Of a stretch of 64,000 nt of DNA, positions 1 to 64,000 are shown one piece after another (within the stretch, counting starts at the first letter, position 1; the number at the start of each line of letters is the position of its first letter). A model generated the notes under the pieces. The model did not search any database and was not told where the DNA came from. It saw only the letters and a list, made by a program, of their open reading frames with translations. The position numbers were made by a program, and so were the translations under genes. The stretch covers positions 1 through 64,000 of the forward strand of contig NZ_FNSI01000001.1 of the NCBI RefSeq assembly GCF_900104955.1. The letters are read 5' to 3'. This stretch comes from Beijerinckia sp. 28-YEA-48. Lineage in GTDB: Bacteria; Pseudomonadota; Alphaproteobacteria; Rhizobiales; Beijerinckiaceae.

Positions 1-589
1 TCGTCAGATCATAAGCCGGCACGGCGGCGCGAAAGCGATCCAGCCAGGCGACGAGGGTCGGTTGCGTGGCGCGCCAATCGACCTGTTTGCGGAAGTCGAG
101 ATAACCGAGCGCGCAGGCCAGCGCGAGGGTGCCGACAGTGAAGTGGGTCGGATCAGGCGGTGCGGTCGCGAACGCTTCAAGGCCACGTTCGATCTTGCCG
201 CGCTGATAGGCAAGCCAGGGCTCGTGATGGATTTCCGCCGGCCGATGCCGCCCTTCGTAGACGACGAGCACGCCGGCATCGAGGATGCCGTCGCCGAGCG
301 CCTGCAGGGTGAGGGCGTCGAGACGCTTGTCCCAATCCTTCGGCAGCAGGCGGTCGCCACCGGCCAGATGATCGAGATATTCGAGGATGACGCGGCTGTC
401 ATAAAGGCGACGTCCGTTGTCGAGCCGCAGAACCGGGATTTTGCGCAGCGGATTGTCAGGACCGATGGATTCGACCGCATTCAGGGCGTCGACCGTGACG
501 AGGCTGATCTGGCTGTCGAGTTTCAAATGTTGCGCGGCTATCCGGACCTTGCGGACGAAGGGCGAACTCGTTGTACCGCGTAACAGCAT
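1..589 (-). CDS. Glutathione S-transferase family protein (3' end outside window)
   Basis: The reading frame opens at an ATG preceded by GGGAGAGAATTAT and stays open for 196 codons to the window edge, so the C-terminus is missing. The first ~80 residues look like the thioredoxin-fold domain of GSTs: TTSSPFVRKVRIAAQHL near the start and RKIPVLRLDNG with a following YDSRVILEYLDHL around residues 45-70, where glutathione normally binds. The rest is the helical domain. Family members conjugate glutathione to electrophiles or act as cytosolic reductases; the substrate cannot be told. It is head-to-tail with the AbrB-type membrane gene (36 bases apart) and may share its transcript. Confidence 0.85.
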   Translation of the reverse strand, partial: MLLRGTTSSPFVRKVRIAAQHLKLDSQISLVTVDALNAVESIGPDNPLRKIPVLRLDNGRRLYDSRVILEYLDHLAGGDRLLPKDWDKRLDALTLQALGDGILDAGVLVVYEGRHRPAEIHHEPWLAYQRGKIERGLEAFATAPPDPTHFTVGTLALACALGYLDFRKQVDWRATQPTLVAWLDRFRAAVPAYDLT

Positions 590-625
590 ATAATTCTCTC
601 CCATTACCCTGCTTGTATTACTCTG

Positions 626-1687
626 CTAGCGGCCTTCGTTCTTGCGCATCCAAGACACCAGAAAGGGCAGGCAGAGGCTGATCAAAAAATAACGCGCCAG
701 GTGATGGGCGGCGACAAACACGGGGTCGACACCGAGAACCAAGGCGAGCACGACCATAACCTCCTGGCTACCCGGTGCATAGCCGATGAGGGCGGCGCCG
801 AAGGGCACACCGAGAAGATGCGTCGCCATCGTGGCGAAGAGCATCGACACCGCCAGCATGGCGGCCAGCGCCATGACGGTGCCGAGGCAGATGCGGGCGA
901 ACAGGCTCCAATCGAAATCGACGAAGCGGGAACCGACCCAGGCGCCGAGCAGGCACTGGCCGATGTTCATCAACCACGATGGCGAGCGCCCAGGCGCGAT
1001 GCCGAAATAATGCAGCATGCCCGACGCGATCATCGAGCCGAGGATCATGCCGCCGGTGATATTGAAATAAGCGAAAAGACCGCCGACGGCGAAACCAGCC
1101 CCAAGCGACAAGGCGATGGCTAGGGGCGGATCGATGGTGAGCGTGGCGAGTGCGGCGAAATCGCCGCCGACTTCGTGAACGATGATCCACGGCAGGACGG
1201 TGGCCAGAAAAATGACGCGCGACATCTGCACCACGGCGATGCGTGCCGCGTCGGCGCCCATGCTCATCGACACGGAGACGATGTAGCTCATCGAGCCCGG
1301 CACCGAAGCGAGCATGGCCATCGAGCGGGGCCAGCCCATCAGCCAGACCCAGACGGCGGTGGAGGCCAGCGTCATCATCACCACGCAGATGGCCATCAGG
1401 GCGATGCTCGCCGGATAGGCGGCGATATGGGAAAACGTGTCGGGGCCGACGACGGAGCCGATGGCCGTGCCGATGACGCCCATGGCGAGATAGCGCAGCG
1501 GCGCGCTGATGCTGGTGGCCCAGCCGACGACCGACAGAAGTGCGACCGCCACAACCGAGCCCGACATGGCGCCGCCGGGCACGTTCAGCCAGGCGAAAGT
1601 CAGGCCGCCCAGCGCGCCGACGGCGACGGTGAAGGCCTCGCCCAGAATGCCGGGCGCGGTGTAGTCGGACCTTTTTCCTGCTGTCAT
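626..1687 (-). CDS. AbrB-type (PF05145-like) integral membrane protein
   Basis: The 353-residue protein is almost entirely hydrophobic, with about ten predicted membrane segments. It shows the internal duplication typical of the family often labelled AbrB or ammonia monooxygenase-like: Gly/Pro-rich helices such as NVPGGAMSGSVVAVALLS near residue 36 and a related NITGGMILGSMIASGMLHYFG in the second half. PGSMSYIVSVSMSMGAD resembles the conserved substrate-side loop, and a second copy (APGSQEVMVVLALVLGVDP) lies near the C-terminus. It is probably a transporter. Despite the historic name it has no DNA-binding AbrB domain. Function beyond membrane location is unknown. Confidence 0.8.
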   Translation of the reverse strand: MTAGKRSDYTAPGILGEAFTVAVGALGGLTFAWLNVPGGAMSGSVVAVALLSVVGWATSISAPLRYLAMGVIGTAIGSVVGPDTFSHIAAYPASIALMAICVVMMTLASTAVWVWLMGWPRSMAMLASVPGSMSYIVSVSMSMGADAARIAVVQMSRVIFLATVLPWIIVHEVGGDFAALATLTIDPPLAIALSLGAGFAVGGLFAYFNITGGMILGSMIASGMLHYFGIAPGRSPSWLMNIGQCLLGAWVGSRFVDFDWSLFARICLGTVMALAAMLAVSMLFATMATHLLGVPFGAALIGYAPGSQEVMVVLALVLGVDPVFVAAHHLARYFLISLCLPFLVSWMRKNEGR

Positions 1688-1885
1688 TGTCTGTTGGGGG
1701 CTGAGGTGTATTGAGGGCGGCGGGGCTTGTTTGAGCGCCGCGCTCCTGTCGCATGGGGATGGCGGGGCGGCAAGTCTTGGTTGTTATCAAGTCTTGACCA
1801 GCCTGGGTCGTTATCCACTCCGGCCGTTTCCAAATTCCGACGCGGCGTTCTAACCTGCGTTAAATTTCATCTTGAGAGATTTTCA

Positions 1886-3160
1886 ATGACCGAACCGCGT
1901 TCTGATGCCGAACCGCATTCCATTGCCGAAGCACCTGCCCATCGGGCCACCGCCATGCGCGGGCGCGACCGCCATGAGGATCACCGGACGGCGACGCCGC
2001 TGGAACTCCTGTTCGATCTCACCTTCGTCATTGCTTTCGGCATCGCCTCGGCGCAATTCGCCCATCAATTGGCGGAGGGGCACTACCAGGCCGGATTGAT
2101 CGGCTTTTCCTTCGCCATGTTTGCCGTGTGCTGGGCCTGGGTCAATTTCTCCTGGTTCGCGTCCGCCTATGACAACGACGACTGGATCTTCCGTGTCACG
2201 ACGATGGTGCAGATGGCCGGCGTGCTCATCCTGGCGCTCGGCTTGCCGCGGATGTTCAAATCCATCGACGGCGGACCCTATCTCGACAATATGATCATGG
2301 TGTTTGGCTATGTGGTGATGCGGCTGGCGATGGTGTTCCAGTGGCTGCGCGCCGCGACGCAGGATCCGGCCCGCCGCAAGATCTGTCTGATCTACGCGGT
2401 GAGCATCATCGTGGCGCAGATCGGCTGGGTGATCCAGGCGATCGCCGATATTTCCGTGCTGCAGTCATTCCTCTGTGGCGTGCCGCTGATTGCCATCGAA
2501 CTTTTAGGGCCGGTGCTCGCCGAACGACGGGAAGGCGGGACGCCCTGGCACGCGCACCATATCGCCGAGCGCTACGGCCTGTTGGCTATCATCGCGCTGG
2601 GTGAAGGGGTGGTCGGCACGGTGGCGACGATCTCGGCCATCGTCGAACAGCAGGGCTGGAGCATTGACGCAGTGCTGATTTGCCTCGCCGGCACCGGCCT
2701 GACCTTCGGCATGTGGTGGGTCTATTTCACCATTCCGTCCGCACAGGTTCTGCACGCGCATCGGGAGCGCTGCTTCGTGTGGGGCTATGGCCATATGTTC
2801 ATCTTCGCCGCTATTGCCGCCACGGGCGCCGGCCTGCATGTGGCTGGGCTGTATATCGAGCATAAGGCGCATATCAGTGCGCTGGCGACAATGATGACGG
2901 TGGCCGTCCCCGTCGGGCTTTATCTGCTGATGCTTTATCTCCTCTACACCTATCTGATGCAGGAGTTCGATCGCTTTCACTTTGGGCTGATCGCCGGCAC
3001 GGCTGTCGTGCTCGTGGCGGCGGTTTTCATGGCGGCGATCGGCGTGCGGATGACGCTATGTCTGGCCGCCCTCGCATTGGCGCCGCTGGTGACGATCATC
3101 GGCTATGAAATGGTTGGCTATCGCCATCAAACGCAGGCGCTGCAACGCGTGACGGAGTGA
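1886..3160 (+). CDS. Low temperature requirement A (LtrA) family membrane protein
   Basis: The frame is open from 1727, but the ATG at 1886 after CTTGAGAG is the likely start, giving 424 residues. A polar N-terminus is followed by the hallmark ATPLELLFDLTFVIAFGIA of LtrA proteins and about ten to twelve hydrophobic segments. Conserved features include HHIAERYGLLAIIALGEGV in the middle and the GMWWVYF helix. LtrA proteins were named from a Listeria cold-sensitive mutant; their biochemical role is not established. The gene stands alone between divergent and codirectional neighbours, so no pathway is suggested by context. Confidence 0.85.
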   Translation: MTEPRSDAEPHSIAEAPAHRATAMRGRDRHEDHRTATPLELLFDLTFVIAFGIASAQFAHQLAEGHYQAGLIGFSFAMFAVCWAWVNFSWFASAYDNDDWIFRVTTMVQMAGVLILALGLPRMFKSIDGGPYLDNMIMVFGYVVMRLAMVFQWLRAATQDPARRKICLIYAVSIIVAQIGWVIQAIADISVLQSFLCGVPLIAIELLGPVLAERREGGTPWHAHHIAERYGLLAIIALGEGVVGTVATISAIVEQQGWSIDAVLICLAGTGLTFGMWWVYFTIPSAQVLHAHRERCFVWGYGHMFIFAAIAATGAGLHVAGLYIEHKAHISALATMMTVAVPVGLYLLMLYLLYTYLMQEFDRFHFGLIAGTAVVLVAAVFMAAIGVRMTLCLAALALAPLVTIIGYEMVGYRHQTQALQRVTE

Positions 3161-3171
3161 GTGTGACGGAG

Positions 3172-3210
3172 TGAGACAGGGCGACCAACGGATGAGACTG
3201 CGCGTCTAAC
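3172..3210 (+). repeat. Dispersed ~39-bp repeat, copy 1
   Basis: The segment beginning TGAGACAGGGCGACCAACGG and ending in TCTAAC closely matches the segment at 5167-5206 (TGAGACGGGGCGACCAATCG... GGCTAAC). Both copies lie in the same orientation, upstream of a gene for an exported protein (57 bases before the start here). This is seen directly by eye; the function is unknown. Confidence 0.6.
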
Positions 3211-3266
3211 GTTCGGCGCGACGCGGGCATACTCTGGAGCGAACTCAACAGCACCAGGGAAACACC

Positions 3267-4070
3267 GTGCGCGCGCTCCCGTCGATGATCTCCGTTGCTC
3301 TGGCGCCCATTGCTCGCAAGGCACGGCCAGTCGTGGCTGCCTTGCTGGCTTTGGCCGTCACCGCCCTGGCTCTGCCGCATCAGGGCTTGGCGCAATTCGA
3401 CGATGCGAGCGGTGTCTGGTCGATGGTGGTTACCGACCGCTTCGGCCAGAGGCAACGTTGCCAGTTGGAGCTCTCGAATTCGAGCAGCATTCTCGGTGGC
3501 TATCGCGCCAATATTTCCGGCTGCGGCGGCGCGTTCATGTCGGTCTCGCAGTGGAAGATGAACAGGCGTGGTTTGACACTGAATGACATGTCTGGCCGTT
3601 CGCTGATAACGCTGCGACGTTCCTATGGCGGTTTCTCCGGTCGCAGCAGTTCTGGCCAGTCTGTCTGGCTGCGCGGCGGCCAGTCGATGTCTTCGTTTGG
3701 TGAGGCATTTGGGCCATCGGTGGCGCCTCCCATCATGCCGGCGCCGAGGGGGTGTTCCATCTACTACGGCTTGTCGCAGCGTTGCGCGGCAGACGATGAT
3801 GTTTATGCGCCTCGCTTGGCTCCGGGACAGGCTCTCTCCGTGCGGCTCGTCTCTCCTGCCAATCTACGGCGGGCGCCGGGGCTGAACGCACCGTCCCTTG
3901 CAACTATGCCGCTCAACGCCTGCGTGGTTGCCGATGCCTGCGGACCACAAGCCGATGGCGCGGAATGGTGCCGCGTGCGCTACGGTGATCAGACCGGTTA
4001 TGTGGTGAAGGTTTTCGCGCGTGGAGGACGGCGCTACATCCTGTTCTCGAATGCGTGTTCATCGCCGTGA
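3267..4070 (+). CDS. Exported AprI/Inh-like beta-barrel protein with C-terminal SH3 domain
   Basis: The 267-residue protein starts at a GTG after CCAGGGAAACACC and has a long signal peptide (hydrophobic core 21-37, probable cleavage after GLAQ near residue 43). Residues ~45-135 resemble the AprI/Inh metalloprotease-inhibitor fold: SGVW at the start, paired cysteines C65 and C86, then a GLTL...LRR...GGFSG pattern. After a Ser/Pro-rich linker, residues ~190-258 form a bacterial SH3-like domain (LRRAPGLNAPSLATMP, GYVVKVFARGG) with further cysteines. It is likely periplasmic. The first domain is my assignment from pattern alone; the SH3 part is firmer. A role in protease control or cell-wall binding is inference. 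Confidence 0.65.
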   Translation: MRALPSMISVALAPIARKARPVVAALLALAVTALALPHQGLAQFDDASGVWSMVVTDRFGQRQRCQLELSNSSSILGGYRANISGCGGAFMSVSQWKMNRRGLTLNDMSGRSLITLRRSYGGFSGRSSSGQSVWLRGGQSMSSFGEAFGPSVAPPIMPAPRGCSIYYGLSQRCAADDDVYAPRLAPGQALSVRLVSPANLRRAPGLNAPSLATMPLNACVVADACGPQADGAEWCRVRYGDQTGYVVKVFARGGRRYILFSNACSSP

Positions 4071-4095
4071 AGCAGGCCGGCCGCCAAGATGCGGG

Positions 4096-5043
4096 TCAGG
4101 CGGATCGCGATCTTGTGCCGAGCGTGGGATCCCTGAACTGGCTTGGCGCCGCGCCAAACCGGCGTTTGAACATTTTGTTGAAGCTTGACTGATCAAGAAA
4201 GCCACAGCGGAAGGCAAGGTCGCTAATCGAAGCCGAGGGCTCGGCACTCAACAATTCTTTGACGGATTCGAGACGAGAGTCCCTGATTGTTTCGACAACG
4301 CCTGCGCCCTCCCGTTCGAAATGGCGATAGAGCGTCGCCCGGGAGCAGCCGAGCGCTGCGGCGAGGTCGTCTGGTGACAGATCGGGTTCGCTGAGCCGCT
4401 CGGAGATTTGGCGACGTGCCGCCGCCATGAAGGCAGCCCCTTCAAGCCTCGGAGGCGCGAGAGGGTCCGTTCGCAGCAGAAGCAAGGCAAGTTGTATCGC
4501 CACTTCGATGACGTCGCTTTGTTCGGCTTGCGCGAGCCGCGGCGCTTCGGCGGCCAAGAGACGGAGATGCGATGCGAAGAGTGTGGTGAAACTGGATCTG
4601 GCTCTGAAAATCTCGCCGGATCTCATCTTGGCTCTATCGCCCAAAATATCGATGGCGTGCCGCCGGTTGATCAGGAGCCCGAGCTCGCGATGCGGCAGCC
4701 ATTCGGCGCGGATCGGTTGGCTGAAATCAACGATATAGATATCGCCAGGCCGCAACGCGAACCGTCGATCGCCGAATTCGAGATTGGAACAGCCGTCGAC
4801 GATCAGGCCGATATAAATCTCCTCGCCGCCGTCCCGGGCGCAGCGCTCCCGGGAGCGCTCGACATAGAGCAGGTCCGAATAGTGATCCCAGAATTCACCG
4901 TTACGGGCGAGCGAGCGGCGCAGCCGCGCCTGGAACGGCTTGTCCGATGGGGCGGTTCGCTCGACCTCCATGCGTTTCAGCACCGTTGCGCTCCAATAGC
5001 GCAAGGTGTCGTTCGGTGACAAACCGTTGGTGTTGAATTCCAT
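4096..5043 (-). CDS. AraC family transcriptional regulator
   Basis: This 315-residue protein has an AraC_binding_2-like N-terminal region (WDHYSDLLYVER, then IYIGLIVDG and ALRPGDIYIVDFSQP, residues ~50-120). Its C-terminal double helix-turn-helix spans ~210-305: SPDDLAAALGCSRATLYRHF for the first helix pair and ISDLAFRCGFLDQSSFNKMF plus FGAAPSQFR for the second, the usual AraC signature. It probably activates or represses a nearby or distant promoter in response to an unknown effector. It is divergent from the outer-membrane protein gene at 5339, 295 bases away, and convergent with the SH3 protein gene, so the porin-like gene is the simplest local candidate target. Confidence 0.9.
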   Translation of the reverse strand: MEFNTNGLSPNDTLRYWSATVLKRMEVERTAPSDKPFQARLRRSLARNGEFWDHYSDLLYVERSRERCARDGGEEIYIGLIVDGCSNLEFGDRRFALRPGDIYIVDFSQPIRAEWLPHRELGLLINRRHAIDILGDRAKMRSGEIFRARSSFTTLFASHLRLLAAEAPRLAQAEQSDVIEVAIQLALLLLRTDPLAPPRLEGAAFMAAARRQISERLSEPDLSPDDLAAALGCSRATLYRHFEREGAGVVETIRDSRLESVKELLSAEPSASISDLAFRCGFLDQSSFNKMFKRRFGAAPSQFRDPTLGTRSRSA

Positions 5044-5166
5044 CGTGAACTGTTAGCCCGCCGCCATTTCGAGGAATCATCGTCAAGTATTGTCGTTTCG
5101 CAAGAGGGGTCAAGACCGAGGATAAAGGGAGCGCAAAGGCTTTCCGTAAAATGCGACCGATCGGTA

Positions 5167-5206
5167 TGAGACGGGGCGACCAATCGTGATGAGACCTGCA
5201 GGCTAA
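5167..5206 (+). repeat. Dispersed ~39-bp repeat, copy 2
   Basis: Second copy of the element at 3172-3210, starting TGAGACGGGGCGACCAATCG and ending GGCTAAC. It lies in the AraC/outer-membrane-protein divergent region, about 130 bases before the latter's start. The two copies differ by a few substitutions and short indels. Confidence 0.6.
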
Positions 5207-5338
5207 CAGGGCAGTTGCCCGCGCAGATATGCAACAAGCATCGCCAGAACCGGGCGTGGCGAGGGCGATGTTATGCGCGCCGTGTCCCGCACAGGCGATC
5301 GATCCATATGCGGACCATCATCGCGAGTAGGGTGAAAC

Positions 5339-6172
5339 ATGAGGATGACAGTTTTGCTGGCCGGCGCCATCGCCGCCAGCGTCAGCGGGACGGCTTGGGC
5401 GGCAGATCTACCCGTTCGGACCACAGCGATGCCGGCTATCATGGCGTATAATTGGGCGGGCATGTATGTCGGTCTGAATGCCGGTTACACCTGGAGCCAG
5501 AACCGGACGCGCTACAACTACGCACTGAGTGGCGCCGCCGATGCTGCCGATATCGCCGAGTTCAATGCGGCTGGCCTGGTGCCGTCGAGTTTCGGTGGCG
5601 CCCGTGGCGGTTTCACCGGAGGCGCCCAGCTCGGCTATAATTATCAGTTCGGAACATTGTTGTTCGGGCTTGAAGGCGATCTCCAATATCTCGACTCGAA
5701 ACGCTCAGCGAGCCAAAGCTTCAGTTTTGTCGATGCCACGGACAATATATCGATCGTGACTGGCGCGCGGTCGCGTCTTGATTGGCTGGGCACTGTGCGG
5801 GCGCGCGCTGGCCTGACCTTTGATCGCGCACTGATCTACGCCACGGGCGGTCTGGCCATCGGTCGAGCAAAGGACGGAACGAGCATTTCGTCGACGGGTG
5901 TTAGCAATGGCGTTCCCTATGTCGGCATCTGGCGCGGCGAGAGGACCGGGACGCGTGTCGGATGGGCGCTCGGTGGTGGCATCGAATATGCCATCACACA
6001 GAGCCTGTCGCTCAAGGCTGAGTATCTCTATTACGACCTGGGAACGACGCGCTATGCCGTCGCCGGCTCATCTACGGATCCCGCTGAAGGCTTCCTGGGT
6101 GGTGTCGCGAAAGCGAAGCTGAACGGCAGCTTGGCCCGTGTCGGTCTCAACTGGAAATTCGCGGCCTATTGA
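5339..6172 (+). CDS. Outer-membrane beta-barrel protein, Omp25/Omp31-like
   Basis: The 277-residue protein has a signal peptide ending SGTAWA-ADLPVR, the usual processing site of Hyphomicrobiales Omp25/31 proteins. Next come WAGMYVGLNAGYTWSQ (first strand), alternating aromatic strands such as GFTGGAQLGYNYQFGTLLFG and LDWLGTVRARAGLTF, and a terminal strand ending NWKFAAY. The terminal aromatic residue matches the Bam recognition rule. It is probably an eight-stranded barrel in the outer membrane with structural rather than specific transport roles. The start codon has AGGGTG seven bases upstream. It is monocistronic, with the AraC regulator divergent. Confidence 0.88.
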   Translation: MRMTVLLAGAIAASVSGTAWAADLPVRTTAMPAIMAYNWAGMYVGLNAGYTWSQNRTRYNYALSGAADAADIAEFNAAGLVPSSFGGARGGFTGGAQLGYNYQFGTLLFGLEGDLQYLDSKRSASQSFSFVDATDNISIVTGARSRLDWLGTVRARAGLTFDRALIYATGGLAIGRAKDGTSISSTGVSNGVPYVGIWRGERTGTRVGWALGGGIEYAITQSLSLKAEYLYYDLGTTRYAVAGSSTDPAEGFLGGVAKAKLNGSLARVGLNWKFAAY

Positions 6173-6234
6173 CGGTAGTGAAGTTCTCCTTCTCGCGCGT
6201 GGCGCGAAGCTAACGCGAGAGGGTCTTAGCCTAT

Positions 6235-6262
6235 AACGCAACGCCGCTAGCGGCGTCGCGTT
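6235..6262. repeat. Intergenic inverted repeat (12-bp arms)
   Basis: AACGCAACGCCG and CGGCGTCGCGTT form 12-bp arms with one mismatch around a CTAG loop, 63 bases after the outer-membrane protein stop. There is no following T-run, so it is a weak terminator candidate at best. The rest of 6173-6401 shows nothing I recognise. Confidence 0.45.
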
Positions 6263-6401
6263 CCATGAAAGCAGTGTCGGCATCTTTCCGCGCATGCTGT
6301 AGCCAACAAGTGCGACGCACAAAACATTCGGTGCACGAGCTCTTGCTGGATGTCAGGCCATCGAAGCCACGTAGAGGCTCCTTTCGTACCTTGAGCCAGG
6401 C

Positions 6402-6426
6402 GGAACCAAACATCGCGGACTCAGTT
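6402..6426 (+). promoter_or_regulatory. Putative EcfG (general stress sigma) promoter
   Basis: GGAAC at 6402-6406 and GTT at 6424-6426 are separated by exactly 17 bases, which fits the alphaproteobacterial EcfG consensus GGAAC-N16/17-GTT. It lies 33 bases before the small membrane-peptide gene. This is motif match only. Confidence 0.5.
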
Positions 6427-6458
6427 GTTATTGGTAATCACCATTGACGGAGGCTGAC

Positions 6459-6536
6459 ATGGGCCGTGGAATTTTGCTTTGGCTGCTGGGTGTTCCGATC
6501 CCGATTATCATCCTGCTTGCTTTGCTCGGGCGCTGA
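6459..6536 (+). CDS. 25-residue hydrophobic membrane peptide
   Basis: The short frame begins with ATG after TTGACGGAGGCTGAC, a strong GGAGG ribosome site. It encodes MGRGILLWLLGVPIPIIILL followed by ALLGR: a single Pro-containing hydrophobic helix bracketed by basic ends. I recall closely similar short peptides being common in Hyphomicrobiales genomes, usually unannotated or hypothetical. It is followed after 10 bases by the larger membrane protein and preceded by an EcfG-like promoter, so it is likely a stress-induced inner-membrane peptide. The function is unknown, and gene finders often skip it because of its length. Confidence 0.7.
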   Translation: MGRGILLWLLGVPIPIIILLALLGR

Positions 6537-6546
6537 GGAGGATGAG

Positions 6547-7341
6547 ATGAGCCAAGTCATTTCTGATCGTGCAGTCTCCACAACGTCCGCTGCCTCCGCG
6601 GTTGCATCTGCCGTCTCTTGGGCGGCGGTGTTGGCGGGTTCGGCTGCTGCGGCGGCCTTTGCTTTGGTCTTGCTCACACTCGGTGTTGGGCTAGGCCTCT
6701 CGGCTGTGTCGCCCTGGGGCAGCTCGGTGTCGGGATCAACCTTCAGCTGGCTGGCCGTGGCGTGGCTTCTTGCCGTAAATCTTTTTGCCTTCGGCCTCGG
6801 CGGTTATCTGGCCGGTCGTCTGCGGACGCGTTGGACGGATTTGCATCAAGACGAGGTCTATTTCCGCGATACGGCGCACGGCCTGCTGGTCTGGTGCGTC
6901 GGTATGATCTTAAGCGCCTGTCTGATCGCCTCAGCTATCACAGGAACCGTGTCGACCGCGGCTACCACGGCGTCATCCGCTGTTGCGAACAATGCGACGT
7001 ATTTTGTTGATACGCTGCTGCGCTCCGATCGAGATGCTGGGAATTCGGAACAGAGCCGGAATGAGATTGGTCTGATTTTCGGCAAGCTTCTCAGCAATAC
7101 CGGCGTCACGACTGATGATCGGACCTATGCGGCGCAACTGATCGCGCGGCAGACTGGGCTGAGCCAAAGCGATGCGGAACAGCGTTTGTCGCAAACGATT
7201 GATCGAGCCAAGAGCGCGGCGGAGGCAGCTCGTAAACTGGCCTTGCAAACGGCCCTATGGGTTTTCGTCGCCATGCTGATCGGCGCCTTCACGGCAAGCT
7301 ATATGGCAACCGTGGGCGGAGAGGCGCGAGACGAGGACTGA
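6547..7341 (+). CDS. Membrane protein of unknown function, co-transcribed with the small peptide
   Basis: The frame is open from 6466 but the ATG at 6547 follows GAGGAGGATGAG, so the product is 264 residues. It has a Ser/Ala-rich N-terminus and hydrophobic segments around residues 23-50, 60-85, 115-140 and 235-255, with a long polar stretch (~150-230) between the third and fourth. LVLLTLGVGLGLSAVSPWG and FGLGGYLAGRLRTRW are recognisable motifs of a family sometimes named PhnA-like in Rhizobiales, a label with no functional basis I can support. With the preceding peptide it probably belongs to the general stress response. Confidence 0.7.
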   Translation: MSQVISDRAVSTTSAASAVASAVSWAAVLAGSAAAAAFALVLLTLGVGLGLSAVSPWGSSVSGSTFSWLAVAWLLAVNLFAFGLGGYLAGRLRTRWTDLHQDEVYFRDTAHGLLVWCVGMILSACLIASAITGTVSTAATTASSAVANNATYFVDTLLRSDRDAGNSEQSRNEIGLIFGKLLSNTGVTTDDRTYAAQLIARQTGLSQSDAEQRLSQTIDRAKSAAEAARKLALQTALWVFVAMLIGAFTASYMATVGGEARDED

Positions 7342-7378
7342 ACCTCGCTTCACGCCGTTAGTAGGAAGACGATTGACA

Positions 7379-8158
7379 TCAATGACCAGCCGCCCGTGGC
7401 GGCAGCCAGCGGGCGATGGCGACCTCGACAAGTTCAACCACCGCATAAACGCCTAGGCCCAGGAACGAGAGCGCAAACAGGGCGGCGAAGGCCAGTGGCG
7501 TGTTGAGCTGTGACGTGGCGCTCAACAAGAGATAGCCAAGGCCGCTGCTTGAACCCATGAATTCGCCGATGACCGCGCCGATGACCGCCAAGGTGATCGC
7601 GACTTTGGCGCCGGTAAGCACGAACGGCAGCGCGGCGGGGAATTGCACCTTATAGAAGATCTGCCAGGGCGAGGCTTTCAGACTGTGCGCCAATTGGATG
7701 AGTTCACGCGGGGTCGAACGCAGACCGGCGGCGGTATCGATGATGATGGGAAAGAAGGCCACCAGCCAGACGATGGCGAGCTTTGATTCGAGGCCGGTGC
7801 CGAGCCAGACGAGAACGATCGGCGCCAGCGCCACCTTCGGCACCGATTGCAGCGCGACCAGCAACGGATAGAACATCAGGTTGAGCGGCCGCGAATTGGC
7901 GATCGCCACGGCCAGCGGCAGGCCGACAGCCATGGCGAGGGCGAAGCCGAGCACGGTTTCGACCAGCGTCACCCAGCCTTCGCGCATCAGCAGGCCAAAG
8001 CTATTGGCAAACGCGATGGCCACTTGATCAGGCGCCGGCAGAACGACTTCTGGAATCTTGAGCAGCCAGCAGGCCAGAGCCCAAACCGCGACAATAATGA
8101 CAACGCCGGCGAACGGATAGCCGATCCGGGAGAGCATAGTGTTGTCGAACATTCTCAA
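7379..8158 (-). CDS. ABC transporter permease, NitT/TauT type
   Basis: A 259-residue inner-membrane protein with about six membrane helices. The cytoplasmic EAA loop that docks on the ATPase is visible as LPFVLTGAKVAITLAVIGAV followed by GEFMGSSSGLGYLL around residues 175-205. Length and pattern match SsuC/TauC/NrtB-type permeases. Its start overlaps the ATPase gene stop by four bases (ATGA), so the two are translationally coupled; the binding protein is encoded divergently at 9098. The substrate is probably a small organic anion or aromatic, judged only from the neighbouring catabolic genes. Confidence 0.93.
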   Translation of the reverse strand: MRMFDNTMLSRIGYPFAGVVIIVAVWALACWLLKIPEVVLPAPDQVAIAFANSFGLLMREGWVTLVETVLGFALAMAVGLPLAVAIANSRPLNLMFYPLLVALQSVPKVALAPIVLVWLGTGLESKLAIVWLVAFFPIIIDTAAGLRSTPRELIQLAHSLKASPWQIFYKVQFPAALPFVLTGAKVAITLAVIGAVIGEFMGSSSGLGYLLLSATSQLNTPLAFAALFALSFLGLGVYAVVELVEVAIARWLPPRAAGH

Positions 8159-8931
8159 TGCTCCGAGCTTGACGCAGTCAACAAACCAAGGACTTCGCTG
8201 GCGCGGCGTTCAGCCTCAATGAATTCGGGCGTAAAGCGGCTGGCCTGATTGCGGGGCCCTGGAATATTGATCTGGAACTCGGCGCTGACGCGCGCCGGCC
8301 GGCGCGTGAACACCACCACCTTGTCGGAGAGGTAGATCGCTTCCGAAATCGAATGGGTGACGAACAGGACCGAGGCGCTTGTCTCGGCTTTGATCTTGAG
8401 CAAGAGGTCGTTCATGTCGAGGCGCGTGAACTCGTCGAGTGCGCCGAACGGTTCGTCCATGAGCAGCAGCTTCGGCTTGTGGATCAGCGCCCGGCACAGC
8501 GAGACACGTTGCTGCATGCCGCCTGAAAGCTCGTGCGGCCGTGAATTGGCGAAGGCGTGAAGTCCGGTGATCTGCAGAAGCTGCTCAGCCCGCGCCTTCG
8601 CCTGAGCATCGTTGCGCCCGAGGATTTCCATGGGAAAGAGGACGTTCTGCAGCACCGATCGCCAGGGCATCAGGCTGGGCTGCTGAAAGACAAAGCCGTA
8701 GTCGGGATAGGGGCCATCCACTTCGCGGCCGCCGACCTTCACTGAGCCGGATGTCTTCGAGGCGAGGCCGGCGACGATCGTTAGGAGTGTTGTCTTGCCG
8801 CAACCGCTTGGGCCGAGCAGCGCGACGAACTCACCTTCGTTGAAGCTCAGACTTGCCTCGTCGAGTGCGACAACTTCCTTTCCCTTGCTTCCGAAAACTT
8901 TGCGGACATTCGCGATCTCGACGAAGCCCAT
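8155..8931 (-). CDS. ABC transporter ATP-binding protein, NitT/TauT type
   Basis: The 258-residue ATPase starts at the ATG after GAAAGGAATGGA; the open frame extends further upstream without support. Walker A (GPSGCGKTT), the Q-loop (VFQQPSLMPW), signature (LSGGMQQR), Walker B (LLLMDEPFGALD) and the H-loop (VTHSISEA) are all present, so it should be active. It belongs to the SsuB/TauB/NrtD group and powers the permease encoded downstream. A TGAAATATC site lies about 80 bases before its start, in the shared divergent promoter with the binding-protein gene. Confidence 0.95.
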   Translation of the reverse strand: MGFVEIANVRKVFGSKGKEVVALDEASLSFNEGEFVALLGPSGCGKTTLLTIVAGLASKTSGSVKVGGREVDGPYPDYGFVFQQPSLMPWRSVLQNVLFPMEILGRNDAQAKARAEQLLQITGLHAFANSRPHELSGGMQQRVSLCRALIHKPKLLLMDEPFGALDEFTRLDMNDLLLKIKAETSASVLFVTHSISEAIYLSDKVVVFTRRPARVSAEFQINIPGPRNQASRFTPEFIEAERRASEVLGLLTASSSEH

Positions 8932-9011
8932 TCCATTCCTTTCTAGCAGCTCCACGAGAAATCGCGGACAGCACAGCGTTTTAGAACAAAGCATTCAGCT
9001 TGAATGTCTAC

Positions 9012-9020
9012 TGAAATATC
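9012..9020 (+). promoter_or_regulatory. TGAAATATC motif, putative cluster-1 operator (site c)
   Basis: The nine bases TGAAATATC lie in the divergent region between the ABC ATPase (start 8931) and the binding protein (start 9098), roughly 80 bases from each. The same nonamer or its complement occurs at 15984, 17131 and 19359, and a near copy at 18200, always next to a promoter of this cluster. Confidence 0.5.
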
Positions 9021-9097
9021 TTATGATGTCTCTGTGGTCAATGGCAGCCGGCAAGCCGCGCGGCACAAGCCCGAAAGAGCAACCAGAGGAGATCGCG

Positions 9098-10108
9098 ATG
9101 TTGAAAAAACTTGCCGGTGCAATCACGCTTGCGGTGCTGGCCGCGGCGCCAACCGGTGCGGTGGCAGCTGATACCAACGTCAAATTCATTCTCGATTTCA
9201 TCAGCCTCGGTCGCCACGCGCCTTGGTATGTTGCGCTGGAGAAGGGCTATTTCAAAGAAGAAGGCCTGAACGTCGAAATCATGCCTTCGAAAGGCACTGC
9301 CGATGCCATTCGCGGCGTCGTCACCGGCATGGCGCAGATGGGTTTCATCGATGTGCCGAGCCTTGTGGCTTCGGGGAAAGCCGGTAGCGACGTCAAGATC
9401 GTCGCCAGCAGCTATGTGGAGGCGCCCTACTGCGTCTATTCCCTTAATCCCGGCGCCAATGTCACCAAGCCGGCGCAGCTCGAAGGCTTGAAGTTCGGCT
9501 CCAGCTCGGCCTCCTTCGTGCCGCAGATCTGGCGCGCCTTCATGAAGATGAACGGCCTGGACGGTTCGAAGCTTGAAATCGTCAATATCGATGCGGCTGC
9601 CCGCGTGCCCATGCTCGCGGCCGGACAGGTTGGTGGTGTCGATCAATTTCTGATGGCGGCGCCCGCCATTCGCCGCGCCGCGCCGGGCAAAGAGGCGGTG
9701 TGCCTGTTCGCCGCTGATTATGGCCTGGATCTCTATTCCAATTCGATCGGCGTGAAGAAGAGCTTCCTCGATCAAAATCCGGAAGCGGTGCGCGGCTTCG
9801 TGCGCGCGGCGCTGCGCGGCTGGCAATATACGCTGGCCAATCGTGATGAAGCGACCGCTATCATGGTCAAGAACGTGCCGGCTCTCGATCGCGGCATCGT
9901 GCGCGAAGAAATCGATCTGCTCGAGCGCATCGGTGTCAATGCCGACGTGAAAGCCAATGGCTTCGGCAATATCGTCCCGGCCAAGATGGCCAAGACATTC
10001 GAGTTCATCAATTCGAACGTCGAGGTTGCCGGCGGCAAGCTCGAAGCGGACCAGACCTTTGTGCCGGGCTTCCTGCCGAAAACGCCGATCCTGCCGGCAC
10101 AGAAATAA
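9098..10108 (+). CDS. ABC transporter substrate-binding protein, NMT1/TauA-like
   Basis: The chosen ATG has AGAGGA seven bases upstream; the open frame extends far 5' but overlaps the divergent gene. The 336-residue product has a signal peptide (LAGAITLAVLAAAPTGAVAA, cleavage near residue 24) and the NMT1/THI5-like fold: WYVALEKGYFKEEGLNVEI near residue 45, then ADAIRGVVTGMAQMGFID. It is periplasmic and delivers the substrate to the permease/ATPase encoded on the opposite strand. A strong hairpin terminator follows 26 bases after the stop. Confidence 0.93.
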   Translation: MLKKLAGAITLAVLAAAPTGAVAADTNVKFILDFISLGRHAPWYVALEKGYFKEEGLNVEIMPSKGTADAIRGVVTGMAQMGFIDVPSLVASGKAGSDVKIVASSYVEAPYCVYSLNPGANVTKPAQLEGLKFGSSSASFVPQIWRAFMKMNGLDGSKLEIVNIDAAARVPMLAAGQVGGVDQFLMAAPAIRRAAPGKEAVCLFAADYGLDLYSNSIGVKKSFLDQNPEAVRGFVRAALRGWQYTLANRDEATAIMVKNVPALDRGIVREEIDLLERIGVNADVKANGFGNIVPAKMAKTFEFINSNVEVAGGKLEADQTFVPGFLPKTPILPAQK

Positions 10109-10134
10109 TTCAAAGACAGCTGACGGCAAAAAAG

Positions 10135-10168
10135 AATCCCCGGAGCTTGCTCCGGGGATTTTCATTTT
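10135..10168 (+). terminator. Rho-independent terminator
   Basis: AATCCCCGGAGC and GCTCCGGGGATT form a perfect 12-bp stem with a TT loop, followed by TTCATTTT and preceded by an A-run. The A-run suggests it may work in both directions, although the gene to the right ends 160 bases away. Confidence 0.85.
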
Positions 10169-10180
10169 AGCAAGGTACCG

Positions 10181-10319
10181 TCCGTCATTGCGAGAAGCGT
10201 AGCGACGAAGCAATCCAGGGGCGTGGTATAACGTTGTAAAATGCCTCTGGTGCAGGTCGATTTGCGTCTATGGCTCTATCCTTGGCTCCTGGATTGCTTC
10301 GCCGCGCTCGCAATAACGG
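10181..10319. repeat. Intergenic long inverted repeat (REP/MITE-like)
   Basis: The left arm (10181-10219, containing GTCATTGCGAGAAGCG and GACGAAGCAATCCAGG) and the right arm (10286-10319, containing CCTGGATTGCTTCGCC and CTCGCAATAACGG) are imperfect reverse complements around a ~65-base spacer. Arms reading CATTGCGAG...AAGCAATCC are a familiar intergenic repeat in Bradyrhizobium and relatives. It lies between the terminator and the end of the convergent operon. Confidence 0.6.
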
Positions 10320-10329
10320 CGGAAAGCCC

Positions 10330-10662
10330 TCAGGCTTTCGGCACAACCTGCTTAAACTCGATCAGCACGTTTGAATAAATGCCCTTGCTGGCATTCTCCA
10401 ATTCATGGGGAATGCCGGGCTCCCGCCACATCACTTCGCCGGGCGTTTCCTTGGTTTCGCGGACGCGGCCATCGGAAAAGCGCATGATGTTTTCGCCAGG
10501 CGTCAGCGGCACGATCAGATAATGCATGTCGTGCTTGTGCCACGGCTGAATGCCGCCGGGATCGAGCTTGAGCCGCCAGACGCGGATCGTCTCGTTCTCG
10601 AAAATAACCTCGTCGCCAATCGCACCTAGAATGGTGCCTTCGGGCATGTGGACTTCGCTCAT
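10330..10662 (-). CDS. Small cupin-domain protein
   Basis: This 110-residue single-domain cupin carries HKHDMHYLIVP, with two or three metal-binding histidines in motif 1, and GEVMWREPGIPHELEN in motif 2. It is last in a seven-gene run and its start overlaps the amidohydrolase stop by one base (TAATG). Single cupins of this kind act as metal-dependent isomerases, dioxygenases or sugar/acid binders; nothing in the sequence selects among these. Operon position suggests a step or accessory role in degrading the cluster's substrate. Confidence 0.85.
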   Translation of the reverse strand: MSEVHMPEGTILGAIGDEVIFENETIRVWRLKLDPGGIQPWHKHDMHYLIVPLTPGENIMRFSDGRVRETKETPGEVMWREPGIPHELENASKGIYSNVLIEFKQVVPKA

Positions 10663-11654
10663 TATTTATCCCCTTTGCAGGTGAAGCGTGCCAGCAGGCG
10701 CGCCGGGTTTTCGCTCAGATATCTTTTGCGGCGCTCCGCCGAGAAGTCCGCCAGCTGTTGTTGCGGCTCGATCAGTCCCATTGGGAACGGCCAGTCGGAG
10801 CCGAAGACGACATTCTCGGACCCGAAGGTGTGATCGGCAAGTTCGGCCGCGGCCTCGCTGTGGCAGATGCAATCGACATGGATGCGTTTCATCAACGTCG
10901 AGGGCAGGGCGCGTTTGGTGTCGATATCGGGGCGCGCCGTGGCATGGCCGCGATCCCAGCGGCCGGCGACCGTCGGTAACAGGCCGCCGCCATGGGCAAA
11001 GCAGGTCGTGATATGGGGGTGGCGTTCGAGCACGCCCGAAAAGATCAGATGCGCGAGGGCGACCGTGGTTTCGTAGGGGTTGCCGAGGAGATTGGTGAGA
11101 TAGAAGGATTGCAGCCGTCCGTCGGCGCATTCACCGGGGTGAAAGAACACGAAGGCGCCGGCCGCATCGAGCGCCTGCCAGAGCGGTGCGAAGGCGGCAT
11201 CGCCCAAGGTGCGATCGTCGCCGGTTCCCGTCGGCATGGCGAACAGGACATGGCCGCGACCGATCCACTCTCCGGCAATCTCGGCGGCCACCGCCGGGTC
11301 TTCGATCGGCAGATGCATCAACGCTGTGAATTTGCCATCAGACGCCGCGGCGATGTCGCGCAAGCCGTCGTTGACGTAGTGCGCCCAGGCGCGTGCCTGC
11401 GCGCCGCGCAGCTGCTGCCGGTAGAGCGGCGGGGGCGCCGAGATCCAGGCATGCGCGACGCCATTTTTATCCATCCATTGCAGCAAGGCGTCCGGCTGAA
11501 ACAACGGCTTCATGCCGACCACATGGCCGTCGATGATCATCACGCCCTTGCCGGCGTCCCAGGAGACGTCGTCAATCCGCGCCAGCCGCTCGGGCACCAC
11601 CGGCGCCAGATGCGCGTGGACGTCGAGGGGGATCTGCGCTTGCGGTTGCGTCAT
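10662..11654 (-). CDS. Amidohydrolase/decarboxylase of the ACMSD-like superfamily
   Basis: A 330-residue TIM-barrel metal enzyme of the amidohydrolase_2 (PF04909) type. Visible motifs are HAHLAP near the N-terminus (metal HxH), FHPGE around residue 170, CFAHGGG with its metal histidine around residue 213, and FGSDWPF with the catalytic aspartate around residue 283. Relatives include ACMS decarboxylase, gamma-resorcylate decarboxylase and carboxyvanillate decarboxylase, so decarboxylation or hydrolysis of an aromatic or ring-cleavage product is plausible. It is coupled by one-base overlaps to both neighbouring genes. Confidence 0.85.
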   Translation of the reverse strand: MTQPQAQIPLDVHAHLAPVVPERLARIDDVSWDAGKGVMIIDGHVVGMKPLFQPDALLQWMDKNGVAHAWISAPPPLYRQQLRGAQARAWAHYVNDGLRDIAAASDGKFTALMHLPIEDPAVAAEIAGEWIGRGHVLFAMPTGTGDDRTLGDAAFAPLWQALDAAGAFVFFHPGECADGRLQSFYLTNLLGNPYETTVALAHLIFSGVLERHPHITTCFAHGGGLLPTVAGRWDRGHATARPDIDTKRALPSTLMKRIHVDCICHSEAAAELADHTFGSENVVFGSDWPFPMGLIEPQQQLADFSAERRKRYLSENPARLLARFTCKGDK

Positions 11655-13210
11655 TAAGCCTGTCCTCTGATCCGCTGGTAGATATCGGCGATCAATCGCG
11701 ATCCGATCGGCAGAATGGCGGCGACGTGATCGTCTGGCCGCAGCAGAACCACCGTGTCGTCAGCACAACCCAGCCGGGTGCGCAGTCGGTTGCCGATGTC
11801 GAGCAAAGCCTGGTCGCGCAGGCCGGAATCGAGAGGCGCATCCCAGCGCGAGACCACGAAGCTCTTCAACCCCGGCAGATCGTCCGCCGGCACGGCCGGA
11901 TGACGGCGTACATCGGTGAAATAGAGCGCGACAAAGCTGTCGTCGCAGAGATCATGCAGATGGATGCGGCGGCCCTGGCCGTCGAACAGCGGCATGTCGG
12001 GCACGCGATCGCCGACACGAATGGCCTCGCGTTCGGTCTTGACGATCGACCAGAGGCCCGAGCCATCGACATCCAGGCGCACGCCCAGCATGGAGCGCGT
12101 CATCGCATTGGCCCAGTCGGAGCCGGACATGGCGCGCGCGCCGTCTTTCTCGCCGCCCATCAGTTTGCGCGCCGCTTCGGCCATTTCGCCGGAGCCACGG
12201 GCCGCCAGCGGCCGTTGTTCGCGTTCATAGCCGTCGAGCAGACTGTCATTGGCCCAGCCACGCAAGACCCAGGCCAGGCGCCAGGGCAGATTGATCGCGT
12301 CGAGCACACCGGTGTTCAATCCAAGCGCCCACATCGGCGTGATCAGATGCGCCGCATCGCCGGCCAGGAAGACGCGATCCGCACGCCATTTCGAGGCGAT
12401 GCGGTGATGGACCCGATAGGTGACGGTGTTGATGACTTCGAGCGCGCTGACCTCGCCGATGAAATGGCGGACCTTGGTTTCAAGTTCGGCCGGTGTCGCC
12501 TCGTCGGCGCCCGGCGCCAGCGGAAACAAGAAGCGCCAGCAATGGGGCTGGCGCACCAGGATCATCCACTCGTTCGGATCGGCGAAATAGGCGAGATAAG
12601 GATAGTCGCGCGGGTTGGAGGTATCGAGATCGACCTTGATGTCGACGAGCATGTAGCGCACGTCGAGCGATTGGCCTTCGACCTCGATGCCGAGCTGACC
12701 ACGCACCGTGCTGCGGCCGCCGTCGCAGGCGATAAGATAGCTACCTTCGACCTCGCGCACGCCCTCCGGTGTTTCAAAGCGCGCGGTGACGCCTTCGGCT
12801 TCTTGCGTGAACGAGACCAGTTTGTGGCGCAGATTGACAACGCCGGGCGGTAGATCCGATAGGTTCTGCGCGAGGATCGGCTCGAGATGATGCTGCGGCA
12901 TATTGATGACGAAAGGAAAGCGTGTTTCCTCGACGAGGTTCTCGGTCATCACGGAGGTGCGGCGGGTGTTGGTGGCGCGTTCGATCTCGCCGATCTCATC
13001 AAGCCGTAGCGCTTTCGATAGCACGGCCTCGTCGACGCCATAGCGGCGGAACGCTTCGATGGTCCGCGTCAGGATCGTGCCGGCCTTGGTGTCGCTGGAA
13101 AATTCGCGATCTTCCTCGAACAGGCGAAAGTCGATGCCGTAGAATTTTAGCGCAAGGGCCGTCATCAGCCCCACCGGGCCGGCCCCCACCACAAGAACCG
13201 GTTTCGTCAA
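11654..13210 (-). CDS. FAD-dependent aromatic hydroxylase (PheA/TfdB/MhpA-like)
   Basis: The frame opens at a GTG at 13234, overlapping the SDR gene, but a TTG at 13210 has TTAGGAG seven bases upstream and gives the canonical N-terminus TKPVLVVGAGPVGLM. The ~518-residue enzyme has the Rossmann FAD motif there, the DG motif (YLIACDGGRSTVRGQLGIE, ~160) and the GD motif (VFLAGDAAHLITP, ~285), although the usual GGQGMNTG after it reads WALGLNTG. A C-terminal thioredoxin-like domain follows from ~residue 390. These enzymes use NAD(P)H and O2 to hydroxylate phenolic rings; the substrate is unknown. It is the cluster's most diagnostic catabolic enzyme. Confidence 0.88.
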   Translation of the reverse strand: MTKPVLVVGAGPVGLMTALALKFYGIDFRLFEEDREFSSDTKAGTILTRTIEAFRRYGVDEAVLSKALRLDEIGEIERATNTRRTSVMTENLVEETRFPFVINMPQHHLEPILAQNLSDLPPGVVNLRHKLVSFTQEAEGVTARFETPEGVREVEGSYLIACDGGRSTVRGQLGIEVEGQSLDVRYMLVDIKVDLDTSNPRDYPYLAYFADPNEWMILVRQPHCWRFLFPLAPGADEATPAELETKVRHFIGEVSALEVINTVTYRVHHRIASKWRADRVFLAGDAAHLITPMWALGLNTGVLDAINLPWRLAWVLRGWANDSLLDGYEREQRPLAARGSGEMAEAARKLMGGEKDGARAMSGSDWANAMTRSMLGVRLDVDGSGLWSIVKTEREAIRVGDRVPDMPLFDGQGRRIHLHDLCDDSFVALYFTDVRRHPAVPADDLPGLKSFVVSRWDAPLDSGLRDQALLDIGNRLRTRLGCADDTVVLLRPDDHVAAILPIGSRLIADIYQRIRGQA

Positions 13211-13220
13211 CTGCGGACTC

Positions 13221-13961
13221 CTAATCCTCGTCACGCGGGTAAGCCATATCGCGGCTGACGAGCGAGGCCGTCATGGTTGCCGCGTCAGACAGGAGAAACA
13301 TCAGCGGGCCGATGACATCTTGCGCGCCGCCGACGCCGGTCGAGGCTTTCCAGCTGGCATCATCGGCGCCAGCATTGGCGGCGCGATATTGCGGTGTGTC
13401 GATGACGCCGGGCGCGATCAGATTGACGCGGACCCGATGCTCGGCGACTTCCTTGGCGGCGCTCTTCGCCCAGGCGATGAGCGCACCCTTGGTGGCCGCA
13501 TAGGCGGAGGCCTTCGGCCAGCCTTGATGCGCCAGTCCGGACGAGAAAGCGACGATGGAGCCTTTGCGGCGCGCGATCATGGACGTGATCACAGCCTGAT
13601 AGCACCACATCACGCCATTGAGATTGATGGCGATCACGCGCTGCCATTCGGCTGGGTCCATCTCATGGATGTTGGTGCGCGGCTGGGTCGCTGCGGCGCA
13701 GACCAGGCTGTCAACAGGCCCGATGGTTTGCGCGATCTCATTGAAGCACGCCATGACCGCTGTTCGATCGCTGACATCGAGACGACGGGTTGCGATGGAC
13801 GGGGCCTCGGCGCGCAGGCTCGCCAACGCGGCCTCGTTGACGTCGCAGACCACGACGCGGGCGCCGGCCTGCAGGCAAGCCAGCGCCAGAGCGCGTCCGA
13901 TGCCGCTGGCGCCGCCGGTGATGGCGATGACATCGCCGGTGGCATCGAAGCTCGCCTTCAT
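13221..13961 (-). CDS. SDR family oxidoreductase
   Basis: A 246-residue classical short-chain dehydrogenase. It shows the nucleotide motif TGGASGIG at residues ~15-22, an aspartate after the second strand (VVVCDVNE) indicating NAD(H) preference, an LVCAAA variant of NNAG, and the active-site SSGLAHQGWPKASAYAATKG containing Ser, Tyr and Lys. It probably oxidises or reduces an alcohol or ketone intermediate. The gene stops only 11 bases before the TTG start proposed for the hydroxylase, in the same operon. Confidence 0.92.
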   Translation of the reverse strand: MKASFDATGDVIAITGGASGIGRALALACLQAGARVVVCDVNEAALASLRAEAPSIATRRLDVSDRTAVMACFNEIAQTIGPVDSLVCAAATQPRTNIHEMDPAEWQRVIAINLNGVMWCYQAVITSMIARRKGSIVAFSSGLAHQGWPKASAYAATKGALIAWAKSAAKEVAEHRVRVNLIAPGVIDTPQYRAANAGADDASWKASTGVGGAQDVIGPLMFLLSDAATMTASLVSRDMAYPRDED

Positions 13962-14056
13962 ACGACCTCGCTCATGGAAGAAGTGTCCGTGGTCTCGTGC
14001 AGGTTGGCCACGACACGGTTGCCCGAAAGATGGGCCGTGGCAAGACGCATGATCGA

Positions 14057-14455
14057 TCAGCCGTTCGGCAGAACCGCAATCGCGCTGATCTCGATCAGAT
14101 AGTCGGGCGACACCATCTTGGCGACTTCAACCATGGTCGAGGCCGGCACGGGCGCCTTGAAATATTCCTGGCGGACTTTGTGAATGGCGGCGAAATGCTC
14201 GATATTGCGCACGTAAACGTCGACGCGCACGACATCGTCCAGCGAACCGCCAGCCGCTTCAGCGGCAGCCTTGAGGTTTTCGCAGACCTGACGCGTCTGG
14301 GCGTCGATATCGCCGATCCCGGCAATCGTGCCATCGGCGCGGCGCGCCGTCATGCCTGAGATGAAGACCAGCTTGCCCTTCGCTTCGATCGTGGTGGCCT
14401 GAGAGAAATGACCGTTCGGCTTGGCAAGCTTGTCGCTGGTGATCTGCTGCTTCAT
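14057..14455 (-). CDS. RidA family (YjgF/UK114) deaminase-like protein
   Basis: The 132-residue protein matches the RidA fold: KLVFISGMTAR near residue 28, a conserved ADGTIAGIGDIDAQTRQVCE helix start, DDVVRVDVYVRN with the active-site arginine, and the C-terminal MVEVAKMVSPDYLIEISAIA with the conserved glutamate. Family members hydrolyse enamine/imine intermediates, and pathway-specific versions act on aminoacrylate or aminomuconate derivatives. Its presence suggests that a nitrogen-containing intermediate may occur in this pathway. It is separated from the Ldh gene upstream by 11 bases. Confidence 0.92.
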   Translation of the reverse strand: MKQQITSDKLAKPNGHFSQATTIEAKGKLVFISGMTARRADGTIAGIGDIDAQTRQVCENLKAAAEAAGGSLDDVVRVDVYVRNIEHFAAIHKVRQEYFKAPVPASTMVEVAKMVSPDYLIEISAIAVLPNG

Positions 14456-14466
14456 GTCTTTGACTT

Positions 14467-15534
14467 TCAGTTGGAGAGAAGAGCGCTGACGTCGACGCCC
14501 AGGCCGCGCCCGGTTTCGATGAGGCTCGATAGCGCGGCTGCGGAGACGCGGCAGCGGCCAGCGGCCCCGGTGCGCGCGGCGAAGGCCAGCTCGCCTGGGG
14601 CATAGATGCGCTCGACGCCGGGGGCGCGGCGCGAGGCGGCGACGCGGGCGAGTTCGGCTTCGGTCCGCGTGGCAAACTTGTCGGCGTCAACGAAATGACC
14701 GACATCGATCGCCAGGAACAGGCTGGCGCTGCCATAGGGCTTGGCCGGCGGCCCATAGAGCGGCGCCACTTCAGCGCCGATGCCGCCGTCGGATAGGCCG
14801 CCGCAGAGGAGATCGGCGAGAAACGCCAGGCCAAAACCTTTGGGGCCGGCGGCGGGCAGCAACATGCCTTCGATCGCTGCCTTCGGATCCGTCGTCACAG
14901 CGCCGCTCTTATCGGCCGCCCATCCCTCGGGGATCGGTTGGCCGGCAGCCGCCGCGTTGCGAATTTTGCCCATCGCCACGGCGCTCAACGCCATGTCGAT
15001 TTCAGGCGAGAACGGCGCCTTGCTCGGGGCGACAATCGCCAAGGGATTGTTGCCGGTGAGCGGTTCGGCGCCGCCGGGTGCTGGCATCAAGGGCCGCGTG
15101 TTGGCCATCACCATGCCGACGCAGCCTTGATCGGCCATCATCCGCGCGTAGCGGCCAGCGGAGCCAAAATGAAAGGCATTGCGCACGGTGACAGCAGCAA
15201 GGCCGTAGCGCTTGGCCCGCTCGACAGCGAGCGAGACCGCCTGACGGGCGGTCAACTGGCCGAGCACATTGTGGGCATCGATCACAACCGCTGCTTCGCG
15301 ATCGGAGACGACTTCGCCGGCCGAGGCTGTGGATACGGAGCCGGCGCGCAGGCGATCCACGTACATCGGCACGAGCATCACGCCATGGGAGCCAACGCCC
15401 TCGACATCGGCAGCGACAAGATCTTCAGCCACGATGGCAGCGTCGGCTGGCGACACGCCCGTGGCGACGAAGATTTTGGCGACTGCTTCAGCCAGGGCCG
15501 CAGCGGAAATTCCGCCGTCACCGCCCTTCGACAT
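14467..15534 (-). CDS. Ldh family (malate/L-lactate/ureidoglycolate-type) dehydrogenase
   Basis: The 355-residue protein has the distinctive fold of the Ldh_2 family: VEGVGSHGVMLVPMYVDRL near residue 55, AFHFGSAGRYARMMADQGCV (~140), TGNNPLAIVAPSK and the loop GFGLAFLADLLCGGLSDG (~255) near the NAD(P) site. Relatives oxidise 2-hydroxyacids such as malate, sulfolactate or ureidoglycolate in the cytoplasm. It shares one base with the upstream cupin gene stop, so the two are co-translated. The substrate is likely a hydroxyacid intermediate of cluster 1 (inference). Confidence 0.92.
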   Translation of the reverse strand: MSKGGDGGISAAALAEAVAKIFVATGVSPADAAIVAEDLVAADVEGVGSHGVMLVPMYVDRLRAGSVSTASAGEVVSDREAAVVIDAHNVLGQLTARQAVSLAVERAKRYGLAAVTVRNAFHFGSAGRYARMMADQGCVGMVMANTRPLMPAPGGAEPLTGNNPLAIVAPSKAPFSPEIDMALSAVAMGKIRNAAAAGQPIPEGWAADKSGAVTTDPKAAIEGMLLPAAGPKGFGLAFLADLLCGGLSDGGIGAEVAPLYGPPAKPYGSASLFLAIDVGHFVDADKFATRTEAELARVAASRRAPGVERIYAPGELAFAARTGAAGRCRVSAAALSSLIETGRGLGVDVSALLSN

Positions 15535-15950
15535 CAGCGCGCGTCCTCGTCATTGGTGTACCAGGACGGACGCTCGGGATAGTGCGGGCCATCGTACATT
15601 TCGACGACGATCGTATCTTCGTGCGCCAAGGTCGGGCCGTGAACATTGCCCTTGGGGTTGCAGTAGAACGAACCAGCACGCAGCGTCACGCCGGTGCTGG
15701 TGTATTCGTAGTGCCCCTCAAGGCAGAACATGAACTGGTTCGACGCATGCAGATGCGGCGTCGGAATGCTTGAGCCTTTGTCGAAACGGATCAGGGCGAT
15801 GGTCGCGCCGGTGGCCTCGTCGCGCCAGAGCATCTTTTCATGCACGCCGGCGAGGGACTTCGCGCGCCAGGGCAGGTCGGCCGACTGGATCAGGATTTCG
15901 CTTAAGGAGGGCATGCCCGGCGGGGTGGTCGGAGGCGTTTGGCTCGTCAT
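15534..15950 (-). CDS. Cupin-domain protein, first gene of the cluster-1 operon
   Basis: The open frame begins at a TTG at 15962, but the ATG at 15950 preceded by GGATGATGA is preferred, giving 138 residues. Motif 1 reads PHLHASNQFMFCLEGHYEY, with two histidines, and motif 2 is GSFYCNPKGNVHGP with a third. It is the promoter-proximal gene of the seven-gene operon. Possible roles are ring-cleaving dioxygenase, isomerase or decarboxylase. Because no other ring-cleavage enzyme is visible in the cluster, a dioxygenase role is an attractive but unproved idea. Confidence 0.85.
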   Translation of the reverse strand: MTSQTPPTTPPGMPSLSEILIQSADLPWRAKSLAGVHEKMLWRDEATGATIALIRFDKGSSIPTPHLHASNQFMFCLEGHYEYTSTGVTLRAGSFYCNPKGNVHGPTLAHEDTIVVEMYDGPHYPERPSWYTNDEDAR

Positions 15951-15960
15951 TTCATCATCC

Positions 15961-15992
15961 AAATATCACAAAGTAGATTAGATGATATTTCA
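15961..15992. promoter_or_regulatory. Putative cluster-1 operator (site a) with inverted repeat
   Basis: AAATATCA at 15961-15968 and TGATATTT at 15983-15990 form an 8-bp inverted repeat just upstream of the first cupin gene. The right arm extends into GATATTTCA (15984-15992), the complement of the TGAAATATC seen at the other cluster promoters. A position close to the start codon suits a repressor site. Confidence 0.55.
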
Positions 15993-16166
15993 GGTGATCT
16001 AAAAAGCAAGCGCTTTGTCGGCGATGCCGATAATCCGGTGGATGGCGGCCGTGCGCCGGCGCTCAATCGCCTTGATACGGCGGCAGGATTCACGCTGCGG
16101 CCGCGCGTAGCAATCGTCCGTCTCTGTCGAGCGGCGTGGCAGTCCGTCGCTGATGCGGGGCAGTCG

Positions 16167-17024
16167 TTATTGGAGGGGGATTGGCCGAAAGGCATGCGGC
16201 GACATCCGCTGCAGCTTCTGCAATCGTGTGCGCAGCGCCGCGATGTGATCGAGCATGCGCTGTGCCGCCAATTCGCCGTCACCGGCGATGATGGCGGCGG
16301 CGATTTCCGCGTGCTGCTTGTTGGTCAGCGGCACATCGATTGTCTGCCACAGGTTGAGATACCAGAAGCGGGTCGAACGCTCGTGCAGCAAGCGGGCGAA
16401 ATCGCTCATGATCGCATTGCCCGACATCTGCGCGATCTCGCGGTGGAACCAGCGATCGTTGGCGGTGAAGGCAGCGATATCCGGCGGGTCTTCGTCCACC
16501 GTCGCCGTGGCGATTTCCATGACGCGTGACAGCTGATCGGCGGTGATCTCGCCAGCCGCGACCCGACGCGCGGCGGAGCGCGCCAGTTCAGGTTCAACCG
16601 TCACGCGGGAATCAAGGATTTTCATGATTTCGGCCAAGCTGTCAGGCTGGACGATGATGCCCTTGCGCGGCAGCACGTCGACCAAACCTTCCATCTGTAA
16701 GCGCTGCAACGCTTGATGAACCGGCGTGCGCCCCAGTTTAAGCTGCGCGCAGATCGCCGCTTCATTCAAATATTGGCCGGGCAGAAAGTGCAGATTGATG
16801 ATCCGCTCCTTAATGCTTTCATAGGCCTGCTGGACCAGCGATTTGCCTTCATCGACCTTCCGCTCCTTTGACGAGGCGGCCTGTTTTTTCGGCACAGAGG
16901 CTGACTTTTTCGGCTTGGGAGCCGCGGGTGACTTTGAGGCCGCGTTCTTGGACGTGGCGTTCTTGGACGTGGCGTTGGGCGTCGCGTTTTTGGGGGCTGC
17001 GTTGGATTTGGGGGTCGCGGCCAT
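16167..17024 (-). CDS. GntR family regulator (FCD type) with basic low-complexity N-terminal tail
   Basis: The ATG at 17024 follows GAGGAGCTGGCTG and gives 285 residues. The first ~57 residues are Lys/Ala/Ser/Asn-rich with a repeating NATSK unit (a 15-bp DNA repeat at 16944-16973), resembling histone H1-type tails. Next come the winged helix-turn-helix (AYESIKERIINLHFLPGQYL, LGRTPVHQALQRLQMEGLV) and the all-helical FCD effector domain with metal-site histidines (NDRWFHREIAQ, KQHAEIAAAI). It probably represses cluster 1, sits between its operon and its transport genes, and has a cluster motif 107 bases upstream, suggesting autoregulation. Confidence 0.9.
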   Translation of the reverse strand: MAATPKSNAAPKNATPNATSKNATSKNAASKSPAAPKPKKSASVPKKQAASSKERKVDEGKSLVQQAYESIKERIINLHFLPGQYLNEAAICAQLKLGRTPVHQALQRLQMEGLVDVLPRKGIIVQPDSLAEIMKILDSRVTVEPELARSAARRVAAGEITADQLSRVMEIATATVDEDPPDIAAFTANDRWFHREIAQMSGNAIMSDFARLLHERSTRFWYLNLWQTIDVPLTNKQHAEIAAAIIAGDGELAAQRMLDHIAALRTRLQKLQRMSPHAFRPIPLQ

Positions 17025-17130
17025 CAGCCAGCTCCTCATCAGCGACGGGAATCGTCCGTCGGAAATAGCCCCGATGACTATTCCTTACGCAACATGAGCG
17101 CAAGACTTAGTCATCACCAAAAATTACTGA

Positions 17131-17139
17131 TGAAATATC
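17131..17139 (+). promoter_or_regulatory. TGAAATATC motif, putative cluster-1 operator (site b)
   Basis: TGAAATATC occurs in the 147-base gap before the GntR gene, within the context TACTGATGAAATATCTGACG. The TCTGAC extension is shared with the near-copy at 18200. It fits autoregulation of the regulator gene. Confidence 0.5.
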
Positions 17140-17171
17140 TGACGAAACCGCTGCCTTATCAAAGTGCACCA

Positions 17172-18140
17172 TCAGTCGATACTGATCTTGGCGCGTTGGA
17201 TGACCTCGCGCCACGTGCGCGTCTCCGCATCAATCCGTTGCGCCATCGCGGTTGAACCATCGCCCAAGGCCGTAATGCCGACTTGCGCGAGCTTGTCGCG
17301 CAGCTCCGGATCGGCGAGCGCTTGCACGACGGCGCGTTCGATCTCCGCGCGCAGCGGTTCTGGTGTCGCCTTGGCGACGAGGAGGGCGAACCAGGCGCTG
17401 GTCTCGAAGCCCGCAACGCCAGCTTCGATCATGGTCGGGACCGCCGGCAGCGGACCAGCCCGTTGCGCGGTTGTCACCGCCAGCGCGCGCAACTGGCCGG
17501 CGCGGACCTGCTCGAGCACGGACGGCAGATTGTCGAACATCACTTGCACATGGCCGCCGATGAGATCGGCGACGGCGGGCGCGCTGCCCTTATAGGGAAC
17601 ATGGACCATGTCGGCCCCGGTCATCTGGCGGAACATTTCGCCGTTGAGATGGCCGTTGGAGCCGTTGCCTTGAGAGGCATAGTTGAGGCTGCCGGGCTTG
17701 GCTTTCGTCAAGGCAACCAGTTCGGCGATGGTCGCGGCCGGCACCGAAGGATGGACGACGACGACATTGGGCACCGAGCCGGTGCGCGTTATCGGTGCGA
17801 GATCGCGGCCGACATCATAACCAAGCGAACGGTAAAGCAGAGGATTGAGCGTCAGGGCGCTCGAAGCGACGGCAAGCAAGGTGTGACCGTCGGCCGGGCC
17901 GCGCGCCACGGCCAGGACGCCGACGCTGCCGTTGGCGCCGGGGCGGTTCTCGACAATGACTGATTGCTTCCAGATGTCGCCGAGCTTTTGCGCGAGAAGG
18001 CGGGAGATGATGTCGCTGGTTCCGCCGGCCTGGTAGGGCGAGATGATGGTGACGGGGCGCGATGGGAAATTCTGCGCGTGTGCCGTTGCAACACCGAGAA
18101 AGCCGAGAGTAGCGAGCGCGAGCCCGCGAAGCGCCCGCAT
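17172..18140 (-). CDS. Bug family (TctC-like) periplasmic solute-binding protein
   Basis: The chosen ATG (18140) gives 322 residues with a clean signal peptide (RALRGLALATLGFLGVATAHA, written here from position 2 in part; cleavage before QNFPSRP). Bug hallmarks follow: the PSRPVTIISPYQAGGTSDI loop, then VENRPGANGSVG and YKGSAPAVADLIGGHVQ. Bug proteins bind carboxylates such as tricarboxylates or aromatic acids for tripartite (TctAB) transporters. No TctA/TctB genes are in the window, so it either recruits a distant membrane pair or acts in sensing. A second Bug gene lies immediately upstream. Confidence 0.92.
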   Translation of the reverse strand: MRALRGLALATLGFLGVATAHAQNFPSRPVTIISPYQAGGTSDIISRLLAQKLGDIWKQSVIVENRPGANGSVGVLAVARGPADGHTLLAVASSALTLNPLLYRSLGYDVGRDLAPITRTGSVPNVVVVHPSVPAATIAELVALTKAKPGSLNYASQGNGSNGHLNGEMFRQMTGADMVHVPYKGSAPAVADLIGGHVQVMFDNLPSVLEQVRAGQLRALAVTTAQRAGPLPAVPTMIEAGVAGFETSAWFALLVAKATPEPLRAEIERAVVQALADPELRDKLAQVGITALGDGSTAMAQRIDAETRTWREVIQRAKISID

Positions 18141-18198
18141 CGAGCTCCTGTATTGTCCCCAATGCGACGACTTTATCATGAGTGTGCTCCGGTTTGTC

Positions 18199-18209
18199 AG
18201 ATATTCAAC
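18199..18209 (-). promoter_or_regulatory. Near-copy of the cluster-1 motif (site d)
   Basis: On the minus strand the bases read GTTGAATATCTGAC, matching site b (TGAAATATCTGAC) except for one missing A. It lies about 55 bases before the first Bug gene start (18140). This is a weaker match than the other four sites. Confidence 0.35.
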
Positions 18210-18249
18210 ACGGCGATAAAATGGGCAGAAGATGGCTCGGATGCTGCGC

Positions 18250-19239
18250 TTAAGGCGCTTCGATGTGGGCGCGCTCGATGGCTGATTTCCAGCGCGCGCC
18301 GTCCTGTGCCAGGAAGGTCGCGAAATCGTCGCGCGTTCTCAAATCAGTCGTGACGCTGAGATCGGCCAGGCGTTGCACCCGTGCGGCTTCCATGAATCCG
18401 CTGCGCAGCGCTTGGGTCAGGATTGTTGCTGTCTCTGCCGGCAGCCCCGCTGGTCCGAGCAGGCCGTACCAGGTTCCAACGCCGATATTGCGTATGCCGG
18501 CCTCTTCGAGTGTCGGAATATCGGGCGCAGAAGATAGGCGCGCTGGCGCGGTGACAGCGAGGGCGCGCAAGGTTCCGCCTGTCACTTGCGGCAGAAGCTG
18601 AGGCACGTTCTCAAACAGAAAGTCGACGTGTCCACTGATGAGGTCGTTCACGGCTGGCGCGCCGCCACGATAGGGCACATGCGTGGCCTCGAAGTCGGCT
18701 TCAAGGCGGAAGAGTTCAGCTAAAAGATGCACCGATGTGCCGATGCCCGGCGATGCAAAGTTGAGTTTCTTCGGCTGCGCCTGACCGGCGGCAATGAGGT
18801 CGGCGACGGTTCGGGCCGCGTTCTTGGGATTGACGACAAGAAAGCTCGGCACTTCCGTCACCAGAGCCAGGGGCGTGAAGTCGGCTTCCGTGCGATACTG
18901 TGCGTTCTTTGTCAGATGAGGGCCGATGGTCAGCGGGCCGCCGGCGGTGAACAGCAGCGTGTAGCCATCCGGGGTTGCTTTGGCGACGGTGTTACAGCCG
19001 ATCATGCCGGAAGCGCCCGGCTTGTTCTCGACGACAAAGCTCTTCCCGAGTTTTTCGCTGAGCGTCTCGGCGGTGATGCGCGCCAGAATGTCGGCGGTGC
19101 CGCCGGCCGCATAGGGCACGATCAGGGTGACGGTGCGGGCAGGATAGTCTGCGGCGCGCGCGGGGATGCTCGCCAATCCGGCGAGTGCAAGCGAAACGGC
19201 GGTCCGCCGGGTGATGCCGTTGCGTGAAACTGGTCTCAC
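18250..19239 (-). CDS. Bug family periplasmic solute-binding protein, Tat-like signal
   Basis: The longest frame starts with a TTG at 19320, but a GTG at 19239 preceded by GAGAGGCTTTC yields a normal 329-residue export precursor. The signal contains ITRRTAVSLALAGLASIPAR, a plausible twin-arginine motif. The mature protein shows the Bug signatures YPARTVTLIVPYAAGGTADI, VENKPGASGMIG and PYRGGAPAVNDLISGHVDF. It probably binds a carboxylated substrate related to that of its neighbour. As with the neighbour, no tripartite membrane subunits are encoded nearby. A TGAAATATC site lies 120 bases upstream. Confidence 0.92.
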   Translation of the reverse strand: MRPVSRNGITRRTAVSLALAGLASIPARAADYPARTVTLIVPYAAGGTADILARITAETLSEKLGKSFVVENKPGASGMIGCNTVAKATPDGYTLLFTAGGPLTIGPHLTKNAQYRTEADFTPLALVTEVPSFLVVNPKNAARTVADLIAAGQAQPKKLNFASPGIGTSVHLLAELFRLEADFEATHVPYRGGAPAVNDLISGHVDFLFENVPQLLPQVTGGTLRALAVTAPARLSSAPDIPTLEEAGIRNIGVGTWYGLLGPAGLPAETATILTQALRSGFMEAARVQRLADLSVTTDLRTRDDFATFLAQDGARWKSAIERAHIEAP

Positions 19240-19358
19240 GAAAGCCTCTCGATGAGCGCGCACGACTTCGGCTGCCGACAAGCCGTTCAGCCTGCCAAGC
19301 CACTGTCCCGGAGCGCTCAAAGCCTGAGCCCGGAATAGCTACCTCTGTCCTCGCACGT

Positions 19359-19367
19359 GATATTTCA
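19359..19367 (-). promoter_or_regulatory. TGAAATATC motif, putative cluster-1 operator (site e)
   Basis: The plus strand reads GTGATATTTCATAA, whose complement contains TGAAATATCAC. It is upstream of the second Bug gene and forms the right-hand limit of cluster 1. The adjoining 19368-19697 has only spurious short frames and no structure I recognise. Confidence 0.5.
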
Positions 19368-19697
19368 TAAAAAATCTTACATACTGCCGCAGCGAAGTAA
19401 ATGCCCTGAACGCTGGCTTCGCAGATTTTCTGCGCCGGCAAATTCCGGAGCAGGTTCCGCTGTTTGCGCGGGCAGGATGCTTTGATTGGTGCAGGCGGGT
19501 GGCCGATTCCGACCTACGCGACCCAAGCGCTTCTCAAGTGGAAGGTGACGCCGATGTCGGTGCGTCGACCGTTGGCGGCTTCGCCAAGCCGTGACATGCG
19601 GGGCAGATGTCGGAAGGGGCGGCCGGCGCAGCGGCAGGCCCTATCTGCGTATGGCAATAGAAAGCTGTCGCGACGATGGCACGCGATAGGTGGGATA

Positions 19698-20372
19698 TTA
19701 CTTCTCTGCGGTCATCATGTAGCCAACACCGCGCACGGTGTTGATCTTGATCCGTGCGCCCAGATTCATGAGCTGCTTTCTCAAACGGTGTACATAGACT
19801 TCCACCGCGTTGGAGCCAACGTCGCCCGTCAGGCCGAACAATTGATCCTCCAGATGCTTTTTGGAGACGACGTTTCCTTTGCGTCGAAGCAGCAATTCCA
19901 GAACAGCAAGTTCGCGTGCTGAAAGCAGTTGCAGTTTGTCGTCGATGAACACCTGTCGATCTTCGGTATCGAAGGACACGTTGGAGAGTTGCAGCGAGCG
20001 TCCGAGAATTTGTCCTGGGCGTCGCAGTAGCGCTTCAAGGCGCGCCACCAATTCACCAAACTCAAACGGCTTCACCAGATAGTCATCTGCGCCGATCCTC
20101 AAACCATTGATCCGATCATGCACGCTTCCGCGCGCGGTTAGAATCAACACCGGCACCGGGTCTTTACGTATGCGAAGTTCCCGGAGGACGGTCAGTCCAT
20201 CTCCATCCGGCAAGCCCAGATCCAGAATCAACGCGGCATAGCGCGCGTTGCGAAGTGCTTCTCTCGCAGCGACTGCGCTGGCAAGATGATCACTGTCGAA
20301 GCCCGCTGATTTCAAGCCATCGATCAGGAGATGAGCAAGTTCCGGGCTGTCTTCGACGACGAGCACCCTCAT
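19698..20372 (-). CDS. OmpR/PhoB-type response regulator, no adjacent kinase
   Basis: A TTG six bases upstream is possible, but the ATG at 20372 after AGAGGGAATTGCTC is preferred; the product is 224 residues. The receiver domain has acidic pocket E8/D9, phospho-acceptor D51 (LILDLGLPDGDG), T79 and K101 (YLVKPF). The C-terminal winged helix spans ~125-222 (SNAVEVYVHRLRKQL, TVRGVGYMM). It resembles the TctD/QseB/PmrA group. No histidine kinase gene adjoins it. It is divergent from the RND efflux genes, whose promoter region carries an 11-bp-spaced direct repeat suited to this family, so it is a likely local regulator. Confidence 0.93.
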   Translation of the reverse strand: MRVLVVEDSPELAHLLIDGLKSAGFDSDHLASAVAAREALRNARYAALILDLGLPDGDGLTVLRELRIRKDPVPVLILTARGSVHDRINGLRIGADDYLVKPFEFGELVARLEALLRRPGQILGRSLQLSNVSFDTEDRQVFIDDKLQLLSARELAVLELLLRRKGNVVSKKHLEDQLFGLTGDVGSNAVEVYVHRLRKQLMNLGARIKINTVRGVGYMMTAEK

Positions 20373-20495
20373 GAGCAATTCCCTCTTTGCATCTAATCGG
20401 CATAGCGCAAGGGCTGCTTAGATGTCACGTGTTCCGACATAATTACGCACCAGATGCGAAGTCAGTTTCGCGTAAGCTCTGGCGCGCGGACGCGA

Positions 20496-20529
20496 CTGTA
20501 AGGTGGCTGTAATTTCGATGATCTATAAT
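20496..20529 (+). promoter_or_regulatory. Candidate RND-pump promoter with tandem response-regulator half-sites
   Basis: CTGTAA occurs at 20496-20501 and again at 20507-20512, an exact 11-base step typical of OmpR/PhoB-family dimers. A perfect TATAAT lies at 20524-20529, 11 bases further on, so the repeats overlap the -35 position. The remaining leader to the gene start (20530-20831) is ~300 bases and holds no convincing gene. Confidence 0.45.
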
Positions 20530-20831
20530 GAGATAGGGAAATATTGCTGAGAAAATCGGTACTGCCGAGGCGCTTGATCCGTAAAGCAAGCCGCCGTTCG
20601 CGCGGGTGGGAAGGGCATGGGGAATGATCGGGGTTAGGCGGTGATGCCGCCATGTCTGTCGGGCAGCTGCACCGCAGGAAGATGGATAATCCTCTCGGTC
20701 TTTGCCGAACTTTTTCATCAGCCTCGTGAAAGATCGGCGCCGCGTGCTGGCTCTCTGTCGGCTCCATTCCGACCAGTTGACGGCGATAACAACGAACAAG
20801 CTACCGGCGATGTGCGGAGTTGAGGTGAAAG

Positions 20832-22079
20832 ATGGAGCGTTCTTCTAAGTCGCATGGCAGGTCTGGTGGCGCCAAAATGGTGGTTGCGCTTGCTGTTTTC
20901 GGCGTTGTCGCTTGCGCGGGCTTTGTGTCCTGGCGCGGAAACGGTGTTCCGGTTGCATCTGCGGCTCCGAGCGAACCGAAGGACAGAGATGGACTGTTCC
21001 GGCCGACGCAAGCTCAATGGTCGGTGTTGTCTGTCGAGCCGGTTCAAGCCATCGCCTTTCGCTCGGAGTTTTCGACGGAAGGCAAGATCGCGATCGATGA
21101 AGATCGCGCGACGCGCGTGTACTCGCAATATGCGGGCCGCGTGACGCAACTGGCAGCTGGCAGCGGCGACAAGGTTCAAAAAGGCCAATTGCTGTTCATG
21201 ATCGAAGCAGCGGATTCGATCGAGACGCAGAAAGACTTCGTGTCCGCGCTTGGCGATCTCAATAAAGCGCGTTCGCAGGTCAATCTGATGACCATCGCCG
21301 AACGTCGTCTCGGTATTCTGTACCGGGATAAGGCGATGGCGCTCAAGGATGTGGAAGAGGCGCAGGCGAATCTGACTGCCGCCAAGAACGATGTGCGCAC
21401 CGCCGAGATTGCGCAGCAGGCGGTGCGCAACCGCTTGCGTCTGCTTGGCAAGACCGAGGCCGAAATCACGACGTTCGAGAACACCGGGATCATCTCGCCC
21501 GAGGCGCCCGTCTATTCGCCAATTGCCGGAACGGTTCTGCAGCGTAACGTCGGCCCCGGCCAGTACATCGATGCCGGCGCCAGCAATGCCGATCCGGTGC
21601 TGCTGGTTGGCGATGTTTCCAAGGTCTGGCTCGTGGCTTACGTGCGGGAGGCGGATGCCGATCACGTGAAGCTCAATCAGCGCCTCACGTTCAAGGTTCT
21701 CACGCTGCCGGGCGAAACCTTCGAGACGCGGGTGAGCTACGTCGGATCCTCGCTTGATTCGGGAAGTCGGCGTCTTCTGGTCCGCGCCTCTGTGGACAAT
21801 CCGCATGGCCGCCTGAAGCCGGAGATGTTCGCCAGCGCGCGTATTGCGGTCCATGAAACCGCGCCGTCTCCAGCGGTCGCGCGTGATGCGATCATCTATG
21901 AGGGAGACGCCGCGCGCGTATGGGTGGCGCGGAGCGATGGGGCCATCGAACTTCGTCGCATTAAGCCGGGCCTGGCTAATGGCGACCTGATTCAGGTGAC
22001 GAGCGGGATCACCGCCAATGAGAAGGTGATCACCCGAGGCAGTCTGTTCATCGACCGCGCTGCTTCGCTTGGAAGCTGA
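20832..22079 (+). CDS. RND efflux periplasmic adaptor (CzcB/CusB-like membrane fusion protein)
   Basis: The 415-residue protein starts at an ATG after TTGAGGTGAAAG. It has an N-terminal membrane anchor or signal (residues ~15-35), then the two half-lipoyl motifs YAGRVTQLAAGSGDKVQKGQ and YSPIAGTVLQRNVGPGQYI flanking an alpha-helical hairpin (~125-200), a beta-barrel (VWLVAYVREADADHVKL) and a C-terminal membrane-proximal domain. It links the inner-membrane RND pump to an outer-membrane channel. No outer-membrane factor is encoded nearby. The stop codon lies in a 13-bp tandem repeat. Confidence 0.92.
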   Translation: MERSSKSHGRSGGAKMVVALAVFGVVACAGFVSWRGNGVPVASAAPSEPKDRDGLFRPTQAQWSVLSVEPVQAIAFRSEFSTEGKIAIDEDRATRVYSQYAGRVTQLAAGSGDKVQKGQLLFMIEAADSIETQKDFVSALGDLNKARSQVNLMTIAERRLGILYRDKAMALKDVEEAQANLTAAKNDVRTAEIAQQAVRNRLRLLGKTEAEITTFENTGIISPEAPVYSPIAGTVLQRNVGPGQYIDAGASNADPVLLVGDVSKVWLVAYVREADADHVKLNQRLTFKVLTLPGETFETRVSYVGSSLDSGSRRLLVRASVDNPHGRLKPEMFASARIAVHETAPSPAVARDAIIYEGDAARVWVARSDGAIELRRIKPGLANGDLIQVTSGITANEKVITRGSLFIDRAASLGS

Positions 22080-22119
22080 CCTTGGAAGCTGACCTTGGAA
22101 GCTGACCTTGGAAGTTAGC
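22068..22119 (+). repeat. 13-bp tandem repeat across the adaptor gene stop codon
   Basis: CTTGGAAGCTGAC is repeated exactly three times (22068, 22081, 22094), with a degenerate fourth copy CTTGGAAGTTAGC. The unit contains TGA, and 13 is not a multiple of three, so the exact copies place a stop in all three forward frames. The natural stop of the adaptor is the TGA in the first copy. Confidence 0.9.
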
Positions 22120-22179
22120 GCCGGACGCTAGCTTTGTCGCGAACTTGAGCTCTCGCCGCTGCCAGAAAGTTCTTTAACG

Positions 22180-25100
22180 ATGCATACTATTCTTGAGTCC
22201 GTTCTGCGGCTGCGAACGCTGATCATCGCTCTGTTTGTGATGCTGCTGGTCGTCGGCGGCGTCACGTTCAGCCGATTGAACATCGAGGCCTATCCCGATC
22301 CGGTTCCGCCACTCGTCCAGGTGATCACGCAAAATCCGGGGCAATCGGCCGAGGATATCGAACGCTATATCACGATCCCGATCGAAGCTGGCTTGACGAC
22401 GGCGCAGCATCTGACGTCTATCCGGTCGATTTCGCTGTTTGGCCTCTCCGACATTCGCCTGCAGTTTACCTACGACTTCACTTACGACGAGGCGCTGCAG
22501 CGCGTCCTCAATTTGCTCGGACAACTGCCGCCTTTGCAGAACGGCGCCCAGCCAGGGATATCGCCGTGGAGCCCGATTGGCGAAATCTACCGCTACCAGC
22601 TGGTCGGCCCGGCGAGTTACAGCGTGATGGACCTGCGTACCTTGCAGGATTGGGTGGTTGCGCGTCGGTTCCGCGCCATTCCTGGCGTTCTTGACGTCTC
22701 GAGCTGGGGCGGAAAGACCAAGACATTCGAAGCCCAGATCGATCTGAACAAGCTGACAGCCCACGGCCTGACGCTGGCGGACGTGGTTGAGACCCTCAAA
22801 AAGAGCAATGTGAACGTCGGCGGGCAAACGATGAATGTGGGGATGCAGTCGGCGGTTGTGCGCGGCGTCGGGCTCATTCAGACCATCGACGATATCCGCA
22901 ATACGATGTTGAGCCAGTCTGGCGCCAATCCGGTGCGGATTCAGGACATCGCAGACGTTCAGGTCAGTCATTTGCCGCGCCTCGGTATCGCTGGTCGTGA
23001 CAGCGTTGACGATATCGTTCAGGGCACCGTGCTGATGCGGCGCGGCGAACAGAGCACGCCGGTCATCGCGCGGGTGAAGGAGGAGGTGGAGAAGATCAAT
23101 AGTTCCGACCTTCTCCCGCCAGGTGTCCAAATCGCTCGTATATATGATCGAAGCGAGCTGATCGGGATTACGACGCATACCGTGATGTTCAACGTTCTTT
23201 TCGGCATTGCCCTCGTCTTCCTGGTTCAGTGGCTATTCCTGGGCGATCTCAGAAGCGCGATCGTCGTGGCGTCGGCCATTCCGTTCGCGTTCTTTTTTGC
23301 CATCATCATCATGGTTCTGCGCGGCGAGTCGGCGAACCTGCTTTCCATCGGTGCGATCGACTTTGGCTTGATTATCGATGCGACCGTCATCATGGTTGAA
23401 AATATTTTCCGGCATCTGTCGATGACGGGGTCTCAGCATCGAAACGCCGGGGCTACGGACGGTCCACGAGCCGGAACAAAGCTTTCCATCATCTACAGCG
23501 CGGCGATGGAAGTCAGTCGGCCCATCCTTTTCTCCGCGGCGATTATTCTCGCCGGCTTCCTACCGCTGTTCACGTTGAGCGGGGTTGAGGGCCATATCTT
23601 CGGTCCGATGGCGAAAACCTACGCCTATGCGCTTGCCGGCGGCCTCCTGGCGACGTTCACGGTGGCGCCGGCGCTGAGCGCTTTCCTTCTGTCGGATAAG
23701 ACAACGCATGAGGATACTTTCTTTGTCCGATTGCTGCGCGGGGCGTATTTGCCGCTCCTGCGCTCGGCATTGCGAAACAAGATATTGACGATGGTGTTCG
23801 CTCTCGTCATGGGCGCGCTGTCGATCATTGGTGGGCGGTCGCTGGGCCTGGAGTTTCTGCCGACCTTGGAGGAAGGCAACCTTTGGCTGCGCGCCACGAT
23901 GCCGTCGTCGATCTCTTTGGAAGCGGGCAATGAATCGGCGAACCGCATTCGCCGCTATCTTTCTGAATTGCCGGAGATCGAAACCGTTGTTTCGCAGCAG
24001 GGGCGCACGGATGACGGAACCGATTCCAACGGTTTCTTCAATGTGGAATTCAATGTTCCGCTTGCGGCAAAGGCTAAGTGGCGCCCGGGAATGGATAAGC
24101 CGGCGCTGATCAAAGAGATCAGTGAGACTCTCAATGCACAGTTCCCCGGCATCGAGTTCAATTTCTCTCAGTATCTTCAGGATAATGTTGCCGAAGCGAT
24201 CTCTGGCGTGAAGGGCGATAATACGGTCAAGGTCTATGGCCATGACCTCAACACGTTGAAAGAGGTTGCCGAGAAGATCAAAGCCGTGATGAACACGGTT
24301 CCTGGCATTGCCGATCTCAGCGTCTACACCTTGCTGGGTCAGCCGACAGTCAAAATCGAGATCGATCGGTTTGCCGCAGGACGTTATGGCTTGGCGCCGG
24401 GAGATATCAACACGGCGATCCAGACTGCTGTTGGTGGCGAGGAGGCTGGGAACCTCTATGAGCCGACCAGCGACCGCTTCTTCCCGATCATGGTTCGGCT
24501 GGCGCCGGAATATCGCAAGAATATCGAAGCGCTCAACCAGCTGACGATCGGTGTGAAAAACGACGATACGGACCAGATCATGCACGTGCCTTTACAGGCG
24601 GTAGCTAAGGTCAGTTTGGTCTCCGGGCCGTCCTTCATCTATCGCGAACAACAGCAGCGCTATATTCCAATCAAGTTCAGCGTGCGCGATCGCGACCTCG
24701 GCAGTGCGATCCACGAAGCGCAGCAGAAAATCGCCGAATTGAAGCTTCCCGCTGGCTATCGCTTGGAGTGGGCGGGACAGTTCGGCAATCTTCAGGATGC
24801 GATCAAGCGCCTTCAGATCATCATCCCGATGACCATTATGCTGATCGCTGTTCTTCTCTTCGTGAATTTCTCGTCCCTGACAGACACGCTCCTCGGTTTG
24901 AGCGTGATTCCGATGGCCATGGTTGGCGGCATTCTGGCTCTCCTTGTCACCGGCATACCGTTCAGCGTCTCGGCAGCTGTTGGCTTCATCGCGCTCTTTG
25001 GCATTTCGGTGATGGAAGGCATCATCCTTCTGTCTCAGTTCAATCAACTGATGAGCCGCGGGGTGGAGCGATCCGTCGCGGTTTACGAGGCCTGCGAGGT

Positions 25101-25335
25101 CCGGTTCCGGCCTGTAATGATGACATGTATGGCAGCTGGCGTGGGTCTGTTGCCGACGGCGTTCTCAACGGCGATCGGCGCGCAGGTTCAGCGACCCCTA
25201 GCGATTGTGATCGTGGGCGGTATCATGATCGCGCCCCTCTTCATTCTGATTGTCTTCCCCGTGCTCATCGAACGCTTCTCGCGGCGAACCGCGTCGGTCG
25301 AGGAAATGGAAGGGCTCGCCGCACCGGCGGAGTGA
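22180..25335 (+). CDS. RND efflux permease, heavy-metal (CzcA/CusA) type
   Basis: At 1051 residues this is full length for an RND pump with twelve membrane helices and two large periplasmic loops. The fourth helix carries DFGLIIDATVIMVEN, matching the DFGxxxDGAxxxVEN proton-relay motif of metal-exporting HME-RND proteins, with both aspartates and the glutamate kept. The second half has the usual duplicate (GFIALFGISVMEGIILLSQF). It probably exports divalent metals or related compounds with the adaptor encoded 100 bases upstream. An outer-membrane partner is missing locally and may be shared. Confidence 0.93.
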   Translation: MHTILESVLRLRTLIIALFVMLLVVGGVTFSRLNIEAYPDPVPPLVQVITQNPGQSAEDIERYITIPIEAGLTTAQHLTSIRSISLFGLSDIRLQFTYDFTYDEALQRVLNLLGQLPPLQNGAQPGISPWSPIGEIYRYQLVGPASYSVMDLRTLQDWVVARRFRAIPGVLDVSSWGGKTKTFEAQIDLNKLTAHGLTLADVVETLKKSNVNVGGQTMNVGMQSAVVRGVGLIQTIDDIRNTMLSQSGANPVRIQDIADVQVSHLPRLGIAGRDSVDDIVQGTVLMRRGEQSTPVIARVKEEVEKINSSDLLPPGVQIARIYDRSELIGITTHTVMFNVLFGIALVFLVQWLFLGDLRSAIVVASAIPFAFFFAIIIMVLRGESANLLSIGAIDFGLIIDATVIMVENIFRHLSMTGSQHRNAGATDGPRAGTKLSIIYSAAMEVSRPILFSAAIILAGFLPLFTLSGVEGHIFGPMAKTYAYALAGGLLATFTVAPALSAFLLSDKTTHEDTFFVRLLRGAYLPLLRSALRNKILTMVFALVMGALSIIGGRSLGLEFLPTLEEGNLWLRATMPSSISLEAGNESANRIRRYLSELPEIETVVSQQGRTDDGTDSNGFFNVEFNVPLAAKAKWRPGMDKPALIKEISETLNAQFPGIEFNFSQYLQDNVAEAISGVKGDNTVKVYGHDLNTLKEVAEKIKAVMNTVPGIADLSVYTLLGQPTVKIEIDRFAAGRYGLAPGDINTAIQTAVGGEEAGNLYEPTSDRFFPIMVRLAPEYRKNIEALNQLTIGVKNDDTDQIMHVPLQAVAKVSLVSGPSFIYREQQQRYIPIKFSVRDRDLGSAIHEAQQKIAELKLPAGYRLEWAGQFGNLQDAIKRLQIIIPMTIMLIAVLLFVNFSSLTDTLLGLSVIPMAMVGGILALLVTGIPFSVSAAVGFIALFGISVMEGIILLSQFNQLMSRGVERSVAVYEACEVRFRPVMMTCMAAGVGLLPTAFSTAIGAQVQRPLAIVIVGGIMIAPLFILIVFPVLIERFSRRTASVEEMEGLAAPAE

Positions 25336-25343
25336 GTAGACGG

Positions 25344-25371
25344 CAGGGGCATGGCGCAGGCCACGCCCCTG
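25344..25371. terminator. Hairpin between convergent genes
   Basis: CAGGGGC pairs with GCCCCTG, with an inner TGGC/GCCA stem and a GCAG loop. It sits between the RND pump stop and the convergent oxidoreductase stop. It lacks a T-tract, so it is a moderate terminator candidate. Confidence 0.45.
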
Positions 25372-25411
25372 GTCGTGCATTGAGGACGTTAGGGGAAGGG
25401 GGGCTCGCCGA

Positions 25412-26353
25412 TTATCGACCGGTCGCGCCACGCACCTGCATGACGAGCTTGCCGCGCATGTGACCCAGCTGCGAGGTCTCATGCGCCGTTTTGAAATCGG
25501 CGAGGGGGAGCTGCTTTTCGACGGGCACGCGCAAGGCGCCGGAGGCGACGAGCTCGACCAAGGCTATGAGACTCTCCTGCCGGGGCATGACCGGCGCGAT
25601 GACGACCTTGACGCCGAATTCGGCGCTTCGATCTTCAAAAGGCTCAGCCACCAGGCAAACCATGGTGCCGCCGCGCTTGAGGACCTGATAGCTGCGGCGA
25701 TGGACGTCGCCGCCCAGCAGGTCGAAGACGACATCCATATCGCGCAGCTGGGACTCGAATGGGGCTTCATCATAGGCGATGACCTCATGAGCGCCGAGGT
25801 CGGTGACGAAATCGCGATTTCGCGCCGAGCAAGTGGTCACCACATGAGCGCCGCGGGCGCGGGCAATCTGAATCGCCAGCGACCCGACACCACCGGCACC
25901 AGCATGAATCAAAACACGCATGCCAGGCGCGATCTTGGCTGTCTCGACCAAGGCGATCCAAGCACTCAATCCGGCCAGAGGAAGCCCGGCTGCTTCCTGC
26001 ATGGAGACCGTGTCGGGCAGCGTCGCCAAACATGAGCTTGGAAGAACAATCTGCTCCGCCCATGTGCCGACGGCGCGCGGCGCGAAAAAGCAAACCCGCG
26101 CATTCAGCAATGCCGGATCAACGCCGCTGCCAATTTCGCTGACGATGCCGGCGCCGTCGCGCCCGACAATGGCAGGTAAAGCGAGGGGAACAACGGCGCG
26201 CAAAAACCCTGAGCGAATCTTCCAATCGACAGGGTTGAGGCTCGCGGCATGAACGTCGATCAAGACTTCGTTTGGGCCAGGTTTCGGTCGGTCGATCTCC
26301 CGCAGTTGCAAAACATCGGGGCCACCATATTCAGCGAATTGCACAGCAAGCAT
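25412..26353 (-). CDS. NADPH:quinone oxidoreductase-like MDR family protein
   Basis: The open frame runs upstream to 26467 but the ATG at 26353 matches the family N-terminus (AVQFAEYGGPDVLQLREIDR), giving 313 residues. It shows the GroES-like domain (ASLNPVDWKIRSG, VGRDGAGIVSEIG) and the Rossmann NADP motif HAGAGGVGSLAIQIARARGA around residue 145. The zinc-binding cysteines of alcohol dehydrogenases are absent, as expected for quinone/enone reductases. It likely reduces an electrophilic carbonyl or quinone in the cytoplasm. It is divergent from catabolic cluster 2 and could share its control. Confidence 0.88.
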   Translation of the reverse strand: MLAVQFAEYGGPDVLQLREIDRPKPGPNEVLIDVHAASLNPVDWKIRSGFLRAVVPLALPAIVGRDGAGIVSEIGSGVDPALLNARVCFFAPRAVGTWAEQIVLPSSCLATLPDTVSMQEAAGLPLAGLSAWIALVETAKIAPGMRVLIHAGAGGVGSLAIQIARARGAHVVTTCSARNRDFVTDLGAHEVIAYDEAPFESQLRDMDVVFDLLGGDVHRRSYQVLKRGGTMVCLVAEPFEDRSAEFGVKVVIAPVMPRQESLIALVELVASGALRVPVEKQLPLADFKTAHETSQLGHMRGKLVMQVRGATGR

Positions 26354-26482
26354 CAGATGACTGCTCCATAATAAGGCGTCTGACCAATCGTTCAGCTGTT
26401 TGGATCGCACTTCGATACGAACCACCATCTTTTCGACGTCGACGCTTGACTTGCAAGATTGGAGCATAATAGCATTTCAAAC

Positions 26483-26497
26483 AGGATACAGTATATT
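26483..26497. promoter_or_regulatory. Putative cluster-2 operator, copy 1
   Basis: AGGATACAGTATATT matches the palindrome AATATACAGTATATT at 32840 in 13 of 15 positions, and four further bases (ATTG against GTTT) are partly alike. It lies 137 bases before the oxidoreductase start and ~210 bases before the binding protein of the peptide-type ABC transporter. No other gene is convincing in the 354-base divergent region. Confidence 0.5.
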
Positions 26498-26707
26498 ATT
26501 GTTGGGAGGGGCCAGCTTAACTGTTTCGTTCTCGCGTTCCTTGAGCGCTGAAGAGAGAATGACAGTGCGGTTATCCGGGAGGGTAAGGCTCACAGCACAG
26601 ACGACGGCACGCCACACGGCGCGAACCTTGCTAGGCGCGGGTACGTGGGCGGATTTTCTAAGGACGATGAATCGGCGCAATACAGATTTCGTTTGATGAG
26701 GTGTCTG

Positions 26708-28249
26708 ATGAGCGGGATAGGTCAGCTTTCAAAGCGTGAGTTCGTTTCGTTGATGTTGGGACTTCCAGCGACCGCGCTTCTGCCGGACTTGGCGGCCGCG
26801 CAAGCCTCCGGGACCCTCAACATTGCTTTTCCCGTCGACGTACAAAGCTGGGATCCGACGTCCGTTACGTTCCCGCTCGGGCAATCGATCTACAAGAGCG
26901 TGTTCGATTCGCCGCTGCATTATTCGCCGGACCAGAAGCTGCTGCCGCGCCAGATCAAGGAGCGGAAATGGCTCAATGATGACAGAACCCGGCTGGAGTT
27001 CACGCTGCAGGACAACATCCTGTTCCATGACGGTTCGCCTCTGACCACGGAGGATGTGAAATATAGCCTCGTTGATCGTCCGCAGAAGGATAAGAGACTG
27101 GCGGTCGCCGGGTTGCTGCAGGATTTAAAGGATATCGAAATCATCTCGCCGACGTCGGGCGTCATGGTGTTCTCGAAGCCCTCGCCGTCGGTTGAATTCT
27201 ATCTCGGCTTTCTGTGCTGCTACATCCTGCCCAAGGCCTATCACCAGAGTGTTGGTGACGATGGCTTCCTGGCCAAGCCGATCGGCGCCGGTCCTTATAA
27301 ATTGGTGGACTATCAGCGGGGCTCGCGGATCGTCCTGGAAGCCTTCGATAAATACTGGGGCGGCGTGCCGCCGATCAAGAACGTCACCTTCCAAGCCCTG
27401 ACGGAAGCATCGACGCGCGTCGCCGCGATCGAATCCGGCCAGGTGGACATTGCCGTTCAGCTGCCGTTCCGCGAAGCGATCCGCTTGCAAAGCAAGCCGG
27501 ACCTGTCGGTCAAAATCTATCCGCAGGCCGAGATCTATATGTTGCAGGTTCCAAGTTATGTGGAGGTTCTGCAGAATAAGGATGTGCGGACGGCGCTGCA
27601 TATGGCGATCGACAAGCAGGCGCTGTCGAAGGGCTTCTTCGCCGGCACCGCGAAGCCATTGTCGATCCTGACGACACCGGGCTCAAGCGCTGATATTCCG
27701 GGTTATTCCTTCCCGTTCAATCGGGCGCAGGCGACTGAACTGTTGAAGAAAGCGGGGTATAGCCAGGCGAAGCCGTTGCGCCTCACCCTGCTGTGCCCGA
27801 ACGGTTCTTTCCCGAACGATTATGAAATCTCCCAAGCGATCGCGGCGATGTGGCGTCAGATTGGCGTCGATGTGAAGCTTGAGGAAACCACGATCGCCAA
27901 ATATCTTGAGCTCAATCACGCGGCGAAACTGCCCGGCATCATGTTCTACAGCTGGGCCAATGCCACCGGTGATCCGGAAAACTACGCTGGCCGCATTCTC
28001 AATCCGAACCTGCGATTCTCGGCGTGGAAAGAGCCAAGCCTCGTTGAGCGGATCGATAAGCTCTTCGCCATGAAACTGTCTGAGGAACGGCTCGACGCCT
28101 ATCGTGCGTTGATGAAGGAAGCGTCCGATAATTCGTGGTCAATTCCGTTGCTGCAAACGGTCGGTAATATCGTGACCAAGAAGACGGTCGAAATCCCGAC
28201 ATATACGCCGGGCTACGTTCTGCCGGCCGAAGCGACGCGCAAAGCCTGA
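26708..28249 (+). CDS. Peptide/nickel-type ABC transporter substrate-binding protein (SBP_bac_5)
   Basis: The ATG at 26708 follows GAGGTGTCTG and gives 513 residues. The signal sequence contains LSKREFVSLMLGLPATALLP, a KR variant of the twin-arginine motif. The mature protein shows the family-5 pattern: LNIAFPVDVQSWDPTS near the start, LEFTLQDNILFHDGSPLTTEDVKYSL split over residues ~100-120, and a late PENYAGRILNP segment. It captures an oligopeptide-sized or other organic ligand in the periplasm for the two permeases encoded next. Ligand class cannot be read from the sequence; the neighbouring enzymes suggest a catabolic substrate. Confidence 0.92.
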   Translation: MSGIGQLSKREFVSLMLGLPATALLPDLAAAQASGTLNIAFPVDVQSWDPTSVTFPLGQSIYKSVFDSPLHYSPDQKLLPRQIKERKWLNDDRTRLEFTLQDNILFHDGSPLTTEDVKYSLVDRPQKDKRLAVAGLLQDLKDIEIISPTSGVMVFSKPSPSVEFYLGFLCCYILPKAYHQSVGDDGFLAKPIGAGPYKLVDYQRGSRIVLEAFDKYWGGVPPIKNVTFQALTEASTRVAAIESGQVDIAVQLPFREAIRLQSKPDLSVKIYPQAEIYMLQVPSYVEVLQNKDVRTALHMAIDKQALSKGFFAGTAKPLSILTTPGSSADIPGYSFPFNRAQATELLKKAGYSQAKPLRLTLLCPNGSFPNDYEISQAIAAMWRQIGVDVKLEETTIAKYLELNHAAKLPGIMFYSWANATGDPENYAGRILNPNLRFSAWKEPSLVERIDKLFAMKLSEERLDAYRALMKEASDNSWSIPLLQTVGNIVTKKTVEIPTYTPGYVLPAEATRKA

Positions 28250-28264
28250 TCCATCATGGTTGCA

Positions 28265-28295
28265 GCGGCCGCGTGCGCAAGTAGCAGGCGGCCGC
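28265..28295 (+). promoter_or_regulatory. Stem-loop between binding-protein and permease genes
   Basis: GCGGCCGC at 28265-28272 and again at 28288-28295 is self-complementary and can form an 8-bp GC stem with a 15-base loop. Such hairpins after binding-protein genes often stabilise the upstream mRNA and lower permease expression. The role here is inferred. Confidence 0.45.
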
Positions 28296-28321
28296 CGGGA
28301 AAGTAGTGCCACGGTATCTCG

Positions 28322-29341
28322 ATGTTTCAGGCTTTAATCAGCGTTGCCTTGAAGCGATTGGCTGGATCCATTCCAACAATGCTTCTCCTGTCCGTTATCG
28401 TCTTTGTCGTTCTCAGAGCGCTTCCTGCCGATCCTCTCGCCTTGCTGCTGCCGCCCAATGCGACGCAGGCCGATGCCGAGGTGGTGCAGAAAGCGTTGGG
28501 GCTCGATCGATCGATTCCGGTGCAATTCGTCATCTGGCTGAGAGATGCCTTGCACGGGGATCTGGGCAGTTCGATCTCGTTTCGCGAGCCGGTGACGCGG
28601 CTGATTGCCAACACGCTGCCGTCGACGCTGGAACTGTCGTTCGTCGGTCTGTTTTTCGCGCTGCTGATCAGCATACCCGGTGGGCTCATTCTTTATGCGG
28701 TTCGCGGCACGGCCGGAGAACCGCCGCTTGAAATCGCCGTCATCTGCATGTTGTGCATTCCGGCGTTTCTGTGGGCGATCTTTCTGATGCTCGGCTTTGG
28801 CGTGGCGCTGGGCTGGTTGCCGATCGCGGGACGGGTCGATTCCGGCGTGGCCATTCCTGGCGGCACGGGGTTTCTTCTGGTCGACTATCTGATGGTCGGT
28901 CAGTGGCGAAACTGGCTCAACGCCTGGTCGCATCTGCTCCTGCCGGCTTCGGCGTTGGCGCTGGGATTCAGCCCGCTGGTCATTCGCGTGTTGCGTGCCT
29001 CGCTGCTTGAATCCTCCGAAGAGCAATATGTGATGGCGGCTCGCCAAAGAGGTCTGTCGGAGCGAAAGATCATCATCTCGCACATGCTGAAGAATTCCGC
29101 CTTGCCGACCATCACTCTGATCGGCGCGCAATTCGGCTTTCTGTTTGGCGGAACGCTGCTGGTCGAATCGATCTTCTCCTTGCCGGGCCTGGGCAATCTG
29201 ATGGTTCAAGCCGTGCGGAACCATGACTTGCCTCTCATTCAAGGGATCGCTCTGGTGTTCTGCGTCATGACGCTGCTGATCAACACGGTTGTCGATGTGC
29301 TTTATGTCGTGCTCAATCCCAAGCTGAGGCGCGCGCAATGA
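28322..29341 (+). CDS. ABC transporter permease, DppB/OppB type
   Basis: The 339-residue inner-membrane protein begins with the typical FQALISVALKRLAGSIPTML helix and the ADPLALLLPPNATQADAEVV periplasmic segment. It has about six membrane helices and the EAA docking loop VMAARQRGLSERKIIISHML around residues 237-256, followed by LLVESIFSLPGLGNLMVQAV. It pairs with the DppC-type permease, whose start overlaps its stop by four bases. It forms half of the channel for the substrate delivered by the family-5 binding protein. Confidence 0.93.
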   Translation: MFQALISVALKRLAGSIPTMLLLSVIVFVVLRALPADPLALLLPPNATQADAEVVQKALGLDRSIPVQFVIWLRDALHGDLGSSISFREPVTRLIANTLPSTLELSFVGLFFALLISIPGGLILYAVRGTAGEPPLEIAVICMLCIPAFLWAIFLMLGFGVALGWLPIAGRVDSGVAIPGGTGFLLVDYLMVGQWRNWLNAWSHLLLPASALALGFSPLVIRVLRASLLESSEEQYVMAARQRGLSERKIIISHMLKNSALPTITLIGAQFGFLFGGTLLVESIFSLPGLGNLMVQAVRNHDLPLIQGIALVFCVMTLLINTVVDVLYVVLNPKLRRAQ

Positions 29342-30219
29342 GTGCCGAAGACAAATCCTTCGCCGCCGAGGCTTTTCACCAAGCAGTCCGTTCGCCCAAG
29401 ACCGTGGTGGGCGCGCTGATCGTTTGCCTGATGATCGTGCTCGCGCTCTTCGCGCCGCAGATCGCGCCGAACGATCCCGCCAATCAGGATCTGGCCAATA
29501 TGCTGCTGCCGCCGATGTGGGCGCAGGGCGGCATCGCCGATTATCCTTTCGGTACCGATAGCCTTGGGCGCTGCATTCTTTCGCAGATGATCTACGGCGC
29601 GCGGGTTGCCCTGATGGTTGGCTTTCTCGCTGCCATCGGCGCCATGCTGTTTGGCACGACCCTGGCTTTGATCGCCGGCTATTTCGGCGGCTGGGTCGAT
29701 CGTCTCATCGGCTATTTCGTCGATCTGTGGATGTCGCTGCCGCCCGTCGTTCTGTCGCTGACGCTCATGGTCGGCTTTGGCACAGGGATCGGCAATGTCA
29801 TCCTCTCCATCGTCCTGGTCGATTGGACGCGCTTCTGCCGCGTTGTCCGCTCTGAAGTGCTGGTGGTGCGGCGCAAGGATTTTGTGTCGGCCGCTCAGCT
29901 TCTGGGCTTTAGCCACACCCGAATCATTCTGCGCGAGATTCTGCCGAGCGTCGCGCCGCTGGTGATTACGCTGTTCAGCCTGCAAGTCGGCATCGGCGTC
30001 ATCGTCGAAGCGATTTTGAGCTTTGTCGGCTTGAGCGTGCCGGCGGATGTGCCGGCCTGGGGCATGATGATCGCCAGTGCCCGCAGCTATATGTATCAAG
30101 CGCCGTGGGGCATCCTGTTGCCCATTTTGGCGATGTTCGTGACCGTTCTCGGGTTCAACCTCCTGGGCGAGGGGCTGCGCGTCACACTCGATCCGCGCTT
30201 CCGGCGGAGGACCAGCTGA
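29338..30219 (+). CDS. ABC transporter permease, DppC/OppC type
   Basis: A 293-residue permease with the N-terminal helix VVGALIVCLMIVLALFAPQI, the FGTDSLGRCILSQMIYGARV motif typical of DppC, and the EAA loop FVSAAQLLGFSHTRIILREI. It contains about six membrane helices. The four-base ATGA overlap with the preceding permease and the one-base gap to the ATPase gene show tight operon structure. It completes the transmembrane channel of the cluster-2 transporter. Confidence 0.94.
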   Translation: MSAEDKSFAAEAFHQAVRSPKTVVGALIVCLMIVLALFAPQIAPNDPANQDLANMLLPPMWAQGGIADYPFGTDSLGRCILSQMIYGARVALMVGFLAAIGAMLFGTTLALIAGYFGGWVDRLIGYFVDLWMSLPPVVLSLTLMVGFGTGIGNVILSIVLVDWTRFCRVVRSEVLVVRRKDFVSAAQLLGFSHTRIILREILPSVAPLVITLFSLQVGIGVIVEAILSFVGLSVPADVPAWGMMIASARSYMYQAPWGILLPILAMFVTVLGFNLLGEGLRVTLDPRFRRRTS

Positions 30220-30220
30220 C

Positions 30221-32023
30221 ATGACCGTCCTGTCGTTTAACGCCGTCACCGTCACGGCCCGCATGCAGAGACAGCCTGTCGATCTGCTGCGCGATATCTC
30301 GTTCAGCTTGAACAAAGGCGATGTCATCGGGCTTGTCGGCGAATCCGGCGCCGGCAAGAGCATGATCGGGCGCGTCATCTCGGGGCTTCTGCCCGATAAT
30401 TTCAGCGTCTCGTCGGGCGAGGTGATATTCGAAGGCTTAAATCTTCTGAACTTGAGTAAGAGCGCGCGCCGCGATCTGCTCGGCCGGCGCATCGCGTTCA
30501 TTCCGCAGGAGCCGCTCAGCGCCCTCAATCCGGTGCGATCGATCGGCGATCAATTCCAGGAACATCTGAAGCATCTGGGCGTCGCTAAGGACGTTTTGCG
30601 CTCCCTGATGATCGAACGTTTGCAGCAGGTCGGATTGTCCAATGCCGAAGAAATGCTGCTGCGCTATCCGCATGAGCTTTCGGGCGGGCAGTGTCAGCGC
30701 GTTTTGATCGCCATGGCATTCAGCGGCGAGCCGGCCTTGGTGGTGGCCGATGAGCCGACGACGGCGCTCGATGTGGTGACGCAGGCGCAGATCATGCGTT
30801 TGATCGCTGCGCAGCAGGCGCAACACGGAACGGCGGTTCTGTTCATCACTCACGATCTGCGACTGGCGGCTAATGTCTGCCGGACTGTCGGCGTGATGTA
30901 TGCCGGCGACATGGTCGAGTTCGGGCCGGCGGAAGCGGTCCTGCAAGCGCCGTCGCATCCCTATACCAAGAGCCTTCTGGCGGCGATTCCACGTCTGACC
31001 GGCGAACGTCGCATGTTGCCGACCCTCTCGGAACAGATGCCGGGGCTGAAAATGTTCTCGACACTGGCTGGGTGCCGCTTTGCCCAGCGATGCCCGGCGA
31101 AGGATGCAGCTTGCGTCAGCGCCAGGCTGGAACGCCGCTTCGTCAGCGAGAACCATTGGACGCGCTGTGGCGATACTTGCGGTGATTTCGAATTCGCCAG
31201 CGGCGCGCCCATTCTTGTCGAACCGCTGGCCGCCAGTGCGCAGAAGCCCGCCGTCGAGTTCCAGAACGTTCGGCTTGAGTACAAGGCCAGACGCGGATTT
31301 CTGGGCCTGCGGAAGACTTCGTTCGATGCGGTGCGCTCGGCGAGTTTCACCGTGCGGCCCGGCGAGATTCTGGGCATTGTCGGCGAGAGCGGCAGCGGCA
31401 AGAGTTCGATCGGCCGGCTGATCGTCGGCCTCGAGAAGTCCACGGAAGGGACGATCAAGATCGCCGGTGAGGAACGCGGCGCGCTGGGCAACACGCTGCA
31501 TCTCACCCGCCGCGATACCCAGTTGATTTTTCAGGATCCTCAATCCGCACTTAATCCGCGCCGCAGTGTTCTGCAGCTGTTGACCCAGGGGCTGGAAGTG
31601 GGGCCGAACAGCCTGCCAGTGGAGAAACGCCGGGCGGCGGCTGACAATATTCTGCAAGACATCGGCCTGCCGGCGGATTGTCTTACCCGCTTTCCATCGC
31701 AGCTATCGGGCGGGCAACGGCAACGCGTTAACATTGGTCGCGCGCTGTGTCTTGAGCCAAAACTCGTCGTTGCCGATGAGATCGTTTCCGGCCTCGATGT
31801 CTCGGTTCAGGCCCATATCCTGAATTGCCTACTGGAGCTCAATCGCCAGAAAAATCTGACCATGGTGTTCATCAGCCACGATCTTGGTGTCGTGCGCTAT
31901 CTCTGTAGCCGCATCCTAATGATGTATCGCGGCGAAATCGTTGAAGAAGGTGTGACCGAGGAGGTGTTCGCCCGGCCAAAACATCCCTATACGAAGCTCT
32001 TGATGGAATCGGTGCCGTCGTAG
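30221..32023 (+). CDS. Fused double ABC ATPase (DppD-DppF type)
   Basis: The 600-residue protein carries two complete nucleotide-binding domains. The first has GESGAGKSM (Walker A, ~45), LSGGQCQR and VVADEPTTALDV, ending in the cysteine-containing GCRFAQRCPAKDAAC zinc/oligopeptide-transporter C-terminal motif. The second has GESGSGKSS (~385), LSGGQRQR and LVVADEIVSGLDVSVQA. The second Walker B reads ADEIVSGLD instead of DEPTSALD, but the glutamate is kept. This single-chain form replaces separate DppD and DppF and energises the cluster-2 permeases. Confidence 0.94.
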   Translation: MTVLSFNAVTVTARMQRQPVDLLRDISFSLNKGDVIGLVGESGAGKSMIGRVISGLLPDNFSVSSGEVIFEGLNLLNLSKSARRDLLGRRIAFIPQEPLSALNPVRSIGDQFQEHLKHLGVAKDVLRSLMIERLQQVGLSNAEEMLLRYPHELSGGQCQRVLIAMAFSGEPALVVADEPTTALDVVTQAQIMRLIAAQQAQHGTAVLFITHDLRLAANVCRTVGVMYAGDMVEFGPAEAVLQAPSHPYTKSLLAAIPRLTGERRMLPTLSEQMPGLKMFSTLAGCRFAQRCPAKDAACVSARLERRFVSENHWTRCGDTCGDFEFASGAPILVEPLAASAQKPAVEFQNVRLEYKARRGFLGLRKTSFDAVRSASFTVRPGEILGIVGESGSGKSSIGRLIVGLEKSTEGTIKIAGEERGALGNTLHLTRRDTQLIFQDPQSALNPRRSVLQLLTQGLEVGPNSLPVEKRRAAADNILQDIGLPADCLTRFPSQLSGGQRQRVNIGRALCLEPKLVVADEIVSGLDVSVQAHILNCLLELNRQKNLTMVFISHDLGVVRYLCSRILMMYRGEIVEEGVTEEVFARPKHPYTKLLMESVPS

Positions 32024-32027
32024 ACGA

Positions 32028-32774
32028 ATGGTGGAGGCTGACTTGCGCCCACGACTGGATAGCAAACGCGGCGACCTCGCGGTCGTGAAAAAGGGTCTCG
32101 GTCAGAAGCGCGCGATTCAGCGCGGGCCGGCGGTCTCTAAACCGAAGAACCTGCGCGAACAGGTTTACGACCTGATGCGTGACCGGATCGCCCATGGTCA
32201 GCTGACCTTTGACGAACGGCTCGTGGATCTCGACATCGCAGCGGCCTTGAACATCTCGCGGATGCCGGTTCGCGAAGCGCTGATGCAGCTGGTGCATGAG
32301 GGGATGCTGGAGAGCACGTCGCGCGGCTTTGTACTGCGCCGGATCAGCCGCCAGGAAGTGGCGGATATTTTCGAGATTCGCCGCTTGCTCGAGCCCTCGG
32401 CCGCCGCCAGCGCGGCGACCCACATGACCCCTGCGGTGCTGCAGAAGCTGGAAGCGGCGATCAACGATTGCGCGCACGCCAGCGAAACTGGCGATACGAC
32501 GGCTTTCATTTTGTCCAATGCGGCTTTTCGGGGTGCTTGGCTGGCGCAAGTCGAGAACGTCAGCCTGGCGCGGGCGCTCACACGCTATATCGATCACGTT
32601 CAGGCCGTGCGCCTTAAAACCCTGTCGAACAAAGACGTTCGTAAGGACGTGCTGCAGCGCCTGCGGGCGATCTACAAGGCTTTTCGCGCCGGCAAGGGGG
32701 CGGAGGCGGCGGCACTCTTCATCAAGCATGTGGATGCGGCGGCGATAGCGTTTCAAGCTGAAGGCGAGGACTGA
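32028..32774 (+). CDS. GntR family regulator (FCD type) of cluster 2
   Basis: The 248-residue protein starts four bases after the ATPase stop; a TTG at 32043 with GGAGG before it is an alternative start. The basic N-terminus leads into a winged helix-turn-helix (NLREQVYDLMRDRIAHGQLT, ALNISRMPVREALMQLVHEG). The FCD helical domain follows, with EIRRLLEPSAAASAA. It probably senses the cluster substrate or an intermediate. Palindromes fitting a GntR dimer lie before the transporter operon and before the monooxygenase gene, 66 bases after this gene. Confidence 0.92.
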   Translation: MVEADLRPRLDSKRGDLAVVKKGLGQKRAIQRGPAVSKPKNLREQVYDLMRDRIAHGQLTFDERLVDLDIAAALNISRMPVREALMQLVHEGMLESTSRGFVLRRISRQEVADIFEIRRLLEPSAAASAATHMTPAVLQKLEAAINDCAHASETGDTTAFILSNAAFRGAWLAQVENVSLARALTRYIDHVQAVRLKTLSNKDVRKDVLQRLRAIYKAFRAGKGAEAAALFIKHVDAAAIAFQAEGED

Positions 32775-32839
32775 TCTGCGGCTTTTTTCGGTGCCGGCCG
32801 GCTGTGCCGCACCTTGACAAGGTTTGTAAGCGAGCATTT

Positions 32840-32854
32840 AATATACAGTATATT
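32840..32854. promoter_or_regulatory. Putative cluster-2 operator, copy 2
   Basis: AATATACAGTATATT is a perfect odd-length palindrome (AATATAC-A-GTATATT). It lies 22 bases before the TTG start of the monooxygenase gene and in an AT-rich pocket unlike its GC-rich surroundings. Its similarity to 26483-26497 marks both as likely sites of the cluster GntR protein. Confidence 0.6.
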
Positions 32855-32875
32855 GTTTGACGCGGGAGACTGAGG

Positions 32876-33973
32876 TTGCCAATCTTCAACCCAATGTCGG
32901 ATCCAGAGCAGACAGGCTTCAAGCTTGGCGTTTTCTCAGCCAACGCGGATCGCGGGCTGACATTCTCGGTCGTTCCGGAAGCTTGGAAAGCGGACTGGGA
33001 TGATGTGGCGGCCGCGGCGCAGATCGCTGACAAGGCCGGCATGGACTTCTTTCTGCCGATCGCGCGCTGGCGCGGTTATGGCGGATCGAGCAATGTGCGC
33101 GAATGGTCGTTCGAGACCTTCACATTCGCAGCCGGCCTCGCCTCGATCACCGAGCGCATCGCGCTGTTCATGACCGTGCACGTGCCGCTGCTGCATCCGC
33201 TTTATGCGGCCAAAGCATTGGCAACGGTCGATCACATCAGCCATGGTCGCGCCGGCTTGAACATCGTCTGTGGCTGGAACCCGGACGAGTTCGATATGTT
33301 CGGCGTGAGCTTGCAGAAAGAGCCTTATGCGCAAGCGGCCGAATGGCTCGACGTCATCGTCAAGACCTACAACAGCAATGGGCCGATCGATTTCGATGGC
33401 GCCAACTACAAGCTCAAAGGCGCGGTGAGCCGCCCGGCCTCCTTGCAGAAGCCTCGGCCGGTGACGATGAACGCGGCGTTTGGCCCGACCGGCCGGGATT
33501 TCGCGGCGCAAAACTGCGACCATCTCTTCACCAGCTTTACCGATCTGGACAGTGGCAAGGAACATGTCACCGATATCCGCGAACGGGCGAAGAAATTCGG
33601 CCGCTCGGTCGGCGTTTACACCATTGGCCATGTGGTCTGCCGGCCGACCCAGGCGGAGGCCGAGGATTATTACGACTACTATTCGCGCGACATGATCGAC
33701 GAATTGGCCGTCGATTATCACATGCAGCAGAAGAAGAATTTCAGCCACAGCCACGAGGATGAAGCGTTCCGTCTCTACAAGCAGCGTTTCGCCGCTGGCA
33801 CGGGTAGCTATCCTCTGGTTGGCACACCACGAACGATCGCCGGGGAGTTGGCCAAGTTCGCCGAGGTCGGCTATGGCGGCGCGGCTCTGTCCTTCGTGAA
33901 CTATAAGGACGAGTTGCCGTATTTCTGCCAGGAGGTGATGCCGCTCCTGAAGGAGATGGGGCTTCGCACATGA
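32876..33973 (+). CDS. LLM-class flavin-dependent monooxygenase (RutA/SsuD-like)
   Basis: A TTG start with GGGAG seven bases before it gives 365 residues; an ATG at codon 7 lacks a ribosome site. The TIM-barrel luciferase-like fold is shown by FKLGVFSANADRGLTFSVV, FTFAAGLASITERIALFMTV and GRAGLNIVCGWNPDEFDMFG, the last being very close to RutA and alkanesulfonate monooxygenases. It would use FMNH2 from a separate reductase plus O2 to oxidise a substrate, by ring opening or C-S/C-N cleavage. No flavin reductase gene lies in the cluster. It heads a second transcription block behind the palindromic operator. Confidence 0.9.
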   Translation: MPIFNPMSDPEQTGFKLGVFSANADRGLTFSVVPEAWKADWDDVAAAAQIADKAGMDFFLPIARWRGYGGSSNVREWSFETFTFAAGLASITERIALFMTVHVPLLHPLYAAKALATVDHISHGRAGLNIVCGWNPDEFDMFGVSLQKEPYAQAAEWLDVIVKTYNSNGPIDFDGANYKLKGAVSRPASLQKPRPVTMNAAFGPTGRDFAAQNCDHLFTSFTDLDSGKEHVTDIRERAKKFGRSVGVYTIGHVVCRPTQAEAEDYYDYYSRDMIDELAVDYHMQQKKNFSHSHEDEAFRLYKQRFAAGTGSYPLVGTPRTIAGELAKFAEVGYGGAALSFVNYKDELPYFCQEVMPLLKEMGLRT

Positions 33974-33986
33974 GGACCTTCTCCTG

Positions 33987-34028
33987 ATGAACCTGCGCGC
34001 CATGCGGATCGAGGCGGCCCTGCCGTGA
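33987..34028 (+). CDS. Possible 13-codon coupling ORF before the ligase
   Basis: ATG at 33987 with GAGGA ten bases upstream encodes MNLRAMRIEAALP and stops at a TGA that overlaps the GTG start of the ligase gene (GTGA). The arrangement would allow translational coupling. There is no evidence that the peptide itself matters, and it could be chance. Confidence 0.25.
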   Translation: MNLRAMRIEAALP

Positions 34029-35638
34029 CTTCGCTGATCGACCTGCGGTCGACCTTTCCGCCATCGGCCCGCGTGGTGCCGGAGATGTTGCGCCAGCAGG
34101 CCGATCGCTATGGCGCGCGGCCGCTTTTTGTCTGCGGCGACGACGCCTGGTCGTTTGCGGAGGCTCCCGACAGAGCGGCTCGTTGTGCCGGAGCTCTTGG
34201 AGCTGCTGGCGTGAACGCTGGCGATCGGGTTGCGCTGTTGTGCAGCAATCGCTCCGAGTTCCTGGAACTGTTTTTGGGCTGCGCCTGGCTTGGTGCGGTA
34301 TCCGTGCCGATCAACACTGCCGCCAGAGGCCTTCAGCTCCAGCACATTCTCAATGTCAGCGGCAGCCGTCTGATCGCGGTGGAGCGCGAGTTGCTGCCGG
34401 CGCTCGAGGGGCTTGATCTGGCATCCGCCGGCGTCACGACAATCTGGATTGTCGATCAGGACTTCGACGCAGCGGAATTTCCAGCGCGTGACGGTCTTGT
34501 CGTTGCTCCGATGCCGCGCAACGGCACGCCCGTCGCGCCCGCGAAATTGCAGCCACACGATCTTCTGACCATTCTGTTCACGTCGGGCACGACAGGGCCA
34601 GCGAAAGGCGTCTGCTGTCCGCATGGGCAATATTTCTGGTGGGCTTTTTACACGGGCCGGCAACTGGGTGTCGGCGAGGGGGATGTGCTGCATACCACCT
34701 TGCCCTTGTTTCACACCAATGCGCTCAATTGCTTTTTCCAGGCGCTGTTGTCCGGCAGCACGCAGGTGGTGGAGCGACGCTTCTCGGTTTCCAATTTCTG
34801 GTCCCGTCTCGTCGCTTCAGGCGCGACGGTGACTTATGTGTTGGGCGCCATGGTGCCGATGCTGCTGTCGCGTCCGCCGAGCGAGGATGAGAAGCGGCAT
34901 CGCGTGCGCGTCGCTTTGGCGCCGGGCGTGCCCGGTCATTTCCATGAGGTCTTTACGGAGCGCAGCGGCATCCTGCTGCTCGATGGCTATGGCGCGACCG
35001 AAAGCAATGCGGTGATCGGCACCACGTCTGATAGCCGGCGACCGGGCTGGATGGGGCGTCTGGCCGATGGGTTCCAGGCGCGGGTTGTCGATGACGAGGA
35101 CAATGAGGTTTCAGACGGCGTGCCGGGCGAATTGCTACTGCGCGCCAACGAACCCTTCGCCATGGCGGCCGGCTATTTTGGCATGCCCGAGAAGACGGTC
35201 GAGGCGTGGCGGAATCTGTGGTTGCATACGGGAGACCGCGTCGTCCGCGATCCAAGCGGTTATTTCAAATTCGTCGATCGGATGAAGGACACGATCCGCC
35301 GCCGGGGCGAGAATGTCTCGTCCTTCGATGTCGAGCAGGTGTTGTCGTCGCATCCCGCCGTCGAAGTCGCGGCCGTCTTTCCTGTGCCCTCTGATCTGGC
35401 TGAGGACGAGGTGATGGCCGCCATCGTGCTGAAAGCGGGCGAGAGCGTGGAGCCTGCCGACCTCGTGCGTTTCTGCGAGGGCAAGCTCTCCTATTTCGCG
35501 ATCCCGCGCTTTGTCGAATTCTTCGACGCTCTGCCGCGCACCGAGAGCGGCAAGATCCAGAAGTTCAAACTGCGAGAGCGCGGCTGCTCGGCCGACACGT
35601 GGGATCTTGTGAAGGCCGGCATCGCGTTGAAACGTTAG
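34025..35638 (+). CDS. AMP-dependent acyl-CoA ligase
   Basis: The 537-residue enzyme starts at a GTG. It carries the P-loop ILFTSGTTGPAKGVCCPHGQ (~185), the DGYGATESNAVIG adenylate motif (~320), LWLHTGDRVVRDPSGYFKFV with the hinge motif DRMKDTIRRRGENVSSFDVE (~420), and the C-terminal lysine in TESGKIQKFKLR (~515). All catalytic elements appear intact. It activates a carboxylic acid with ATP and CoA; the best guesses are aryl or medium-chain acids, from its resemblance to crotonobetaine/carnitine and aryl-CoA ligases. It follows the monooxygenase by 51 bases. Confidence 0.92.
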   Translation: MTSLIDLRSTFPPSARVVPEMLRQQADRYGARPLFVCGDDAWSFAEAPDRAARCAGALGAAGVNAGDRVALLCSNRSEFLELFLGCAWLGAVSVPINTAARGLQLQHILNVSGSRLIAVERELLPALEGLDLASAGVTTIWIVDQDFDAAEFPARDGLVVAPMPRNGTPVAPAKLQPHDLLTILFTSGTTGPAKGVCCPHGQYFWWAFYTGRQLGVGEGDVLHTTLPLFHTNALNCFFQALLSGSTQVVERRFSVSNFWSRLVASGATVTYVLGAMVPMLLSRPPSEDEKRHRVRVALAPGVPGHFHEVFTERSGILLLDGYGATESNAVIGTTSDSRRPGWMGRLADGFQARVVDDEDNEVSDGVPGELLLRANEPFAMAAGYFGMPEKTVEAWRNLWLHTGDRVVRDPSGYFKFVDRMKDTIRRRGENVSSFDVEQVLSSHPAVEVAAVFPVPSDLAEDEVMAAIVLKAGESVEPADLVRFCEGKLSYFAIPRFVEFFDALPRTESGKIQKFKLRERGCSADTWDLVKAGIALKR

Positions 35639-35655
35639 CGTAAAGGGGCGGGCGA

Positions 35656-36381
35656 ATGACGATTTCCTGGTTCTGTCAATGGGATTGCATTGGGGATCGT
35701 GCCGGCGAGGGCAAGCCCGCTCTGGACTCTTACGATCGGCAGGGCTTGGTGGCTTTGCTGCGTGGCTGTCGCGGCCTGATCGAAGGCCATGTTTTCTCGC
35801 CAGCCAGCGCGCACGATCCTCATTATGCCGCCGACCTTGGTGGGTCGCCGGTTCTCGTTCTGCAGCTCGAGTTTTCTGAGATCGCCGATCTGGAGCGTTG
35901 CCTGCAGGCGAATGGCTATTTGTCCTGCCTGGCCGATCCGCATTTTCTGCCGAGCCTTAACGGTGCTGCAGCCTCCCATCAGGCGATGTTGACGCGCCGC
36001 TATCCGGTCGCGGAGCCGCAGCCAGTTGCCGCGCCCGAAGGTCCGCTGAGCTATCTGGTCGAATATGCCGGGCCTGCGGCGGACGAGCAGGCCTGGCATC
36101 GCTTCTATGTCGGCAAACATCCGCATCTGCTGGCGAAGTTTCCCGGCATTCGCAAAATCGAAATCTATACGCCGGCGGTTGTCATTTCCGATCTGCCGTT
36201 CTCGCTACGCACATCGATGCAGCGGAACAAGACGGTGTTCGACAGTGCGGAAGCGATGAACGCGGCGATGCTGTCGCCGGTTCGCGATGCTTTGCGCCAG
36301 GATTTTCACAGCTTTCCCGCCTTCGAAGGGGAAGCCGCGCACTATCCGTTTCACACGCTCTCCGTTGCGGGAACCGCATAG
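35656..36381 (+). CDS. EthD-domain-like protein, apparently duplicated
   Basis: The 241-residue protein begins 17 bases after the ligase stop. The C-terminal half has WHRFYVGKHPHLLAKFPGIR, typical of EthD/dimeric alpha-beta barrel proteins. The N-terminal half has a similar length and strand-helix rhythm (ISWFCQWDCIG, VLVLQLEFSEIADLERCLQ), so it looks like two fused ferredoxin-like modules. EthD proteins are small accessory factors or isomerases in ether, polyketide and aromatic degradation. No catalytic residue can be assigned. Its place between a ligase and an aldolase supports a pathway role. Confidence 0.7.
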   Translation: MTISWFCQWDCIGDRAGEGKPALDSYDRQGLVALLRGCRGLIEGHVFSPASAHDPHYAADLGGSPVLVLQLEFSEIADLERCLQANGYLSCLADPHFLPSLNGAAASHQAMLTRRYPVAEPQPVAAPEGPLSYLVEYAGPAADEQAWHRFYVGKHPHLLAKFPGIRKIEIYTPAVVISDLPFSLRTSMQRNKTVFDSAEAMNAAMLSPVRDALRQDFHSFPAFEGEAAHYPFHTLSVAGTA

Positions 36382-36439
36382 ACGCGGCGAATTTAGCCGG
36401 GCTATGCTGCGCACGGACGCGGTGCGAGAGGAGTGGGGA

Positions 36440-38029
36440 ATGCCCAGCACGGACAGGACATGCCTGCGACAGCGGATTGGCGGGAACGCGCCTGTCGGTA
36501 TGTTCTGGATGTCGATGGGCACGCCGGCGATTTTGGAGCTGGCGCTCGAAGCCACTCCCGATGCGATCGTCATCGATTCCCAACACGGCCTCTGGGAGCG
36601 GCGCACGATCGAAGAAGCGATCGGCACCGTGGGCGAACGCGCTCCTGTTCTGGTGCGCGTCGCCGAGAATTCCGCCTTAGCCATCGGCCAGGCCTTGGAT
36701 GCTGGCGCTGAAGGCGTGATCGTCCCGCTTATCGAGACGCAGGCCGAAGCAGCGGCTGTGGTCTCCGCTGCCCGGTTTCCGCCGCAGGGCACAAGATCTG
36801 GCGGCGGCGTGCGGCCGCTGGGTCGTAATTTCGCGGCTTATTATGAGGCCGCGATTGCGCGAACCGTTGTCGGCGTGATGATCGAAACGGCAGGTGGCGT
36901 GCAGCAAGCCGACGCCATTGCTGCCACGGCTGGCATCGATTTTGTTTTCATCGGCACCGGCGATCTGGCGATTTCCTTGGGCTGCTTTCCTCAGATCGAC
37001 GGACGCCATGAGGAAGCTTGCCAGCGTGTGCTCGCGGCTTGCCGAAAAGCCGGCGTGCCGTGCGGCATCTACACCGGCAATGCGGAAGCCGCGTTGAAGC
37101 GGCGGCAGCAGGGATTTGAGATTGTTGTCGTCGCCAACGACATCGATGTCGTCAGTGGTGGTTTCGCGGATGCGATGAAGCGATTTTCCGGCCGCGCATC
37201 GGGTGCGGTTCAATCGGGTTATGGTGGATCGAAGGAGAGCAAAAATATGTCAGCAGCGCTTCTTACTCAGCTTGTATCAGCCTTGTCGGGCGGGCAGATC
37301 CGCATGGTCGATCTGACGCAAACCTTGCGGCCGTCGACCCCGGTCATTCAATTGCCGCCGCCGTTCGCGCAATCCGACCCGTTCAGCACGACCGAAATTT
37401 CGCACTATGACGAGCGCGGCCCGGCCTGGTACTGGAACAACATCGCCTTGGGCGAACACACGGGCACCCATTTCGACGCGCCGGCCCATTGGGTGACGGG
37501 CCAGCACAATGCCAAGGGTTATACCGATACCATTCCGATCGACCGCTTCATCGCACCGGCTTGTGTGATCGATTGCTCGAAGGAAGCGAAGGCGGACGAG
37601 AAGTTCCTGCTGGAGCCGGCCTTCATCGAGGCTTGGGAAGCGCGTCATGGCCGCATCCCCGATGGTGCCTGGGTACTGATGCGTTCCGACTGGTCGAAGC
37701 GCGAGGATCCGGCGGCCTTTCTGAATATGAAGGAAGATGGCCCGCATGTGCCGGGCCCCTCGGCGGCCGCGGTGAAGTTCCTGGTCGAGCAGCGCAATGT
37801 GAACGGCTGGGGTGTCGAGGCGGTCGGCACCGATGCGGGACAGGCCTTTGCTTTCGAGCCCGCTTTTCCGGCGCATCATCTCATGCACGGCGCCAACAAG
37901 CTGGGGCTCGCCAGCCTCTGCAATCTCGATCAGCTGCCACCGACAGGCGCCGTGCTCATCACCACGCCGCTGAAAATCGAAAAGGGATCGGGCAGCCCGT
38001 TGCGCGTGATCGCGCTGATCGCGTCCTAG
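36440..38029 (+). CDS. HpcH/HpaI aldolase fused in frame to a cyclase-family hydrolase
   Basis: The ATG at 36440 follows GAGAGGAGTGGGGA and opens a 529-residue frame. Residues 1-258 form a complete HpaI-type class II aldolase: DAIVIDSQHGLWERRTIEEA, PPQGTRSGG, VGVMIETAGGVQQADAI with the metal glutamate, and FIGTGDLAISLG. After about ten linker residues, 270-529 form a complete cyclase/kynurenine-formamidase-like domain (PF04199 type) with HTGTHFDAPAHW. The linker holds a strong ribosome site and an in-frame ATG at 37247. This is either a bifunctional enzyme, or two genes whose separating stop was lost, with the second domain still made separately. The first domain would cleave a hydroxy-oxo acid and the second hydrolyse an amide, ester or lactone. 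Confidence 0.85.
   Translation: MPSTDRTCLRQRIGGNAPVGMFWMSMGTPAILELALEATPDAIVIDSQHGLWERRTIEEAIGTVGERAPVLVRVAENSALAIGQALDAGAEGVIVPLIETQAEAAAVVSAARFPPQGTRSGGGVRPLGRNFAAYYEAAIARTVVGVMIETAGGVQQADAIAATAGIDFVFIGTGDLAISLGCFPQIDGRHEEACQRVLAACRKAGVPCGIYTGNAEAALKRRQQGFEIVVVANDIDVVSGGFADAMKRFSGRASGAVQSGYGGSKESKNMSAALLTQLVSALSGGQIRMVDLTQTLRPSTPVIQLPPPFAQSDPFSTTEISHYDERGPAWYWNNIALGEHTGTHFDAPAHWVTGQHNAKGYTDTIPIDRFIAPACVIDCSKEAKADEKFLLEPAFIEAWEARHGRIPDGAWVLMRSDWSKREDPAAFLNMKEDGPHVPGPSAAAVKFLVEQRNVNGWGVEAVGTDAGQAFAFEPAFPAHHLMHGANKLGLASLCNLDQLPPTGAVLITTPLKIEKGSGSPLRVIALIAS
37232..37249 (+). promoter_or_regulatory. Internal ribosome site and ATG inside the fusion linker
   Basis: AAGGAGAGCAAAAAT precedes an in-frame ATG at 37247-37249. 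This is one of the best Shine-Dalgarno matches in the window and would start a 260-residue stand-alone cyclase ending at 38029. Confidence 0.7.
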
Positions 38030-38048
38030 TCCGGGTTGAGATCATTGC

Positions 38049-38093
38049 CGCCGTCATGGCCGCCCAAGGGCGGTTGTGACGGCGTGTGTTTGT
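38049..38093 (+). terminator. Two-tier hairpin terminator after the aldolase-cyclase gene
   Basis: CGCCGTCA pairs with TGACGGCG (8 bp) and, inside, CCGCCC pairs with GGGCGG around an AA loop, followed by TGTGTTTGT. It sits 20 bases after the stop and probably ends the cluster-2 transcript. The gap to 38280 otherwise shows nothing distinctive. Confidence 0.6.
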
Positions 38094-38295
38094 CGAGGCG
38101 GGCGTAGCGGCCAGTTCTACCTCCACTGGATTACCGAAGAGGCCGTGCCATCAACAGCTTAACTCTGATGACCGAGGCCCATCGCGCATCAGTCTCGGCA
38201 AGCTCGCATGGGCATTTTCACAATACTGCGCAACTATTTGGAATTTCGAGTGTTTCTAGTGGACGGATAGACCTCGAATTTTGAAAAGAATTCTG

Positions 38296-38637
38296 ATGAT
38301 CTTGATTGCCGAGGATGATGCTCTGCAGCGCCTGAATTTGGAGGCAGTCTTAGTAGAGGCTGGTTTCACCGTTGTCGCCACTGCGGATGGTGATGAAGCG
38401 CTTGGCGTGCTTCAGACGAGGTCTGATATTCTTGTGTTGATTTCCGACGTGCAGATGCCAGGGTCGTTGAATGGTATCGAGTTGATGTGGGTGGTTCGTG
38501 ATCGGTGGCCTCCGGTCAAGATCATCCTCACATCTGGGAACGCTAAGCGCGACGGACTTCCCGATGATGTTGTGTTGTTTGTGAAGCCTTATATCGAGCG
38601 TGAGCTGCTTTCCAAACTTCGCCTGCTGCTCGCTTAG
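38296..38637 (+). CDS. Single-domain response regulator (CheY-like receiver)
   Basis: The frame opens with a TTG at 38281, but the ATG at 38296 gives the canonical receiver start ILIAEDDALQ; 113 residues. D6/D7 form the acidic pocket, D51 in LISDVQMPGS is the phosphorylation site, S76 replaces the usual threonine and K86 in LFVKPY is present. There is no output domain. It converges on the HWE kinase gene with overlapping stop codons, so the kinase is the obvious partner. Single receivers paired with HWE kinases often act as phosphate sinks or via protein contacts. Confidence 0.9.
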   Translation: MILIAEDDALQRLNLEAVLVEAGFTVVATADGDEALGVLQTRSDILVLISDVQMPGSLNGIELMWVVRDRWPPVKIILTSGNAKRDGLPDDVVLFVKPYIERELLSKLRLLLA

Positions 38638-39821
38638 CGTTCCAAATTCTTGAGCGGAACGATCAATTGCGCGCGCAATCCTTCTGCTGACCAATCATAG
38701 TTTATCGTGCCTTGGAGGGACCGCAGGGTGTTGGCGATCAGTTTCGATCCAAAACCGCTTCGGGTTGGTTGGACGACAGTGGGCCCTCGATCTTCCTGCC
38801 AATTCAAGATGAGCTGGTCGTCCTTACATTTCCAATCGATATGGAGTTCACCACCCTCAACGCTGAGCGCGCCATACTTAACGGCGTTGGTCGCGAGTTC
38901 GTGCAGCATCAGCGCCATACTGTTGGTGGTATTTTCGCCGAGTTGGATACTCTGCCCTTTAAGTGTCGGCACGAAGTAGGGCTTCAGGATCTTTTCGACC
39001 AGTTGAGCCAAATCCACCCCTTGCGGTTTTATCGAGGGATGGAATGATCTTCTCACTAGGCCGTGCGCATCGGCCAGCGCTCCAAAGCGGCCGCGCAAAA
39101 CTTCGACCAAGTCGTCTTTCGATTCCGCAAGACGGGCCGACAGTCCCAGAATGCTATTGTTGATCGCGAAGATATTGGAAATGCGGTGGTTCATCTCCCG
39201 CGTCAAAGTCTCCTGCTCCTCAAGAGCCTGTTTGAGCTTTTCGTCGGCTTTGAGCATCCGCAGGGCTGTTCCCGCAAAGGCGGCCAGATGGGTCAACGTC
39301 TCCATATGGCCTGCGTTAAATTCGTCTCCCTCTTTTGCAACAACCCACAGTGTTCCCAAGCTTTGTCCGCCATCAATCGGGAGCGGCACCAGCAGGACTT
39401 CCGGCACCGTGATGTTGGCCTTCCTGATCCAGTCGTAGACTCGTTCGGGATTGCGCATCAAAAGCGCTCCCTCCTGATCCAGGCAGACGCCGCAAGGGCT
39501 GTCATGGCGGGGCGTCGTTTCTCCGTCGAAAACCTCAAGCTTGCCGTGCAGGGCTGTCCAACGAAAAACCGGGCCGTCGAGAACACTAATGCCGGCAGAA
39601 TCGGCGCTGCAAAGGTCGAGCGCCTGTTCGACGAGATGGGGGAGAAGTTGCTGAGGATTATGAGCCATCTGCCGGCTCAGATCGTGCAGCGCTAAATTTT
39701 CCCGCTGATAATTGCGATCAGGTCGATCACGACGCGCCAATTCGCCCGTGATAATAATCTCATCCAGCTCAAAACACTGTTCGTCTGGCATGTGAATTGG
39801 ACCCGTGCCGGGTTTCCCCAT
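38634..39821 (-). CDS. HWE-family histidine kinase with GAF sensor domain
   Basis: This 395-residue soluble kinase has a GAF-like domain at ~55-190 (ending LTHLAAFAGTALRML). The HWE phosphorylation motif is REMNHRISNIFAINNSILGL with H212, the N-box is MLHELATNAVKYGALSVEGG, and the diagnostic W-x-E is LNWQEDRGP. An ATG ten codons in is an alternative start. GAF residues HDSPCGVCLD include two cysteines resembling the region of bacteriophytochrome-like sensors, but chromophore binding is not shown. It probably phosphorylates the convergent CheY-like receiver; the input signal is unknown. Confidence 0.9.
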   Translation of the reverse strand: MGKPGTGPIHMPDEQCFELDEIIITGELARRDRPDRNYQRENLALHDLSRQMAHNPQQLLPHLVEQALDLCSADSAGISVLDGPVFRWTALHGKLEVFDGETTPRHDSPCGVCLDQEGALLMRNPERVYDWIRKANITVPEVLLVPLPIDGGQSLGTLWVVAKEGDEFNAGHMETLTHLAAFAGTALRMLKADEKLKQALEEQETLTREMNHRISNIFAINNSILGLSARLAESKDDLVEVLRGRFGALADAHGLVRRSFHPSIKPQGVDLAQLVEKILKPYFVPTLKGQSIQLGENTTNSMALMLHELATNAVKYGALSVEGGELHIDWKCKDDQLILNWQEDRGPTVVQPTRSGFGSKLIANTLRSLQGTINYDWSAEGLRAQLIVPLKNLER

Positions 39822-40080
39822 TGGTGTCGCAGTGTATCAGAACGACTGGACCACGCCAGTTTTGCGTAAAGCGCTCGAAATCAGTCGGTGCTGTGTGATT
39901 GAAATTGGTTTGCTCGTTCCGCTCCGACCTTGACGAGCCAGCGGACGACGATCGTTCGGGGCGGGTAAGTCCTGGGCAATCCCGAGTCCGAAACAATCCA
40001 GGGACAATCGAACGTGCCGCAGGTCATTGCGCTTGTCAGGAAATTTTTGGAATTCATCCTGCGCCAGCAGAGGGGCAGGG

Positions 40081-40157
40081 TGGTAGCGGAGGAGGGACTC
40101 GAACCCCCGACCCCAGGATTATGATTCCCGTGCTCTAACCAGCTGAGCTACCCCGCC
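40081..40157 (-). tRNA. tRNA-Met (CAT anticodon, elongator type)
   Basis: The 77-base minus-strand sequence folds as a cloverleaf. Acceptor GGCGGGG pairs with CTCCGCT (two G-U pairs), the D arm is GCTCAGCTGGTTAGAGC, the anticodon stem CGGGA/TCCTG surrounds loop ATCATAA (anticodon CAT), and the T arm is GGGGGTTCGAGTCCCTC. CCA is encoded. The 5' GGCGGGG with paired first base and the CGGGA stem fit elongator tRNA-Met rather than initiator; tRNA-Ile2 (lysidine-modified CAT) is a less likely alternative. The flanking 39822-40080 holds no recognisable gene. Confidence 0.95.
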
Positions 40158-40359
40158 ACGGGGTCTCCGGCGCGCCGGATGAGCGGGGGTATAGGGGGCA
40201 GGCTGCGGGGGTGTCAAGCAGGGGATGGCACTTCTGGTGGGGTGGGCTGCGCTAAGCGGCGTTCTTGCGCTATCTTGCGGAAATCCAGGGGGATCAAGGC
40301 GCCGGCGGGGTGGCCAACAGGGCCAACTGTCCACAGGCGCGGGTCGGAAAGGCGGGCCG

Positions 40360-42951
40360 GTGGCGTCAGGCAAGCTCAAGACATATCGCGCCAAACGCGA
40401 TTTCTCGAAGACCCAGGAGCCGCAGGGGGCGGCGCGCGCGGTGCCGGCGCAGGCGCTGCGCTATGTCATTCAGAAGCACGATGCCACCCGGCTGCATTAC
40501 GATCTACGCCTGGAACTCGACGGAGTGTTCAAATCCTGGGCGGTGACGCGCGGTCCCTCGCGCGATCCGACGGTGAAGCGGCTGGCGGTCGAGGTCGAGG
40601 ATCACCCGCTCGACTATGGCGATTTCGAAGGCACCATCCCGAAGGGCGAATATGGCGGCGGCACGGTGCAGATCTGGGACCGGGGCTATTGGCTGTCGGC
40701 CGATCCGCACAAGGAGTTGCTGAAGGGCGATCTGAAATTCGTGCTTGAGGGCAAGCGGCTGAAGGGCGGCTGGGTGCTGGTGCGCATGAAGCAGGATCGC
40801 AACGGGGGCAAGCGCACCAACTGGCTGTTGATCAAGCATCGCGATGAATATGCGGTCGAAGGCGATGACGATGGCGTGTTGCAGGGCGATCGTTCGGCCG
40901 CCTCCGGGCGAAGCCTACAGGCGATCGCCGCCGGACGGGGCAAGGCGCCGGAACCCTTCATGACCCACAAGGGGCCTTCGCCTGATGCGATCTGGCATTC
41001 GAAGCCGAAGGAGAGCGCCGGCGCGCGCAAGCTGGCTGCCAAGGGCAAGGAGAACAAGCGCAAGGAGAAGACTGCGATGCCGGCGTTTGTCGCGCCGCAG
41101 CTCTGTGCCGCTTTCGATCAGCCGCCATCGGGCAGCGGCTGGGCGCATGAGATCAAGCTCGATGGCTATCGCATCATCCTGCGTGTCGAGGCGGGGCAGG
41201 CGCAGGTTTTGACACGCACCGGCCTCGATTGGTCGAAGCGCTTTCCCGAGATCGCCAAGGCGGCCGGCGCATTGCCGGACTGTATGATCGATGGCGAAAT
41301 CGCAGCGCTTGATGGCGACGGCAGAACCGACTTCCCGATGCTGCAGGCGGCCTTGTCGGCCTCGCAGACGCAGGACCTGGTGTTCTTCGGTTTCGACCTG
41401 CTGTTCCTTGAGGGCGAAGATCTGCGTGAGCAAGCGTTGCAGGAACGCAAGTTGCGGCTGAACGATTTTCTTAAAGGACATGGCACCGACCGGCTGCGTT
41501 ATCTCGATCATTTCCTGTCCGAGGGCGACGAGGTTCTGCAATCGGTGCGCGCGCTGCATCTGGAAGGCATCGTGTCGAAGCGGCTCGAAGCGCCTTACCG
41601 TTCCGGCCGCAGCGATCTGTGGCGCAAGATCAAATGCCGCGCCGGCCATGAGGTCGTCATTGGCGCGTGGACGTCGAACGGCAAATCCTTCCGCTCGCTG
41701 CTCGGCGGCGTCTATCGCGACGGCAAGCTGGCCTATGTCGGGCGTATCGGGACAGGATATGGCCAAAGTGTCGTGCAAAAACTGATGCCGGAACTGAAGG
41801 CTCATGCGGCGCGACGTAGTCCGTTCAGCGGCAAGAGCGCGCCGAAGGCCGACAAGACGATCCACTGGTTGAAGCCGGTGCTGGTGGCCGAGATTGAATT
41901 CGCCGGTTGGACCGATGATGGCATGGTGCGGCAGGCAGCATTCAAGGGGCTGCGCGCTGACAAGCCAGCGCAGGAGGTTGTGGTCGAAATGCCGAAACCT
42001 ACACTGCCTCCGATTGCCGCGTCGGCGGCGCCTGTACGATCCGGCTCGTTGGCCCGCGTCATGGGCGTCGATATTTCCAAACCGAATAAGGCGCTGTGGC
42101 CCGATGGTGGCGATGGGCGGCCGGTGACGAAGCTCGACCTGGCGCAGTATTTCGACAGTGTCGGCGATTGGATGATGCCGCATCTCAGGGGCCGGCCCTG
42201 TTCCATCGTGCGCATGCCCGATGGCATCGGTGGTGAGAGCTTCTTTCAGCGCCATGCCATGCAGGGCATGTCCGATTTGATCGATCTGATGGAGATCGCG
42301 GGCGAGAAGCCGCCCTATGTCAGCATCGATCACAAGGAAGCGCTCGCGGCTTTGGCGCAGGTGGCGGCGCTTGAACTGCATCCCTGGAATGGCGTGCCTG
42401 GAGATCCTGATCATGCCGGCCGGTTGGTGTTCGATCTTGACCCGGGGCCGGACGTTGCCTTCGATGCGGTGATCGAGGCGGCGAAGGATCTGAAGGAGCG
42501 GCTCGCGGCGGTGAAGTTGGAAAGCTTCTGCAAGACCACGGGCGGCAAGGGGCTGCATGTAGTCGTGCCGCTGATCGACAAGGGGCGCGGGCTGGCGGAC
42601 TGGCCGACGGCGAAGAACTTCGCTTATGCGCTGTGTCTGGCCATGGAGGCCGATACGCCGGATCGCTATGTGGTCAATATGGCGAAGGCGAAACGGGGCG
42701 GGCGGATCTTTCTCGACTACCTGCGCAATGATCGTAAATCGACCGCCGTGGCGCCGCTGTCACCACGTGCGCGCCCTGGCGCTCTGGTCTCCATGCCATT
42801 GCCGTGGACGCGCGTGCGCAAAGGGCTCGATCCCAAGGCGTTCACGCTGCGCACGGCGCCGGCGTTGCTGGAGAAGATCAAGCCATGGGCGGACTATGAT
42901 GAGGCCCGTGGCTCTCTGGCCGATGTGTTGAAACGGATGCAGAAAAAATAA
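40360..42951 (+). CDS. ligD: DNA ligase D (NHEJ phosphoesterase-ligase-polymerase)
   Basis: The frame extends to 40225, but the GTG at 40360 after GGAAAGGCGGGCC gives 863 residues with the usual N-terminus [14 protein letters not shown]. The 3'-phosphoesterase domain is residues ~10-160 ([36 protein letters not shown]). The ATP-dependent ligase is ~240-540, with the adenylated lysine in HEIKLDGYR (K266) and a [10 protein letters not shown] motif. The primase-polymerase is ~570-855 (VFDLDPGP with the DxD metal site). The order PE-LIG-POL is common in Alphaproteobacteria. It repairs double-strand breaks with Ku, whose gene is not in this window. Confidence 0.95.
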
Positions 42952-42988
42952 GCCCTCCTGGTCGCAAGACCGGGAGGGCTGTTTGTTT
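42951..42988 (+). terminator. Rho-independent terminator after ligD
   Basis: AGCCCTCCTGGTC and GACCGGGAGGGCT form a 13-bp stem with one T-G wobble and a GCAA tetraloop, followed by GTTTGTTT. The stem starts in the last base of the ligD stop codon and may also serve the convergent reductase gene. Confidence 0.85.
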
Positions 42989-43010
42989 CAGGCGAATCGC
43001 TTTGCGTCGT

Positions 43011-43574
43011 TCAACGCAGGGTCTTGAGCGCCGAATCCCACTTGAGCATTTCGTCGAGCAGGGTCTTGGCGGACAGTTCGATCGCGTCGTTGCCCTTGAA
43101 TTCCTTCTTGTCGTCGAGCAGAGCGCCGACGGCGGGGACGGGCACGCCTTCCGGCGGTGTCACCAGTTTCAAGGAGGTGGCCATCGAGCGGGCAACCTGG
43201 GCCGAGCGCAGGCCGCCGGAGACGCCGCCATAGCTGACGAAGCCCGCCACCTTATAGTTCCACTCGTTGTAGACGTAGTTCAGCGCGTTGAAGAAAGACG
43301 GCGGCGGATTGTAGTTGTATTCGGGAACAACGAAGACATAGGCATCGGCCGACTTGACGCTCTCGCTCCACTTCTTCGTGTGCGCGTGCTCGTATTTCTG
43401 CATGCGCGGATGCATCGGCTCGTCGAAGACCGGCAGATTGAAATCGGCGAGGTCGACCAATGTCGAGTCAAAGCCGCCATGCTTCTGGGCGTAGCTGTTG
43501 AACCACTTGCCGACAGCTGGGCCGATACGGCCAGGACGGGTGCTGGTGATGATAACGTGAAGTTTCGACGGCAC
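43011..43574 (-). CDS. NADPH-dependent FMN reductase family protein
   Basis: The longest frame starts with a TTG, but the GTG at 43574 has TTGGAG six bases upstream and gives 187 residues starting PSKLHVIITSTRPGRIGP, the flavodoxin-like phosphate loop. The flavin loop VPEYNYNPPPSFFNALNYVY and YGGVSGGLRSAQ are also diagnostic. Members reduce FMN, quinones, azo dyes or chromate with NAD(P)H. It is divergent from an HxlR regulator 99 bases away, the classical arrangement for redox-responsive reductase control. Confidence 0.92.
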   Translation of the reverse strand: MPSKLHVIITSTRPGRIGPAVGKWFNSYAQKHGGFDSTLVDLADFNLPVFDEPMHPRMQKYEHAHTKKWSESVKSADAYVFVVPEYNYNPPPSFFNALNYVYNEWNYKVAGFVSYGGVSGGLRSAQVARSMATSLKLVTPPEGVPVPAVGALLDDKKEFKGNDAIELSAKTLLDEMLKWDSALKTLR

Positions 43575-43620
43575 GGGCAACTCCAATGACGGAAAAGGCA
43601 GCAATGGGGCTTGTACCCCA

Positions 43621-43640
43621 GTTACTAAATGTTACCTAAC
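43621..43640. promoter_or_regulatory. Candidate HxlR operator
   Basis: GTTACTAAAT is followed directly by GTTACCTAAC, a 10-base direct repeat, and the second half is itself an inverted repeat (GTTA-CC-TAAC). It lies in the divergent reductase/HxlR promoter region, 47 bases from the reductase start and 34 from the regulator start. Confidence 0.5.
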
Positions 43641-43673
43641 TTCCAACTGATCTTTGCGCAAGAAGGCACAGGC

Positions 43674-44096
43674 ATGGAACGAAGGAACACGGGTGTCACC
43701 GGCAATTGTCAGCATGTGCGGGAAACCCTGACCCGTATCGGCGACAAATGGTCGGTACTGGTCATCATGACGCTCGGTGCCGGTCCGATGCGGTTCAATG
43801 AGCTGCGGCGGGCGGTCGACGGCGTTTCGCAGCGGATGCTGACATTGACCCTGCGCGGTCTTGAGCGCGACGGCTTCGTCATCCGCACGGTGCGACCGAC
43901 CGTGCCGCCGCAAGTCGATTATGAGCTGACGGGCCTGGGCATATCGTTGCAAGGACCGGTGCGGGCCCTGGGCCAATGGGCCTTCACCCATCAGCCGCTG
44001 GTAGAAGAGGCGCGTCGGCGTTACGACGGCCCGGCCACCGCCGGCTTGCCAGAGCCTAGAGCAGGTCGCCTTTCGACAGAAACGCGGCTTGTCTAG
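43674..44096 (+). CDS. HxlR family transcriptional regulator
   Basis: The open frame begins at 43629, but the ATG at 43674 after AAGAAGGCACAGGC is the better start; 140 residues. The HxlR winged helix is clear: [40 protein letters not shown] and [21 protein letters not shown]14-like cysteine near the N-terminus is present, as in redox-sensing members (YodB, QorR), so quinone or diamide-type stress sensing is plausible. It probably represses the divergent FMN reductase and itself. Confidence 0.92.
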
Positions 44097-44116
44097 AAGC
44101 TTTGTTTTGATGGGTC

Positions 44117-44155
44117 TTCAAGGCGCTCGTTCAAGGCGCTCGTTCATGGCGCTCG
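44117..44155 (+). repeat. 13-bp tandem repeat, three copies
   Basis: TTCAAGGCGCTCG occurs at 44117 and 44130, with a third copy TTCATGGCGCTCG at 44143. It lies between the convergent ends of the HxlR and methyltransferase genes. Confidence 0.9.
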
Positions 44156-44190
44156 GCGATGCCGCCGAGCTGCGAAACGCTGTGAACGCT

Positions 44191-44859
44191 CTATTTGCGC
44201 CGTAGCCGCACGAGCGTGAACAGGCCGAGCGGCGACAGGGTGCGGCGCTCGAGCAATTCGACCTCGGGACGCGCAGCGATCCAGTCACCGATGATCGACC
44301 AGGGGAATTGCGGGCGCCAGCCGAGTTTGGCCGCCTGTTTGGCCATGGCCGCTTCGATCCAGGAGATAGGGCCGCTTTCGGCGCCGATGTGATTGACGAT
44401 GATGATCTCACCACCTGGGCGCACGACGCGGACCATTTCGTCCAGGGTGCGCGCCGGATCAGGCACGGTGGTGATGACGTAGGGCGTGACGGCGGCGTCA
44501 AAACTGTGATCGGAATATTCGAGGTTCATGGCGTCCATGACGCGCAGCTCCTCGACATTGCGGAGGCCGAGATCGGCGACGCGTCGGCGGGCGATGTCCA
44601 GCATCGGGCCGCAGAGGTCGATACCGGTGATCTTCACTTGAGTGGAAAACAGCGGCAGTTCGAGGCCGGTGCCGATGCCGACATCGAGCACGCGGCCTTC
44701 GAGGCGATTGACCGCGTCAGCGGCGGCTTGGCGCCCCGGCTTCATGATCAGCGCGAACACATTGTCGTAGACCGGCGCCCAGCGCGCGTAAGCGTCTTCG
44801 ACGTTGGAACTGGTGATGGTCTGCACGCGCTTCTCGTCGCCCCCGGCCATGTTGTCCAT
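44191..44859 (-). CDS. pmtA: Phosphatidylethanolamine N-methyltransferase-like SAM methyltransferase
   Basis: The 222-residue protein has the class I SAM fold: AYARWAPVYDNVFALIM near residue 23, motif I VLDVGIGTGLELPLF (~57), GIDLCGPMLDIARRRV, and VVRPGGEIIIVNHIGAESG (~145). This combination closely resembles the Rhodobacter-type PmtA that makes phosphatidylcholine by three methylations of phosphatidylethanolamine. It would act at the cytoplasmic membrane face. It follows mnmA by 48 bases on the same strand. A ubiquinone/menaquinone methyltransferase is the main alternative, less favoured because of the YARWAPVYD and NHIGAESG motifs. Confidence 0.75.
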   Translation of the reverse strand: MDNMAGGDEKRVQTITSSNVEDAYARWAPVYDNVFALIMKPGRQAAADAVNRLEGRVLDVGIGTGLELPLFSTQVKITGIDLCGPMLDIARRRVADLGLRNVEELRVMDAMNLEYSDHSFDAAVTPYVITTVPDPARTLDEMVRVVRPGGEIIIVNHIGAESGPISWIEAAMAKQAAKLGWRPQFPWSIIGDWIAARPEVELLERRTLSPLGLFTLVRLRRK

Positions 44860-44907
44860 ATCTACCGTGCATGCTTGCCTTGTGCGAGCCGCATACGCAA
44901 GCTTAGG

Positions 44908-46098
44908 CTATGCAGTGGCGCGGATGAAGCCGCCGCCGAGGACGCGGGCGCGCGGTGAGGCGTCTTCGTAGAAGACGCAGGCTTGGCCTGGCGAAACGCC
45001 GTCCTCGCCCGACAGCAGTTCCACAACCACGGCGCCGGTATCGTCGCGGCGCAGCACCGCGGGGGCTGGCGCGCGGGTCGAGCGCAGGCGGGCGGCGATT
45101 TCGACGCCGGCTGCGGGAATTGTGGCGAAGTCGCCGCTGCCGATCCAGTTGACGTCGCGCAGATGCACCGCGCGCGTCGCCAGCGCCTCACGCGGGCCGA
45201 CGATGACCTGGCGCTTGGCCGAATCGAGCTTCACCACGAACAGGGGCGTGCCGCCGGTTGTCGCATGGTCGGTGAGGCCAAGGCCGCGCCGCTGGCCGAT
45301 CGTATAGCGGACGATGCCCGTGTGGCGGCCAAGCACGCGTCCATCGATATGGACGATATCGCCGGGCTCGCCAGCCTCGGGCCGCAGGCGGGCGATAATG
45401 TCGGTATATTTGCCCGACGGTACGAAACAAATGTCCTGGCTGTCGGGCTTGTCGGCGACAACGAGACCGAATTCACGCGCCAGATCGCGCACCTGCGCCT
45501 TGGGCCGGTCGCCGAGCGGGAAGCGCAGCATGCGCAGCTGGTCGCGGGTGGTGGCGAACAGGAAATAGCTCTGATCGCGGTCGGCGTCGGCGGCGCGATA
45601 AAGCGCACGGTCGTCCGAACCTTCCACGGCGCGCGACGAGATATAATGGCCGGTGGCCAATACATCGGCGTTCAGGTCGACGGCGGTGTTGAACAGATCG
45701 GCGAATTTGATGTGCTGGTTGCAGGCAACGCAGGGAATCGGCGTCTCGCCCGCCAAATAAGAATCGGCGAAAGCGTCGATGACCTTTTCCCGGAACAGCC
45801 CTTCATAATTCAGGACGTAATGGGGAATGCCGATGCGCTCCGCGACGCGGCGGGCATCGTTGATGTCCTGGCCGGCGCAGCAGGCGCCCTTGCGATGGGT
45901 GGCGGCGCCGTGATCGTAGAGCTGCAGGGTGACGCCGATGACGTCATACCCCTCCCGGGCCAGCAAAGCGGCGACAACCGAAGAATCGACCCCGCCGGAC
46001 ATGGCGACGACCACGCGCGTTTCCCCCGCCGGCTTGGGCAAGCCAAGCGAATTCAGCGGGGCGCCAGACGATTCTGCCAGGCTGCGGGCGGAAAACAT
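44908..46098 (-). CDS. mnmA: tRNA-specific 2-thiouridylase MnmA
   Basis: The 396-residue enzyme shows the PP-loop [19 protein letters not shown] (~30), the catalytic cysteine in [42 protein letters not shown] with the second cysteine, and the C-terminal barrels. It uses ATP and a relayed persulfide to put sulfur on U34 of tRNA-Lys, Glu and Gln. The product is slightly longer than E. coli MnmA because of a ~25-residue N-terminal extension. It is probably co-transcribed with the pmtA-like gene. Confidence 0.97.
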
Positions 46099-46264
46099 GG
46101 GTCAAATCTCGTGAAACAGGCCGATGTCAAAGACCATTCTGGCGGCAAATGCAACCGCCAAACAGTCAGGCTTGCGTTGTCGCTTTATGTGGGGACGGCC
46201 GGCCCGGCTGCCAAGGCAATAAAACCGGTTTGTGAATGGGGCGAAAATTCGGCTGACCGCAATT

Positions 46265-46276
46265 ATGGTTAACCAT
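46265..46276. promoter_or_regulatory. Palindromic CtrA half-site pair upstream of sciP
   Basis: ATGGTTAACCAT is a perfect 12-bp palindrome containing the CtrA half-site TTAACCAT on both strands. It lies 181 bases before sciP and 167 bases before mnmA, in their divergent region. Confidence 0.55.
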
Positions 46277-46382
46277 CCGTTTGAGCCTGTTCCGAACGGG
46301 CACGCTTTCGCGGCCTTGGAAAGAAATTGGCAATAAATGGCAGTGTTTTAGGCGATTTTTACGGGAAAAGTCAGCGCCTCAC

Positions 46383-46397
46383 TTAGGCAAATTTTAA
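46383..46397 (+). promoter_or_regulatory. CtrA box upstream of sciP
   Basis: TTAG-GCAAATT-TTAA fits the CtrA consensus TTAA-N7-TTAA with one mismatch and correct seven-base spacing. It sits 60 bases before the sciP start, where CtrA control of sciP is expected from Caulobacter. Confidence 0.55.
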
Positions 46398-46456
46398 ATC
46401 CGCGCAGGTACCGTTCTCAATAGTTGAGGTCACCATTTAGTACGCGAGTGAGTAAC

Positions 46457-46732
46457 ATGACCGAGCCCCACCGCCCGAGGGTCAAATATGTCATCGGGCC
46501 CGATGGAAGTCCTCTGACGATCGCCGATCTCCCGCCGCCGACCACCAAGCGATGGGTCATCCGGCGTAAGGCTGAAGTGGTGGCTGCGGTGCGGGGAGGT
46601 CTTTTGTCCCTGGACGAAGCCTGCTCCCGCTACACCCTGACCGTCGATGAGTTTCTGAGCTGGCAGATGTCGATCGACCAGCATGGTCTGGCCGGTTTGC
46701 GTACCACGCGCATTCAGCAATATCGCCAGTAA
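46457..46732 (+). CDS. sciP: CtrA inhibitor SciP (DUF1153)
   Basis: The ATG at 46457 gives 91 residues, the normal family length. The conserved core is RVKYVIGPDGSPLTIADLP, KRWVIRRKAEVVAAVRGGLL, the helix-turn-helix SLDEACSRYTLTVDEFLSW and the tail GLAGLRTTRIQQYR, almost identical to family members throughout Alphaproteobacteria. In Caulobacter SciP binds CtrA, or DNA near CtrA sites, and blocks CtrA-activated transcription in G1. CtrA-like boxes precede the gene, which fits feedback control. ctrA itself is encoded 4.9 kb further right. Confidence 0.95.
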   Translation: MTEPHRPRVKYVIGPDGSPLTIADLPPPTTKRWVIRRKAEVVAAVRGGLLSLDEACSRYTLTVDEFLSWQMSIDQHGLAGLRTTRIQQYRQ

Positions 46733-46759
46733 CGGTTCGCCGTTTCAGGTAGACTTGTT

Positions 46760-47509
46760 TCAAGCTTGGAAAGGCCGGTCCGCAGGGGCCGGCTTTTTGC
46801 TGTTCATATCCATGACGGCGGCAATCCGCCGGCGCAGCGCCTGCGCGATTTCCCGCGAGGCATCGGGCGTCAGGTGCAGCCCGTCGACGGACATCGGCTC
46901 GCCGCGGTGGTCCGCAGCGTCGCAGATCTGGGCGCCATCGACATAGATCCAGCGATGCGCGCGGGCAAAGGCGTTTGCATCCCGGTTGAGGCTCTCCATC
47001 GCGGCAGCGCCATGGGCGTAGTCCGGCGCGGCGGTGTCGATCCGCGGCAGGGATAGAATGAAGGTCGCCTCGCGGCCTTCGACGGCATTGGCGATCTTGC
47101 GCAGATTCTCTTTGAAGTTCGTGCGCGTCGCTTCGCTGGCGCCCTTCTGCAGCGCGTCATTGGCGCCGATCGACAGGACGGTGATGCGCGGTCGGCGGCC
47201 GGAGAGGATCTGGGTGATCCGGGGATGGAATTCCCCGCTGGTCAGACCCAGCAGCGCAACTTCAATGACCGGCAAATCGGCGATCGGGCTCAAAACCAAA
47301 TGCGCCACGGTCGAGTCCCCCGCCACAAGCACGAAATCCCCGTCGACTTGGCGGAGCCTGGCTTGCGCATTCAAGGTGGCGCGATTGGCATCGCGGCGGA
47401 TGAGTTTTCCCTGGCGGCGTGCGCCGAGGATCCAGCCGATCATCAGGCACACGGAAAGGGCGAGCGCCAAGCCGATACAGAAGATGATGATGTCGCGTGC
47501 GGTGAACAT
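46760..47509 (-). CDS. SGNH/GDSL-type hydrolase, membrane-anchored
   Basis: The 249-residue protein begins with one membrane helix (residues ~7-28, IIIFCIGLALALSVCLMIGW) and then a periplasm-facing SGNH domain. The catalytic blocks are VAGDSTVAHL (block I Ser), a glycine after LLGLTSG, GANDA (block III Asn) and VDGLHLTPDA with the Asp and His dyad. The fold deacylates or esterifies lipids, glycans or peptidoglycan; the substrate is not evident. It starts three bases before the carbamoyltransferase stop, suggesting co-transcription and perhaps polysaccharide modification together. Its 3' end overlaps the sciP terminator. Confidence 0.82.
   Translation of the reverse strand: MFTARDIIIFCIGLALALSVCLMIGWILGARRQGKLIRRDANRATLNAQARLRQVDGDFVLVAGDSTVAHLVLSPIADLPVIEVALLGLTSGEFHPRITQILSGRRPRITVLSIGANDALQKGASEATRTNFKENLRKIANAVEGREATFILSLPRIDTAAPDYAHGAAAMESLNRDANAFARAHRWIYVDGAQICDAADHRGEPMSVDGLHLTPDASREIAQALRRRIAAVMDMNSKKPAPADRPFQA
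46770..46798 (+). terminator. Rho-independent terminator of sciP
   Basis: A GC-rich stem (CCGGTCC with GGGGCCGG, extended by AAG/CTT around a one-base bulge) with a GCAG loop is followed by TTTTT. It is encoded inside the last codons of the convergent hydrolase gene. Confidence 0.7.
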
Positions 47510-47512
47510 GAA

Positions 47513-49225
47513 CTACCCGCTGACGGTCAAAATCGCATCGCGTGTAACGAGAAAATCGACGCGATCGTCGACGAGGGCCGTGGCGGCTTCCTCGGGCGTA
47601 TTGATGATCGGTTGTTCGTGGACGTTGAAGCTGGTGTTGATCAGAACCGGCGTGCCGGTCTGGTGCTTGAAAGCATCGAGAATGTCGAAATAGAGCGGAT
47701 TGGGATCGCGCGTGATGATCTGCGGCCGTGCCGTATTGTCGACATGCACGACGGCTGGAATGCGTTCCGCCCATTGTCCCTTGACGTTGCAGGTGATCGT
47801 CATGAAGCGACAGGCATAAGCGTTGGTTGACGTGACATCGAAGACATCGGCGGCATCGCTTTCTGGCACGACCGGCGCGAAAGGCATGAACTCGGTGCGA
47901 TCGAGCCGTTTGTTGATCGAATCGTTGATGTCGCGGCGATGGGGAGACGCCATGATCGAACGGGCGCCCAGAGCGCGCGGGCCATATTCCATCGGCCCGA
48001 GAAAGGTCGCGCCGACCTGGCCATCGGCAAGCAGCCGGGCCGTTGTCGCTGCCAGCGATCCTTCAACGACGTGAATGCGCTTGTCATGCTTGAGAATGCG
48101 AGCTGTCGCATTCGCATCGAAATCGCGACCGGTGTAGATGCCGTCGAGACGGTGTCGTTGCCGCAGCCACGTGGGCATTCCGTCCCGTCGCAGGAGAAAG
48201 TCGAGCGCGCCACCGATGGTGAGGCCTTCGTCGCCCATGGGCGGTACGATGAAGACTTCCTCGGCGCCGGTTTCCTCGGCAAGACGCTGGTTGAGTTTGA
48301 CGTTGGCGAACAGGCCGCCAGCCAGGCCGATATGGGAAACCCTCTCCCGTTCCAGGATCCGTGTCACCGATTCAAGTATCACGGCCTCCGTCGCCACTTG
48401 GATGGAGGCGGCGCAGACTTCCCGCGGTTGATCGGCGCAAGCTTTGAAATAATAGGCCCGCTGCTCATCGGCGCTGCTGAACGCGCTGGAAATGATGCCG
48501 CGCTTGTCGACGGAGAACGGCTTCCGGAAAGCTTCCGCGAGCGCAGGTTCGCCAAAGGCGGCGAGGCCCGTGATCTTGCCTTCATGATGCAGCGGTTTGA
48601 AACCGAGCGCCTCGGTGACGTACATATAGGCGCGCGCGATGCTGTCGTTGCGGTAGGGGGTGAGCAACCAACGGTCGTCGCCAAACTGGCAGTCGATCTG
48701 CTCGTAGCGAAAGATGCGCTGGCTATAGTTGACGTTGTCGCCATAGCCGTCGGCTGTGTAGAGCAGCGCATTGTCCCAATCGGTATGGAACAGAGCTGGC
48801 AAAGCATGGGCTTCGTGATGATTGGCGAAGTGGATCGTGGTCCCGCGCGGGAGGCCAAAATGACGGCGCAGCGCCGCAACATTGACGACCCGGCTCGCAT
48901 CCATGCTAACGGCGCGGCGCATGCGGTTAGCAAGATCGGTTGTCTTGCTCGATTTGCCTTGTAGCTTTTCGGCGATGGAGCGGAGCAACGGCTGGCGCAA
49001 CATGCCGCGCGTGACGAGCATGCGGCTGAAAACGGCGACGTCGATGGCTGAGCGCTTGAGGCCCGCGATGGCAAGCACTTCATCGACGCAGATCGAGGGA
49101 TCGCCGCCATCTTTCTTGATGCGGGTCAGACGTTCCTTCTGCACCGCAGCGAGAAGCGTATAATCGTCGAACAAGGCCGCGCTTGAATCGTGCACGCCCC
49201 AGTGAACGCTTAGGATAACCGCCAT
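47513..49225 (-). CDS. Carbamoyltransferase (NodU/CmcH family)
   Basis: At 570 residues this is full length. The N-terminal Kae1-like domain is shown by LSVHWGVHDSSAALFDDYTL, KERLTRIKKDGG and the metal motif NHHEAHA (~140). The C-terminal domain has MEYGPRALGARSIMASPHRR (~430) and INTSFNVHEQPIINTPEEA, typical of O-carbamoyltransferases. It transfers carbamoyl from carbamoyl phosphate to a hydroxyl, often on a lipo-oligosaccharide, antibiotic or surface glycan. No nod or antibiotic genes are nearby, so surface polysaccharide decoration is more likely. The hydrolase gene follows it closely. Confidence 0.92.
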   Translation of the reverse strand: MAVILSVHWGVHDSSAALFDDYTLLAAVQKERLTRIKKDGGDPSICVDEVLAIAGLKRSAIDVAVFSRMLVTRGMLRQPLLRSIAEKLQGKSSKTTDLANRMRRAVSMDASRVVNVAALRRHFGLPRGTTIHFANHHEAHALPALFHTDWDNALLYTADGYGDNVNYSQRIFRYEQIDCQFGDDRWLLTPYRNDSIARAYMYVTEALGFKPLHHEGKITGLAAFGEPALAEAFRKPFSVDKRGIISSAFSSADEQRAYYFKACADQPREVCAASIQVATEAVILESVTRILERERVSHIGLAGGLFANVKLNQRLAEETGAEEVFIVPPMGDEGLTIGGALDFLLRRDGMPTWLRQRHRLDGIYTGRDFDANATARILKHDKRIHVVEGSLAATTARLLADGQVGATFLGPMEYGPRALGARSIMASPHRRDINDSINKRLDRTEFMPFAPVVPESDAADVFDVTSTNAYACRFMTITCNVKGQWAERIPAVVHVDNTARPQIITRDPNPLYFDILDAFKHQTGTPVLINTSFNVHEQPIINTPEEAATALVDDRVDFLVTRDAILTVSG

Positions 49226-49407
49226 ATCTCCTCACAGGCTGATGCCTGAAGCGGGGGCCTTGGCGGCCGTCCAAACATTCGGGCAGGAATGGTCAAAATC
49301 ACAACGCACGGAAGCGCGGATTCGATCCCTGTGCCCGTAAAGTTAGGAAATAATACGATTTTTTGAAGACAAATGCGGCGCAGCTTGGCCGCAAAGTTAA
49401 TGCCGGC

Positions 49408-49451
49408 GCCAAGTCAACGCCAAGTCAACGCCAAGTCAATGCCAGATCAGG
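49408..49451 (+). repeat. 11-bp tandem repeat
   Basis: GCCAAGTCAAC occurs at 49408 and 49419, GCCAAGTCAAT at 49430, and a degenerate GCCAGATCAGG at 49441. The array ends just before the stop of the flippase-like gene, in the 231-base gap after the carbamoyltransferase start. Confidence 0.88.
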
Positions 49452-49456
49452 CGTGG

Positions 49457-50509
49457 TCAGTGCTTGAGCCCGGTCGGCGGCTCGATGTCTTTGGTGGCGC
49501 GTCCAAGCTGCGAGCGCTCGAACAAAAGAATGGCCGGAATCGACAAGACCAGTGGAATGATCAGATAGAACAGGCGCCAGACCAACAAGGCGGCGAACAC
49601 CGAGGTTGCGGGAATTTGCGGCATGATGGCGAGGAACACCGCTTCCATCACGCCGACGCCGCCGGGCACTTGCGAGAGCAGTCCGGCCGAGAACGACAGC
49701 AGGAATGCACCCAGCACGATGGCGAAGCCGGGGTTTCCGTCGGCAGGCAGAGCGAAATAGATGATGCCGGCAGCGCCCGCGAGTTCAAGCGGAGCAGCGA
49801 GATATTGGCGCGCCACCACGGGCATGCGTGGATAGACCAGTTTGAAGCCGCCGATCTGCAGCGGTTTGAAGTGCAGCCAGGCGCCGATCGTATAGAGCGC
49901 GCAAAGAACCAGCAGGGAGACGCCGATTACGCGTGCCGGCGTTTCGCCAAGATCGAATCTCGACGACAAGCTGGTGAGCGGCTTGAGGATCTGCGGTTCC
50001 CACAGCAGCACCCAACCAAGCAGAATGATGGTGCCGAAGGCGAATGTGAACGAACACAGAGCCACCAGAATGGCGACTTCCGCGCCGGTCAGTCCCTTGG
50101 CCGTGTAGGCGCGAAAGCGCACCATGCCGCCGGAAAACACCGATGCGCCGATATTGTGGGAGAGGGCATAGGTGACGAAGGAACACACCGACACATAGAG
50201 CCAGGAAATTCCCTTCTGCCGATCAAGATGGATCAAGGCGATGCGGTCGTACCAAGCCAGTGCTGCATAGGCGACGAGCGTTGAGAGGCCGGCGAAGAGA
50301 TAACTGTGCGCTGGAATAGCTGAGAGTTTGCCGCCGATCGTCGTGGCGATGATGACAAGATCGTTGAAAAAGCCGCCCGTCTTGAGCATGGCCTTTACAG
50401 AGGGATCGACGGCGACCTCCGCGAGGAGCTTCACGTACAATAGTTTAAGCGACCAGACGACCGCCACCAGACCGATGACGGGCCAAAAAAATTTCGTCAG
50501 TTGTTTCAC
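49457..50509 (-). CDS. Lysylphosphatidylglycerol synthetase-like flippase domain protein (UPF0104/PF03706)
   Basis: The 350-residue membrane protein has about eight helices and matches the N-terminal flippase part of MprF: YALSHNIGASVFSGGMVRFR (~115), VALCSFTFAFGTIILLGWVL and the conserved SQVPGGVGVMEAVFLAIMP (~275). It lacks the C-terminal lysyl-transferase domain, so it cannot make lysyl-PG itself. Such proteins are thought to translocate or shield lipids. It is followed by the carbamoyltransferase on the same strand, 231 bases away, and may belong with the envelope-modification genes. Confidence 0.85.
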   Translation of the reverse strand: MKQLTKFFWPVIGLVAVVWSLKLLYVKLLAEVAVDPSVKAMLKTGGFFNDLVIIATTIGGKLSAIPAHSYLFAGLSTLVAYAALAWYDRIALIHLDRQKGISWLYVSVCSFVTYALSHNIGASVFSGGMVRFRAYTAKGLTGAEVAILVALCSFTFAFGTIILLGWVLLWEPQILKPLTSLSSRFDLGETPARVIGVSLLVLCALYTIGAWLHFKPLQIGGFKLVYPRMPVVARQYLAAPLELAGAAGIIYFALPADGNPGFAIVLGAFLLSFSAGLLSQVPGGVGVMEAVFLAIMPQIPATSVFAALLVWRLFYLIIPLVLSIPAILLFERSQLGRATKDIEPPTGLKH

Positions 50510-50704
50510 ATTCGCTCTCGTGCGGCAGTCCTGGCGCCCTTGTTCGGCACGGCCGAGGCCGCTCCGAAGTCATGCGATCCGTGCATGACTTCATGACCGA
50601 TGCAAGACATTCCTCGCGTAATTCGCGGAAAATGCGCGATAAAAATGCGTCATGGCCCAAACCGCGTGGATCTGGGCCATGCCGGATATCAAAAAGCGGA
50701 GAAA

Positions 50705-51100
50705 TCAGGCGCCAGCAGGGCGGAGCATCATGGCATCCGGGCGCGGAACGTCGACGAGGCGCTCGCCACTTTTGTCGCGGCCTTCGAGATTTTGGACCTT
50801 GGCCAGTTCTTCAATGGCCACTTCCAGCTGAACCTTGGCTTCTTCGAGCTGGGCGCGCAGTTCGTTGGCGGAATTGCTGATGTTGTCGCGGCGGCCACGA
50901 GCGGCGCGGGCATAGGTGGAATAGGCGAAGTGGCTCGGGTCGGAATTGCCGGAGCGCTGTTCCTCGGTCGCGATCTCGCGGTCGAGTTCGGCCTGCATGC
51001 GCGAGAATTCCGCGATCATGGCCTCGATCTGGCCGACGCGACGACGCTTTTCGTCCGCCTGAAATCTCTTGAGTCGAATGAGGGTATCCCGCGATTTCAT
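50705..51100 (-). CDS. fliJ: Flagellar export chaperone-like protein FliJ
   Basis: A 131-residue, highly charged protein predicted to be mostly alpha-helical coiled coil (residues ~1-110). KSRDTLIRLKRFQADEKRRR and QIEAMIAEFSRMQAELDREI followed by SHFAYSTYARAARGRRDNI match the alphaproteobacterial FliJ form. FliJ sits in the export gate with the FliI ATPase and helps escort substrates. fliI is not in the window. Divergence from ctrA is a familiar Hyphomicrobiales arrangement and suggests shared CtrA-dependent control. Confidence 0.85.
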   Translation of the reverse strand: MKSRDTLIRLKRFQADEKRRRVGQIEAMIAEFSRMQAELDREIATEEQRSGNSDPSHFAYSTYARAARGRRDNISNSANELRAQLEEAKVQLEVAIEELAKVQNLEGRDKSGERLVDVPRPDAMMLRPAGA

Positions 51101-51181
51101 TACCCGAACTCCAAACGCTGAACGCTATGCCGGCGATCCCCCCAGGGTTTTCACCGGCTGTTTACTTTTGACCGCGAGACA

Positions 51182-51465
51182 GATTCACCATGCCACAGCA
51201 TCGTAACCGGTTCGTTACCGTGAGGCGGATTTGGGGACGGATTTTGTGGGGTGAAGGACGTGGATTTTGACAGGCGATTCGCGCGATTTGCGCGCGGCGC
51301 GGTCTTGCCTGTCTGCGCCGGCCGGCAGGAGGCCGAGCAGGGGCTCAGAGGCCATTCGTTACCAGGATGAGTCCTCAGAATCCCTTATAGGGCTTTGTTC
51401 ATCCAAAACTTTAATTCGAATTCACATGCGAACTCACTGATTCTGAAAGATTTGCACGATGAATC
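51182..51465. promoter_or_regulatory. Cluster of six GANTC (CcrM) sites in the fliJ-ctrA divergent region
   Basis: GANTC occurs at 51182, 51276, 51369, 51378, 51439 and 51461, four of them within 97 bases. In Alphaproteobacteria CcrM methylates GANTC, and GcrA uses hemimethylated sites to switch ctrA promoters. The 529-base region has no gene. Confidence 0.6.
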
Positions 51466-51506
51466 GTTTTCTATGTATGAATGAGCCAGGCGAAAAACAC
51501 GCTTTG

Positions 51507-51524
51507 TTAACCAATCGTCGTTAA
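51507..51524. promoter_or_regulatory. CtrA half-sites upstream of ctrA
   Basis: GTTAACC and GTTAACA place TTAA at 51507-51510 and 51521-51524, ten bases apart rather than seven. They lie 106-123 bases before the ctrA start, suiting autoregulation, but are half-sites rather than a full box. Confidence 0.45.
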
Positions 51525-51629
51525 CACTATCAAGCCGGTAGAACACGGGATTGCTCCGTTGGCGATTTGTCTGCGGCCGCGACGCTCCAGTTGGGTGGTC
51601 GAAGTTGCGGGACAAAGTGGGGACACGAC

Positions 51630-52331
51630 ATGCGCGTATTACTGATCGAAGACGACAGCGCGACGGCTCAAAGCATCGAACTGATGCTGAAGTCCGAGAA
51701 TTTCAACGTTTACACCACCGATCTCGGCGAAGAAGGGATCGATCTGGGTAAACTGTATGACTATGACATCATCCTTCTCGATCTGAACTTGCCGGACATG
51801 TCCGGCTATGAAGTTTTGCGGACCTTGCGCGTCGCAAAAGTGAAGACGCCGATCCTGATCCTGTCGGGTCTGGCTGGCATCGAGGATAAGGTGAAGGGTC
51901 TCGGCTTTGGCGCCGACGATTATTTGACCAAGCCATTTCACAAGGACGAGCTGGTGGCGCGTATCCACGCCATCGTGCGCCGTTCCAAGGGACATGCACA
52001 GTCGGTCATCACGACCGGCGATCTGGTCGTTAATCTCGACCAGAAGACGGTGGAGGTCAGCAGCAACCGCGTGCACCTCACCGGCAAGGAATATCAGATG
52101 TTGGAGTTGCTCTCCCTGCGCAAGGGAACGACTCTCACCAAGGAAATGTTCCTCAACCACCTTTATGGCGGCATGGACGAGCCGGAGCTGAAGATTATCG
52201 ACGTCTTCATCTGCAAGCTGCGCAAGAAGCTTGCGAATGCCAGCGAAGGCCGCAATTACATCGAAACCGTCTGGGGCCGCGGCTATGTGCTGCGCGAGCC
52301 CAGCGACGTGGACGAGCGCATCACGGCTTGA
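51630..52331 (+). CDS. ctrA: Cell-cycle response regulator CtrA
   Basis: The ATG at 51630 gives 233 residues with the standard start [19 protein letters not shown]. The receiver has E7/D8/D9, phospho-acceptor D51 ([20 protein letters not shown]) and the [15 protein letters not shown] motif. The OmpR-type winged helix (~125-220) contains [20 protein letters not shown] and [14 protein letters not shown]. CtrA controls division, DNA methylation, motility and replication initiation in Alphaproteobacteria and is phosphorylated through CckA-ChpT. Its inhibitor gene and chpT flank it within 7 kb. A strong two-way terminator follows. Confidence 0.97.
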
Positions 52332-52350
52332 TCGAAAGCCCGATCGAAAA

Positions 52351-52383
52351 ATAAAAGCCCCGGTTTACCGGGGCTTTTATTTT
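52351..52383. terminator. Bidirectional terminator between ctrA and cheR
   Basis: ATAAAAGCCCCGGT and ACCGGGGCTTTTAT form a perfect 14-bp stem with a TT loop; T- and A-runs on both sides make it usable in both directions. cheR ends four bases later. Confidence 0.9.
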
Positions 52384-52386
52384 GCC

Positions 52387-53229
52387 TTACGCGATGGCGA
52401 GGTGATTGCGTTGGGCTTCCGACACAGGCGCGCGCAGCTGAAGCAATGCCGGGCTTTCCGCCATGGGTGCGAAAGGGCTGTCGCCGGGCGTGAATTCCGT
52501 CGCGCCGAGCATCAGAATGCCATCCGGCTCCAACGAGCGGGCAAGGCGAGCGAGAACAGCCTTGCGGGTAGCCTGGTCGAAATACATCAGGACATTGCGG
52601 CAGAAGATCACGTCGAACGTGCCCAGCCGGGTGAAATCGTTGATCAGATTGATCTGCTGGAACTGCACGCGCGCGCGGAGATGTTCGGCAATCCGCCATT
52701 TGTCCCGATCGGGTTGAAAATGGCGCAGCAGCGAGGCGATCGGCAGGCCGCGCTGCATTTCGAACTGGTTGTAGAGACCATCGCGCGCGATCTCCAGCGC
52801 CGACGCGGAAATATCGGAAGCGACGATTTCGACGCTCCAGCCCGTCAAGGAGTGGGCCGCTTCTTCGACCATCATGGCGAGGGAATAAGGCTCCTGGCCC
52901 GTGGCGCAGGCGGCCGACCAGATGCGAAGGCGGCGCTCCTGCTTACGTTCCAAGAGCCGGGGCAGGATGACCTGCTGAAACAGTTCAAACGGTTTGCGAT
53001 CGCGAAAGAAGAAGGTCTCGTTGGTCATCATCGCATCGACGACGGCGGCTGAAAGCTGCGGGTCGCGCTGCTGCAGGTGACGATCGATCAGATCTTCGAC
53101 CTGAGCGATGCCAAACCGCGCCGCCACGGGGGACAGGCGTTGTTCGATGGCCTGCCGTTGATCGCGTTCCAACGCGAGACCGGTGGACGTCTGCAGAAAG
53201 GCGCGGAGCTGTTCAATCCGGTCGTTCAT
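52387..53229 (-). CDS. cheR: Chemotaxis protein methyltransferase CheR
   Basis: The 280-residue enzyme has the N-terminal helical domain and a C-terminal SAM-binding domain with RIWSAACATGQEPYSLAMMV (~130; the usual GEEPYS reads GQEPYS), VASDISASALEIA, and FDVIFCRNVLMYFDQATRKA (~210). It methylates glutamates on chemoreceptors. Its start overlaps the cheB stop by four bases (ATGA). It is last in the che run and stops next to the ctrA terminator. No receptor gene is present in the window. Confidence 0.95.
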   Translation of the reverse strand: MNDRIEQLRAFLQTSTGLALERDQRQAIEQRLSPVAARFGIAQVEDLIDRHLQQRDPQLSAAVVDAMMTNETFFFRDRKPFELFQQVILPRLLERKQERRLRIWSAACATGQEPYSLAMMVEEAAHSLTGWSVEIVASDISASALEIARDGLYNQFEMQRGLPIASLLRHFQPDRDKWRIAEHLRARVQFQQINLINDFTRLGTFDVIFCRNVLMYFDQATRKAVLARLARSLEPDGILMLGATEFTPGDSPFAPMAESPALLQLRAPVSEAQRNHLAIA

Positions 53230-53873
53230 GTGGCACGTCCAGGTTCAGGGGCGTGGAACAATGATGCGATCTTGGGACCCATGACGGTGATGGGCAGGAC
53301 CATGGAGGCGTAGCCGTGTTCGATGACGGCGCCGGGCATGCCCCAGGCGGCGCTCGAACTTTCATCCTGGGCGATGACGGTACCGCCGGCCGCGGCAACA
53401 GCGGCGGATCCGGCGAGACCGTCTTGGCCTGTTCCGGTTAGCACCAAGGCGAGCAGGCCATGGCCGTAGGTCGCGGCGGCCGAGCGGAAGAGAACGTCGG
53501 CGGCAGGGCGACAAAAATTTTCGCTGTCGCCGTCATCAAGCCGCATGAGCGCGCGGCTGGGGCGTCCGCTGAGCCGTAAGTGGCGGCCGGAGGGGGCGAC
53601 ATAGATATGGCCCGGCAGAGGCGGCAAGCCGTCCGTTGCCGGGCTGGTCGGTCGGCCACTGATGCGCTCGATATAGGCGGCGACCATGGCGGAAAAATCC
53701 GCCGGCATGTGCAGGACCAGAAAAATCGGAACCGGAATGTCGCAGCCGGTGAGGGATTGGAACAGGGTCGCCAAGGCTTCCGGGCCACCGGCGGAGGCGC
53801 CGATGGCGATCGCCTTCGGCCGTGCCATGGCGGACGGCTTCGCGGATGTGGCTCTGGTGGCGCTCGCGGTCAT
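53226..53873 (-). CDS. cheB: CheB methylesterase domain protein lacking a receiver domain
   Basis: Only the catalytic domain of CheB is present (215 residues; standard CheB is ~350 with an N-terminal receiver). The Ser-His-Asp triad is visible in AIGASAGGPEAL (~25), LVLHMPADFSAMVAAYIERI (~55) and VLTGTGQDGLAGSAAVAAAG (~150). It would hydrolyse receptor methyl esters or deamidate glutamines, but cannot be switched by phosphorylation from CheA in the classical way. The upstream DNA encodes a separate CheY, so the receiver was not simply split off in frame. An ATG 15 codons in is an alternative start. Confidence 0.92.
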   Translation of the reverse strand: MTASATRATSAKPSAMARPKAIAIGASAGGPEALATLFQSLTGCDIPVPIFLVLHMPADFSAMVAAYIERISGRPTSPATDGLPPLPGHIYVAPSGRHLRLSGRPSRALMRLDDGDSENFCRPAADVLFRSAAATYGHGLLALVLTGTGQDGLAGSAAVAAAGGTVIAQDESSSAAWGMPGAVIEHGYASMVLPITVMGPKIASLFHAPEPGRAT

Positions 53874-53895
53874 GCCGGTCTTAACCTGCGTGTCG

Positions 53896-54261
53896 TCAAG
53901 CGAGGCCGATTTCTTCGAACTTAGATTGGACGATGCGGGTGTCGAAGGGCTTCATGATGTATTCGTCGGCGCCGGCATGGATGGCGCGGGCGATATTGGC
54001 GACATCGTTCTCGGTCGTGCAGAAGACGACTTTCGGATGCGCGCCTTCCGGGTGGCTGCGCAATTTTTGCAGGAAGGTCATGCCGTCCATCACAGGCATG
54101 TTCCAGTCGAGCAGGATGCCATCGGGCATTCTTGCCATGCACATGGCCAAGGCCTTTTCGCCATCATCGGCTTCCGAGGTTTCGAAATGAAGCCCTTCCA
54201 GGATGCGCTTGGCGATTTTGCGGATGACGGTGGAATCATCGACGATCAGGATGTGCTTCAT
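53896..54261 (-). CDS. cheY: Chemotaxis-type response regulator CheY
   Basis: A 121-residue single receiver with a GGAGAACTATC ribosome site. D8/D9 form the acidic pocket, D52 (ILLDWNMPVMDGMTFLQKL) is the phosphorylation site, T83 in VFCTTEND, and K105 in YIMKPF. It is closest to alphaproteobacterial CheY/PilG-like receivers associated with Che systems. It is presumably phosphorylated by the CheA encoded upstream and acts on the flagellar motor or another output. It lies between cheW and cheB, 22 bases from the latter. Confidence 0.93.
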   Translation of the reverse strand: MKHILIVDDSTVIRKIAKRILEGLHFETSEADDGEKALAMCMARMPDGILLDWNMPVMDGMTFLQKLRSHPEGAHPKVVFCTTENDVANIARAIHAGADEYIMKPFDTRIVQSKFEEIGLA

Positions 54262-54285
54262 GATAGTTCTCCGTCCTCTCAGCCA

Positions 54286-54798
54286 TTAGGCGGCTTGCGC
54301 CGTCCCGTTGGCCAAAATCGTTTTCGATATGTCGAGCACCGGCAACAGGTGCGCGTTCCAGTGGTAGATCGATAGCGTCAGTTGCGCGCGCGCGTCGGCG
54401 ATATGCGTGGGCGGCGGCAAGCGATCCGTCTCGCGCAGTTCGACAACATCTTGGACCGCGTCGACGATCAAAGCGAAATCTTCGTCGTCGTATTTCAGGC
54501 AGACGGCGAAGGGCTCGCTCTGGGTGTCGGGCGGCAGGCCGAGCCGCAGGCGCAAGCTGATCGTCGTCAAAATCTTGCCGCGCAGGTTGATCAGTCCAAG
54601 GATATGAGGCGGCGCCAAAGGGATCGGCGTGATGTCGGTCACGCGGAACACGGTGCGCACATGTTCGATCGGCAGGCCGAAGGTTTCGTCATTGATTGTG
54701 ACGGTAAAGACGAGCGATGAGGCGGTGGCGCGCAGACGCTGGGATTGTGCGGCGGAAATCGGTGCGCCGGTGCGGCGTTCGAGCTCTGGGCGGTTCAT
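54286..54798 (-). CDS. cheW: Chemotaxis coupling protein CheW
   Basis: The 170-residue protein is a single CheW domain preceded by a short tail: LVFTVTINDETFGLPIEHVR (~33), ILGLINLRGKILTTISLRL (~85), and a final LTLSIYHWNAHLLPVLDISK. It links CheA to receptors. Its start overlaps the cheA stop by four bases. Because cheA also contains its own CheW-like domains, this protein is the mobile adaptor. At 170 residues it is slightly longer than the usual 150-160. Confidence 0.93.
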   Translation of the reverse strand: MNRPELERRTGAPISAAQSQRLRATASSLVFTVTINDETFGLPIEHVRTVFRVTDITPIPLAPPHILGLINLRGKILTTISLRLRLGLPPDTQSEPFAVCLKYDDEDFALIVDAVQDVVELRETDRLPPPTHIADARAQLTLSIYHWNAHLLPVLDISKTILANGTAQAA

Positions 54799-57371
54799 GC
54801 GGCCGCTCCTTTGAAGGCGCTTCTTTCGATGGACGAATTGCCGAAAGTTTCCGCCTCCAGGGCGGTGCTTAGCCTGCCGATCAAGCCTGCACGATCGAAC
54901 TTGCCGACCACGTCGGTCATGCCGGCGTTTTTCGCGGCGGCGGCGATGGTGGGGCCGGCATAAGCGTCGATGGCGATGATCGGGCGCGTGCCGAAAATCT
55001 CATTGGCGCGCAGAGTTTGCGCCAGCTTGTAACCGTTCATATCGGGCATATCGATATCGGTGATCACGGCATCGAAATCGATGCCGCGTTCGACCAGGCG
55101 GATCGCCTCGGTGCCGGTGCCGACGGCGGTGACGTCATAGCCAGCAGCGGAAATGACTGGCGCCAGCAGGTCGCGGAAGAACTGCTTGTCGTCGACAAGG
55201 AGCACGCTGAACTTGCGGGCATGGCCGCGCCGGAAGGCATCGGGCAAGGCAATCTGCATGTAATGGGCGAGATCGATGATCTCCGTGGTCTGCCCGGCGA
55301 GGGTCGTCGAGCCGAGCAGCGTGGGAACGGAGCTGGGAATGTCGATGTTCATCGGTTCATCGATGATGTCGATGATCTCGGATACGGCGAGCCCCATGGG
55401 TTCGCCAGCGACCCCGATGATCAGAACCGGCCATTGCGGCTGGGTGGAGAAGTCGGCTTCCCAGCAGGCGGCCAGGGGAATGATGGTGGTGCCGCGCTTG
55501 AGGATATACGTGCCGCCGGATCTTTCGATGTCGGAGGTGGCGACATTCTCGATGCGGGAGATCTGCGAGAGCGGGACGGCCTTACGCGGGCCGGGGCCGG
55601 CGCGGAAGACGATCATCCGCATCGGTTCCTTATGATACTCGCCGTCGTCTTTTTCTTCCGGCCGGAAACTGGTCGAGGTGGTAAGACCGAGCGTTGCGGC
55701 GAGACTGGCGATGTCGAGAATCAGGATTACCGAGCCATCGCCCAGAATCGTATTGCCGGCGAAACCGGAGATGTCGGCCAGGGAGGCGCCGAGCGGCTTG
55801 ACGACGATTTCCTGAATGTCGGTGATCGTGTCGACCGTGGCCGCGAAAGTCGCCGTGCCCGAGCGCAGGACGATGACAAGCTGCTCGCGATCGATTGGTG
55901 TCGGCGGCGCCGAAGGGTTGAAGTGACGCGCCAGATCGATGACGGGCAGGACCTTGTCGCGCAGATGCAGGACAAGCGCGTTCTGCGTCATATCGAGGTA
56001 GTTGACGCCGCCAGGCTGGCAGGCGACCGCTTCAAGAACCGCGTGCTGAGGCACGGCAAAGCGGTGAACGTGCGAGGTGACGATGAGCGCCGGGGCGATA
56101 GCGAGCGTGAGCGGCAGGTTCAGCTTGAAGACGCAGCCGACGCCCGGTTGGCTGGACAGGCTGATGCGTCCGCCAATCGACTCCACGGTCTGTCGCACGA
56201 TGTCCATGCCGAGGCCACGACCGGAAACCTGGGTGACGTGGCTGGCGGTGGAAAAGCCGGGGGCGAAGATGAAATCGGTCAGCTCGTCCTTGGACAGGCC
56301 GGCGAGGTCCGCCGCGCTGGCCAGGCCTAAGGCCTGGGCCTTGGCGCGGATCTTTTCGCTGTCGAGGCCACGGCCGTCATCGGCGACCTCGATGGTGATA
56401 TGGCTCGCCTCATGACTGGCCGAGACGCGGATGCGTCCCGTAGCCGGCTTGCCGATCGCCAGCCGCTCCGCCGCGGGTTCGATGCCGTGGTCGGCGCAAT
56501 TGCGAATGATATGCACGAGCGGCGTGCGCAGCAGTTCGACCAATTGCCGGTCGAAATCGGTGTCGGAGCCTTCGACGATGAGGTCGATCTTCTTGCCGAG
56601 TTCGTGACCGAGGTCGCGCACCAGGCGCGGCAGGCTCGAGAACAGCCGATCGATCGGCTGCATGCGCACCTGCATCACGCCGTCCTGTAGATCGGTCGTG
56701 ATCGCCGACAGGCGCTGCATCGGCAGGGCCAGTTCGCCGGCGCTGGCGTGGCGGGTGATCTCGGCGAGCTGATTGCGCGTCAGCACCAGTTCCGACACCA
56801 GGCGCATCAGCCGTTCGACGGCGCCTACCGCAATCCGGATGCTGGCGTTTTCGCGGTTTGATGGCGTGTGCGACGCAGCCGGTGTTGCGGCGACCGGTGG
56901 CTTTTCGGCGACAGGCTCCTCGGCCTTCGCTGGCATTGCCAAGAGATCGTTGGCCAAGAGATCGTTGGCCAAGAGATCGTCGGTGGGAGCGGGAAGGTCG
57001 GCGGCGGCCAGGCCTTCCAGGGTCGCGATGAGATCGCTGTCGTCCTCGACCGGTTCCTTGCCAGTCTTCTCCAGGCCATCGAGGATCGACTGGATGCGGT
57101 CCACCGTGGAGAGGATCAGGGAAACGGCGGCAGGGGTCGCGACGCGCTCGTCGCGGATGCGCGAAATCAGGGTTTCCGCCGCATGGGTGAGGCGTGCGAG
57201 ACGCGTCAGGTCGAGGAAGCCGCAGGTGCCTTTGATGGTGTGGATGAGGCGATAAATGCTGGTGATGCTGTCGAAGTTCGTCGGCTCGCGCTCGAACGCG
57301 ACAAGCTGCGAGGCCGCGGCTTCGATCTGCTCGTTGGCTTCGACGATAAATTCGCTGAGCAGTTCATCCAT
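54795..57371 (-). CDS. cheA: Hybrid CheA histidine kinase with C-terminal receiver, no P2 domain
   Basis: The ATG at 57371 gives 858 residues. P1 (Hpt) is residues ~1-105 with H44 in LIHTIKGTCGFLDL. A ~60-residue linker with a DLLAN repeat stands where P2 would be. P3/P4 follow, with LVHIIRNCADHGIEP, VADDGRGLDSEKI and GRGLGMDIVRQTVESIGGRI all intact. Two CheW-like P5 modules (~420-560 and ~580-710) precede a receiver at 719-858 with D772 in VITDIDMPDMNGYK. It autophosphorylates on receptor signals and passes phosphate to CheY or its own receiver. Absence of P2 implies weaker CheY docking. Confidence 0.95.
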   Translation of the reverse strand: MDELLSEFIVEANEQIEAAASQLVAFEREPTNFDSITSIYRLIHTIKGTCGFLDLTRLARLTHAAETLISRIRDERVATPAAVSLILSTVDRIQSILDGLEKTGKEPVEDDSDLIATLEGLAAADLPAPTDDLLANDLLANDLLAMPAKAEEPVAEKPPVAATPAASHTPSNRENASIRIAVGAVERLMRLVSELVLTRNQLAEITRHASAGELALPMQRLSAITTDLQDGVMQVRMQPIDRLFSSLPRLVRDLGHELGKKIDLIVEGSDTDFDRQLVELLRTPLVHIIRNCADHGIEPAAERLAIGKPATGRIRVSASHEASHITIEVADDGRGLDSEKIRAKAQALGLASAADLAGLSKDELTDFIFAPGFSTASHVTQVSGRGLGMDIVRQTVESIGGRISLSSQPGVGCVFKLNLPLTLAIAPALIVTSHVHRFAVPQHAVLEAVACQPGGVNYLDMTQNALVLHLRDKVLPVIDLARHFNPSAPPTPIDREQLVIVLRSGTATFAATVDTITDIQEIVVKPLGASLADISGFAGNTILGDGSVILILDIASLAATLGLTTSTSFRPEEKDDGEYHKEPMRMIVFRAGPGPRKAVPLSQISRIENVATSDIERSGGTYILKRGTTIIPLAACWEADFSTQPQWPVLIIGVAGEPMGLAVSEIIDIIDEPMNIDIPSSVPTLLGSTTLAGQTTEIIDLAHYMQIALPDAFRRGHARKFSVLLVDDKQFFRDLLAPVISAAGYDVTAVGTGTEAIRLVERGIDFDAVITDIDMPDMNGYKLAQTLRANEIFGTRPIIAIDAYAGPTIAAAAKNAGMTDVVGKFDRAGLIGRLSTALEAETFGNSSIERSAFKGAAA
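56938..56982 (-). repeat. 15-bp in-frame repeat inside cheA
   Basis: GCCAAGAGATCGTTG occurs three times in tandem (last copy GCCAAGAGATCGTCG), encoding a repeated DLLAN-type pentapeptide in the P1-P3 linker. Copy number changes would alter linker length without frameshift. Confidence 0.9.
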
Positions 57372-57485
57372 TACGCACGCCTGTCCCGCCGCTACTCCGC
57401 GCGGCGCTAGAACAGTGCACACAATGGGTTAAGGGCTGGTTGCCCTCGGGGTTAAAGACTGGTCCGGGTTTAAGGTTTGCCCGGA

Positions 57486-58145
57486 TCAGGCGGCGGCGGC
57501 CAGGGCCGCCGGGCGGGCGCTGATGGCGACCTTTTCAGGCGTCACGGTGACGTTGACCTGCATGTCGCAGGCGCGCGCAACAAGGCCGGTGTAATAGGCC
57601 TGGATGCCGTGGGCATCGATATTGCCCGTCTCGGGCTCGCCGGCGATCAGGGTCGGAACGCCGCTGGCCAGACGCAGATTGGGGCCGGAGGCTTCGAGCG
57701 ACACGTCGGTGGTGTCGTTCTCGCCGCTGATGACGACGCGCAGCAGGCCGCCGCGAGGCACGCAGGCGGAGGCGATCAGGCAAAGATTGAGAATCAGCTT
57801 GACCTTGTTCTTCGGCATCAGCTGGCGGGTGCCAATCCATTCGAATTTCAGCCGGTCGTCGGCCAAAAGGTTGCGCGCCACCTGTTCGGCATCGCCGGTA
57901 TCGATGGAGGCGCCGGCCGATCCGGCGGCGCCGAAGGCGAGGCGGCAGAATTGCAGTTTGGCGGAAGCGGTGTGGGCGCTCTTGCGGATCAGTTCGTTGG
58001 CGAACTTCCGCATTTCCGCGTCTTTTTCCTCTTCGAGAACTTCCAGGCCGTTGATGATGGCACCAACCGGGCTGATGACGTCATGGCAGACCTTGGAGCA
58101 GAGCAAGGCGGCCAGATCGAGAGCGTCGAGCGAAAAGGTCGGCAT
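57486..58145 (-). CDS. chpT: Histidine phosphotransferase ChpT
   Basis: The open frame reaches 58313, but the ATG at 58145 gives 219 residues with the family start. The signature is LAALLCSKVCHDVISPVGAI with the phosphorylated histidine in CHDVISP, followed by NGLEVLEEEKDAEMRKFANE, and a degenerate kinase-like C-terminal domain (LRVVISGE, AYYTGLVARACDMQV). ChpT relays phosphate from CckA to CtrA and CpdR. It is the first gene of the leftward run before cheA, 114 bases apart, and lies 5.2 kb from ctrA. Confidence 0.94.
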   Translation of the reverse strand: MPTFSLDALDLAALLCSKVCHDVISPVGAIINGLEVLEEEKDAEMRKFANELIRKSAHTASAKLQFCRLAFGAAGSAGASIDTGDAEQVARNLLADDRLKFEWIGTRQLMPKNKVKLILNLCLIASACVPRGGLLRVVISGENDTTDVSLEASGPNLRLASGVPTLIAGEPETGNIDAHGIQAYYTGLVARACDMQVNVTVTPEKVAISARPAALAAAA

Positions 58146-58234
58146 GTGAAAATCCCAATGGCTGCGATGCGACAAGTTACCAGCGGCGGCCGGGCGCAGA
58201 CTGGCAAAATGACGGAAATCTGGTGAACAAATCC

Positions 58235-58253
58235 CTAACGTGGTTAGCGAATC
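58235..58253. promoter_or_regulatory. Candidate chpT promoter element: palindrome plus GANTC
   Basis: CTAAC-GTG-GTTAG is a perfect 5-bp inverted repeat resembling back-to-back CtrA half-sites (TTAACC with one mismatch), and GAATC at 58249 is a CcrM site. They lie about 90-105 bases before the chpT start. This is a motif match only. Confidence 0.35.
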
Positions 58254-58348
58254 ATCACTCTTTCGTAGCGATAAGGAATAATCTCGACCGCCGCTGATGG
58301 CCAGACCCCACATAGTGGGGAGATCTGCTTTTGTGACGCGGCCTTCGA

Positions 58349-59152
58349 TCAGGTTTTATACGAGGGATCGCGCCGGTCGAGCATGCGCTTCAAAGCCGGC
58401 CATTCGATCGCCCCCTGGGCGCGGACGTTGCCCTTGGCATCACGCGTCGGCGAGACGGCGAGCTGCTGGTTGGAACGCGCGATGATATCTTGCGGCGGAA
58501 TATTCAACTCTGAATTGCAGGCCATCGCCAGCAGCTGCGTGCGGCAAGCGCGCTCCAGCCGATAGATGTTGCTGAAGGCCTGGGCGATGCTCTTGCCTGT
58601 GGCCAGCAGTCCGTGGTTGCGCAAAATCATCACCTCGCTGTCGCCGAGATTGGCGACGAGGCGACCGCGCTCGTCGAGATCGACCACCACGCCTTCAAAG
58701 TCGTGATAGGCGATCTTGCCCCAGCGCATGGCTGTTTGCGTCAGCGGTAGGAGCCCGCTCTTGAGCGTCGAAACCGCCATGCCGGCATCGGTGTGCGTGT
58801 GAACGATGCAAACCACATCCGGGCAGGCGCCGTGGATGGCGCTGTGAATGACATAGCCCGGCAGATTGATCGAATAATCCGGGTTGGAATTGGCGATGAT
58901 CTGGCCGTCGAGATCGATCTTGATCAGCGATGAAGCGGTAATCTCCTCATACATCATGCCGAAGGGGTTGATGAGGAAATGCTCCTCCTTGCCTGGCACC
59001 CGGGCGGAGATGTGATTGAGGTGCAGGTCGCACATGCCGAAATGATCGACGAGGCGATAGCAGGCGGCGAGATCGACGCGGGTCTGCCACTCGGCTTCAT
59101 TGATGTGCGCCGGGCGCGCCGAGCGGCTTTCGATGCGTGGATCGGTGTTCAT
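58349..59152 (-). CDS. Class II aldolase/adducin family protein
   Basis: The 267-residue protein has the zinc-dependent aldolase_II fold: DLHLNHISARVPGKEEHFLI (~42), IHSAIHGACPDVVCIVHTHT with the HxH metal ligands (~105), LRNHGLLATGKSIAQAF with the third histidine (~180). Enzymes of this group cleave sugar phosphates or decarboxylate beta-keto acids, whereas adducin-like proteins lost the activity; the intact histidines favour an enzyme. It is the last gene of a leftward run with two exported binding proteins and may act on the imported compound. Confidence 0.9.
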   Translation of the reverse strand: MNTDPRIESRSARPAHINEAEWQTRVDLAACYRLVDHFGMCDLHLNHISARVPGKEEHFLINPFGMMYEEITASSLIKIDLDGQIIANSNPDYSINLPGYVIHSAIHGACPDVVCIVHTHTDAGMAVSTLKSGLLPLTQTAMRWGKIAYHDFEGVVVDLDERGRLVANLGDSEVMILRNHGLLATGKSIAQAFSNIYRLERACRTQLLAMACNSELNIPPQDIIARSNQQLAVSPTRDAKGNVRAQGAIEWPALKRMLDRRDPSYKT

Positions 59153-59164
59153 AATCGCTTGTCC

Positions 59165-60145
59165 CTATTGCTGGGCAATATTGGCATCGGCGATCACTTT
59201 GCGCCAGCGGGCAAGGTCGGTGTCATAGATCGCCTGCAGGGCTTCGGGCGGGCCGGGACGTGGATTGATGCCGATGCCGACGAACATTTTGCTGACATCG
59301 GGGGCATTCAGCGCCTCGTTGATGGCGGCGTTGAGGCGCGCGATGATGGCTTTCGGCGTCTTCTTCTGCACGACGACGCCGTTCCACGAGATCAGCGTAT
59401 AGCCAGGAATACCAGCCTCCGCGACGGTGGGAACATCGGGCATGAATGAGACCCGTTTGTCCGATGAGACGGCCAGGGCGCGCAGGCTGCCCGACTGGAT
59501 TTGACCGACCACGCCCGGCACGGTTTCGAAGGCCACCTGGATCTGGTCCGACAGCACATTGGTGGTGACGTCGCCGGTGGTGCGGAACGGCACGATCTGC
59601 ATTTTGACGCCGGCCATGGAGGAGAACAGCAGGGCAGCGAGATTCTGCGCGCTGCCTGTGCTGATCGTGCCCATGTTGAAGCCAGCAGGATTGGCCTTGG
59701 CGCGCTGCAGCAGGTCGGACACCTTTTGCAGCGGGCTGTCCTTGGCGGTGACGATGACGAAGTCGAACACGCTGATCGTCGCCACCGCGGCGAAGTCGGT
59801 ATTCCAATCGAAGGGCACCGATTTGAACAGCGATGGGGAGATGGCGTTCTGGCCGCTGACGAGCAGAAGCGTATGACCATCCGCATCGCCACGGGCGACG
59901 GACGCTGCCGCCTGCATGCCGCCGGCGCTGGGCATGTTCTCGATCACCACTGGCTTGCCGAGCGAAACACTCATTTTCTGTGCGACGGCGCGGGCGGCGA
60001 TGTCGCCCAGGCCGCCGGGGCCGAAGCCGACAACGAATTTAAGCGGACGTGAGGGAAAATCCTCCGCCATCGCTGATGTGGACGCACAGGCAACCACGGC
60101 GGCGACCAGCGCCGCCGCCTTCATTCCAACCGCTTTACTGGTCAT
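59165..60145 (-). CDS. Bug family periplasmic solute-binding protein
   Basis: The 326-residue protein has a signal peptide (LVAAVVACASTSAMAEDFPS, cleavage near residue 28) and Bug signatures: FPSRPLKFVVGFGPGGLGDI, VIENMPSAGGMQAAASV, and the later ISWNGVVVQKKTPKAIIARL. It is the third Bug gene in the window and again lacks TctA/TctB neighbours. It lies 12 bases upstream of the class II aldolase gene and 13 bases downstream of an NMT1-type binding protein. The ligand is unknown, probably a small carboxylate. Confidence 0.92.
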   Translation of the reverse strand: MTSKAVGMKAAALVAAVVACASTSAMAEDFPSRPLKFVVGFGPGGLGDIAARAVAQKMSVSLGKPVVIENMPSAGGMQAAASVARGDADGHTLLLVSGQNAISPSLFKSVPFDWNTDFAAVATISVFDFVIVTAKDSPLQKVSDLLQRAKANPAGFNMGTISTGSAQNLAALLFSSMAGVKMQIVPFRTTGDVTTNVLSDQIQVAFETVPGVVGQIQSGSLRALAVSSDKRVSFMPDVPTVAEAGIPGYTLISWNGVVVQKKTPKAIIARLNAAINEALNAPDVSKMFVGIGINPRPGPPEALQAIYDTDLARWRKVIADANIAQQ

Positions 60146-60158
60146 ATGTTCCGCCCTG

Positions 60159-61133
60159 CTACTTGTAGTAATATTTGAACAGCTCGTTCTGCTCGGCTTC
60201 GGTCAGTGGCTTGCTGATGAATTTGAGCGCCAGCGCATCTTCCATGGCCACATCGATGCCGACGCGGCGTTTCAGATCCAGCGCCTCCTTGGGGGTGAAC
60301 TGGTCGCGCGCGATACGGATCTCTTTTTCCGGAAGGTCATAGATCTTGCAGAAAATCAGCAGTCCTTCGTCGCCCTTGTACATCCAGTCGAGGGTTTCGT
60401 TGTAAGCAGCGAGGAAGCGCTTCAGCACGTCGGGCCGTTTCTCGATGAAGTTGAGATTGGCCACGTGCATGCGCGCCGTCATGTTGCGATATTCGGGAAT
60501 GTCGTCGTAGCGAGCGAGAAGCCGGATCTTCTTGTCTTCGAGAAGATCGATGCCGAAGGGCACGGCCGACCAGCCGACATCGATCTGTCCGGACATGACC
60601 TGCGCATAGGTGGCTTGCGACGTGCCGGTCGCCACCGGTGTCATCGCCACGCCGGTTTGCTTGATCAGCTTCAAGGTGGCGATGTTGGAGGAAGAGCCGC
60701 CGGCGGAGAAGCCGATGGTTTTGCCGGCCGCTTCTTTCAGGGATTTGAGCGGCGAGTTGGCGGGGACATACCAGAAAATGTCGCGCGCACCCGAGGTTGA
60801 AGACGCGATGGGGCGGATCGGCGCGCCTTTGGCGAAAGCGGCCATGATGGAGGCGGTGCCCGTGCCGATGGCCACGTCGACACTGCCCGAGATCAGCGCC
60901 TGCAAGGTTTCGCCTCCGCCGGAGGTGTAAAGAACTTCAACCTTGATGCCGTGTTTGGCGAAAATGCCAGCGCGCTGACCGACATCAGCGACGGAGGTCT
61001 CCCAGTTTCCGCGCTGGGGGATCGCCACTTTGACGACATCCTGTGCGCTGGCCAGCGAGGGCAAAACAGTTGCGATCATAAGGCTGAAGAGCGCAGGCAA
61101 ATGGGCAGGCAGATACCTTGAACGATACGCCAT
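60159..61133 (-). CDS. NMT1/SsuA-type ABC substrate-binding protein
   Basis: The ATG at 61133 follows GGGAGGAAACTT and gives 324 residues; an earlier ATG exists at 61160. After a signal peptide (LPALFSLMIATVLPSLASAQ) the protein shows KVAIPQRGNWETSVADVGQR, GIKVEVLYTSGGGETLQALI and GKTIGFSAGGSSSNIATLKL, typical of nitrate/sulfonate/taurine-type binding proteins. No permease or ATPase gene adjoins it, unlike the system at 7.4-10.1 kb, so it may use a transporter encoded elsewhere. Confidence 0.9.
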   Translation of the reverse strand: MAYRSRYLPAHLPALFSLMIATVLPSLASAQDVVKVAIPQRGNWETSVADVGQRAGIFAKHGIKVEVLYTSGGGETLQALISGSVDVAIGTGTASIMAAFAKGAPIRPIASSTSGARDIFWYVPANSPLKSLKEAAGKTIGFSAGGSSSNIATLKLIKQTGVAMTPVATGTSQATYAQVMSGQIDVGWSAVPFGIDLLEDKKIRLLARYDDIPEYRNMTARMHVANLNFIEKRPDVLKRFLAAYNETLDWMYKGDEGLLIFCKIYDLPEKEIRIARDQFTPKEALDLKRRVGIDVAMEDALALKFISKPLTEAEQNELFKYYYK

Positions 61134-61167
61134 AAGTTTCCTCCCGGTGCGAGCGATCACGCTCTAG

Positions 61168-61196
61168 AGTCTTTCACCGTTTCACGGTGAAAGACT
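61168..61196. repeat. Perfect 13-bp inverted repeat
   Basis: AGTCTTTCACCGT and ACGGTGAAAGACT are exact reverse complements around TTC. There is no T-tract on either side. The following 61197-61275 (GCGAACCGGAATCCACTTCG, TCGAAAACGC) resembles a dispersed intergenic repeat familiar from Hyphomicrobiales genomes. The rest of the 215-base gap shows nothing further. Confidence 0.6.
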
Positions 61197-61348
61197 TCAG
61201 GCTCTTGCTTGACGCGTTTTCTTCACGCGAACCGGAATCCACTTCGCTCGAAAACGCTTTAGGGCGCGATACGCATCTGTCCTCCGGAGGGCAGTTTGCC
61301 CCGGTTCCGGGTGAACGTCGAGAGTGCAAATGGCGATCTTTTGCAGAT

Positions 61349-61930
61349 CTATTTCGTACTTGCGTAGTGAGCGAGGGCGAGAAGGTCGTGGTCGGATGTG
61401 CCGACGATCACCGCCGTCATGGCCGTGTCGGCGCCACTGCGGCGATTGTCGCGGAAGGCCTTCATCGCCTCGAACATATAGTCGATGCGCTGGCGGGAGA
61501 GGCGCGGCATCTGTTCGCGTCCTTCAAGGCCATCGCCATGGCAGGACGCGCAACGCAGACGCTGCGCCAGTTCGGCGCCCTGCTTGACGAGCGCGGGATC
61601 GGCGGCTTCATCGCTCGGCTCTGGCTTGAGCTTGGAATAGTGTTCCGCCAAGGCCTGGATTTCGTCGTCCTTCAGCTCCTTGACGAAGGGCATCATCTGC
61701 TCGACCTGACGCACGTTCTCGCGCATCAACACCAATTGGTTGAGCACGAAGAATTCTGGCTGGCCGGCGAGCGATGGAAATTTCTCCATCTTGGAATTGC
61801 CGTCCTCGCCATGGCAGGCGGCGCAGGTTTCCAGGCGCTCTTTGAGCGCCTGTGCGGTGGCGGTGTTGGCGGAAATGCTGGCGGCCAAGAGAATGGCCGC
61901 CAGTCCGAATGCACGGTTCAATCGTTTCAT
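61349..61930 (-). CDS. Diheme cytochrome c, c4-like
   Basis: The 193-residue exported protein has a signal peptide ending ANTATAQA and two heme c sites, CAACH (36-40) and CASCH (127-131), about 90 residues apart as in cytochrome c4. Candidate axial methionines lie in QMMPFVKEL (~79-80) and near DTAMTAVI (~171). It carries electrons in the periplasm. It lies five bases after the PQQ-type dehydrogenase gene, which fits a role as electron acceptor from that enzyme. Confidence 0.92.
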   Translation of the reverse strand: MKRLNRAFGLAAILLAASISANTATAQALKERLETCAACHGEDGNSKMEKFPSLAGQPEFFVLNQLVLMRENVRQVEQMMPFVKELKDDEIQALAEHYSKLKPEPSDEAADPALVKQGAELAQRLRCASCHGDGLEGREQMPRLSRQRIDYMFEAMKAFRDNRRSGADTAMTAVIVGTSDHDLLALAHYASTK

Positions 61931-61935
61931 CGTCC

Positions 61936-63249
61936 CTACCGTTTGGCGGTTTGGCCAGAACCGTAGCTGATGCGGTAGATCGCGCCATTCTGTTCGTCGG
62001 AGACGAGCAGCGCGCCATCGGGCATCTGCAACACATAGGCCGGACGACCGTAGAATTTGTTGTCCTTGGTGTCGAGCAGGCCGGTCAGGAACGGCTCGAT
62101 TCTAGCCTTGCCACCGGAGGTGCGCGCGACGACGACATCGTAGCCGAACTTCTGTTCACGGTTCCAGGAGCCGTGACGAGCGATGAAGGCGACATTCTTA
62201 TAGGCCGCCGGGAACATCGAGCCGGTGTAGAAGCGAATGCCCAGGCCCGCCGCATGGGGGCCGGTGAGGGCTGCCGGCAAGATGACGCCGGCGCAGGCGT
62301 TCGGCTTCTTGATGTCGGGATCGGCAATGCCGTTGGCGTGGCAATAGGGGAAGCCGAAGTTGGCGCCGACCATGTTCTTGGGCAGACGGTTCAGCTCATC
62401 TTCCGGTCCGGCATTGCCGGCCCAATCGCGGCCGTTATCGGTGAACCACAATTCGCCGGTGATCGGATGCCAATCGAAGCCGACGGTATTGCGCACGCCG
62501 CGCGCGACGATTTCCATGCCCGAGCCATCGGGATTGTAACGGCGAATCTGGCCGTGAACGCCGGGGTTGATCTCGCAGATGTTACAATTGGCGCCGACCT
62601 GGATGTAGAGCTTTCCATCGGGACCGAAGGCGGCATATTTCCAATTGTGATGGGCTTCCGGCGGCAGGCCGAATTTCTCGGTGAGATCGACGGGCTCGCC
62701 CGGATTGGCCAGCTTGTCCTCGATATTGTCGTAGCGCAGCACGCGATTGATCGCGAGCACGTAGAGCGCGCCGTCCTTGACCACAAGGCCGTTGGGTTGG
62801 GTGAGGCCGGTGAGCAGGGTTTTCACCTCGCGCTTGCCGTCCTTGTCGGTGATCGCATAGACGCGGCCCAGCGAGCGGGTGCCGACAAACATCGTGCCCT
62901 TCGGCCCGACCACCATGGTGCGCCCGCCCGGATGGCCGCTCGACCAGACTTCCGCCTTGAAGCCGCGTGGTAGCTTGATCTTGTCGAGTGGCAGGCGATC
63001 GACCGCAGTGGCGAGCGGTGGCACGGGGATCGGCGCGAGCTTGGTGTCTTGCTTGCTGGCGGTGGGATTCGACAGATCCATGCGGCTCAGGCCAGGCGGC
63101 CCGGCGGGCGCGGCCGGAGCAGCTGCAGGGGCTGATGGTGCGGCAGGAGCTGCTGGCGCAGCCGGGGCCGGTTGCTGGGCCAGCGCGACGGCACTGAAGG
63201 CTAACGTCGCCGATAGCGAAAGCGCCGTGAATGCAAGCGAACGATGCAT
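61936..63249 (-). CDS. PQQ-dependent sugar dehydrogenase (soluble GDH/sorbosone type)
   Basis: The 437-residue precursor has a signal peptide (LSLSATLAFSAVALAQ) and a ~30-residue Ala/Pro-rich linker, then a six-bladed propeller from about residue 75. Diagnostic motifs are KLPRGFKAEVWSSGHPGGRT, HHNWKYAAFGPDGKLYIQVG (~200), the arginine-asparagine in RGVRNTVGFDWHPITGELWF and FIARHGSWNREQKFGYDVVV. Such enzymes oxidise aldoses or other alcohols in the periplasm with PQQ and calcium. PQQ synthesis genes are not in the window. The adjacent diheme cytochrome likely receives its electrons. Confidence 0.9.
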   Translation of the reverse strand: MHRSLAFTALSLSATLAFSAVALAQQPAPAAPAAPAAPSAPAAAPAAPAGPPGLSRMDLSNPTASKQDTKLAPIPVPPLATAVDRLPLDKIKLPRGFKAEVWSSGHPGGRTMVVGPKGTMFVGTRSLGRVYAITDKDGKREVKTLLTGLTQPNGLVVKDGALYVLAINRVLRYDNIEDKLANPGEPVDLTEKFGLPPEAHHNWKYAAFGPDGKLYIQVGANCNICEINPGVHGQIRRYNPDGSGMEIVARGVRNTVGFDWHPITGELWFTDNGRDWAGNAGPEDELNRLPKNMVGANFGFPYCHANGIADPDIKKPNACAGVILPAALTGPHAAGLGIRFYTGSMFPAAYKNVAFIARHGSWNREQKFGYDVVVARTSGGKARIEPFLTGLLDTKDNKFYGRPAYVLQMPDGALLVSDEQNGAIYRISYGSGQTAKR

Positions 63250-63435
63250 GATAATTCCTCCTCCTCGTCAGCCGGCTGCAACTTCTTGCGCAATTTGCCG
63301 GCCCCTTCAGCAGGTTAGGGATGTGTGTCGTATCTGGCAACCATTCAAAGGTCGGTACATGACATCCATTGAAGGCGCGCGTATAGACAGGCTGAAAACG
63401 TAAGCCGAGCTCCAGGCTCGGCGCGGGAGGAACCA

Positions 63436-64000
63436 ATGACTGCGGATCCCAGGGTACAAAAGGGCGGTGCGCAAGTCGCCGATATCGGGCACAATTCGGC
63501 GGCGCTCGAAGAGAAGCGCGAAACGCTTTATCACCGTAAGAAAGACCGCGTGTTCGTGCGCGGCATCCAAGGCGAATATAACGTCAAGCAGGAACTCGAT
63601 CGGCTGCGGTCGGTGCCGCGCGTGCGTAAGGCCAAGGACATCCAATTCGTCGACGGGCCGCAGGCGTTCAGCCGCCATTATGTCGAGCCGAAGGACGGCA
63701 TCACCCAGACCTTCCACATGCATCTGGAAGAATATGCGCCGGGTGCTTCGTCGCAGAAGCACGGTCACGTCAACGAGGCGGCGTTCTATATTCTCGATGG
63801 CGAAGGCTATGAGATTCACGACGGCGTGCGTTACGACTGGAAGGCTGGCGACATCGCCATCGTCCATAACAACTGCGTGCATCAGCACTTCAATGCGTCG
63901 AAGACCAAGCCAGCCCGGGCGCTCGTGATCAAGACGAAGCCGATGTATCTCTTCCTCAACATGCTGTTCCAGAAGACCGTCAAGGAGCGGCCCGTCGACG
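63436..64000 (+). CDS. Cupin-domain protein (3' end outside window)
   Basis: The ATG after GGGAGGAACCA opens 188 codons to the window edge. After a polar N-terminus, residues ~80-150 form a cupin: QTFHMHLEEYAPGASSQKHG then HVNEAAFYILDGEGYEIHDG for motif 1 (His, His, Glu) and GDIAIVHNNCVHQHF for motif 2. The second half is cut, so it could be a bicupin such as a gentisate-type dioxygenase, or a single cupin. It diverges from the PQQ dehydrogenase gene, 186 bases away. Confidence 0.85.
   Translation, partial: MTADPRVQKGGAQVADIGHNSAALEEKRETLYHRKKDRVFVRGIQGEYNVKQELDRLRSVPRVRKAKDIQFVDGPQAFSRHYVEPKDGITQTFHMHLEEYAPGASSQKHGHVNEAAFYILDGEGYEIHDGVRYDWKAGDIAIVHNNCVHQHFNASKTKPARALVIKTKPMYLFLNMLFQKTVKERPVD

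Follow-up and report, generated by a model that had tools for sequence, protein, structure and literature searches.

How is the catabolic gene cluster near the start of contig NZ_FNSI01000001.1 of Beijerinckia sp. 28-YEA-48 regulated, and does the GntR-type protein that it encodes act on all of its transcription units? The question arises from the window, a stretch of 64,000 nucleotides, in which ABC transporter genes, an enzyme operon, a gntR gene and two genes for Bug-type binding proteins lie side by side (Table 1). A preliminary description had proposed that the GntR protein controls the entire unit through a nonamer, TGAAATATC, in its promoter regions. In the following, we describe the copies of this word, their conservation in related genomes and their association with a particular group of GntR proteins. 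On the basis of these sequence comparisons, we consider it very probable that the protein is a local, autoregulated FCD regulator that joins the unit into one regulon through four predicted operators, likely by repression. An uncharacterised catabolic cluster would thereby become a defined regulon with four named candidate operators.

Table 1. Genes and predicted operator sites of the cluster (window coordinates)
Feature	Position	Strand	Remarks
ABC transporter permease	7379..8158	-	Pfam BPD_transp_1
ABC transporter ATPase	8155..8994	-	Pfam ABC_tran
Site A	9012..9020	+	exact core; spacer between ABC ATPase gene (-) and NMT1-type gene (+); fuller operator predicted at about 9007-9026
NMT1-type ABC substrate-binding protein	9098..10108	+	Pfam NMT1, 3e-43; 94% identical in L031
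Cupin_2 protein, last gene of enzyme operon	10330..10662	-	Pfam Cupin_2, under curated cut-off
Amidohydrolase, enzyme operon	10662..11654	-	Pfam Amidohydro_2; PDB 4ign, 1.8e-31
FAD-dependent monooxygenase, aromatic hydroxylase type, enzyme operon	11654..13234	-	Pfam FAD_binding_3; PDB PnpA, 3.3e-39
SDR oxidoreductase, enzyme operon	13221..13961	-	Pfam adh_short
Remnant (30 codons) of fumarylacetoacetate-hydrolase-family gene	13958..14050	-	
RidA-family protein, enzyme operon	14057..14455	-	Pfam Ribonuc_L-PSP
Ldh_2-type dehydrogenase, enzyme operon	14467..15534	-	Pfam Ldh_2
ChrR-type cupin (cupin7), first gene of enzyme operon	15534..15962	-	Pfam Cupin_7
Site B	15984..15992	-	exact core; upstream of enzyme operon; fuller operator predicted at about 15978-15997
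FCD-type GntR regulator	16167..17039	-	recognition helix GRTPVHQA; Pfam, helix alignments, model, fold search
Site C	17131..17139	+	exact core; upstream of gntR (candidate autoregulation); fuller operator predicted at about 17126-17145
Bug1, TctC-type periplasmic binding protein	17172..18179	-	Pfam TctC
Near copy D	18200..18207	-	TTGAATATC, one base missing; upstream of Bug1
Bug2, TctC-type periplasmic binding protein	18250..19320	-	Pfam TctC
Site E	19359..19367	-	exact core; upstream of Bug2; fuller operator predicted at about 19353-19372

The nonamer in the cluster and in the genome

The four exact copies that had been reported (sites A, B, C and E) are all present, all lie in promoter regions, and are the only ones in the window, where 0.27 are expected and a single one of 100 shuffled sequences reaches four. 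The genome of 6,427,626 bases holds 47 copies (18 forward, 29 reverse), compared with 16 of the reversed word. Since there are only 47 copies in 6.43 Mb, four within the 10.4 kb of the cluster are far above chance: the Poisson probability is 1.3e-6, and when 47 points were placed at random, any four fell within 10.4 kb in 546 of 200,000 simulations. By the gene-finder calls, all four cluster sites are intergenic, as against 12 of the 43 copies elsewhere, the other 31 being coding (hypergeometric p = 0.010). Furthermore, in a flank profile built without this genome, the four rank first to fourth of 47, with sites C (2.1) and E (2.3) scoring barely above the best non-cluster site (2.0). The expectation that the word would not be equally common at other intergenic sites of the genome is thus borne out in part: 12 further intergenic copies exist, but none of them lies in such a cluster and all score lower. 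As a bare nonamer, the word also occurs outside the cluster; what sets the cluster apart is the density of the sites, their flanks and their conservation.

A promoter-like TTGAAT-16-TATGAT (9000-9027) has site A between its two hexamers, and site C shares bases with the second hexamer of a promoter-like minus-strand match; the promoter scan returned no match at sites B and E. The near copy at 18200, which had been counted as a fifth marked promoter region, is present with its one-base deletion. It is weak and not conserved in the same gap of L031 (one relative compared; loci of the comparison carry L numbers), so we do not count it as an operator. Bug1 follows Bug2 after 70 bp, and the promoter at 19359 may serve both genes. 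We also considered a 20-bp palindrome whose outer boxes would pair and rejected it, as mirror pairing is at most slightly above the column expectation, with no clear excess in the outer boxes; among the outer columns, -5 to -3 are conserved and 12 to 14 less so.

As to the genes themselves, the closest solved relatives of the amidohydrolase are ACMS decarboxylases, and the fumarylacetoacetate-hydrolase-family gene, a remnant here, is full-length (about 300 amino acids) at the corresponding place in L031 and L131.

An FCD-type GntR protein with an unusual predicted operator

The regulator combines an N-terminal GntR winged helix (Pfam GntR, 58.3 bits, 6e-16) with a C-terminal FCD domain (75.2 bits, 7.9e-21), both over the cut-off. 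The best fold matches of its predicted model (pLDDT 78.5, pTM 0.68) are likewise GntR/FCD proteins. In the recognition helix, R104 is invariant in 20 aligned members and aligns with R45 of Atu1419, the conserved arginine of Atu1419 and FadR; in Atu1419, this residue is reported to contact guanine (PMC7797058).

By contrast, the sites do not have the operator form TKGT-N2/3-ACMA. Among 26 sites of 11 loci, which were chosen for holding the exact nonamer, all read TGA-AATA-TCW, the core being followed by A at 15 of the 26 and by T at 11, and none has GT/AC boxes at 2-3 bp. The predicted operator, TGA-W4-TCW, therefore differs from the usual FCD type. The assignment of the protein to the FCD group stands nonetheless, because TKGT-N2/3-ACMA is common, not universal, in the subfamily. 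As in local autoregulated regulons, the same operator-like site precedes both the gntR gene and the operons linked to it.

Conservation in related genomes

The exact core precedes the cupin7-Ldh2 operon in all 10 relatives that have such an operon, among them Devosia, Paracoccus, Bradyrhizobium and an Agrobacterium plasmid, and in several relatives it is also found before gntR, ABC/binding-protein or Bug-type genes. Site A has an exact counterpart in the corresponding spacer of L031, L032, L034 and L146, and site C upstream of gntR in L031, L032, L033, L131 and L146; the core of site E recurs in L031, again before Bug2, and in L035, where it precedes a TctC-type gene. Related genomes thus have the site at the corresponding promoters; its absence there would have spoken against the original proposal. 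In the eight of the 10 relatives that were aligned, the nine core bases are identical, compared with 53% and 49% identity to the window in the 40-bp flanks. In L143 and L144, the site remains with the enzyme operon though gntR is more than 4.5 kb away, and in Paracoccus (L035) it marks genes in a different arrangement. L040 and L031 belong to one genome, and so do L041 and L096 as well as L112 and L146; L038 is the window's own locus.

The exact core is upstream of none of four more distant cupin7 homologues (48-61% identity), of which L154 has TGAAATTTCA, L155 a one-mismatch form, and L152 and L153 neither. Cupin7 operons without gntR were considered as a test but were too few; the match in L152 lies inside a seemingly fused gene within an operon, and L153 has no site. 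A repeat search in L143-L145 returned nothing of use, and a class search over 385 genomes found, at its threshold, the genome of the window alone.

The core word follows a GntR subfamily

The search for homologues of the GntR protein gave 471 matches at E-values up to 1e-20, of which the best 120 are the matches listed. Of 29 loci of its subfamily, many of them from one paralogous group of one genus and hence not independent, 20 carry TGAAATATC or TGAAATTTCA in non-coding DNA, compared with none of 35 other FCD loci, all from the genome studied here. In this genome, just two of the 37 FCD loci encode the helix GRTPVHQA, and an intergenic core at a distance of up to about 1.5 kb is confined to these two. 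The neighbourhoods that share the core vary, comprising DUF2848-gntR operons, amidase genes and binding-protein genes. In many paralogous clusters, the core is a symmetric palindrome, which lies mostly in the divergent spacer.

In the reciprocal direction, seven of 10 copies of the extended palindrome TTGTGAAATWTCACAA in 397 genomes adjoin a gntR gene of the subfamily, five of these seven in genomes already represented among the 29 loci, compared with none for the reversed control. The remaining three (L138, L140, L142) have no such gene within 1.5 kb. TTGTGAAATWTCACAA itself is absent from the genome of the window. An exact core within reach is missing at nine of the 29 loci (L113-L118, L124, L127, L130); in L113 and L114 it sits at a distant cupin7 operon, leaving seven loci, of which L115, L117 and L127 have one-mismatch forms. 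A strict tie to the histidine, the sixth residue of GRTPVHQA, is weakened, because L125 (GRTPIRQA) and L126 (GRTPVNKA) also carry TGTGAAATTTCACA.

Given this distribution, we incline slightly to the view that FCD regulators with a GRTPV(H/N)QA helix form a widespread subgroup that reads a TGA-W4-TCA palindrome of its own instead of GT-N2/3-AC, helix and operator having changed together; its paralogues would read the form TTGTGA-AATW-TCACAA. If this were true, eight helix residues could suffice to predict the operator for hundreds of homologues that have yet to be studied, and the rule of GRTPVHQA with TGA-W4-TCA could assign operators across a large GntR group.

A model of regulation and its alternatives

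The conserved promoter sites and their tracking of the subfamily, both within the cluster and beyond it, support the proposal that the GntR protein controls the unit. In the model that we favour, a GntR dimer would bind a two-fold operator with the core TGA-AATA-TCW and a looser conserved surround, about TCW-NN before the core and WGA after it. From sites A, B, C and E, it would act on the promoters of the ABC/substrate-binding genes, the enzyme operon, gntR and the Bug genes, respectively. It would repress them by excluding RNA polymerase and be released when a compound of the pathway binds the FCD domain. Repression appears most likely in view of the overlap between two of the operators and promoter-like elements.

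Alternatively, the protein may bind these sites but activate some of the promoters. Both activators and repressors are known among FCD proteins, CitO being described as an activator (PMC4746285), but the placement of site A between promoter-like hexamers and of site C over the second hexamer is typical of repression; sites B and E gave no promoter match. We therefore regard a share of activation as unlikely. It is quite improbable that some other regulator, for instance one whose gene lies elsewhere, also acts on these genes and has the word as its operator. The 12 other intergenic copies, some of them near LysR-like genes (as judged by their N-termini), and the three extended palindromes without a neighbouring GntR gene would fit such a regulator, but the core follows the GntR subfamily through quite different neighbourhoods and is absent from non-coding DNA next to the other FCD genes of this genome.

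That the word belongs to the core promoter, as the A+T-rich -10 region of genes under a common sigma factor, is very improbable. The overlap with a -10-like hexamer at site C, and perhaps by eye at site B, where the scan found no promoter, would agree with this. Still, in the window, the distance between the core and a CTTG element is 5 bp shorter for promoter A than for promoter B; it is not fixed, which disfavours a promoter element and fits an operator. Moreover, just 16 of the 47 copies in the genome are intergenic, and the palindromes of the paralogous clusters are symmetric and lie mostly in divergent spacers. Lastly, the four copies of this common, A+T-rich word might have come together by chance, for which the 47 mostly coding copies might speak; the exact core at orthologous promoters of 10 relatives already contradicts this reading, which can practically be dismissed.

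Comparison with known systems

Neither TGAAATATC nor TGTGAAATTTCACA was found as a GntR operator among the literature matches listed; in PMC12724321, the word arises where the promoter of a nickel operon was varied by engineering, and the operator of that operon is a different one. For the FadR subfamily, the consensus TKGT-N2/3-ACMA is described, with NanR and BioR named as exceptions (PMC4494728). The sites described here share with it an A+T-rich palindrome, and one site in a divergent spacer is there reported often to serve both sides, but they lack its GT/AC boxes at 2-3 bp. They likewise differ from ATTGTCAGACAAT, the operator of the VanR-type FCD repressor AlkR of Pseudomonas, which has the usual GT-centred form and is a palindrome over the -10 of a monooxygenase promoter (PMC12042122).

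DhdR of Achromobacter, whose structure (9jpj) is among the fold matches of our model, is an autoregulated repressor of the GntR family with the footprinted operator GTTATCAGATAAC (PMC8651671). GT and AC are far apart in this operator, similar to the arrangement in the paralogous sites TTGTGAAATTTCACAA with their wide GT-N8-AC. It differs from the sites here in its sequence, a 13-bp repeat with a one-base centre, and, in that study, in the regulation of a single promoter.

Atu1419 (PDB 6z74/6za3) is the first match by Foldseek E-value (2.3e-10; TM-score 0.49 of query) and the second by sequence profile after 7u5q; the FCD structures 7u5q (Brucella melitensis) and 3ihu (Ralstonia) have higher TM-scores (0.62 and 0.61 of query). 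Atu1419 is a VanR-type FCD repressor of Agrobacterium fabrum that acts locally on a hydroxycinnamic-acid region; of the several short palindromes there, some cover a -10 and one lies between the hexamers (PMC7797058). The GntR protein resembles it as a local candidate repressor with several short palindromes and in R104, which aligns with the guanine-contacting Arg45. The phosphate contacts Ser44 and Arg49 of Atu1419 (PMC7797058) align with G103 and H108, as numbered along the profile alignment. In its operator, ATGTATACAT, the G and its mirror C are four bases apart, while they are six bases apart here, and such a wider, differently read operator would bear on the spacing of the recognition helices in FCD dimers.

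Candidate operators in the catabolic cluster

In the preliminary description, a single motif was proposed to mark five promoter regions of a catabolic cluster, with the GntR protein at 16167 controlling the whole unit. The four copies claimed for TGAAATATC, the nonamer core of a candidate operator for the cluster's own FCD-type GntR regulator, were all borne out and are the only ones in the window; the one-base-deleted near copy is likewise present.

Genes and candidate operator sites of the catabolic cluster
Feature	Position	Strand	Basis or context
ABC permease and ATPase	7379-8994	-	Pfam/NCBIfam
Site A	9012	+	ABC ATPase/NMT1 spacer
NMT1-type binding protein	9098-10108	+	Pfam/NCBIfam
Seven enzyme genes, ChrR-type cupin down to small cupin	15962 down to 10330		Pfam/NCBIfam
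Hydrolase gene remnant	13958-14050	-	30 codons
Site B	15984	-	before cupin7 enzyme operon
FCD-type GntR gene	16167-17039	-	Pfam/NCBIfam
Site C	17131	+	before gntR
Two TctC/Bug binding proteins	17172-19320	-	Pfam/NCBIfam
Near copy D	18200		before Bug1
Site E	19359	-	before Bug2

In the genome, whose two contigs total 6,427,626 bases, TGAAATATC occurs 47 times, compared with 16 for a reversed-letter control. The Poisson chance of four copies within 10,356 bases is 1.3e-6, and an equally tight cluster arose anywhere among 47 random points in 546 of 200,000 simulations. As for the expected enrichment at promoters, all four cluster sites are intergenic according to our own codon-based gene-finder, but so are 12 of the other 43 copies, with 31 lying within genes (p = 0.010). 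Given these counts, clustering chances and intergenic shares, the nonamer alone is no unique mark of the cluster, which is nonetheless clearly exceptional. Further intergenic copies on contig C1, at about 902367, 336600 and 3371885 (L016, L009 and L079), lie near genes that, judged by their N-termini, seem to encode a Bug-type protein, a flavin-reductase-like protein and a binding-protein/LysR pair, respectively; these are possible distant targets of the regulator.

Within the enzyme operon, the amidohydrolase has ACMS decarboxylases as its closest solved structures, and the FAD monooxygenase is closest to PnpA and other hydroxylases; we infer that the cluster breaks down a ring compound, either aromatic or nitrogen-containing. 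The remnant derives from a gene of the fumarylacetoacetate hydrolase family, which two related loci, L031 (12888-13790) and L131 (8885-9790), have at full length between ridA and the SDR gene. Either this genome has lost an internal part of the gene or the assembly is at fault; one hydrolase may be missing from the pathway here.

Conservation in related genomes

Five good relatives of the GntR protein, each with its surroundings, came from a scan of named genomes (L031 to L035, 57-86% identity), to which genome searches and a plasmid collection added G621 (L096), G873 (L146), G878 (L143), G960 (L144) and an Agrobacterium tumefaciens plasmid (L131). As anticipated in the preliminary description, the motif recurs at the same promoters in related genomes. 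The exact core lies upstream of the cupin7-Ldh2 operon, which starts with the ChrR-type cupin gene (cupin7) followed by an Ldh_2-type dehydrogenase, in 10 of 10 relatives having that operon (the L035 stretch ends within Ldh2). It also precedes gntR in L031, L032, L033, L131 and L146, ABC/binding-protein genes in L031, L032, L034 and L146, and Bug-type genes in L031 and L035. The gntR and cupin7-operon sites of L131 share a single divergent spacer. The gene arrangement of L035 (Paracoccus) is different and includes a sulfatase, an FAD oxidase and a TctC-type gene; its promoter regions contain three exact sites, one of them that of cupin7. No exact core was found in two distant GntR loci of the same scan (L036 and L037, 24-28% identity) or in the 16.6 kb of a second plasmid match, Gemmobacter L132 (40% identity). 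It is likewise absent upstream of four cupin7 homologues of lower similarity (48-61% identity); one has TGAAATTTCA, a second core form, one a one-mismatch form and two no site.

In the aligned promoters (eight relatives for site B, five for C, three for A and two for E), identity is complete over the nine core bases, against averages of 25-73% identity to the window in the adjoining 40-bp stretches. For a weight matrix, 17 flank sequences were taken from eight relatives, excluding the window's genome, the same-genus L031, and L144; since these are orthologous promoters, it tests conservation and is no independent binding model. Among the 47 genome copies, it places the four cluster sites at ranks 1 to 4 (20.0, 19.2, 2.3 and 2.1; next 2.0). 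By these scores, the flanks support sites A and B strongly; the case for C and E comes mainly from the core and from direct conservation.

Association with a regulator subfamily

Among the 37 FCD loci of this genome, all scanned in six frames, the recognition helix GRTPVHQA occurs in only two, the window's gntR and a paralogue at C1:292606. The same two are alone among the 37 in having an intergenic core no more than about 1.5 kb away; that of the paralogue separates a DUF2848-gntR operon from a divergent amidase gene. A DUF2848 gene (Pfam; L095, 10304-10987) directly precedes the paralogous gntR, as does this or a similar-looking gene in L133-L137, L139 and L141; it may act in the same pathway. 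Our literature search found no paper on DUF2848 together with GntR.

Non-coding TGAAATATC or TGAAATTTCA is found at 20 of 29 loci of the subfamily, which are mutually related and thus not 29 independent trials, versus none of this genome's 35 other FCD loci under the same treatment (two have a copy inside a gene). The 29 comprise every locus returned by the GntR searches with an E-value limit of 1e-35 or 1e-40, the window's own included. Among the nine loci lacking it, L113 and L114 have the site with their cupin7 operon, at a distance of more than 4.5 kb, and seven are without an exact core. Several paralogues (L119, L122 and L125) carry the full palindrome CTTGTGAAATTTCACAAG.

In the opposite direction, a search of the order (397 genomes) for TTGTGAAATWTCACAA located 10 distinct places in 9 genomes; this sequence is absent from the window's genome, and its reversed control from all 397. 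Seven places adjoin a subfamily gntR, five of them in genomes also represented by the 29 loci and two in new ones (G914 and G740); three do not. The TTGTGAAATATCACAA palindromes at L138 and L142 (both G726) and at L140 (G992) have no subfamily gntR within 1.5 kb, the G726 pair lying near transporter-looking genes, as if under control from elsewhere.

The regulator and its predicted mode of action

Pfam assigns the regulator to GntR/FCD, and its structure model (pLDDT 78.5, pTM 0.68) matches GntR/FCD structures, of which Atu1419 has the best E-value (TM-score 0.49) and 7u5q and 3ihu have higher TM-scores (0.62 and 0.61). In Atu1419, Arg45 reads an operator guanine, while Ser44, Thr46 and Arg49 contact phosphates (PMC7797058). 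In a profile alignment, with residue numbers counted by us, the window protein has R104 at the position of Arg45, G103 at that of Ser44, H108 at that of Arg49 and Q109 at that of Glu50. GRTPVHQA is present in 110 of 121 proteins (the window protein and the best 120 of 471 homologues).

A promoter-like TTGAAT-16-TATGAT has site A in its spacer, and site C overlies a -10-like hexamer; a promoter-match scan at sites B and E found none. Given the positions of A and C, the best reading is repression by occlusion, in which the regulator at its operators would block the promoters until released by a pathway compound.

Comparison with known operators

For the FadR subfamily, the published consensus reads TKGT-N2/3-ACMA; NanR and BioR are among the exceptions named (PMC4494728). 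The AlkR operator fits this consensus (PMC12042122), and in the DhdR operator, GTTATCAGATAAC, GT and AC are widely spaced (PMC8651671). By contrast with the consensus, TGA and TCW flank four A/T bases in the candidate operators described here, with the guanine and its mirror cytosine six bases apart; by sequence, they belong with the exceptions. The regulon itself is of an already known kind, and we lean slightly towards the view that recognition helix and operator constitute a distinct code.
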